Source: an uncultured Desulfuromonadales bacterium
Lineage (GTDB): Bacteria; Desulfobacterota; Desulfuromonadia; Desulfuromonadales; Trichloromonadaceae
DNA length: 36,145 nt
Direction: 5' to 3'
NCBI GenBank assembly: GCA_945787285.1
Contig: CALZIC010000021.1
Coordinates: 1-36,145 of the forward strand
The notes under the pieces were generated by a model, which saw nothing but the letters and a program-made list of their open reading frames with translations, was not told the origin of the DNA and did no database searches. Positions within the stretch are counted from its first letter, which is position 1; each line of letters opens with the position of its first letter. The position numbers were made by a program, and so were the translations under genes. This document shows, piece by piece, positions 1-36,145 of this stretch.

Positions 1-2248
<2,248 letters not shown>

Positions 2249-2251
<3 letters not shown>

Positions 2252-2326
2252 GCTGTCAGCTATCAGCATTCAGCGCTCAGTAGAATCTAAAAAAAGTTTT
2301 TCTGACAGCTGATCGCTGACAGCTTA
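2249..2326. repeat. Imperfect inverted repeat between gyrB and gyrA
   Basis: The arms at 2249-2267 and 2308-2326 are reverse complements over 19 bases with one mismatch, separated by 40 bases containing an A-tract and a T-tract. The arms are built from repeated AGCTGTCAGC / ATCAGC units, and a third similar piece (ATTCAGCGCTCAG) follows the left arm. The left arm starts on the gyrB stop codon. Low-complexity CTGACAGCTGAT-like intergenic repeats are common in deltaproteobacteria, so this may be a dispersed repeat. It may also fold in the gyrB-gyrA mRNA. The gyrA ribosome site lies just outside it. Confidence 0.75.
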
Positions 2327-2344
2327 TGGCTTCCGGAGGAATAG

Positions 2345-4846
2345 ATGCTTTCCGAACAAAATAAAGTTTCGATCAACATCGAAGACGAGATGCGCAAATC
2401 CTATATGGATTATGCCATGAGCGTCATCATCGGCCGCGCCCTGCCCGACGTGCGTGACGGCCTCAAGCCGGTTCACCGCCGGGTGCTGTTCGCCATGCAC
2501 GATCTCGGCAACGACTGGAACAAGGCGTACAAAAAATCGGCCCGCGTGGTCGGCGACGTCATCGGTAAGTACCATCCCCACGGCGATACCGCCGTTTACG
2601 ATACCATCGTCCGCATGGCCCAGGACTTCTCCATGCGCCATCCGCTGGTCGACGGCCAGGGGAACTTCGGTTCGATCGACGGCGACTCGGCGGCGGCCAT
2701 GCGTTACACCGAGGTCCGCATGGACCGCCTGGCTTCCGAACTGCTGGCCGATATCGAAAAGGAGACGGTCGATTTCGGACCCAACTACGACGACTCGCTG
2801 CAGGAGCCGTTGCTGCTGCCGGCCAAGTTCCCCAACCTGCTGGTCAACGGTTCGGAGGGGATCGCCGTCGGCATGGCGACCAAGATTCCGCCGCACAACC
2901 TCGGCGAGATCATCGACGGCCTGATCAACATCATCGACAATCCGCGCATCAGCCTCGAAGAGTTGATGGTGAACATCCCCGGTCCCGACTTTCCTACCGC
3001 CGGTTTCATCTACGGCATGGAGGGGATTCGCGAGGCCTACCGCACCGGTCGAGGGATCGTGCGCATGCGCGCCCGCGCCCTGGTGGAGAAGGACAAGCGG
3101 ACCGGCCGCGAAGCGATCATCGTTACCGAGATCCCCTACCAGGTCAACAAGGCCAAGCTGATCGAGAAGATCGCCGATCTGGTCAAGGACAAGAAGATCG
3201 AGGGAATCAGCGACCTGCGCGACGAATCGGACCGCGAGGGGATGCGCATCGTCATCGAGCTGAAGAGGGATGTCATTCCGACCATCATTATCAACCAGCT
3301 CTACAAGATGACCGCGATGCAGTCGTCCTTCGGCATCATCATGCTCGCCATCGTCGGCGGCCAGCCCCGTGTTCTGAGCCTGCGCGAGGTGCTCGACCAG
3401 TTCATCGAGCACCGCAAGGAAGTCGTCACCCGGCGCTGCATCTTCGAGCTGAAAAAGGCCGAAGCCCGCGCCCACATCCTCGAAGGACTCAAGATCGCCC
3501 TGGAGAACCTCGACGAGGTGATCCAGATCATCAAGACCAGCGCCAACTCGCCCGAAGCCAAGGAGCGGCTGATCGCCCGGTTCAGCTTTTCGACCATCCA
3601 GGCCCAGGCCATCCTCGACATGCGCCTGCACCGCCTGACCGGCCTCGAGCGCGACAAGATCATCGCCGAGTACAACGAAATTCTCGCCCTGATCCAGCGC
3701 CTCAAGGAAATTCTCGCCAGCGAGATCGAAATCCTCAACATCATCAAGGGGGAAGTTCTCGAAATAAAGGATAAGTACGCCAATGTCCGGCGCACCGAAA
3801 TCGTGCCGATGACCGGAGAGCTCTCCCTCGAGGATCTGATCGTCGAGGAGGACATGGTCGTTACCGTCTCGCACACCGGCTACATCAAGCGCAACGCGGT
3901 CTCGCTGTACCGCGCCCAGCGCCGCGGCGGCAAGGGCAAGACCGGCATGCGGCCGAAGGAAGAGGACTTTGTCGAGCACCTGTTCATCGCCTCGACCCAC
4001 TCCTACGTCCTGGTCTTCAGCGACAAGGGCAAGGTCTACTGGCTCAAGGTCCACGAGATTCCCCAGGGAGGGCGGGCTTCGCGCGGCAAGGCGATCGTCA
4101 ACCTGCTGCAGATGGAGACCGACGAGAAAGTCACTTCGATCCTTCCGGTGAAGGAATTCAGCGCGGGGAGGTACATCATTACCGCAACCCGCAAGGGCGT
4201 GGTCAAGAAGACCGAGCTGATGGCCTATTCCAATCCCCGTGCCGGCGGCATTATCGCCCTGACCATCGACGAGGGCGACAGCCTGATTTCCACCCGTCTG
4301 ACCGACGGCAACATGGACATCCTGCTGGCCAGCCGCAACGGCAAGGCGATCCGCTGCCCCGAGCAGGACATCCGCCCCATGGGGCGGACTTCCCGCGGCG
4401 TCCGGGGGATGATGCTCGAGGGGGACGATCACCTGATCGGTATGGAGGTGGTCACCGATGCCACCGCCGCCACCCTGGTCACGGTGACCGAAAACGGCTA
4501 CGGCAAGCGCACCAATCTCGGGGAATACCGTATCCAGAGCCGCGGCGGCAAGGGGATCATCACCATCAAGACCTCGGATCGCAACGGCAAGGTGGTCGAC
4601 ATCAAACTGGTCGACGAGGATCTGGACCTGATGTTCATCACCGATCGGGGCAAGGTGCTGCGCACCAGCGTATCCCATCTTTCCATCATCGGCCGCAACA
4701 CTCAAGGGGTGCGGTTGATGGTTTTGGAGAGCGATGAGCGGATCGTTGCCGTGGCCAAGCTCGCCGAGAAGGACGAAGAAGAGGATGGAGATAGAGAAGC
4801 TGAAGAAGAGGCTCCTCAAGGAGGAGCTGAGGATACAGAGGAGTAG
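2345..4846 (+). CDS. gyrA: DNA gyrase subunit A
   Basis: The DNA cleavage and rejoining subunit of gyrase; 833 residues. The ATG follows a good GGAGGA ribosome site. The catalytic tyrosine is Tyr121 in [11 protein letters not shown]. The quinolone-resistance region reads [17 protein letters not shown], with Thr82 and Asp86 at the positions of E. coli Ser83 and Asp87; Thr is a natural variant there in several lineages, so resistance cannot be inferred. The C-terminal beta-pinwheel carries the gyrase-specific GyrA box QRRGGKG, which separates it from ParC. The last ~25 residues form a very acidic tail. The tail region (4785-4846) is overlapped by the start of the next gene in another frame. It is probably transcribed with gyrB and the downstream genes to about 8047. 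Confidence 0.97.
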
Positions 4847-5669
4847 GGGGAAATCCCGCCGGAGCTGGGTCATCGTCCTGGTCCTGATCATGGCGACGGC
4901 CCTGGCAGCCGGCGGATTTTACTGGTATAACCTCGACACCATGCTGGAGCGGGATTTTGCCCGGGCCGAACGGCTGGTCGAAAATGGCAGCTACCGCGAG
5001 GCGGCAGAGGCTTTTGCTGCCCTTCAGAAGCGTCATCCCCATTTTGAGGGGGCGCCGCAGGCATTGTTCAAAGCCGCGGAAATACATAGCTTCTACCGGA
5101 AAAACTACCACGAGGCGGTGCTCTGCTATCTTCTGGTGGAAAAGCATTATCCCCAGTCCGAGCTGGCCGGCAGGTCGCTGGTTCAGGTGGCTGATATCTA
5201 CAAAACCCGGCTGCGCGATTTTGCGCGGGCCATCGTCGCCTACCAGAAGATTCTCGACCGGGGCAACTTCAGCGAAGCCGATCGGGTCCAGTACGAAATA
5301 GGCGATGCCTATTTCCATCTGAATAACTTCGAGCAGGCACGCATCGAGTTCGACATTTTTCTGAAAAATTATCCCGACAGCCCCCGCCTTCCCGAAGTGG
5401 CCTACCGCATTGCGGTGACCGCTTCTCTTGAAGAGGAACTTGAAAGGGCGGCAAAGGGATTTCGGCAGGTGATCGAACAATGGCCGGATAATCCCTACGC
5501 CCTGGAGGCCCGGTTCAGCCTGGCCGGGGTACTGGAGGAAATGGAGGAATTGAAAGCCTCTCTCAAGATTCTCCAGGGGTTGCAGGGAATTTATCCAAAC
5601 GGCGAAATCCTGGAAAAGAAGATACTCAAGGTCAAGGCCCGCATCGCCAAGAAAAAGAAAGCCATCTAG
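4785..5669 (+). CDS. Membrane-anchored tetratricopeptide-repeat protein
   Basis: 294 residues: a basic, helical N-terminus ([19 protein letters not shown]), one transmembrane helix at about residues 27-48 ([20 protein letters not shown]), then about five TPR-like helical repeats ([67 protein letters not shown] and so on), and a lysine-rich end. The repeats resemble the YbgF/BamD type, so a periplasmic scaffolding role is plausible, but I do not recognise a specific family. ATG 4785 is chosen because it is the only plausible in-frame start before the membrane helix; an AAGGA lies 11 bases upstream. It implies a 62-base overlap with gyrA. gpsA starts 16 bases after its stop, so it belongs to the gyr transcription unit. 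Confidence 0.8.
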
Positions 5670-5685
5670 TTAATAAAGGCATGTC

Positions 5686-6687
5686 ATGAAGATTGGTGTC
5701 ATCGGCGCCGGCAGCTGGGGAACCACCCTGGCCAACCTGCTGGCTAAAAAAGGCTATCCGGTTACCCTCTGGGGATATGAGAGCGACCTCGTGGAGCGGA
5801 TGGCCGAAACCCGCATCAACGATCTCTATCTCCCCGATTTTACCCTGTCGGAAAATCTCAGCGCGACCTCGGATATCGCCGAGGCTTCGGCGGGTAAAGA
5901 CCTGCTGCTCCTCGTCCCCCCATCCCAGGTGATGCGCCGGGTGCTGCAGCAGGCCAAGCCCCATATCGCGGCCGGTACGCTCCTGGTTTCGGCGTCCAAG
6001 GGGATCGAGAACGACACCCTCCAGCCGATGGCCGAGGTGGTGATGGATGTTCTAGGCGAACAGGTCAGGGACCGCCTGGTCTTTCTCTCCGGACCCTCCT
6101 TCGCCAAGGAGGTCGCATCTGAAATGCCGACAGCGGTGGTGGCGGCCTCAGCGAGCGAAGCAGCGGCCACCCGGACCCAGGACGCCTTCAGCACCGATTA
6201 CTTTCGGGTATATACCAACGACGATGTGGTCGGGGTGGAACTCGGAGGAGCGCTCAAGAATGTCATGGCTCTGGCGGCGGGGGTTTCCGACGGTCTCGGT
6301 TTCGGTTATAATACACGGGCAGCCCTGATCACCCGGGGCCTTGCCGAAATGACCCGGATGGGGGTGGCCATGGGAGCCTCTGCGACCACTTTCGCCGGCC
6401 TGGCCGGGATGGGCGATCTGGTTTTGACCTGTACCGGTGATCTGTCGCGCAATCGGACGGTCGGGATCGAACTCGGCAAGGGGAAGTCGCTCGACGATAT
6501 TCTGAACGGCATGAACATGGTCGCCGAGGGGGTCAAAACGACCCTGTCGACCTATCAGTTGGCCAAGAAAATCGAGATCGAAGTGCCGATTACCGAACAG
6601 ATGTACCTTATCCTGTACGAAAACAAGGATGCCCGGCTGGCGGTTTCCGATCTGATGTTGAGGGAATTAAAGCCTGAAGGGATCTAA
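5686..6687 (+). CDS. gpsA: NAD(P)-dependent glycerol-3-phosphate dehydrogenase
   Basis: Reduces dihydroxyacetone phosphate to sn-glycerol-3-phosphate, the backbone of phospholipids; cytosolic. 333 residues, the usual length. The N-terminal Rossmann motif is MKIGVIGAGSWGTTLANLLA. Other family signatures are LVSASKGIEN, LSGPSFAKEV, the catalytic-lysine segment VELGGALKNVMALAAGVSDG, NTRAALITRGLAEM, and GLAGMGDLVLTCTGDLSRNR near the substrate site. It lies between the TPR gene and the cyclophilin gene (12-base gap), the order I recall from Geobacter genomes near the origin. The ribosome site is weak (AAAGGC), which fits translational coupling within an operon. Confidence 0.96.
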   Translation: MKIGVIGAGSWGTTLANLLAKKGYPVTLWGYESDLVERMAETRINDLYLPDFTLSENLSATSDIAEASAGKDLLLLVPPSQVMRRVLQQAKPHIAAGTLLVSASKGIENDTLQPMAEVVMDVLGEQVRDRLVFLSGPSFAKEVASEMPTAVVAASASEAAATRTQDAFSTDYFRVYTNDDVVGVELGGALKNVMALAAGVSDGLGFGYNTRAALITRGLAEMTRMGVAMGASATTFAGLAGMGDLVLTCTGDLSRNRTVGIELGKGKSLDDILNGMNMVAEGVKTTLSTYQLAKKIEIEVPITEQMYLILYENKDARLAVSDLMLRELKPEGI

Positions 6688-6699
6688 AAGGAGCTTATC

Positions 6700-7263
6700 A
6701 TGATGCGCCACCTGGTCTTTTTCATCGTCACATTTCTGTTGCTGGCCACCGCCGCGTCGGCTGCACCGCTGGCTATCGTTGAAACCAATCTCGGTACGTT
6801 CCGGATCGAACTCGACGCAGAAAAAGCGCCGGTTACCGTCGATAATTTCGTCAAGTACGCCAATGCCGGTTTTTTTGATGGGACGGTCTTTCACCGGGTG
6901 ATCGAGAAGTTCATGATCCAGGGCGGCGGCTATGACACCGACCTCAACAAGAAGCCGACCCGGCCGGCCATCGCCAACGAAGCCGATAACGGTCTGACCA
7001 ACGATCGGGGTACGGTCGCCATGGCCCGCACCAATATCGTCGACAGCGCCACCAGCCAGTTCTTCGTCAGTCTCAAGGACAACACCTTCCTCAACCATAC
7101 CAGCAAAAGCTCCTCCGGATACGGCTACGCGGTCTTCGGCAAGGTGGTCGAAGGGATGGATGTCGTCGATAAAATCGGCACCACCGAGACCCGGTCGCTG
7201 GGACCTCAGTTCCGCGACATTCCGGTCGAGACCGTTATCATCCAGAAGGTTACCATCGAGTAG
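6700..7263 (+). CDS. Secreted cyclophilin-type peptidyl-prolyl cis-trans isomerase
   Basis: Catalyses proline isomerisation during protein folding. 187 residues. An N-terminal signal peptide (HLVFFIVTFLLLATAASAA, probable cleavage after ASA) places it in the periplasm, like E. coli PpiA. Cyclophilin motifs: APVTVDNFVKYANAGFFDGT, VFHRVIEKFMIQGGG with the catalytic Arg, GTVAMART, SQFFVSLKDNTFLNH, and YAVFGKVVEGMDVVDKI. The Trp of eukaryotic cyclophilin that binds cyclosporin falls in NTFLNH and is Phe, as in many bacterial enzymes. Two adjacent ATGs (6700, 6703) follow AAAGGAG; the first is used here. Gap to gpsA is 12 bases, so co-transcription is likely. Confidence 0.94.
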   Translation: MMRHLVFFIVTFLLLATAASAAPLAIVETNLGTFRIELDAEKAPVTVDNFVKYANAGFFDGTVFHRVIEKFMIQGGGYDTDLNKKPTRPAIANEADNGLTNDRGTVAMARTNIVDSATSQFFVSLKDNTFLNHTSKSSSGYGYAVFGKVVEGMDVVDKIGTTETRSLGPQFRDIPVETVIIQKVTIE

Positions 7264-7309
7264 CATCAGCTGGAAAAGTCGGCCGGAAATTGGCCGGCAG
7301 GGGGACGCC

Positions 7310-8047
7310 GTGACCGCCATCCGCATTATGACATACCATGTCCGGCAATGCCGGGGAGGGGATGGAACGGTCAGTGCCGACCGGGTGGCGGAGGTCATCG
7401 CCGAAGGGGCCGCCGATATCGTCGCCCTGCAGGATGTCGGCTGTTCCGATGGACAAAGTCAGCTCGATTATCTCTCCAAGCGCCTCGGCATGGAGAAATA
7501 CGGCGACCTGTGCAGCGGCGGAAACGCTTTTCTCTCCTATTATCCCCTCAAGGGGCTGCAGGAGTACGATCTCGGCAAAGGGGGGGTGTGCCTGAGGGCC
7601 GATGTCGATATCAGCGGCAAGCGCCTCCATCTCTTCAACCTCTGCCTGCAGACCGGCACCCAGGTCCGTCAGCAGCAGATCAGTGCCCTGGTGGGGCCCG
7701 ATCTGCTGGGCAACAGCAGCCTGAGCTGTCCGACCCTGGTGCTGGGCGACTTCGCCGACTGCCTGGTCGGGGCGGGAAATATCGGGCTCAACATGACCCT
7801 TCGCAAGGCGCGCCGCCCTTTGTGGCCGGGGACCTATCCCTCGTTCTTCCCGGTGGCGGGGCGTGACCGCGCTTATCTGCGCGGTCACCTGCGGGTTTTG
7901 CATTCCTCCATTGTTCGCTCCTACCTGGCGCGCAAGGCATCGACCCACCTGCCTGCCATCTTTACCGTACAGATCACCGATCCAAGAAACTTCCTCCGTG
8001 CGCACAAGATCAAGCCGAACCGGCGGATGGAAATCGCCCCGGGATAG
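7310..8047 (+). CDS. Endonuclease/exonuclease/phosphatase (EEP)-fold protein with altered catalytic residues
   Basis: 245 residues from GTG 7310, which follows a GGGGG ribosome site. The pattern follows the EEP (exonuclease III / DNase I / phosphatase) superfamily: IRIMTYHVRQCRGGDG at the start, ERV-type helix then ADIVALQDV, GKRLHLFNLCLQ, PTLVLGDFADCL, and a terminal THLPAIFTVQ strand. Several family catalytic positions are changed: Asn of TYN is His, the metal-binding Glu of LQE is Asp, Asn of GDFN is Ala, and the Asp of the final SDH is Thr (STHLP). This suggests weak or lost hydrolase activity. Residues 140-200 (WPGTYPSFFPVAGRDRAYLRG) resemble the substrate-loop part of the family. It sits 46 bases after the cyclophilin gene. 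Specific substrate unknown. Confidence 0.75.
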   Translation: MTAIRIMTYHVRQCRGGDGTVSADRVAEVIAEGAADIVALQDVGCSDGQSQLDYLSKRLGMEKYGDLCSGGNAFLSYYPLKGLQEYDLGKGGVCLRADVDISGKRLHLFNLCLQTGTQVRQQQISALVGPDLLGNSSLSCPTLVLGDFADCLVGAGNIGLNMTLRKARRPLWPGTYPSFFPVAGRDRAYLRGHLRVLHSSIVRSYLARKASTHLPAIFTVQITDPRNFLRAHKIKPNRRMEIAPG

Positions 8048-8074
8048 ACATCCTGGTACACGGTTATGAACAGC

Positions 8075-8083
8075 TGTGGATAA
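8075..8083 (-). other. Single perfect DnaA-box 9-mer
   Basis: The minus strand reads TTATCCACA, the consensus DnaA box. It stands alone in the 150-base gap between the EEP-fold gene and nth; no cluster or AT-rich unwinding region is visible, so it is not an origin. It may be a chance match or a titration/regulatory site. Confidence 0.35.
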
Positions 8084-8093
8084 AGCTGTTGAA

Positions 8094-8113
8094 GGAGGGC
8101 AGAGGCGCCCTCT
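8094..8113 (+). other. GC-rich hairpin downstream of the EEP-fold gene
   Basis: GAGGGC (8095-8100) pairs with GCCCTC (8107-8112) around a 6-base loop, with a G-T pair extending it by one. No U-tract follows, so it is not a canonical intrinsic terminator; it might stabilise the 3' end of the gyr operon transcript. Confidence 0.35.
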
Positions 8114-8197
8114 GAGACGCGATCTCCGCTGGTGCTGGCTCATGGCGATCGAACATAAAAGAGGCTCACAGGCCCTGTGAAGGCGGAAAATGCGAGC

Positions 8198-8848
8198 ATG
8201 CCCGGAAAAGTAACCAAAAAGCAGGCGGTCGAACTTCTCGAGCGGTTGGAAAACCTCTATCCGGATCCGAAATGCGCCCTCAATTTTACCAATCCCCTTG
8301 AACTGCTGGTGGCGACCATTCTCTCTGCCCAGTGCACCGATGTGAGGGTGAACCAGGTCACCGGTCCTCTCTTTGCCCGATATCCTGACGCCAGGGCCTA
8401 CGCCGAGGCGGAACTGGCCGAACTCGAAGAGGGCATCCGTTCCACCGGGTTTTACCGCAACAAAGCCCGAAACATCATCGCCTGCGCCGCTGCGCTGGTC
8501 GACCGGCACGATGGGGAAGTCCCCTCCACCATGGAGGAGTTGACCGCGCTGGCCGGGGTCGGCCGAAAGACCGCCAATGTGGTCCTCGGCAATGTATTCG
8601 ATATTCCCGGCATGGTGGTCGATACCCATGTCAAGCGCCTGGCAAACCGGTTCGGCTGGAGCAGGCAGAGCGATCCGGTGAAGATCGAGGAGGATCTGTG
8701 CCGACTGCTGCCAAGCAGCAAGTGGACCTCCACCAGCCATGTGCTGATCCTTCATGGCAGGGCCCTGTGCAAGGCGCCGACCCCCCTCTGTTCATTTTGC
8801 CCGGTTCTGCAGCTCTGCCCGCGTATCGGGGTTAAAAAATCGAAGTAG
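8198..8848 (+). CDS. nth: Endonuclease III (DNA glycosylase/AP lyase)
   Basis: Removes oxidised pyrimidines and cleaves the abasic strand in base-excision repair. 216 residues from ATG 8198. Signatures: LVATILSAQCTDVRVN, the helix-hairpin-helix LAGVGRKTANVVLGN containing the catalytic Lys, VDTHVKRLANR containing the catalytic Asp, and the C-terminal 4Fe-4S ligand pattern C-X6-C-X2-C-X5-C in CKAPTPLCSFCPVLQLC. An upstream in-frame GTG at 8177 would add seven residues; neither start has a good ribosome site, and the ATG gives the length closer to the E. coli enzyme. It is followed directly by a strong terminator. Confidence 0.96.
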   Translation: MPGKVTKKQAVELLERLENLYPDPKCALNFTNPLELLVATILSAQCTDVRVNQVTGPLFARYPDARAYAEAELAELEEGIRSTGFYRNKARNIIACAAALVDRHDGEVPSTMEELTALAGVGRKTANVVLGNVFDIPGMVVDTHVKRLANRFGWSRQSDPVKIEEDLCRLLPSSKWTSTSHVLILHGRALCKAPTPLCSFCPVLQLCPRIGVKKSK

Positions 8849-8863
8849 ACGATCGGGAAGCGA

Positions 8864-8899
8864 CAAAAAAAGGCTGTCTTTAAAAGACAGCCTTTTTTT
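8864..8899. terminator. Bidirectional intrinsic terminator after nth
   Basis: GGCTGTC (8872-8878) and GACAGCC (8886-8892) form a stem around TTTAAAA, which can pair further. It is flanked by seven A's on the left and seven T's on the right, so it can act on both strands. It separates nth (+) from the convergent membrane-protein gene (-). Confidence 0.9.
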
Positions 8900-8914
8900 A
8901 TCCGGTTGTTACCT

Positions 8915-8930
8915 TATTTCACGTGAAACG
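8915..8930. promoter_or_regulatory. parS-like ParB-binding palindrome
   Basis: Matches the widely conserved parS 16-mer TGTTTCACGTGAAACA at 14 of 16 positions, including the complete central palindrome TTTCACGTGAAA. It is intergenic, just past the nth terminator and 35 bases from the stop of the convergent gene. Its location near gyrB, and so probably near the origin, is what is expected of a chromosome-partition centromere site. The par genes themselves are outside the window. Confidence 0.6.
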
Positions 8931-8951
8931 GTGCCGCTATATGAAACGGTG
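8924..8951. repeat. Direct repeat of a parS half-site
   Basis: TGAAACGGTG occurs at 8924-8933 and again at 8942-8951, an 18-base period. The first copy is the right half of the parS-like palindrome plus flank; the second is an extra half-site without its partner half. Confidence 0.6.
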
Positions 8952-8964
8952 GCCTGACAAACGA

Positions 8965-9738
8965 CTAAGCCTTTTCTTCATCCTCATCGGCCAGATCTGG
9001 AATGAGGGTGATCGCCTCCTCCTGGTTATTTTCCTGGGCAGAGGACGCGGGGAGAGCCTTGGCGGATTTGTCATAGCTGATCATCTTGCCTTCGCCGTCG
9101 AACACGGTATTGTCCTCGAGAATGACCAGGCCGAGGCGCTCGGCCACGTCCTTGCGGTACTGGTACTGGTAGTTCATCTTTTCTCGACGCAGCTTGTAGC
9201 TGAGGTACATCCAGATCAGTCCGAACAGGGCAGCGACGCCGAGAATCACGGCGAGGGAGACGACCAGGAAAAATGCCGCGCGTTCCCCGGCGTGGCCGAT
9301 GAAGAGAAGAATGTCGTCGATCTTGTAGATGACGCCGGCGGCCAGCACAAAGAGCAGAAGTCCGAGCAGAAAAGGGACCTGGCGGATAACATAGAGGGTG
9401 GAGGTTATTTTGGATGAACCGTTCAGGTCGCCAACTGCCTGGGCCATTTCGCTGCCGGCCTTATCGTCGGTGGAGTCGTACAGGTATTTGTTGAAAAAGA
9501 GGATGACCACCCCGAACATGAAGGTGATCGCCACCGGGGCGATAAAAGAGGCGAAAATAAAAGGGCGCCAGGGAAAACCGGCGTCGGCGGAGGAGAGGTG
9601 TATGACGAAGCTGACGAAGAAAATCAGCCCTTCGACGACCAGCAGAATGATGAGATAGTTGATGATGAAGCTGCGTAGTTCGGTTTTATCAAATAGGTTG
9701 GCAATACCCTTGAATTTGACATCGGTGTTCCCGTTCAT
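8965..9738 (-). CDS. Unknown four-helix membrane protein
   Basis: 257 residues. I do not recognise the family. Four hydrophobic segments are clear: FIINYLIILLVVEGLIFFVS, FIFASFIAPVAITFMFGVVI, VPFLLGLLLFVLAAGVIYKI and AAFFLVVSLAVILGVAALFG. A soluble loop of about 45 residues lies between the second and third. After the fourth comes a basic stretch (SYKLRREKMNYQYQYRKDVAERL), which may lie in the cytoplasm, then an acidic tail ending LADEDEEKA. The start at 9738 is preferred because AAAAAGGAA lies seven bases upstream; an ATG at 9783 in the same frame would add 15 residues but lacks a ribosome site. It is convergent with nth and divergent from the FKBP gene, so it is probably monocistronic. Confidence 0.75.
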   Translation of the reverse strand: MNGNTDVKFKGIANLFDKTELRSFIINYLIILLVVEGLIFFVSFVIHLSSADAGFPWRPFIFASFIAPVAITFMFGVVILFFNKYLYDSTDDKAGSEMAQAVGDLNGSSKITSTLYVIRQVPFLLGLLLFVLAAGVIYKIDDILLFIGHAGERAAFFLVVSLAVILGVAALFGLIWMYLSYKLRREKMNYQYQYRKDVAERLGLVILEDNTVFDGEGKMISYDKSAKALPASSAQENNQEEAITLIPDLADEDEEKA

Positions 9739-9919
9739 GGAGGATTCCTTTTTCGATTTACTAGGGGCCTTTTCGACATCCATAGGTGTTAAATCTCGCG
9801 TGTTATCGATATATTGGCGTGGCCAACGGAATTTCTGGCAAGGGTCACATTTTTATCGTGCAGGATTCTACCAGTCTTCCTTTTAATAATCAAATATTGA
9901 GAAGTTTTTACCCGGGTAT

Positions 9920-9949
9920 TTGACAGAAGAGGCGTATACAGGGTATGTT
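9920..9949 (+). promoter_or_regulatory. Sigma-70-type promoter for the FKBP gene
   Basis: TTGACA (9920-9925), an 18-base spacer and TATGTT (9944-9949). The predicted start is near 9956, giving a leader of about 43 bases before ATG 9999. The -35 box is a perfect consensus match. Confidence 0.65.
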
Positions 9950-9998
9950 AGCCATCTTTTAACACATAGTAAGGTGTACCAGAAAGGACGATAACGGG

Positions 9999-10457
9999 AT
10001 GTTAGCTGCTAAAGAAGGGAATGTTGTAAAAGTTCAATACACCGGGCGTCTGGCCGACGGCAGCGTTTTTGATTCTTCCGAAGAATCCCGCCCGCTTCAG
10101 TTTATTGTCGGTAAAAACGAGGTGGTCAAGGGCTTTGAACAGGCCGTCGTCGGCATGGTCAGCGGAGAGAAAAGGACGGTAACGGTTCCCTCCTCCGAGG
10201 CCTATGGGCCGGTGAAACCCGAACAGATCGAAGAAATCGACCTCAGCGTGCTGCCGGAGGATATGGAGGTCGAGCTCGGGTCCAAACTCGAGGTGACCCG
10301 CCCTGATGGGAGCATCTTTTACGTAGCCGTTGTCGGCCTGACCGAGGATACCGTCACCCTCGATGCCAATCACCCGTTGGCCGGGAAGGATCTTACCTTC
10401 GATATCGAGATGCTTGAAGTCACCCAGGTTCCCACCCAGCCTCCCACCCAACATTAA
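9999..10457 (+). CDS. SlyD-like FKBP-type peptidyl-prolyl isomerase
   Basis: 152 residues, cytosolic (no signal peptide). The FKBP half-domains are split by an insert-in-flap chaperone domain, as in SlyD: VVKVQYTGRLADGSVFDSS and LQFIVGKNEVVKGFEQAVVG at residues ~9-50, the insert at ~75-125 (IEEIDLSVLPEDMEVELGSK, IFYVAVVGLTEDTVTLDANH), then the family motif NHPLAGKDLTFDIEML. The His/Cys-rich metal-binding tail of E. coli SlyD is absent; the protein ends in PTQPPTQH, leaving only one terminal His. AAAGGA lies ten bases before ATG 9999. Monocistronic: own promoter upstream, strong terminator downstream. Confidence 0.93.
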   Translation: MLAAKEGNVVKVQYTGRLADGSVFDSSEESRPLQFIVGKNEVVKGFEQAVVGMVSGEKRTVTVPSSEAYGPVKPEQIEEIDLSVLPEDMEVELGSKLEVTRPDGSIFYVAVVGLTEDTVTLDANHPLAGKDLTFDIEMLEVTQVPTQPPTQH

Positions 10458-10489
10458 AACTGGCAGTCGTCATTCACGTGACGGAGGCA

Positions 10490-10536
10490 TAAAAAAGATA
10501 AAAGCCGCTATTTCCGAAAGGAGATAGCGGCTTTTG
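10490..10536. terminator. Bidirectional intrinsic terminator between the FKBP and lipoprotein genes
   Basis: AAAGCCGCTAT...TCC (10501-10515) pairs with GGA...ATAGCGGCTTT (10520-10534) around a GAAA tetraloop, with a single G-T pair. A-rich sequence to the left and T's to the right let it serve both the FKBP gene (+) and the heat-shock operon end (-). Confidence 0.88.
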
Positions 10537-10562
10537 TCCTTTGATGGGCCAGGAGGCTTTGT

Positions 10563-11342
10563 TTAACGGTAATAAGGGGTGAGGACTATTTCGCCGATAT
10601 CGCGGATCTGCCCGGCTTTGACAGGGAGGCAGCGGCCGGTGTCGAATCCGATCTGGCCATAAGGTTCTCCCTGTCTCGGTTGTCCCCGGGTGCGGGTCCG
10701 GGCCGCCAGGCAATAGCTTCCGCCTTCAGGGACGAAGAGGACAAAGTGGCCGTGCTCATCGGCGGCCGGGGCGGTGAAGTCGGGCATCCGCCGGTGGTCG
10801 GCATCGGTGTAGGCCATGGCAATCACGCCGGGAAGCGGTTTTCCTTCGGAATCGACGGCTCTGCCGCGAAAGCCGGTAGTGCCGCTGGTCAGGGTCCCCT
10901 CGCGCATCAGCCTCGGACTGGTAATTCCCGCCAGGCGGAAATCGACCAGGGTGGTCCTGTCTTGAAATACCGTGACCGGATTGCTCGGCGGCAGAGCCCA
11001 GGCATCGCCGACGCGGGGCGGGCCGGCGTCGCCGCCGCCCTGGCGCATGCGCGCGACCAGGTGGTAGCTCCCCTCGACGAGATCGAGGAAATAGCCGCCG
11101 TCTGAGCCGCTTCGCGTTTCAAAGTCGGCTGGCCCGCGAAGACCGCTCTTCTGGCTGCGATAGGCGTAGACCCACACCCCTTGCTGAGGGGTGTGGCGCT
11201 GATCGGTGATGCGTCCGCCGATACCGGTAGGGCCGGCCTCGGTTGCGAAAGGGGCGGCAGGCTCCTGCAGGTTCGGGGTGCAGGCGGCAAGGAAGCTGAC
11301 CAGGCTGACCAGAATGACAAGAAGGTTGCGCAATGGGCTCAC
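10563..11342 (-). CDS. Lipoprotein with two carboxypeptidase-regulatory-like domains
   Basis: 259 residues. The signal peptide ends in a lipobox, VSFLAAC, with the lipidated Cys at residue 21. Two similar beta-sandwich segments follow: GIGGRITDQRHTPQQGVWVY...GGYFLDLVEGSYHLVARMR (about 41-110) and GFRGRAVDSEGKPLPGVIAM...GHFVLFVPEGGSYCLAART (about 157-225). Both have the G-x-V-x-D-x2-G-x-P-x2-G-V pattern of CarboxypepD_reg-like domains, which are usually structural. The start is GTG at 11342, with only a weak ribosome site, so translation may be coupled to the gene 17 bases upstream. It is the last gene before the terminator. Function unknown; envelope-located. Confidence 0.8.
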   Translation of the reverse strand: MSPLRNLLVILVSLVSFLAACTPNLQEPAAPFATEAGPTGIGGRITDQRHTPQQGVWVYAYRSQKSGLRGPADFETRSGSDGGYFLDLVEGSYHLVARMRQGGGDAGPPRVGDAWALPPSNPVTVFQDRTTLVDFRLAGITSPRLMREGTLTSGTTGFRGRAVDSEGKPLPGVIAMAYTDADHRRMPDFTAPAADEHGHFVLFVPEGGSYCLAARTRTRGQPRQGEPYGQIGFDTGRCLPVKAGQIRDIGEIVLTPYYR

Positions 11343-11359
11343 CGGGGTTGTTGAAAGAA

Positions 11360-13249
11360 TCAGTTGATTTGAACGAATTGCCCCTTTTGAACCTGGAGCA
11401 GAAAGAGGTCCTTTTCGGCGTCTCCGTAGGGGTTGAAGGAGGTGGTTCCGGTCGCTCCGGAGTAGGAGCGGAGTTGGCTGAGGGCCCTCTGCAGGTCCAT
11501 GCGGGTGGTGATATCGCGCCTGGTGAGAAGGGAGAGGAGAATTCGCGCGATATCATACCCCTGGGCCTCGAAAAAGGAGGGGGCCTCGCCGTAGGTCTGC
11601 TGGTAGAGCTGAATGAATTCCTGGACCTGGGGATAGGGGCTGCCGGTAAAGAAACCGTCGACAATGACTGCCCCCTCGAGGTAGCGGCCGGCGGACTGCA
11701 GCAGCTCGGAGGAGTTCCAGCCGTTGGTGCCGAGCAGCGGCATGTCCTCGATGCCGTAAAAGACCAGTTGCGGGGCGATCATGGCGACTCTGCTGGCGTC
11801 GTCGGGGATGAAAATGGCTTCGAAGGGCAGCGGAGGCTCCTCGCTTAGTTCCTCTTCCCCTTCCCCTTCGGCTGGGGCCGGCTTGTCGTCCTCCTCCGGG
11901 GCGTTGGGGTCCTCCCCTTTCAAAAGCTTGATCTGGTAGCGGTAGTCGGTGGCCGTCTCCGGGTAGCTCTGCAGGGCAGCGACCAGTCCCCCCCGCATCT
12001 CCACTTCTTCGATGAAGAGATCGGTCATCGAACGGCCCAGCTTGTTTTCCGGGTACAGCACGGCGAAGGAGGTCTTTCCCTGCTCTTCCATGGCGTAGCG
12101 CACCAGCGCCTGCACCTGCAGCTGACTGGTCATGAAGTTGCGGAAAACCTGGGGTCCGATATGGGCCAGTCCGGCGCGGGGGGACATGGAGACGATGGGG
12201 ACACCGAAACGCTGGGCCTCTTCGGCGGCGGCGGTGGATGCATTGCCGGTAAGCGGGCCGGCAATGGCGAGCACCCCGGCCTCGGTGACCAGTTCGGAGA
12301 CGGCCATGGCGCTCTGGTCGGGCTCGGCGAAGGAGTCGCGAAAAATGAAGTCGACCGATTCGGTTTCATTTTGCGGGTCGAGCAGAGCCAGTTCCATGCC
12401 GCGGCGCACCAGGTTGCCGAAGGTGGCATAGCGGCCCGAAAGAGGCAGGATCACTCCCACGGCCCGGCGGCTCCAGGCGCTTCCGGTAAGGCTTTCCCAG
12501 AGATGCACGGCATCTTGCCGGTAGGGAAATGGGATGGGGCTCTGCACGACCTGGGTGGTCAATTCCCTGGCGGTTGTTTCATCGTGGATGCGAGCGGCGC
12601 GCAGAGCCCTTTGCAGAAGAGCGTCCTGCCCGATGGCGTGCCCGGAGAAAATAAACGATGCCTCCGCCAGGTCGATATCGTTGAGCTGATCGCGCAGGAT
12701 GTGGTGGGCCTGCTCGAGGAGTTCGCCCGGGTCCGCGGCATTGAGGCCGATGCCCCGGTGAATGAGAGAGAGAGCCTCGAGTCCCAATTCCTGCTGGGAT
12801 TTCCCCCGGGCCAGCGCGGAGAGGAGGCGCAGTTGGTCGGCGGGCTGAAGGGTTTCCCGCTCGAGGGACTGCAGCAGGGCCATTCCTGCGGCGCTTTGCC
12901 CGGTGGCAATCAGGGATATGGCCCGGGTCAGTTCAGTGGCCGAGCTGAGGGAATGGCGCGGAATGCGGTTGAGGTAGAGCAGGGCATCTTCGTGGTTGCC
13001 GCTGTCCTGGAAAATGCGGGCCAGGTAAAGGTAGGCGATCGGGAGCTGGGTCGAGTCGTAGTTGTTGATGACAAAGGAACGGAGGACCGAAAGGGCCTCC
13101 TGGCTGTCGCCGGAGTGGTATTGGGCAATGCCGCGCTGAAGAGCAGGGACCAGGGGAGGGGCAGCCTCCTCGGCCGCCGACAGGGCAGGGGCCAGGCCGG
13201 TGAAAAGTAAGGATATCCAGATCAGCCCGATAGTGAAATAACGGCCCAT
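11360..13249 (-). CDS. LppC/LpoA-like periplasmic-binding-fold protein (possible penicillin-binding-protein activator)
   Basis: 629 residues. Signal peptide MGRYFTIGLIWISLLFTGLA with probable cleavage after LSA; no lipobox, unlike LpoA lipoproteins. Residues ~30-230 are TPR-like helices (AIAQYHSGDSQEALSVL, PIAYLYLARIFQDSGNHEDA). From ~240 the sequence follows the type I periplasmic-binding fold of branched-chain amino acid receptors: VGVILPLSGRYATFGNLVRR, LAIAGPLTGNASTAAAEEAQ, VPIVSMSPRA, then LLGTNGWNSSELL and FFEAQGYDIARILLSLL. This domain pairing is that of LppC/LpoA. An acidic linker (EEDDKPAPAEGEGEEELSEE) is inserted in the binding domain. The start at 13249 is chosen because GGAGGGG precedes it and it begins the signal peptide. 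It lies 64 bases after dnaJ. Confidence 0.82.
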   Translation of the reverse strand: MGRYFTIGLIWISLLFTGLAPALSAAEEAAPPLVPALQRGIAQYHSGDSQEALSVLRSFVINNYDSTQLPIAYLYLARIFQDSGNHEDALLYLNRIPRHSLSSATELTRAISLIATGQSAAGMALLQSLERETLQPADQLRLLSALARGKSQQELGLEALSLIHRGIGLNAADPGELLEQAHHILRDQLNDIDLAEASFIFSGHAIGQDALLQRALRAARIHDETTARELTTQVVQSPIPFPYRQDAVHLWESLTGSAWSRRAVGVILPLSGRYATFGNLVRRGMELALLDPQNETESVDFIFRDSFAEPDQSAMAVSELVTEAGVLAIAGPLTGNASTAAAEEAQRFGVPIVSMSPRAGLAHIGPQVFRNFMTSQLQVQALVRYAMEEQGKTSFAVLYPENKLGRSMTDLFIEEVEMRGGLVAALQSYPETATDYRYQIKLLKGEDPNAPEEDDKPAPAEGEGEEELSEEPPLPFEAIFIPDDASRVAMIAPQLVFYGIEDMPLLGTNGWNSSELLQSAGRYLEGAVIVDGFFTGSPYPQVQEFIQLYQQTYGEAPSFFEAQGYDIARILLSLLTRRDITTRMDLQRALSQLRSYSGATGTTSFNPYGDAEKDLFLLQVQKGQFVQIN

Positions 13250-13313
13250 TTGCCCCTCCATTATCATTGTCGATGGGATGGATGCAGCCGGGCCGGGCCC
13301 GGCTGCAACAGGA

Positions 13314-14429
13314 TCAGCCAAAAATTTCTTTTACTTTGTCGAAGAAGCTTTTGCCCATCGGGTGGACTTCTTCACCCCCTTCGAGGGCAAATTCTTCGAG
13401 CAGTTGCTTTTGGCGTGAAGTGAGTTTGGTCGGGGTTTCGACCCGCAGCACCACAAGCTGGTCGCCGCGCCCGTATCCCTGCAGATGGGGAATCCCTTTG
13501 CCGCTGAGGTTGAGGACTTTGCCGGACTGGGTGCCGGCCGGGACCTTGATCTTGATCTTGCCGTCGAGGGTCGGCACCTCCATGTCGCAGCCGAGGGAGG
13601 CCTGAATAAAGGAGATGGGGGTCTCGCAGATGACGTCCTGACCTTCGCGCTGAAAAATGAGGTGATCCTTGACGGTGATCACCACGTAGAGGTCTCCGGG
13701 AGGTCCTCCCTGCGAGCCGATTTCCCCTTCATTGCTGAGCTTGAGGCGGCTGCCCGTCTCGACCCCGGCGGGGATCTTCAGGGAAATGGTCTTCTTGCCG
13801 CGCACCTTGCCCGCTCCTCGGCACTCGGGGCAGGGGGTGTCGATCACCCGTCCTTCGCCGGCGCAGTCGGGGCAGGGACGGGTCAGCGAGAAAAATCCCT
13901 GCTGGTAGCGGACCTGTCCGGCCCCCTGGCAGGTGGGGCAGGTCTTGGGACTGCTCCCCTTGGCCGCTCCCGATCCGGCGCACGGTTCGCAGCTCTGGTG
14001 GCGGGGGATCTGGATTTTGGTGTTGACGCCGAAAGCGGCCTCCTCAAAGGAGATCGTCAGGTTGTAGCGCAGATCGTCGCCCCGCCGCCCGCGGCCGCGG
14101 CGCGAGCTGCCTCCTCCACCGAAGATGTCGCCGAAGATATCGCCGAAGATGTCCTCGAACGGGCTGCCTCCGAAACCGCCGGACGAGAAACCGCCGTTCT
14201 GTCCGTCGACGCCGGCATGACCGAACTGGTCGTAGGACGCCCGCTTCTGGCCGTCGGAGAGTACCGCGTAAGCCTCTGAAAGCTCTTTGAACTGGCTTTC
14301 AGCCGCTTTGTCCCCGGGATTTTTGTCCGGGTGGTACTTGAGGGCATTTTTACGGTAGGCTTTTTTTATTTCCGTCTCGCTGGCGTTGCGGTTAACACCC
14401 AGCACTTCGTAATAGTCGCGCTTGGCCAA
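13314..14429 (-). CDS. dnaJ: Chaperone DnaJ
   Basis: Hsp40 co-chaperone that delivers substrates to DnaK and stimulates its ATPase. 371 residues. J domain with His-Pro-Asp at 33-35 (KYHPDKNPG); a Gly/Phe region with a threefold DIFG repeat; four zinc-binding CxxCxGxG motifs from Cys147 ([32 protein letters not shown]); and the C-terminal substrate domain ([19 protein letters not shown]). The initiation codon is TTG at 14429, supported by the conserved [10 protein letters not shown] start and an upstream AAGGATAGAAGAG. A rare start plus a strong hairpin after dnaK would both lower DnaJ relative to DnaK. Confidence 0.97.
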
Positions 14430-14528
14430 ACTCTTCTATCCTTGCCGGATTGAACAAAATCCGTCTGCTTGCGAATTTAATGGAACAGCACCAGGAGCCT
14501 GTAGACCCCTGATGCTGCACGAAGTGAG

Positions 14529-14550
14529 CCCCCCCTGCAGCCAGGGGGGG
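14529..14550 (-). other. Strong hairpin between dnaK and dnaJ
   Basis: On the transcribed strand seven C's plus TG pair with CA plus seven G's, giving a perfect 9-bp GC stem around a 4-base loop. It sits 22 bases after the dnaK stop and about 100 bases before dnaJ. No U-tract follows, so it is more likely an mRNA-processing or stability element, or a partial attenuator, than a full terminator. Confidence 0.7.
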
Positions 14551-14572
14551 CGATAAACCTGCGGTGACAGGG

Positions 14573-16504
<1,932 letters not shown>

Positions 16505-16577
16505 GAGTCTATATCCTCCTTGTTGATTTGGTTTTGTATGTTCGATTGTGAAAATCGCGGGTTCTGTAGGGTGTTGC

Positions 16578-17192
16578 TTACTCTTCGGTTTGGGCCTTAA
16601 CCGGGGCCTTGGCCACCATGACCAGGGCCGGACGCAGCAGGCGGTCGTTGAGAAGATAGCCTTTCTGCATCTCCTGCAGGACCGTATTCGGCTCCTGATC
16701 GGCGCTTTCGAGCTGTCCCATGGCCTCGTGGCGCGACGGGTCGAAGGTCTCGCCAATCGAGTCAAAGGGTTTGACGCCGAATTTGTCGAGTCCTTTGGTG
16801 AACATGTTGAGGGTCATTTCGACCCCCTGCAGCAGGGTTTCCCCCCCGCTGTTTTCCTGCTTGGCATGCTCGACGGCCCGTTCCAGGTTGTCGAGGACCG
16901 GGACGATTTCGCGAATGATATTTTCATTGCCGAAGCGGGCCATATCCTCTTTTTCCTTCTTGGCGCGTTTGCGGAGGTTTTCCATATCCGCCCGTTGCCT
17001 GAGGTAAAGATCCCAGTTCTTCTGAACTTCTTCCCTGGCCGCTGCGAGCTGCTCCTCGAGAGTCGGCTGCTGTTCGGCTTCGGCGCTTGTTTCTTCAGCT
17101 GCGGAGGCTTCTTCTACCTCCTCCTGCGGAGTTTCGACATTCTGTTCTTCGGAGGCGTTGGCCTCCTGGTCCTGCTGCTTCTTTTTTGCCAC
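16578..17192 (-). CDS. grpE: Nucleotide exchange factor GrpE
   Basis: Releases ADP from DnaK. 204 residues. An acidic, low-complexity N-terminus (residues ~5-45) precedes the long coiled coil ([40 protein letters not shown]) and the beta domain ending with the family signature [18 protein letters not shown]. The start is GTG at 17192 with AGGAG ten bases upstream. Only 13 bases separate it from hrcA. It is in the class I heat-shock order hrcA-grpE-dnaK-dnaJ. Confidence 0.96.
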
Positions 17193-17205
17193 GTTGATAA
17201 ATCTC

Positions 17206-18246
17206 CTATTCCGTCTCCATCTCTAAGATCTGGCTTACCAGCCTGGCGGTGTAATCGACGACGGGGATGACCGATGAGTAGTTCATCCGGGTCGGGCCGA
17301 TGACGCCGAGAGTGCCTATGGTTCCACGACTGCTGGAATAATTGGCGGTGATCAGGCTGCAGCCTTCAATTTCGCTGTATTTCGATTCGCTGCCGATGAA
17401 AATCTGTACCCCTTTGGCGTGCTGGGTCTTGTCGAGCAGGTCGACCAGCAGGTTCTTTTGTTCAAAGGTGCGGAACAGACGCTTCATGCGGTCGAGATCG
17501 TTGAATTCGGGCTGATCGAGAATCTTGGAGGCTCCCTCGATGAAAATCTGACCACCCAGCTCTTCCTTAAGGGCTTCATTGGAGAGAAAGAGAGCCCTGT
17601 GCAGCAACATGTCGTAAGTGGCCTTTTCCTTGGCCATTTCCTCCACAATCCGTTTCTTGATCTGCTGAATGCTCAGACCGCAGAGGGTATGGTTGAGGTA
17701 GTTGCTGATCTGCTCGAGTTCCCGCTCGCTGATCGGGCCGTCGCTTTCGATGATCTTGTTCTGAACCAGGCCGGACTGGGATACGAAGATGACGAGGATT
17801 TTGCCCTGCGAGAGCTTGAGAAATTCGATGTGGCGAAAGACCGTGGAGATCAAGCGGGGAGCCATGACCACGCCGGTATAGCTCGATATGGTCGAGAGGG
17901 CCTTGCCGGCTTCGCGCAGACGCTCTTCAACGCGCAGCCCGTCGATCCGGTAATTCTGCTCGATGCGCTGTTTCTGCTCGTCGGTAAGCTGTCCGACCTG
18001 CATCAGCGAATCGATGTAAAAACGGTAGCCCTTTTCGGTCGGGATCCTCCCCGCAGAGGTATGGGGGGAAGAGAGGTATCCCATCTCCTCCAGATCGGCC
18101 ATGACGTTGCGGACCGTGGCCGGTGAAACGCCGATATTCTTGTGTCGACTGATGGCCCGGGAGCCGATCGGTTCGGCCGTTCCGATGAAGTCCTCGATAA
18201 TCGCCTCGAGAATCAGCAGGCTGCGTTGGTTAAGTTCCTCGGCCAT
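17206..18246 (-). CDS. hrcA: Heat-inducible transcription repressor HrcA
   Basis: Represses class I heat-shock genes by binding CIRCE; its folding depends on GroE in studied bacteria, which gives feedback. 346 residues. N-terminal winged helix: [20 protein letters not shown], then [20 protein letters not shown] and [18 protein letters not shown]. The C-terminal part has VVMAPRL and [20 protein letters not shown]. First gene of its operon, with a perfect CIRCE 58 bases upstream, so it is autoregulated. ATG 18246 has a poor ribosome site, which would keep repressor levels low. Confidence 0.97.
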
Positions 18247-18263
18247 CGTAATCTGTTCGCCCC

Positions 18264-18292
18264 AAAAAAACTCAAGCCGGAAAAACCCGGCT
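18264..18292 (-). terminator. Terminator-like hairpin in the hrcA leader
   Basis: On the minus strand AGCCGG pairs with CCGGCT around GTTTTT, then TGAG and seven T's follow. It lies between CIRCE and the hrcA start, so any transcript from the CIRCE promoter must pass it. It could be an attenuator, or simply a leader structure; the stem is only six base pairs. Confidence 0.5.
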
Positions 18293-18303
18293 GTTTCATC
18301 CTC

Positions 18304-18330
18304 TTAGCACTCGGTAGTGATGAGTGCTAA
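18304..18330. promoter_or_regulatory. CIRCE operator (HrcA binding site)
   Basis: Perfect consensus: TTAGCACTC, nine bases, GAGTGCTAA. It begins at the predicted transcription start of the hrcA promoter, so bound HrcA would block initiation, and in RNA it would form the leader's first stem. Confidence 0.98.
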
Positions 18331-18337
18331 CCGGAAC

Positions 18338-18366
18338 AACATAACAACGGCCTATGTCTTTGTCAA
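18338..18366 (-). promoter_or_regulatory. Sigma-70 promoter of the hrcA-grpE-dnaK-dnaJ operon
   Basis: On the minus strand TTGACA (18366-18361), a 17-base spacer and TATGTT (18343-18338). The predicted start, near 18331, abuts CIRCE. No sigma-32-type element is evident, so regulation appears to be by repression. The -35 box begins 31 bases after the hemW stop. Confidence 0.85.
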
Positions 18367-18397
18367 GGGCAAATGGGGACAGGAAACGTGGGCTTTT

Positions 18398-19525
18398 TCA
18401 GAGAAATTCGAGGATCTGGTGATCGAAAATCAACCAGCCGGCCAGGTCCATCCGCCATTTTCCATCGATCAGGCGCAAATGGTTGCCGCAGCGCTCGATG
18501 GCCAGGGGAAACGCCTCTCTCACCGTCTGCCCGAAACGGTTGAAAAAGGCCCGGTCGTCGACTCCTTCGGCGGTACGCAGGCCGAGGTAGAGGGTTTCCG
18601 ACATGGCGCCTGCGCGGTCGAAGGTTTCGAGCAGTACCGCGGGGTCCTCTCCCTTGTCGAGAAGTGCGAAGTAGCGCTCGATATCCGCCGGCACTTCCAT
18701 GCGCCTGCCCCAGCCGAGGTCGCAAAACGAATGGGCTCCGGCACCGAAGCCGAGGTTGCTGCGGCGCTGCCAGTAGCGCAGGTTGTGACGTGACTCGAAC
18801 CCGGGCCGGGCGAAGTTGGATATTTCATAATGGCCGTAGCCGGCAGCGTTAAGCCGGGCATCGATGTCGAGGTACATGCGGGCAGTGGTTTCATCGTCGG
18901 CGGGGATAATTCGGCTTTTGCGGTGCTGGTCGAAAAAGGGGGTGCCCTGCTCGATGGTGAGACCGTAAAGGGAGACGTGCTCGGGACAGAGCTCGATGAT
19001 CCGTTCGAGTTCGGCCTCCAGGTCTTCGTCGGTCTGGCCGGGGAGGCCGAACATGAGGTCGAGGCTGAGGTTTGAAAAGCCCGCGTCTCTGGCCCAACAA
19101 AAGGCGTTTCGGGCTTGTTCAGGGGTGTGGATACGGCCGAGGGTTTTGAGCATCTGCTGGTTGAAGGACTGAATTCCCAGGGACAGGCGGTTAACCCCGG
19201 CCTGCCGGTAGCCGCGCAGGGAATCGCTGGTCAGGGTGCCGGGATTGGCCTCCAGGGTGATTTCAGGCTGGGGGGAGAGTGAAAAATGCACGGCGATTTC
19301 ATCGAGGATGCCGCCGATCTCCCCGGGAGGCAGAAGCGAAGGGGTGCCGCCGCCGAAAAAGATGGTTTCCACCGGGCCGGTGGCCTGGTGACGGCAGAGG
19401 CGCAGGTGCTCGATCAGTTTGCGGGGATAGGCGTGCAGGCAGGCGCTATGCCCCTCGACGGAGAAAAAATCGCAGTAGGGGCATTTGCGGGTGCAGAAGG
19501 GGACGTGCAGGTAAATCGAGGGCAT
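18398..19525 (-). CDS. hemW: Radical-SAM haem chaperone HemW
   Basis: HemN-like protein, now known in several bacteria to be a haem chaperone rather than coproporphyrinogen oxidase. 375 residues. The radical-SAM cluster motif CTRKCPYCDF is at Cys11, Cys15 and Cys18; the CPYCDF form and the short N-terminus are typical of HemW rather than HemN. Further motifs: IFFGGGTPSLL, TLEANPGTL, GVNRLSLGIQSFN, DLMFGLPGQT, HYEISNFARPGFESRHNLRYW and LGFGAGAHSF. ATG 19525 is seven bases after the universal-stress gene stop, with GGTGG as ribosome site, so translation is probably coupled. hemW next to hrcA is the arrangement I recall from Geobacter. Confidence 0.92.
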   Translation of the reverse strand: MPSIYLHVPFCTRKCPYCDFFSVEGHSACLHAYPRKLIEHLRLCRHQATGPVETIFFGGGTPSLLPPGEIGGILDEIAVHFSLSPQPEITLEANPGTLTSDSLRGYRQAGVNRLSLGIQSFNQQMLKTLGRIHTPEQARNAFCWARDAGFSNLSLDLMFGLPGQTDEDLEAELERIIELCPEHVSLYGLTIEQGTPFFDQHRKSRIIPADDETTARMYLDIDARLNAAGYGHYEISNFARPGFESRHNLRYWQRRSNLGFGAGAHSFCDLGWGRRMEVPADIERYFALLDKGEDPAVLLETFDRAGAMSETLYLGLRTAEGVDDRAFFNRFGQTVREAFPLAIERCGNHLRLIDGKWRMDLAGWLIFDHQILEFL

Positions 19526-19532
19526 GCAGAAG

Positions 19533-19997
19533 TTATTCCACCACCCAGATGGTCAGGTCGCTGGCCTGGTGGATGAGCTGCACCGAGACGCTGCCGACCA
19601 GCAGTTCCTTGATCCGCGAGTGGAAATGGCGGCCGAGGACGATGGTATCGCAGCCTTCGCTGCGGGCGGCGTCGAGGATGTCCTGGGCCACCCCTTTGTT
19701 CTGCGGTACGATTCGACTCTGCAGGCGCGAAGAACAGATGTCCTTGTCGCGCATCAGGTGCTCCACCTCCTGGTGGACGCCCAGCAGACAGGCGTGAAGT
19801 TCATGAAAATCCTCACCGCCGTGAACCTCGTGCTCGGCCGCGGAGCGGGCCAGTTCTTCCTCGTTGTAGGGCAGATCGGCAGCGACCGAAAAAAGCAGTA
19901 CCCGGCAGTCCGGAATCAGCGGCAGAATCTCGGCGGCGTAGGCTGCGGCTTTGCGGCTTGCGTCAGAGCAGTCGAGGGCGACCAGTGCTTTTTTCAT
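19533..19997 (-). CDS. Universal stress protein (UspA family)
   Basis: 154 residues, cytosolic. Family signatures: KKALVALDCSDASRKAAAYA at the start, VLLFSVAADLPY, the DAARSEGCDTIVLGRHFHSR strand-turn and ELLVGSVSVQLIHQASDLTIWVVE at the end. ATP-binding members have G-x2-G-x9-G-(S/T); here the segment is GRHFHSRIKELLVGSVS, so the second Gly is missing and ATP binding is doubtful. A central insertion (about residues 50-85, with several His and Glu) is longer than usual. AAGGAG precedes ATG 19997. It follows the antiporter operon by 34 bases, so it may be co-expressed with it. Confidence 0.88.
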   Translation of the reverse strand: MKKALVALDCSDASRKAAAYAAEILPLIPDCRVLLFSVAADLPYNEEELARSAAEHEVHGGEDFHELHACLLGVHQEVEHLMRDKDICSSRLQSRIVPQNKGVAQDILDAARSEGCDTIVLGRHFHSRIKELLVGSVSVQLIHQASDLTIWVVE

Positions 19998-20031
19998 GAA
20001 TTCATCTCCTTAAGCGCCTGCGTGGGTACGG

Positions 20032-21798
20032 TCAGCTGAAGAACAGGTACGACATGACGGCGATGAAGAGCACCGCCAGCAGCACGCCGATTCCGATCGG
20101 GTAGGCGCCGGCCCGGCTGCGCGCTTCGATCAGCGCTTCCTTTTCGGCCAGCGCGGCGCTGTCGCCGCTGGCCCCGCCCTGCAGGCGCAGGGCGTACTTC
20201 TGCAGGTTGGCTCCCGGTTCATCGAAAAACCGCGAAACAAGCCGGGGAATGCGCTGGATAAAGATCTGGTCGCACCAGCTGTTGATGCTGTTGAACACCC
20301 GGTCGGTCACAGCGTAGAACAGTTTTCCGCCTTTGCGGTAGCTCCAGTCGGAGTCGATGGAGATCGTTTCGGTGCGCTTGAGCATCGGCAGCAGCAAAAA
20401 GAAGGCGAGGGCCGAGAACATCAGCAGCTGAAACTGGTTCAGCGTGTGTTCAAGGGTATAGGCCTGGAACAGTACCTCGAAGGGAAGGATGTCGTAAAGC
20501 GGCCCGGGGTAGAAGCCGAGGAACACGCAGATAAAGGCGAGCAGGGCCATGGCGGCGAGCATGTGCTTGGGCGGCTCGCCGGGGCGCAAGCCTTGGTCCT
20601 TGGCGAAAAAGACGAAGTAGGGGAACTTGATCCCGGCGTGCAGGAAGACCCCCGCAGAGGCGATCTCCAGCACCAGCCAGACCCAGTAGAGTCCCTCGTG
20701 AACACCGGCTTCGATAATCATCGGCTTGCTGGTGTACCCGGAGAGCCCGGGAAATGACGAGATGGCCAGGGCGCCGATGGTGCCGAAAATCATCGTCAGC
20801 GGCATGGTCTTGTAGAGGCCGCCGAGGTCGGTGCACTTGCTTTTTCCGGTCATGTAGAGGACCGATCCGGCGCTCATCCAAAGTAGGGCCTTGTAGATGA
20901 TGTGGCAGAAGGCATGGGCCACCACGCCGCTGATCGCCATAGCGGTGCCGATGCCGATGCCGCAGATCATAAAGCCGACCTGGTTGATAATCGAGTAGGC
21001 CAGGATCCGCCGCATGTCGTTCTCTAAAATGGCGTAGATAATGCCGTAGATGGCCATGAAGCAGCCGACCACCATCAGGATCTCCCAGCCGGCGAAGCCG
21101 CGGATGAGGGTATAGACCGCCGTCTTGGTGGTATAGGCGGTCATGATGACCCCGCCGGTGACCGTCGCCTCGGGGTAGGCGTCGGAGAGCCAGGCCGAAA
21201 AGGGCGGCGCCGCGGCGTTGACCAAAAAGCCGAGCAGGATCAGGTAGGTCGGCAGACTGCGCAGGTCGAAGCCGTCGAAGGCGACCGAACCGGTGGAATG
21301 GACCTGCAGCAGGATTCCGGCGAGCAGGCAGAGGCCGCCGAAGATATGCACCATCACGTAGCGGAAGGCGGCCCTTCCCGAGCGTTCGGTGTTGCGCGCC
21401 AGCACCAGAAAGGTCGAGGTCACCGCCATTACTTCCCAGAACAGGTAGAGGGAGATCAGGTCTCCGGCGAATACCGCGCCAAGACTGGCACCGATATAGG
21501 CCAGCGCCGCCGCGTGTTCATGGCGGGTTTTGAGGTGCATGGCGAACAGAAAACAGGCAAAGGCGTTGATGGTGAAGACATAGCCAAAAGCCTTGCTCAG
21601 CTTGTCGACCCGCAGCAGGGCGAGATCGAAGCCGAACAGCCGGTAGTTCCAGGCGGTTCCGGGCTCAAGGTTGACGATGAGCAGGAAGGCGGCGGCGGGA
21701 ACCAGCAGGATCAGGGCACGGCGTCCGGAAAGGGGCAACAGCCACAGCAAGGCGGCCCCAAGGATGAACAGCAACGCTGGATGAAGGATTTCAATCAT
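20032..21798 (-). CDS. MrpD/NuoL-N-like proton-translocating antiporter subunit (third copy)
   Basis: 588 residues, about 14 core transmembrane helices plus an extra C-terminal helix (YPIGIGVLLAVLFIAVMSYL). Complex I antiporter-family features: the Glu helix (LYLFWEVMAVTSTFL), the first channel Lys (TAYTTKTAVYTLIRG) and the second His/Lys helix (HAFCHIIYKALLWMSAGS), so the channel residues are all present. The soluble region at ~470-560 (SDWSYRKGGKLFYAVTDRVF) links to the last helix and recalls the lateral-helix extensions of MbhI/NuoL, though I cannot prove homology. GGAGG precedes ATG 21798. Its start overlaps the 88-residue gene by eight bases. Confidence 0.9.
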   Translation of the reverse strand: MIEILHPALLFILGAALLWLLPLSGRRALILLVPAAAFLLIVNLEPGTAWNYRLFGFDLALLRVDKLSKAFGYVFTINAFACFLFAMHLKTRHEHAAALAYIGASLGAVFAGDLISLYLFWEVMAVTSTFLVLARNTERSGRAAFRYVMVHIFGGLCLLAGILLQVHSTGSVAFDGFDLRSLPTYLILLGFLVNAAAPPFSAWLSDAYPEATVTGGVIMTAYTTKTAVYTLIRGFAGWEILMVVGCFMAIYGIIYAILENDMRRILAYSIINQVGFMICGIGIGTAMAISGVVAHAFCHIIYKALLWMSAGSVLYMTGKSKCTDLGGLYKTMPLTMIFGTIGALAISSFPGLSGYTSKPMIIEAGVHEGLYWVWLVLEIASAGVFLHAGIKFPYFVFFAKDQGLRPGEPPKHMLAAMALLAFICVFLGFYPGPLYDILPFEVLFQAYTLEHTLNQFQLLMFSALAFFLLLPMLKRTETISIDSDWSYRKGGKLFYAVTDRVFNSINSWCDQIFIQRIPRLVSRFFDEPGANLQKYALRLQGGASGDSAALAEKEALIEARSRAGAYPIGIGVLLAVLFIAVMSYLFFS

Positions 21799-22057
21799 AG
21801 TAATCCTCCTTGCGCTTCAGCGCGTATCCGAGCAGCTTGGAGATGACGATAATGGCGACGCATGCGATGAAGCCGAAAAGCGCGTAAAACCCGGGCCAAC
21901 TCTCCACCTTGTAGAACAGGGTGTGTTTGTGCAGGAAGAAATCGGGGACCACCAGCAGGGCCAGCACGATATAAAAGCCGATGCGCAAGCGGCGCAGGTT
22001 CCGGGGGTGGTCGAACCAGTCGGTAACAACCTTCACTTCTTTTTTTTCTTCATTCAT
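21791..22057 (-). CDS. Small two-helix membrane protein of the antiporter operon
   Basis: 88 residues: a charged N-terminus, then two hydrophobic helices (IGFYIVLALLVVPDFFL and FYALFGFIACVAIIVISKLLG) and a charged end (KRKEDYYD). I do not recognise the family. It lies between the second and third MrpD-like genes, overlapping the latter by eight bases, which suggests it is a structural subunit. The ribosome site (AAGGGA) is far upstream. Confidence 0.75.
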   Translation of the reverse strand: MNEEKKEVKVVTDWFDHPRNLRRLRIGFYIVLALLVVPDFFLHKHTLFYKVESWPGFYALFGFIACVAIIVISKLLGYALKRKEDYYD

Positions 22058-22073
22058 GGCAAGTCAAGTTCCC

Positions 22074-23540
22074 TTACAGGAAAAGGGCCAGGCGAACCAG
22101 CCGCAGCAGCACGTCCGGGAAAAAGAACAGGGTCAGCGATCCCAGGGCGGTGACCGACAAAGGGACCAGGCAGAGCAGCGGCGCCTCTTGGATTCCCTCC
22201 CCTTCGTCCTCCTTGGCGGTGGCGAAGAAGCCCCGGTACACGATCGGCAAAAAATAGGCGGCGTTGAGCAGGGAACTGATCAGCAGCACCAGTACCAACA
22301 CCAGCTGGTCGGCCTGCAGGGCGCCGATCAGCAGGTTCCATTTGCTCAGAAAGCCTCCCAGCGGCGGCATACCGATAATGCTCAGCGAGCCGAGGAAGAA
22401 GGCGGTGTAGGTGATCGGCATGCGCCGGCCGAGGCCGTCCATCTGGCTTATGTATTTTTTTTGGCTGGCCACGTAGATCGCCCCGGCGCAGAAGAACAGG
22501 GTGATCTTGCCGAAAGCGTGCATGGCGATGTGCAGCAGCCCCCCGGTCATGCCGGCGGCCGAGAGCATGCCGGCCCCCAGCACCATGTAGGAGAGCTGGC
22601 CGATGGTCGAATAGGCCAGGCGGCGCTTGAGGTTGTCCTGGGTCAGGGCGATCAGCGAGGCGGCCAGGATGGTGATCGAGACGAAGTAGGTCAGCGCCAC
22701 CCCGAGGTCGAGGCTGTGCAACAGGTCGCTGCCGAAGATATCGAAGATAACCCGCAGAATCGAGAACACTCCGACCTTGACCACCGCCACGCCATGTAGA
22801 AAGGAGCTCACCGGCGTCGGGGCGACCATGGCGGCCGGCAGCCAGCCGTGAAACGGCATGATACCGGCCTTGGCAAAGCCGAGCACGAACAGCACCAGCA
22901 GCAGGCTCAGGGTGGCCGGCGAAGCGGTTCCGGCGAGGATGCCGCCGTGGGTGAAGTCGAGGGTTCCGGCGATCTGGTAGGTGATCAGCATGGCGGGCAG
23001 GACCAGTCCGATCGAGGTGCCGAGGATATAGGTCAGGTACTTGCGCCCGGAATAGCGCGCTTCGGCGTTCTGCTCGTGGGTCACCAGCGGATAGGTGGAG
23101 AGCGAGAGTACTTCGTAAAAGAGGTAGAGCGTGAGCAGGTTGGCGGAGAAGGCCACACCGATGGTCGCCGAGATCGCCGCGGCAAACGAGGCGAAGTAGC
23201 GGGTCTGGTCATGCTCGTTCAAGGCGCGCATGTAGCCGATCGAGTAGATCGAGGTGAAAATCCACAAAAAGGAGGCCACCAGGGCGAAGAACATCCCCAT
23301 GGCATCGACCTTCAGCTGAATGGGCACCCCGGGGATCACCTCGGCGAGGGTGAAGACGAACCCGCCCCCGGACAGGACAGCCGGAAGCATCGAAGCGATG
23401 ATGCAGAACTTGCCGATGGCGATAAGCACGGTCCAGCTCTCGCGCAGGTTGGGCTTGCGCCCGCTGAGCATGATGGGAACCGTTCCTAACAGGGAAATGC
23501 AAACCGCCGCCAAGGGCCATATTGAATCTGGATACGCCAT
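22074..23540 (-). CDS. MrpD-like proton-translocating antiporter subunit (second copy)
   Basis: 488 residues from ATG 23540 (MAYPDSIWPLAAV); AAGAGAA precedes it. A possible start at 23600 would add 20 hydrophilic residues inside the preceding gene and lacks support. About 14 transmembrane helices. Antiporter-family residues: Glu in LTLYLFYEVLSLSTYPLV, Lys in HGVAVVKVGVFSILR, and His/Lys in HIAMHAFGKITLFFCAGA. It keeps all proton-path residues. Second of three homologous subunits in this operon. Confidence 0.92.
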   Translation of the reverse strand: MAYPDSIWPLAAVCISLLGTVPIMLSGRKPNLRESWTVLIAIGKFCIIASMLPAVLSGGGFVFTLAEVIPGVPIQLKVDAMGMFFALVASFLWIFTSIYSIGYMRALNEHDQTRYFASFAAAISATIGVAFSANLLTLYLFYEVLSLSTYPLVTHEQNAEARYSGRKYLTYILGTSIGLVLPAMLITYQIAGTLDFTHGGILAGTASPATLSLLLVLFVLGFAKAGIMPFHGWLPAAMVAPTPVSSFLHGVAVVKVGVFSILRVIFDIFGSDLLHSLDLGVALTYFVSITILAASLIALTQDNLKRRLAYSTIGQLSYMVLGAGMLSAAGMTGGLLHIAMHAFGKITLFFCAGAIYVASQKKYISQMDGLGRRMPITYTAFFLGSLSIIGMPPLGGFLSKWNLLIGALQADQLVLVLVLLISSLLNAAYFLPIVYRGFFATAKEDEGEGIQEAPLLCLVPLSVTALGSLTLFFFPDVLLRLVRLALFL

Positions 23541-23583
23541 TGAATTCTCTTTAACCGATTCGATAGGGGTCGTAAGAAAAAAA

Positions 23584-25068
23584 CTAAAGGATTGCCGCAA
23601 CTGCCGGACGGATCACCTTTTCAACGATCTGTCCCGAGCCCAAACCGATCACGATCAGGGCGACAGCCGACAGAACCAGCGGGTTGAGCATGAAAACCGG
23701 CGCTTCATTGATCTTAAGCTCGTCGTGGCCATGGGAACCCTCGCTGCGGAAGTAGGCGATCTCGATCAGACGGAAGAATAGAACCGCATTGACCAGGCTG
23801 CTGAAGAGCAGGGCGGCCACGTAGGACCACTCTCCGGCCTCAACGCCGCCGAGAATCAGGTACCACTTGCTGAAAAAACCGCAGGTCGGCGGGATGCCGA
23901 TCATCGAAAAGGCCCCCAGGGTAAAGGCCGCCATGGTGATCGGCATCTTCCGGTACAGCCCCTTGAGATTGTCGAAGCTGAGCGAGCCGGTCCGGTAGAC
24001 AATGGCCGATGCCGCCAGAAAAAGGCAGAGGGTCATGACCGCATCGTTGAGGATATGCAGAATCGAGCCGGTCAGCCCCTGGGTATTGCCGAGCCAGACG
24101 CCGCCGACCATGTAGCCGACCTCGGCGACGATGATGTAGGTCAGCATCCGCTTGAGGTCTCGCTGGGCCAGCGCCAGCGCCGAGGCACAGACGATTGCCA
24201 AGGATGCGACCCACACCAGAATCGGCTGAATCCCCTGGTGGAGGCCGATAATCCAGTCCATCGAAACGACCGAGTACATGACCCGGATCATCAGATAGAC
24301 CGTCACCTTGGTCATCAGCGGAGCGATCAGGGTGCCGGCCCCGGTCGGTGCGTGGCTGTAGGCGTTGGGCAGCCAGCCGTGCAGCGGGAAGAGGGCCATC
24401 TTGATCCACAGCCCGACGCTGAGAAAGGCGAAGGCCGTGGCGATGGCCACCGTTCCGTTGATTGTCGGAATCAGCGAGGCGATATCGGCCATGTTCAGCG
24501 ACCCGGTGAGGATATACAGGTAGCCGACTCCCAGCAGGTAGAAACAGGCGCCGATCGAGCCCATGATGATGTAGTTGAAGCTCGACAGCGGGGCGCGGCC
24601 CGGGCCCATGGCGATCAGGCCGTAGGTGGTGATGGAGGTGATTTCCAGCAGCACGTAGAGGTTGAAGGCGTCGCCGGTGATGACGATGCCGAGCAACCCG
24701 GCGATCAGGATCAAGTAGAGGGTGAAAAAGAGGTGTTCCTGGCCGGGAAGTTCCCTCTCGACGCTCTTGAGGGCGGAAAGGGTCGCCACCAGGGCCACGG
24801 CCGAAACCAGCACCAGCATCAGGGCGGCCAGGGGGTCGACCACCAGCTCGATGCCGAAAGGCGGCGTCCAGTTGCCCACCGTGTAGCGGATGGTCCCCTC
24901 GGCCAGTACCCGGACCAGCACCAGCACCGAGGCCAGGGTGGAAAAGACCAGGGCGCCGAGGCACAAGGGGGCAACCCAGGTACGGGAGATTCTGCCGAGC
25001 AGGTTGACGAACAGGGCGGTCAGCAGGGGCGCCGCGAGCACGTAGATATGAAGGTTCGACTCCATCAT
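23584..25068 (-). CDS. MrpD-like antiporter subunit (first copy), lacking the second channel Lys
   Basis: 494 residues, about 14 transmembrane helices. The Glu helix (LYVLLEITSITTYGLI) and first channel Lys (IAPLMTKVTVYLMIR) are present. In the helix that usually reads H-x3-H-A-x2-K, this protein has HILNDAVMTLCLFLAA, so His becomes Asp and Lys becomes Thr. Its proton path therefore differs from the two other copies. Start ATG 25068 overlaps the mrpC stop in an ATGA arrangement, and GGAG lies eight bases upstream. In Mbh terms it takes the mbhH position, directly after the mrpC-like gene. Confidence 0.92.
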   Translation of the reverse strand: MMESNLHIYVLAAPLLTALFVNLLGRISRTWVAPLCLGALVFSTLASVLVLVRVLAEGTIRYTVGNWTPPFGIELVVDPLAALMLVLVSAVALVATLSALKSVERELPGQEHLFFTLYLILIAGLLGIVITGDAFNLYVLLEITSITTYGLIAMGPGRAPLSSFNYIIMGSIGACFYLLGVGYLYILTGSLNMADIASLIPTINGTVAIATAFAFLSVGLWIKMALFPLHGWLPNAYSHAPTGAGTLIAPLMTKVTVYLMIRVMYSVVSMDWIIGLHQGIQPILVWVASLAIVCASALALAQRDLKRMLTYIIVAEVGYMVGGVWLGNTQGLTGSILHILNDAVMTLCLFLAASAIVYRTGSLSFDNLKGLYRKMPITMAAFTLGAFSMIGIPPTCGFFSKWYLILGGVEAGEWSYVAALLFSSLVNAVLFFRLIEIAYFRSEGSHGHDELKINEAPVFMLNPLVLSAVALIVIGLGSGQIVEKVIRPAVAAIL

Positions 25069-25397
25069 TTGCTGATCTTCTCCAGTATTTCATCCTCTTC
25101 GAGGGTTCCGTACTCGCGGTGGATGCGCTGCAGGATGGCCAGGGCCACACCGGTGATGCTGACCGAGACGACGATGGCCGTCAGCATCAGAACGTGGGGG
25201 AGGGGGTTGACCACTCCGGAGGGGTCGACCCCGTGCTTGAGCACCTCGTATTTATCGAGAATCGGGATGCCGGCCCCCCGCTTTACGCCGGTGGAGACGA
25301 AAAAGAGGATAATGGCCGTTTGGAAGATGTTCATGCCGAGCAGCTTCTTGACCAGGTTGCGCTTGCCGATCATGGCGTAGAAGGCCAAGCAGTCCAT
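25065..25397 (-). CDS. mrpC: MrpC/NuoK-like antiporter subunit, N-terminus probably shortened
   Basis: 110 residues from ATG 25397. NuoK-like core: FYAMIGKRNLVKKLLGMNIF, QTAIILFFVSTGVKRG, then HVLMLTAIVVSVSITGVALA with the typical LTAIVVS motif. MrpC/NuoK proteins have three helices; here the first helix is cut to about MDCLAFYAMIG. An alternative ATG at 25401, placed immediately after the mrpB stop, opens another frame (MDGLLGLL) that does not continue into the MrpC sequence. I infer a possible small deletion with frameshift near 25380, or a sequence error. Overlaps the next gene by four bases. Confidence 0.8.
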   Translation of the reverse strand: MDCLAFYAMIGKRNLVKKLLGMNIFQTAIILFFVSTGVKRGAGIPILDKYEVLKHGVDPSGVVNPLPHVLMLTAIVVSVSITGVALAILQRIHREYGTLEEDEILEKISK

Positions 25398-25402
25398 CCA
25401 TA

Positions 25403-25882
25403 TCAGAGTCCCTCGTCCAGTTGGCCGCCAGAGGAAATGTCCCAGTAAAGTGAGACCATGATGCTCATGACGGTCAGTCCGACGCCGACCTCCACGAGAA
25501 AAATCCCGAAAGAGCGCCATTCGACCGGTCCCATGGGGATGAGGACATCCAGGGCGCTGTAGTCGAGGAACAGCCCGCCGACAATGGCGCAGAGGGCGGC
25601 GACGCCGGTAAAGATCAATACGCCGAGATTGCCCATAATGGCGTTAGCCTTTTGCGACATGCGGTTCAGCGATGTTTTCAGATCGTAGGCCAGGGCCAGC
25701 AATACGAAGGAGGCTCCGAGCACGACCCCGCCCTGGAATCCGCCGCCGGGGCTGTAGTGGCCGTGGACGATGACATACAGGCCGAAGAGCTGGATAAAGG
25801 GGACCAGGATCCGGACCGAGGTCTGGATGATGAGGCTTTCGCCCAGGGGGCGCAGCTGGGCCCTTTCCTGCAGACGCTTCAT
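25403..25882 (-). CDS. mrpB: MrpB-like antiporter subunit
   Basis: 159 residues, four hydrophobic helices. The MrpB signature is HGHYSPGGGFQGGVVLGAS; the other helices are IQTSVRILVPFIQLFGLYVI, MGNLGVLIFTGVAALCAIVG and FGIFLVEVGVGLTVMSIMVS. Equivalent to MbhF. ATG 25882 overlaps the upstream gene's stop (ATGA). An upstream in-frame start at 25927 lies inside the preceding gene and is less likely. Confidence 0.92.
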   Translation of the reverse strand: MKRLQERAQLRPLGESLIIQTSVRILVPFIQLFGLYVIVHGHYSPGGGFQGGVVLGASFVLLALAYDLKTSLNRMSQKANAIMGNLGVLIFTGVAALCAIVGGLFLDYSALDVLIPMGPVEWRSFGIFLVEVGVGLTVMSIMVSLYWDISSGGQLDEGL

Positions 25883-26151
25883 GATTTGGGCCTCCTCAGA
25901 ACAGCCACGACCGCCATGCCGGCGCAAAAGATGACCACCGTCTCGAACATGGTATCGTATCCCCGGTAATCACCGAGAACCGCCGTGACGATGTTGGGAA
26001 CGTGGGTCTGCTCGATCGCTTTTTCAATGTAGACCGGCGAGAGGTGGGTACTCGCCGGCGACTGGGGGTCTCCCCAGGCGGGAAAGTCTTTGGTCCCGTA
26101 AAGCAGGATCGTTCCGGTGACCAGGGTTGCCAGCAGGGCCAGGGCTCGCAT
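25879..26151 (-). CDS. MbhE-like subunit (MrpA C-terminal piece)
   Basis: 90 residues: a first helix (ALALLATLVTGTILLYG), a periplasmic stretch with HLSPVYIEKAIEQTHVPNIV and TAVLGDYRGYDTMFET, and a second helix (VVIFCAGMAVVAVL). The NIVTAVLGDYRGYDTMFE motif is the one shared by the C-terminal part of MrpA and the separate MbhE subunit. Here it is a stand-alone gene. It overlaps both neighbours by one to four bases. Confidence 0.88.
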   Translation of the reverse strand: MRALALLATLVTGTILLYGTKDFPAWGDPQSPASTHLSPVYIEKAIEQTHVPNIVTAVLGDYRGYDTMFETVVIFCAGMAVVAVLRRPKS

Positions 26152-26344
26152 CAGTCTTTACTCCTCCTGGAGGTTCGCAGTATCGCGCCGATAAAGAGTA
26201 CCGTGCTGATCCCCGCCCCGACCGTCGCTTCGGTGAAGGCCACGTCGACCGCCCCCATTTCGGCCCAGAGCAGGCACATGTGATGGTTGCCAGGGCGCAG
26301 ATCACCACCAGGACCAGAATCAGAAGGTCGAGTTGCCAGATCAT
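26151..26344 (-). pseudogene. MbhD-like (DUF4040-type) subunit, internally deleted and frameshifted
   Basis: The 194-base gene is not a multiple of three. From ATG 26344, with AAGGGA nine bases upstream, the first frame gives MIWQLDLLILVLVVICALATI and then turns to nonsense. A second frame, from about 26282, gives MCLLWAEMGAVDVAFTEATV followed by GAGISTVLFIGAILRTSRRS and a stop that overlaps the next ATG. The two parts are the start and end of an MbhD/MrpA-C-type subunit, in which about 17-18 residues of helix normally lie between them. Neighbouring overlaps are intact at both ends, so the lesion is purely internal. It may be a true mutation or an assembly error. Confidence 0.8.
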
Positions 26345-26345
26345 G

Positions 26346-26663
26346 TTATTTTTTCCCTTTGGTCCAGGGTTCCACACCGACGATCAGGGCCGCTTCGGTG
26401 ATGGCGTGGGTCGCCGTGGGACTGGCGACGAAGACGAAGACCGCGATGGCCAGAATCTTCAGACTGACCAGCACGGCGGCGGCGCTGAAATCTCCGAGGT
26501 TGTAAGCAGCCACTCCGGTGATCACCAGAACGGCGGCCAGAGAGTCACATTTTCCGGCAGCATGAAGCCGGGTGAAAAAATCGGGAAAACGCAGGAGGCC
26601 GATCGTCCCTATGGCAAAGAAAAAGAGACCGGCAACGATCAATACCATGGCCAGGATAGTCAT
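26346..26663 (-). CDS. mrpG: MrpG-like antiporter subunit
   Basis: 105 residues, three helices. MrpG/MbhC signature GTIGLLRFPDFFTRLHAAGK at residues ~19-38, followed by AVLVSLKILAIAVFVFVASP and ATHAITEAAL. Cytoplasmic-membrane subunit of a multisubunit Na+/H+ antiporter. Its stop is one base from the next ATG. Confidence 0.94.
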   Translation of the reverse strand: MTILAMVLIVAGLFFFAIGTIGLLRFPDFFTRLHAAGKCDSLAAVLVITGVAAYNLGDFSAAAVLVSLKILAIAVFVFVASPTATHAITEAALIVGVEPWTKGKK

Positions 26664-26687
26664 CTCGGGGATTGCCTTCCGTAAGAA

Positions 26688-26972
26688 TTATTCATGTTCC
26701 AGATGTATGCTCTTGCGCCGCAGAAAGAACTTGGTCGCCCCCAAGGTGGCGATGAAGTTCAGCAGTGCATAGGCGATGGCAATATCGACAAACATTCCGA
26801 CGTTGTCGTAAAGAACGCCGATGATCAGCATCAGCACCGTGGTTTTGGTTCCGATGACGCTGCCGCCGAGAATACGGTCAAGCACGGTCGGTCCGGCAAT
26901 CACCCGGATCAGCGAAAGGCTCATCAGCAGAACCAGGGCGATACCTGCTGCCAGGAAAAACTGGTGAATCAT
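26688..26972 (-). CDS. mrpF: MrpF-like antiporter subunit
   Basis: 94 residues, three helices. The MrpF/MbhB signature is RVIAGPTVLDRILGGSVIGT, then NVGMFVDIAIAYALLNFIAT. The start overlaps the mrpE stop by four bases (ATGA). Confidence 0.94.
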   Translation of the reverse strand: MIHQFFLAAGIALVLLMSLSLIRVIAGPTVLDRILGGSVIGTKTTVLMLIIGVLYDNVGMFVDIAIAYALLNFIATLGATKFFLRRKSIHLEHE

Positions 26973-27454
26973 GATTTGTCCTCCATCGCCGCCGCCACAC
27001 GTCTTTCCATTTCGCCGGGGAGGGATTCGGCAGCGCTTCGGGTCAGGGCATAGACGGTGAATTCATCATCATCGATGCTGACGGTGATCGTTCCGGGAGT
27101 CAGGGTGATCGATTGGGCGAGGGTCACCTTGGATATCGGTTTTTTCAGAGTGGTGGTGAACCGGACCAGCTGGGGGTCGATCATCTCTTTCATGCGGGGG
27201 TGCAGAACGATGTAGGTCACCTGCAGGTTGGCGACAAGGATTTCCCAGAACAACCAGGGGAGGTAGAGCAAAAAGCCGACCAGCCGGCCGAGCCAGGCGC
27301 CACCAGGAGAGGCGGAAAAGAGGAGGTCGTGGCTGAAATAAGCCACCAGCAGGCAGCAAACCACCCCCAGGGAGAGGTGGAACGCATCGAACATTCCGGA
27401 GAGCAGCACCCAGAAGGTCAGCATCACCAGGAAGGAGACAATCTTGGATATCAT
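26969..27454 (-). CDS. mrpE: MrpE-like antiporter subunit
   Basis: 161 residues from ATG 27454, with GAGGAA five bases before it. Two to three N-terminal helices (IVSFLVMLTFWVLLSG, LSLGVVCCLLVAYFSHDLLF, LVGFLLYLPWLFWEILVANL), then the soluble MrpE domain with SITLTPGTITVSIDDDEFTV, the family hallmark. An in-frame start at 27571 would add 39 non-homologous residues. First gene of the antiporter operon. Together the operon follows mbhA-H order (E, F, G, D-like, E-like, B, C, D) with two extra MrpD-like genes. Confidence 0.93.
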   Translation of the reverse strand: MISKIVSFLVMLTFWVLLSGMFDAFHLSLGVVCCLLVAYFSHDLLFSASPGGAWLGRLVGFLLYLPWLFWEILVANLQVTYIVLHPRMKEMIDPQLVRFTTTLKKPISKVTLAQSITLTPGTITVSIDDDEFTVYALTRSAAESLPGEMERRVAAAMEDKS

Positions 27455-28192
27455 CGCGATTCCTCGGGAAAGTCTATATCTGTGAAGGTACGTGTTGTCA
27501 CTCGGGTTCGGTACCGGGGGCCGGGACCCTGACGGTCGCCGGTCCGGTTTCAGACAGTCGTTAATGAGCAAAAAAAGTGCCGATGCAGAGCCTTTAAAAA
27601 CCGATATAATAAAACATCACTTTTTTATCATGTGGGTTAGGCTTGGTCAAGGAAATCCGAATGAATTTTGTGTGCCTCTGGATCGCAAGGGCATAAAATA
27701 AAGGGGTTATTTTAATCTGAATTTTTTCAAAATTATAAAACACAGTTTTACAAAAAAGGGAACGGTGTTTTTTGCTCTTTTAATCATTTTCGTTTTCAAG
27801 TATTTTGTACCCTGTTGATGTGACCCCGGGGCGACGCGAGTTGCATCGATGTTGGGCAGCACTGCCTCTGTGGATGCAAAAGTGCGAGTATGAACCGGCA
27901 GTTGCGGTAACCACCGCCCCCATAGGGAATGCGTTAATGAGGTTTTCGACTGTCGCTTCGATAAAAACGGGGAAAAGTCCGGCCTGCCGGAAAACACTTC
28001 GAACGGAAAGGCGGCGCGCACTATCCAGGTGCGCAGAGTCCTGAAAACTTGATGCCCTGAGCAGATGTTTATATCGGTCCCGCCTGCCTGCATAGATGGG
28101 TTGTCCCCCTGACGGGTACTTTATAATTGTTCCCCTCTGTATCCTTCCAGAGCATAGAAAGTCGTTCTGTATTTTATTTAAGGGAGTCAGTG
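27455..28192. other. 738-base intergenic region with many small hairpins, no recognised gene
   Basis: Divergent gap between mrpE (-) and the amidase (+). The left half (27560-27830) is AT-rich and has three short palindromes in a row: 27695-27713, 27720-27734 and 27736-27750. The right half (27830-28060) is richer in GC and has nested or single stems: TTGCATC/GATGCAA (27841-27847 with 27873-27879) enclosing GGCA/TGCC (27855-27858 with 27863-27866); GCGGT/ACCGC (27904-27917); TCCGG/CCGGA (27988-28001); and GCGCAC/GTGCGC (28016-28034). I do not match it to a known riboswitch, 6S RNA or tmRNA. A 45-codon ORF at 27564-27701 has no ribosome site. Confidence 0.6.
28101..28127 (+). promoter_or_regulatory. 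Possible promoter of the amidase gene
   Basis: A perfect TATAAT at 28122-28127 lies 65 bases before the start codon. The best -35 is TTGTCC (28101-28106) with a short 15-base spacer, so the assignment rests mainly on the -10 box. Confidence 0.4.
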
Positions 28193-28984
28193 ATGAATCG
28201 GAAAGTTCTTGCAGCCGCTGTGCAGTTTAATATCGCCTTGGGAGATGTGGATGCCAATCTGAAGCTTGCCCTTGAGGGAATCCGCCGGGTGCGGGAAAAG
28301 GACGCCCGGCTGGCGGTGCTTCCGGAGATGTGGAGCAGCGGTTACGATTACAAAAACCTCCCCCAACTGGCAGAGCAGACGCCAAGAGTCATCGAGGCGC
28401 TCAAGGAGGTTACCGCCGAACTCGGGATGGTGACGGTGGGGAGTCTTCCGGAAAAGGACGGGGACGCAGTCTACAATTGCGCCTTTGTCATCGATCGCGG
28501 TGAAGTGGTCGGAAGTTACCGCAAGCTGCATCTTTTTTCGACCATGGGCGAAGACCGTTTTCTCGCCGCCGGCGAGAAAACCCTGGTGGTGCCGACCTCG
28601 GTCGGACGTCTCGGGGTGGCGATCTGCTACGATCTGCGGTTTCCCGAACACTTTCGTAAGCTCGCCCTCGAAGGGGCTGAAATCATCTGTGTTCCCGCTG
28701 AATGGCCCAAGCCGCGCCAGGAACACTGGCGGACCCTGCTGCGGGCCCGGGCCATCGAGAATCAGCTTTTTATCGTCGCCACCAACTGTTGCGGCATCCA
28801 GGGCAAGCTCGACTTCTTCGGCATGAGCATGCTGATTGCTCCCCGCGGTGAAGTGCTGGCCGAAGGGGGGGAGGAGAATGTTGAACTGACCTCCCTTTTC
28901 GATTTTGAAGAGATGGTTTCCTATCGCTCCCAGATCCGCTGCTTTGAGGACCGGCGCCCTGCCGTGTACGGGACACTCCCCTGA
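28193..28984 (+). CDS. Carbon-nitrogen hydrolase (nitrilase superfamily amidase)
   Basis: 263 residues from ATG 28193, preceded by AAGGGAG. The catalytic triad of the superfamily is visible: Glu45 (LPEMWSSGY), Lys111 (YRKLHLF) and Cys145 (GVAICYDLRFPE). The YRKLHLF and ICYDLRFPE motifs and the ATNCCGIQGKLDFFGMSM stretch resemble the omega-amidase/YafV/Nit2 branch, which hydrolyses alpha-keto acid amides, but substrate cannot be fixed from sequence. Cytosolic. Monocistronic: its own -10 box upstream and a very strong terminator 70 bases downstream. An earlier in-frame start would add residues with no homology. Confidence 0.9.
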   Translation: MNRKVLAAAVQFNIALGDVDANLKLALEGIRRVREKDARLAVLPEMWSSGYDYKNLPQLAEQTPRVIEALKEVTAELGMVTVGSLPEKDGDAVYNCAFVIDRGEVVGSYRKLHLFSTMGEDRFLAAGEKTLVVPTSVGRLGVAICYDLRFPEHFRKLALEGAEIICVPAEWPKPRQEHWRTLLRARAIENQLFIVATNCCGIQGKLDFFGMSMLIAPRGEVLAEGGEENVELTSLFDFEEMVSYRSQIRCFEDRRPAVYGTLP

Positions 28985-29056
28985 CCCTTGTTGTGGAAGG
29001 CCCGGAAGTCAACTGGCTGCCGGCCGATACACCGATAACCTGGGCGCTCCTTGTGT

Positions 29057-29101
29057 CGATCAATAAAAAAACAGGCCGATGGCCTGTTTTTTTATTGATC
29101 G
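29057..29101. terminator. 21-bp perfect palindrome, bidirectional terminator
   Basis: Bases 29057-29077 and 29081-29101 are exact reverse complements around GAT. The inner part is ACAGGCC/GGCCTGT flanked by seven A's and seven T's, giving a terminator on both strands. The last codons and stop of the minus-strand gene (29092) lie inside the right arm. Confidence 0.93.
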
Positions 29102-29469
29102 AGACGCTTGATGCTGGCCCGGAACCGCTCCGGGACCTCATCGAGAGAGTCGGCAAAGCGCAGTTCCCCCTGGCCGTCGACATAGAAGAACTTCGGTCCT
29201 CTGGCCTCAGGCTGCACGGGGGCTGGCCGGGGAGGGGCGGTTTCGGTCTTTTCGATAATCGATTCGACGGTGGGGGCGCCCCCGGCGGGGAGCGACCGGG
29301 CAGTTTTCAGTACAAGGCGCTGGATGCGGCCGCGAAAATCGACATAGAAGCGTTGCACGCTCTGTACCCCGGTAATCTTCATCGGCACCCGAACCATGAA
29401 CTGGTCGAGGGCCGCAAGGATGGCGAGAAAGACGACTGTCCAGATAAGAAAACGGGCAATCCGTATCAT
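29092..29469 (-). CDS. Small membrane-anchored protein, function unknown
   Basis: 125 residues. A single N-terminal helix (FLIWTVVFLAILAALDQFMV) acts as a signal anchor, so the rest is probably periplasmic. A middle segment (MKITGVQSVQRFYVDFRGRI) is followed by a Pro-rich linker (ETAPPRPAPVQPEARGP) and a short C-terminal module, KFFYVDGQGELRFADSLDEV then PERFRASIKRLDQ. That module has the Y-V-D-x2-G-x-L-x-F-x-D-x-L-x2-V-P pattern also seen in DUF4124-like proteins. I assign no function. It is convergent with the amidase and divergent from trxB. Confidence 0.72.
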   Translation of the reverse strand: MIRIARFLIWTVVFLAILAALDQFMVRVPMKITGVQSVQRFYVDFRGRIQRLVLKTARSLPAGGAPTVESIIEKTETAPPRPAPVQPEARGPKFFYVDGQGELRFADSLDEVPERFRASIKRLDQ

Positions 29470-29597
29470 GCAAAATCTCCTGGAGTAAGGGGCGGGCGGT
29501 GTTGGGTGACGAGCCGGAAGGTGTCGATTTTAGGCGGGCAGGGGGGCCAAAAGCAAGGAAAGAGTGCTTTTCGCCGCAACTTCGCAGGCATCGTCGG

Positions 29598-29626
29598 TTC
29601 ACTTTTGTGCGGCCCTATGGTATGGT
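29598..29626 (+). promoter_or_regulatory. Possible promoter of trxB
   Basis: TTCACT, a 17-base spacer and TATGGT; each box matches consensus at four of six positions. It lies 30 bases before the start codon. Confidence 0.4.
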
Positions 29627-29656
29627 TTCGGCACCCAATTCAATCAGGAGTTTTCG

Positions 29657-30586
29657 ATGTCCGATACTATTTATGATGTTGTCATTATCGGTGGGGGGCC
29701 TGCCGGGCTGACCGCCGGACTCTATACTTCCCGAGCCCAACTCAAGACCCTGCTGGTGGAGCGGATGATCATGGGCGGCCAGGTCATGACCACCACCAAG
29801 GTGGAAAACTACCCCGGCTTCCCCGGCGGGATCGATGGGCCCGACCTGATGATGCGTTTTCAGGAGCACTGTCAGGAGTTCGGCCTGGAAACCTCCTACG
29901 GTGAGGTGGAAAACCTGATAGACCGCGGAGAGACCAAGGAGGTGGTCATCGATGGCAAGCCGGTGCAGGCCCGCACCGTGATCATCACCACCGGCGCCGA
30001 GCCGGCCAAGCTCAACGTCACAGGAGAGCAGGAGTTCGTCGGCCGCGGCGTGTCCTACTGCGCTACCTGCGACGGGGCTTTTTTCCGCGATGTGGAGATC
30101 GGCATCGTCGGCGGCGGCGACACCGCGGCTGAAGAGGCTCTCTTTCTCACCCGTTTCGCCAGCAAGGTTTACCTGATTCACCGTCGCGACGAGTTGCGGG
30201 CTACCAAGATTCTGCAGGAAAGAGTCTTTGCCAACGACAAGATCGAGCCGGTCTGGAACAGCGCGGTCGAGCGGGTCGAAGGGGACTCCTCCGGGATGAA
30301 AACGGTCGTGCTCAAAAACCGTGTCAGTGGAGAACAACGCTCTCTCGATCTCGAGGGGCTGTTCGTCGCCATCGGGGTCATCCCCAAGGCGCACTTTCTC
30401 GCCGAGGTTCTCGACCTCGATGCCGAAGGCTACATCCTCACCGATGCGGAGTGCCGCACTTCCATCCCCGGGGTTTTCGCCGCCGGGGACGTGCGCAAGA
30501 AACTCCTCAAGCAGATCGCCACGGCGGTCGGTGACGGGGCGGTGGCCGCCATCATGGCGGAGAAATACCTGATGGACGCCGAATAG
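29657..30586 (+). CDS. trxB: Thioredoxin reductase
   Basis: NADPH-dependent flavoprotein that reduces thioredoxin; 309 residues from ATG 29657, preceded by CAGGAG. FAD-binding [16 protein letters not shown] at residues 12-27, redox-active CATC (Cys135, Cys138) in [18 protein letters not shown]-binding [14 protein letters not shown] from 151, HRRDELRA, and the FAD-binding C-terminal [20 protein letters not shown]. Low-molecular-weight type. Monocistronic between a weak promoter and a strong terminator. An annotation starting at 29564 would add 31 residues with no family match. Confidence 0.95.
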
Positions 30587-30605
30587 CCCGAGTCCGCCCC
30601 CCCCT

Positions 30606-30621
30606 TGTTTCACATGAAACC
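30606..30621. promoter_or_regulatory. Second parS-like palindrome
   Basis: TGTTTCACATGAAACC matches the parS consensus at 14 of 16 positions, with a central G-to-A change that breaks the CACGTG core. The arms GTTTCA/TGAAAC are perfect. It overlaps the left edge of the trxB terminator. Weaker than the site at 8915. Confidence 0.4.
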
Positions 30622-30663
30622 CCGCCCCGCAGGAGATATTCCTTGTCGGGGCGGGGTTTTTTT
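30617..30663 (+). terminator. Intrinsic terminator after trxB
   Basis: A 13-bp stem (30617-30629 with 30647-30659), AAACCCCGCCCCG against its complement, with a small inner AGGA/TCCT stem in the loop, followed by a run of seven T's. Confidence 0.92.
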
Positions 30664-30705
30664 GTGTACTATTTGTCTCGTTTAATCAAATGCCAAGGAG
30701 GGGGT

Positions 30706-32235
30706 ATGCTGGCCAAGGTATTATCGGGGGCGTTGATCGGTATCGATGCCTACCCGGTGGAGGTTGAAGTCGATATCGCCCAGGGGCTGCCGCAGTTCGC
30801 CACGGTTGGACTTCCCGAAGGGGCGGTCAAGGAGAGCAAGGATCGGGTCAAGTCGGCGATCAAAAACTCCGGTTATGAGTTTCCGACCCGGCGCATCACC
30901 ATCAACCTGGCGCCGGCCGACATCAAAAAAGACGGTGCCGCCTTCGATCTGCCGATGGCGGTGGGGTTGCTGACCGCAAGCGGAACGCTCAAACCGGCTC
31001 GCGAGGGACGCTATATCCTGATGGGGGAGCTCTCTCTTGACGGCTGTATCAAACCGGTGCGGGGCGCTCTTCCGGTGGCTGTGGCCGCCCGCAGCTGGGA
31101 CGTGGCGGGGCTGATTCTTCCGGAAGAAAATGCCCGGGAAGGGGCGATTGTCGATTCGGTGCCGGTCTACGGGGTCCGCGATCTCGGCCAGGTGGTCGAT
31201 TTTCTGGCCGGCACTACCGACCTGCTCCCCTGCAAGGTCGACACCCTCGAGCTGTTTCGCCAAGGGGGGCTCTGCGCCGATAATTTCGCCGAGGTGCGCG
31301 GCCAGGAGCACGTCAAGCGCGCCCTCGAGGTGGCCGCCGCCGGTGGGCACAACGTGCTGATGGTCGGGCCTCCGGGCAGCGGCAAGACGATGCTCGCCCG
31401 GCGCATTTCCACGGTGCTTCCGGCGCCGAGTTTCCCCGAGGCCTTAGAGACGACCAAGATCCACTCCATCATCGGCCTTCTTCCGCGCCAGGACGCCCTG
31501 GTCGCCACCAGGCCGTTTCGAAGCCCCCATCACACCATCTCCGACGCCGGGCTGATCGGCGGCGGGCCCCACCCCAGACCGGGGGAGGTCTCCCTGGCCC
31601 ACAACGGGGTGCTGTTTCTCGATGAGCTCCCTGAGTTCAAGAAGAACGTTCTGGAGATGCTCCGTCAGCCCCTCGAAGACGGCCAGGTCACCATCAGCCG
31701 CGCAGCCCAGACGCTCACCTATCCCGCCTCGTTCATGCTGGTGGCGGCGATGAACCCCTGCCCTTGCGGATACCTGGGTGACGTTCAGCACGACTGCAGC
31801 TGCACCCCGCCCATGGTGCAGCGCTACCGCACCCGCATCTCAGGCCCCCTGCTCGATCGCATCGACCTGCATGTCGAGGTGCCGCGCGTGCTTCACAAAG
31901 ACCTCTCCGACCCGGTCGACGCCGAACCCTCCGAGGCGATCCGCGCCCGGGTCGAGAAGGCCCGCCAGGTGCAGCGCGAGCGCCTACAGAAGTACGGCAT
32001 CCACGCCAACGCCGGTATGCAGGCACGGCACATCCGCAAGTTCTGCAGTGTCGATGACGAGGGACAGAGGCTGCTGGAGATGGTTACCGACCGGCTGGGC
32101 CTCTCGGCCCGTTCCTACACCCGCATCCTCAAGGTCGCCCGCACCATCGCCGATCTGGCCGGAAGCGAAACCATCCGGCAGCCGCACCTGGCTGAGGCGA
32201 TTCAATATCGGAGCCTCGATCGGAAGACGCCATAG
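30706..32235 (+). CDS. comM: ComM/YifB-family Mg-chelatase-like AAA+ ATPase
   Basis: 509 residues from ATG 30706, preceded by AAGGAGGGGG. In studied bacteria ComM is a hexameric helicase that promotes branch migration during natural transformation. N-terminal ChlI-like domain ([35 protein letters not shown]), Walker A GPPGSGKT at 221-228, Walker [31 protein letters not shown], the [13 protein letters not shown] zinc-like cysteine motif, and the C-terminal [18 protein letters not shown]. The gene is widespread even in bacteria not known to be competent, so it does not show that this organism takes up DNA. It is followed by a terminator. Confidence 0.94.
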
Positions 32236-32267
32236 CTACAACATTCAAAGCGTCATTTCAGCAAGAA

Positions 32268-32286
32268 AACCGGGGCGTACCCGGTT
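32268..32286 (+). other. Hairpin after comM
   Basis: AACCGGG pairs with CCCGGTT around GCGTA, 33 bases after the comM stop. No T-run follows directly; it may stabilise the mRNA end ahead of the terminator at 32295. Confidence 0.5.
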
Positions 32287-32293
32287 CGGTGTT

Positions 32294-32313
32294 CCAGGGA
32301 ACCCCTGTTTTTT
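32294..32313 (+). terminator. Intrinsic terminator after comM
   Basis: CAGGG pairs with CCCTG around AAC, followed by six T's. Confidence 0.65.
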
Positions 32314-32495
32314 AGGTCGAAATCGGTCTATTAGCCGCTTAAAAGTTTTAATAACGGGGTCTTGGCCGTTTTTCAGGGGGGGGCTTTGGTCCGTCCCAGA
32401 ATGAATCCGTATTTAGATCTTGCTTTACAAGAGCCTACCATGTTAGTGTGGTGTCACTTAAGCAAGTTTGTGTAAGTTTTTTGTCGCTCACCAGA

Positions 32496-32510
32496 TTGAC
32501 AAGGTGTCAA
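32496..32510. promoter_or_regulatory. TTGACA/TGTCAA palindrome upstream of the cold-shock gene
   Basis: A perfect 6-bp inverted repeat around AGG. The left arm equals a -35 consensus, but no good -10 follows at 16-18 bases. It may be an operator or part of the promoter region. Confidence 0.4.
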
Positions 32511-32518
32511 CTTGGATC

Positions 32519-32556
32519 AAAAACACAGGCCCACTTGGGCGTGTGTTTTTTAGTTT
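32519..32556 (+). terminator. Terminator-like hairpin in the cold-shock gene leader
   Basis: AAAAACACA (32519-32527) pairs with TGTGTTTTT (32542-32550), and GCCC pairs with GGGC around ACTT, with one G-G mismatch. TTTAGTTTTT follows. It is 61 bases before the cold-shock start codon, with no convincing promoter in between, so it is probably in the 5' leader. Confidence 0.6.
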
Positions 32557-32586
32557 TTGGGCGATTGGGATTTGCACAACAAAAAA

Positions 32587-32609
32587 GGTTCCCACAGGGG
32601 ACCATGGAG
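32587..32609 (+). promoter_or_regulatory. Hairpin next to the cold-shock gene ribosome site
   Basis: GGTTCCC pairs with GGGGACC around ACA (one G-U pair), ending three bases before the GGAG ribosome site (32606-32609). Stacking so close to the Shine-Dalgarno could make translation temperature-sensitive. Confidence 0.45.
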
Positions 32610-32616
32610 AGAAAAA

Positions 32617-32817
32617 ATGGCAGAAGGTACCGTGAAGTGGTTTAACGACGCAAAGGGTTTTGGTTTTATCGAGCAGGACAATGGACCTGATGTGTTTGTC
32701 CATTTCTCCGAAATCCAAGGCGATGGTTTTAAATCTCTCGCCGAGGGCGACCGTGTAAGTTTTGAGGTCACCCAGGGCCAGAAAGGCCCCCAGTCGGCGA
32801 ACGTGCGCAGAATTTAA
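32617..32817 (+). CDS. Cold-shock domain protein
   Basis: 66 residues, one cold-shock OB fold that binds single-stranded RNA or DNA. RNP1 KGFGFI (residues 13-18) and RNP2 VFVHF (26-30); starts [20 protein letters not shown] and ends in SANVRRI, both typical of CspA-like proteins. ATG 32617 follows GGAGAGAAAAA; an upstream in-frame start at 32557 would add 20 residues that are not part of the fold. The long leader with two hairpins suggests post-transcriptional control. Whether it is cold-induced cannot be told from sequence. Confidence 0.95.
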
Positions 32818-32843
32818 GTAAAATTTTGCATATATTCGCAAAG

Positions 32844-32875
32844 GAGCCCCGCGAATTTTCGCGGGGCTCTTTTTT
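32844..32875 (+). terminator. Intrinsic terminator after the cold-shock gene
   Basis: GAGCCCCGCG pairs with CGCGGGGCTC (stem extends two A-T pairs), followed by six T's. Confidence 0.93.
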
Positions 32876-32957
32876 CTCACTGTCAGGTCGCCCGCGCAAC
32901 TTGTTGCTCTCTGCAAGCCTGAATGAGGGTGAAACACCAGCCTAAAAGGATAATCAG

Positions 32958-33092
32958 ATGGCCAGAAAACCGAATTACGGTTATGAAAAGCGCCAAAAGG
33001 AACTCGCCAAGAAAGCCAAAAAGGAAGAAAAGAAAAAACGCAAACAAGAGGAGGCCGAGGAGAGTCCCGAGGAATCCCCGGAGGAGGAATAA
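32958..33092 (+). CDS. 44-residue lysine/glutamate-rich small protein
   Basis: ATG 32958 follows AAAAGGA by seven bases. The protein begins MARKPNYGYEKRQKELAKKA, continues with a KKEEKKKRK basic run, and ends in a Glu/Pro/Ser tail (EESPEESPEEE). The start and the FEKRQ/YEKRQ-ELAKK pattern resemble a widespread uncharacterised small-protein family in Proteobacteria, from memory. It may be nucleic-acid associated because of its charge, but nothing shows this. It has its own ribosome site and lies after the cold-shock terminator, so it needs a separate promoter or read-through. Confidence 0.7.
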   Translation: MARKPNYGYEKRQKELAKKAKKEEKKKRKQEEAEESPEESPEEE

Positions 33093-33600
33093 GGGGTAAA
33101 AAATTCATCTCGATTCCCCCCTGGATACACAGGCTATGCAAAATCCCCGATTTTTCTTCGTTTCTCCAGATTGGGTGAGACTGACCCGGGTCTGATATGC
33201 GCTGGAATCCACCTGTGGCCGCATAGGTGGGTGTCTACCTGAAGAGCTCCTGTCTTTTCGACTCGTGTGCCCCTTTTCAACGTGCGCAGCTCTTCCGGAG
33301 TTTAAATAGGCCGCTGCTTGGACTCTTTCGCAACGGGCAGAAGTCCCCCTCCCCGAATCTCTGCAATTCCCCCTCCTGTTTTCCCGCAATCTTGTTGATA
33401 TCCAACTTCCCGCGTTATCCATTATACTTAAATGGTGCGTTTGTTGGCACCTGGCCGATTTTCTGTCGCTTTACCGGTTTGTTCCGCAGAGGGCTTTGCC
33501 TGATCCGTCAACCATAACGTTATTTTGTGTGTTTTTGTCCTCATACATTGCACCTCTCCCGTCACCGAATCAGGATGCGGATATCAGGAAGGATTCACCT
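33093..33600. other. 508-base gap before the RelA/SpoT-domain gene
   Basis: No convincing gene. A CCACCT/AGGTGG hairpin lies at 33209-33230. TATACT at 33423-33428 is a plausible -10 box without a well-placed -35. Base composition is lower in GC than the flanking genes. Confidence 0.5.
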
Positions 33601-34686
33601 TTGGCCTCTCTCGATTTTGAACTTGAAAAACGAACTTTCAGAAAGCATTACGACAAAAACAGGCACCTCTTCGAAGAGGCTAAGAATGCCTATATCCGCA
33701 CCATAAATACCCTGATAAGGCAGTCGAATGTCGGCGAGGTCACGAAAATCGAGGGGAGGATCAAGGACAAAGAGGAGTGCATCAAAAAGTTTCATCGTAA
33801 ATACCAGAGCAAATTCGAAGCCGACGAGCAACCCTACGAGATCAAGGACTGTCTCTCCGACCTGATCGGCATTCGCATCGTCTGTCTCTATGAGGACCAG
33901 GTCGCCGTGGTCTCCGAGGTGCTGAAGAAACACTTCCATATCATCGATGTCACCGACAAGATCGCGGCCATAGAGAGTACCGAGGATTTGTTGGGCTACA
34001 AGGGGCTGCACATGGACCTGGAGCTTCGCGACGAGATGGCTTGCCTGCCCAAATTCCAGGCGTTTGCGGAACTTTCTTTCGAGGTGCAGATCCGCTCCTT
34101 GATACAGGATGCCTGGAGTGTGCTGGACCACAAAATCAAGTACAAGAAATCGATACCGAATGATCTCAAGCGTCGGATCAATGTTCTCTCCGCCCTGTTT
34201 GAGCTGGCCGACCGGGAATTCAAGGAAATCCGCAACGCCACCATGGAACTATTGCAGCAGGCGACGGTCGATCCGGTCAGCGATTCACAGGCAGACAATG
34301 GTGAGGCCGCCGGTGAAGCCGCGACGGCGGTCAGCGGAAAAACCGTCAATGCCTTCAACTTTCTGCGTGTCGCGGGCCATTTCTTCAAGGATTTCGATTT
34401 CGAAGACTACAAGGTCGACAACTTTGTACAGGACATACTGAAACTGGACAATGACTTTAAAAGATCGGATCTCCACAAAAGCTTGATTGAGAATTTAAAA
34501 ACCGTCAGAGATTATCGCGATGATTTCATGGTGGAAAATCCTGAAAACACCTTCAGTCCCTACACCGCGATTCGTCACTGCCTGTACCTCTACGACCCGG
34601 ATAAGTTCGGTCGGATATTATCCAAGGGGCCAAGAGATCGCTTTGATGGCTGGCTAAAAGAATTCCTGGCCTTAGGGGGCGCATAA
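33601..34686 (+). CDS. RelA/SpoT-domain protein (stand-alone alarmone-synthetase-like) with C-terminal extension
   Basis: 361 residues from TTG 33601, which has AGGAAGGA six bases upstream. An earlier in-frame TTG (33496) would add 35 residues that are not part of the domain. The synthetase domain (about 45-185) shows RIKDKEECIKKF (substrate-binding basic motif), DLIGIRIVCLYED (metal-binding Asp87), YKGLHMDLEL (133-142; the base-stacking Tyr and His), and EVQIRSLIQDAWSVLDHKIK (161-180). There is no HD hydrolase, TGS or ACT domain, so it is not a long Rel. A further ~170 residues follow: a helix pair, an Ala-rich linker, and a domain with FNFLRVAGHFFKDFDFEDYK and YTAIRHCLYLYDPDKFGRIL that I do not recognise. 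Product could be (p)ppGpp or another pyrophosphorylated target. Confidence 0.82.
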   Translation: MASLDFELEKRTFRKHYDKNRHLFEEAKNAYIRTINTLIRQSNVGEVTKIEGRIKDKEECIKKFHRKYQSKFEADEQPYEIKDCLSDLIGIRIVCLYEDQVAVVSEVLKKHFHIIDVTDKIAAIESTEDLLGYKGLHMDLELRDEMACLPKFQAFAELSFEVQIRSLIQDAWSVLDHKIKYKKSIPNDLKRRINVLSALFELADREFKEIRNATMELLQQATVDPVSDSQADNGEAAGEAATAVSGKTVNAFNFLRVAGHFFKDFDFEDYKVDNFVQDILKLDNDFKRSDLHKSLIENLKTVRDYRDDFMVENPENTFSPYTAIRHCLYLYDPDKFGRILSKGPRDRFDGWLKEFLALGGA

Positions 34687-34687
34687 G

Positions 34688-34723
34688 AAAAGGGGCAGGC
34701 TACAAAGTAGCCTGCCCCTTTTT
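34688..34723 (+). terminator. Intrinsic terminator after the RelA/SpoT-domain gene
   Basis: A 16-bp perfect stem (34688-34703 with 34707-34722) around AAA, GC-rich in the middle and ending in five T's. The A-tract on the left allows action on the minus strand as well. Confidence 0.94.
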
Positions 34724-34746
34724 AACGCACCTTAGCTGATGTGCAG

Positions 34747-34959
34747 TTACCCCTGCCATAGAGTCCATGCCAGGTCTTTTTTATCGGTGCTCTGGGTAAA
34801 CTTTGATTTGCATGTCAGGCACTGGTAGTCCTGCTCCTCGAAGCCTCGGGGATTATTCCCTTTGAAAATGCGCACATCATCAACTTTGATTAAATGGTCA
34901 TGCGGTTTTCCATTGCGCGATTTCTTCGATTGCTCTTCACATAAAACGCAAATATTCAT
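34747..34959 (-). CDS. Small protein with two CxxC motifs, probable zinc ribbon
   Basis: 70 residues: MNICVLCEEQSKKSRNGKPH at the start gives the first CxxC (Cys4, Cys7), and YQCLTCKSKF the second (about Cys47, Cys50). The 40-residue spacing fits one four-Cys zinc site. HDHLIKVDDVRIFKGNNPRG lies between. No function known to me. The ribosome site is weak (AAGAGA). Its stop lies 23 bases from the RelA/SpoT terminator; it is convergent with that gene. Confidence 0.65.
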   Translation of the reverse strand: MNICVLCEEQSKKSRNGKPHDHLIKVDDVRIFKGNNPRGFEEQDYQCLTCKSKFTQSTDKKDLAWTLWQG

Positions 34960-35079
34960 CTTCGTCTCTTTTCACTGTGTTTCCGGTCAATCCCGCATCG
35001 AATCGATCCCCGCCCTGTGGTGCAGATCGCCGGGCCGGGTTGGGTGATTTTGCCCTTAGCAGAAAACCGATGATGGGCA

Positions 35080-35484
35080 CTATTTACAGCGCATCGTTTT
35101 CTTGCCGTCCTCAAAGAGAACCTCGACCTTTTGCGGGCCGACCACGCGCTGCACAAGACCGAGGCCGAATACCGGGTGGTTTATCAGGGCCTTGACCTTG
35201 TAAGGATCTGTCATGGAGTAGTCCGTCGCCTTGTCGCTGTTCATGCTTGGGCGCAGGTCTTCCCATTCTTTACGCTCGGCGTCTTTGTTCAGAGCCGCTT
35301 TTCTAACTGCTGGTTTTTTTGCTGCGGTGGGTGGCCGGTACTTGTGTTGACGGCTGCAGGCATTGCATTGCACCTTAACAGGGCTCTCTTCGGCCATTGT
35401 GACGATGATGTGGTCGGTATTTTTGCGGCATTTAGTGCAGCGGGCTTCGATCGGGTCGCCGGCCGAAAGCGTGGTGCTTTGCAT
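35080..35484 (-). CDS. Zinc-ribbon protein with a C-terminal HPxFGxG SH3-like module
   Basis: 134 residues from ATG 35484, which has AGGGAG eight bases upstream (a start at 35514 would add ten residues). N-terminal zinc ribbon with CTKCRKNTDHIIV and VQCNACSRQHKYRPP (two CxxC pairs), a Lys/Ala-rich linker (TAAKKPAVRKAALNKDAERK), and a C-terminal segment ALINHPVFGLGLVQRVVGPQ followed by KVEVLFEDGKKTM. The H-P-x-F-G-x-G-x-V...V-x-F-x-D-G-x-K pattern resembles the Tudor/SH3-like module at the C-terminus of UvrD-type helicases and CarD-like proteins, which contact proteins or nucleic acid. Role unknown. Confidence 0.72.
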   Translation of the reverse strand: MQSTTLSAGDPIEARCTKCRKNTDHIIVTMAEESPVKVQCNACSRQHKYRPPTAAKKPAVRKAALNKDAERKEWEDLRPSMNSDKATDYSMTDPYKVKALINHPVFGLGLVQRVVGPQKVEVLFEDGKKTMRCK

Positions 35485-35830
35485 AGCGGTACTCCCTTGC
35501 TTGGGGCTAGCCAAGATATGGCCAATAAAAACCAGGGAGATCGCTGGAATCTACGGGGCAGGCTTGACAAATGACGTGTCTGGAAAATCTGGGACGTTCG
35601 TTTTGGCTCTTTACTCCGTAACGTCATCTCCGTACGGGGTGCAGGGCGGTAGTGGTGGTTTGCGAGGGGGGGGTGTGAGTGAGCGTACAATCTCCATAAT
35701 ACACCTTTCCACGAATAAAAGATACCGGCGGACAGGTAAAATTCACGGACCGGATGAATCAAGGGGTTCAGGTCGGGGTTCGTCTTTAAATATCCACCAT
35801 TTCTCTCGATGCGGTCTTCTTGTGGGCTTT
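35485..35830. other. Intergenic region, nothing recognised
   Basis: No ORF with a ribosome site and no clear repeat. A TTGACA at 35571 (+) has no matching -10. Confidence 0.5.
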
Positions 35831-35872
35831 CAAAAAAAAATGCGTGGCCGGCCTGAAAACGGCCGGCCACGC
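35831..35872 (-). terminator. Intrinsic terminator of the last (minus-strand) gene
   Basis: GCGTGGCCGGCC (35842-35853) pairs with GGCCGGCCACGC (35861-35872). On the minus strand the stem is followed by A and then nine T's (35832-35840). Confidence 0.93.
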
Positions 35873-35926
35873 TGCAGATCTGAGCTGCTCATGTCAGTGC
35901 ATGGACGAAAATAGCTCTATTTACTC

Positions 35927-36145
35927 TCAGCTGGCCTCAGAGCCTTCGGCCTGCAGTCCCTGCGGACAAAGGGCGGGTTCTTTTTTAAGCAGAGTCTGTC
36001 TCTCCACCAGCAGGTAGAGAACGACCCCGGCGCCAAGCCCCCAGGCTGCGCCATAGGTCGCCAGTATGATTGCTACGATGCCGGCGACGCCGCGCTGGGT
36101 GCTGTCTTCGGCCTGCTCCATGCCGATACTGATACACAGGTAGCC
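35927..36145 (-). CDS. Membrane protein, 5' part beyond the window
   Basis: The frame is open to the right edge, so the ATG at 36121 may be internal. Visible: GYLCISIGMEQAEDSTQRGV, then a hydrophobic helix (AGIVAIILATYGAAWGLGAG continuing VVLYLLVER) and a hydrophilic end (ALCPQGLQAEGSEAS). No family recognised. A strong terminator lies 54 bases downstream, supporting a real transcript on this strand. Confidence 0.5.
   Translation of the reverse strand, partial: GYLCISIGMEQAEDSTQRGVAGIVAIILATYGAAWGLGAGVVLYLLVERQTLLKKEPALCPQGLQAEGSEAS

Follow-up and report, generated by a model that had tools for sequence, protein, structure and literature searches.

The window, a 36,145-nt stretch of DNA from the draft genome of an uncultured Desulfuromonadales bacterium, contains an Mrp-type antiporter operon in which one gene, mbhD, is interrupted in its middle. 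The locus raises the question of whether a new mutation has broken mbhD, whether the antiporter works with a shortened subunit, or whether the assembled sequence is wrong at this point. A sequence-only reading of the window had left these three options side by side. We compared the gene with its orthologs in related genomes, assessed selection on what remains of it and searched the same draft for similar defects.

The mbhD gene and its operon

The operon comprises mrpE, mrpF, mrpG, mbhD, mbhE, mrpB and mrpC, followed by three mrpD-like genes, all on the minus strand:

26969..27571, minus strand: mrpE (PF01899); the true start is probably within the open reading frame
26688..26972, minus strand: mrpF (PF04066)
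26346..26663, minus strand: mrpG (PF03334), intact; its TAA lies one base ahead of the mbhD ATG
26151..26344, minus strand: mbhD (DUF4040, PF13244) as assembled, 194 nt, two open pieces in different frames
26280..26344, minus strand: mbhD 5' piece, MIWQLDLLILVLVVICALATI(T), first transmembrane helix; 62-95% identity to the orthologs of relatives
26279..26280, minus strand: mbhD junction, ATCAC|ATGTGCC, where 52 nt are absent
26151..26279, minus strand: mbhD 3' piece, MCLLWAEMGAVDVAFTEATVGAGISTVLFIGAILRTSRRSKD and stop; PF13244 match, 88-98% identity to the orthologs of relatives
25879..26151, minus strand: mbhE (PF20501), intact; its ATG overlaps the mbhD stop (TGATG)
25403..25927, minus strand: mrpB (MnhB, PF04039)
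25065..25520, minus strand: mrpC (Oxidored_q2, PF00420), open reading frame as listed; the true start is probably further in
23584..25068, minus strand: mrpD, first copy (PF00361)
22074..23600, minus strand: mrpD, second copy (PF00361, PF00662)
20032..21798, minus strand: mrpD-like, third copy (PF00361; NF009310, Na+/H+ antiporter subunit D, 691.7 bits)

The assignment of the broken gene to an MbhD-like antiporter subunit, made in the sequence-only reading, was correct. MbhD proteins (DUF4040, PF13244) occur in group-3 Mrp antiporters and in the membrane-bound hydrogenase (PDB 6CFW and 6U8Y, chain D in each), and both pieces in the window match a profile of MbhD orthologs. The gene lies between mrpG and mbhE, as expected of mbhD, and mrpG and mbhD are adjacent in relatives too; the order E-F-G-MbhD-MbhE-B-C-D is that of other systems with MbhD. 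What sets the window apart from every other member examined is the loss of 52 nt with a change of frame. An intact, functional MbhD would match the PF13244 profile over its length and be open in one frame over about 81 codons, whereas here the 194 nt are divided between two frames. The first reads MIWQLDLLILVLVVICALATIT and then continues, out of frame, into mbhE, where it meets a stop at 26024; the second, MCLLWAEMGAVDVAFTEATVGAGISTVLFIGAILRTSRRSKD*, starts with an in-frame ATG. The 3' piece matches positions 30-67 of the 67 in PF13244 (42.3-44.8 bits, with a cut-off of 27.2), the 5' piece is matched by the ortholog profile only (positions 1-23), and against that profile the gene falls into two pieces, at positions 1-23 and 39-81. 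No second intact copy of mbhD was found in the genome, and the DNA region is single. The only other PF13244 match, on another contig (C67), was rejected as a second MbhD, being weak and below the cut-off; it probably belongs to a NuoJ-like protein.

The surroundings of the gene look sound. As had been noted from the sequence, the rest of the ten-gene operon is open: the nine other genes match their families, and mrpG, mbhE and mrpB align without gaps to those of six relatives. The accompanying claim that mbhD overlaps both neighbors holds for mbhE, with which it shares TGATG, and fails for mrpG, which stops one base short of the mbhD ATG. Translation of the 5' piece would continue into mbhE and end at 26024, but mbhE has a strong ribosome site of its own, preceded as it is by AGGAGGAG, which by eye is kept. 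In another genome of the order (2 contigs), mrpB was matched in three pieces (G054:C1:135739-136255), a pattern suggestive of frame errors or of a broken gene.

Size and distribution of the loss

In all 19 relatives examined at the level of single bases, including three of the same family, the start ATG of mbhD lies 117 nt from the ATG of MCLL (MCLLWAEMGAVDVAF); in the window the distance is 65 nt. The internal loss with frameshift in the assembled sequence is thus confirmed, and the earlier estimate of about 17-18 missing residues can be refined to 52 nt, that is 17 codons and one base, absent at 26279/26280. The lost residues, 23-39, include D25, L26, L27, A29, F33, G34, Y36, S37 and F38, all invariant in an alignment of 12 intact sequences. 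Alignment with solved relatives (chain D of both 6U8Y and 6CFW) suggests that these residues make up most of the second MbhD helix.

A profile built from the same number of intact mbhD sequences (12) was searched against 136 genomes of the order and recovered 67 orthologs of about 81 codons, 63 of them matched at profile positions 1-81 and four at 1-79 or 1-80. In addition, 80 loci in a sweep of the genome_contigs collection match MbhD over all or nearly all of its length. No shortened mbhD was found among the relatives examined in the order or in the sweep, and the two-piece gene is confined to the genome of the window. The comparison with related Desulfuromonadales that the sequence-only reading had proposed therefore shows full-length relatives and a deletion that none of them shares, and a lineage-specific short MbhD was rejected on this ground. 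The junction offers no direct repeat that would favor deletion by slippage, with at most about one base common to both sides, and a deletion between direct repeats was likewise rejected.

Selection on the remaining codons

The 63 codons that remain differ from those of six relatives by 22-28 synonymous and 5-9 non-synonymous changes (dS 0.7-1.1, dN 0.04-0.07), and dN is lower than in the intact neighbors mrpG, mbhE and mrpB. These values indicate that mbhD is still under full selection or was so until very recently. Low dN together with high synonymous change in the flanks implies that the break is either very recent or not real. An old pseudogene, in which relaxed selection on the remaining pieces would be expected, was rejected: both pieces show strong selection and no relaxation.

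Losses and gaps elsewhere in the draft

The draft genome (G000; 4.02 Mb, 517 contigs, 91.7% complete, 5.8% contaminated) was searched for comparable defects by comparing 1.35 Mb of it in both directions with a 1.1-Mb sample of a cleaner relative (G002), giving about 256 gene comparisons. Gene calls were made in this analysis and reading frames were filtered by codon usage; a scan of unfiltered open reading frames had reported breaks that were artifacts of shadow frames, and these were dropped. Four further losses were found in the draft. In recG a net 29 nt are lost and the frame changes (L221, G000:C40, 13950-13970); resB lacks a net 58 nt (L242, G000:C61, 12595-12610) and cysD 1 nt (L259, G000:C78, 11165-11175), again with a change of frame in each, and the family was confirmed for all three. 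At the accD/folC junction 16 nt are missing (L235, G000:C54, ~17820-17840), and with them the accD stop and the folC start codon. The protein is well conserved on both sides of each loss. In the reverse comparison, no comparable loss was found in the G002 sample; one apparent break there (L235 against L197) proved on inspection to be the draft's own 16-nt accD/folC loss. A variable region (L252/L188; net 288 nt, in frame) was left out of the count. A further stretch of the draft (L217, G000:C36, 9375-11435) matches an open reading frame of G002 at 61% identity with a single in-frame stop, which may reflect either one more error or a shadow frame.

The gaps that the draft itself marks are also of the wrong size. 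Eight runs of N, 2-79 long, occur in the draft sample and none in the G002 sample. In asnS (L237, G000:C56, 4328) 21 N stand in place of 78 nt in four relatives, in a sodium-dependent transporter (L220, G000:C39, 13897) 11 N in place of 15 nt in three close relatives, and in an N-acetylmuramoyl-L-alanine amidase (L256, G000:C75, 6460) 79 N in place of 108-129 nt in relatives. A VgrG-like gene (L214, G000:C33, 13400) has 17 N though its flanks overlap by 18 identical bases. Among the runs tested, the error in gap size reaches about 57 nt, and the gaps are mostly too small.

Explanations for the missing bases

We consider it probable, at roughly 0.87, that the 52-nt loss is an assembly join error, by analogy with the other losses and gaps of the draft. 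Assembled pieces of the draft would have been joined by a scaffolder on the basis of estimated gap lengths. In mbhD the estimate for a true gap of 52 nt probably came out at zero or less; the ends were then abutted without N, the 52 bases were dropped and the frame was shifted. The junction in mbhD would then be a scaffold or contig join, as the other defects of the draft suggest. The likeness to known scaffold-join errors in draft genomes lies in the absence of homology at joins where tens of bases are lost, in several unrelated conserved genes, and in runs of N of the wrong length; the difference is that the mbhD join lacks N and can be assigned to this class by analogy only. This absence of N at the junction counts against a join error, and so do the small counts of further events, four in the draft against none in the relative, in a comparison that used a single relative and in which each further loss is supported by one or a few sequences.

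A real deletion of 52 bp, carried by the strain or by some of the population sampled, would give the same consensus; it would have to be very recent and would very probably inactivate mbhD. The contig around the gene looks sound, with nine open operon genes, three of them free of gaps against relatives, and a fresh event would leave the flanks unchanged, as observed. Losses of the same type in recG, resB and accD/folC, among them genes that the cell is expected to need, argue against this explanation, as do the marked gaps mis-sized by similar amounts and the lack of a repeat at the junction. The accD and folC genes are normally essential, which makes a living cell with the draft's sequence implausible. 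Free-living cells should retain recG and cysD, and especially accD and folC, so that a series of real deletions in these genes is unlikely. We therefore regard a genuine recent deletion in mbhD as unlikely. Far less credible still is a deletion that is both real and tolerated, in which the antiporter would work although MbhD is split and lacks most of helix 2, the subunit being made as two peptides or by ribosomal frameshifting. In favor of this reading, conservation persists in both pieces and the 3' piece opens with an in-frame ATG, but the short form is absent from every other genome examined, and neither a slippery sequence nor an upstream ribosome site was seen by eye at the junction. Moreover, a frame-shifted product would still be without residues 23-39 and the nine invariant positions among them. 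The earlier suggestion that the complex may work without this helix thus finds no support, and its alternative that the sequence is wrong here became the best-supported option. The recurrence of losses in other conserved genes, together with the mis-sized gaps, favors an assembly error over biology.

Implications for the antiporter and for the draft

The consequences for the antiporter depend on which explanation holds. The C-terminal part of MrpA, the counterpart of MbhD and MbhE, carries carboxylates that are essential for activity (PMC7419157) and provides the second route for protons where it adjoins the sodium module (PMC8415708). In the case of a real deletion, this correspondence would make inactivation of the subunit very probable, and the antiporter would probably be inactivated along with mbhD, the proton-cation junction being incomplete.

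For the draft as a whole, the losses found suggest that about 1-2% of its genes may be falsely broken. A lone frameshift in a draft genome can be judged by whether losses of similar length occur in other vital genes of that draft and by whether its marked gaps are correctly sized. Here both of these checks point to assembly, and claims about the biology of the antiporter should not rest on the mbhD of this draft as it stands. The organism itself most likely has a normal mbhD of 81 codons.
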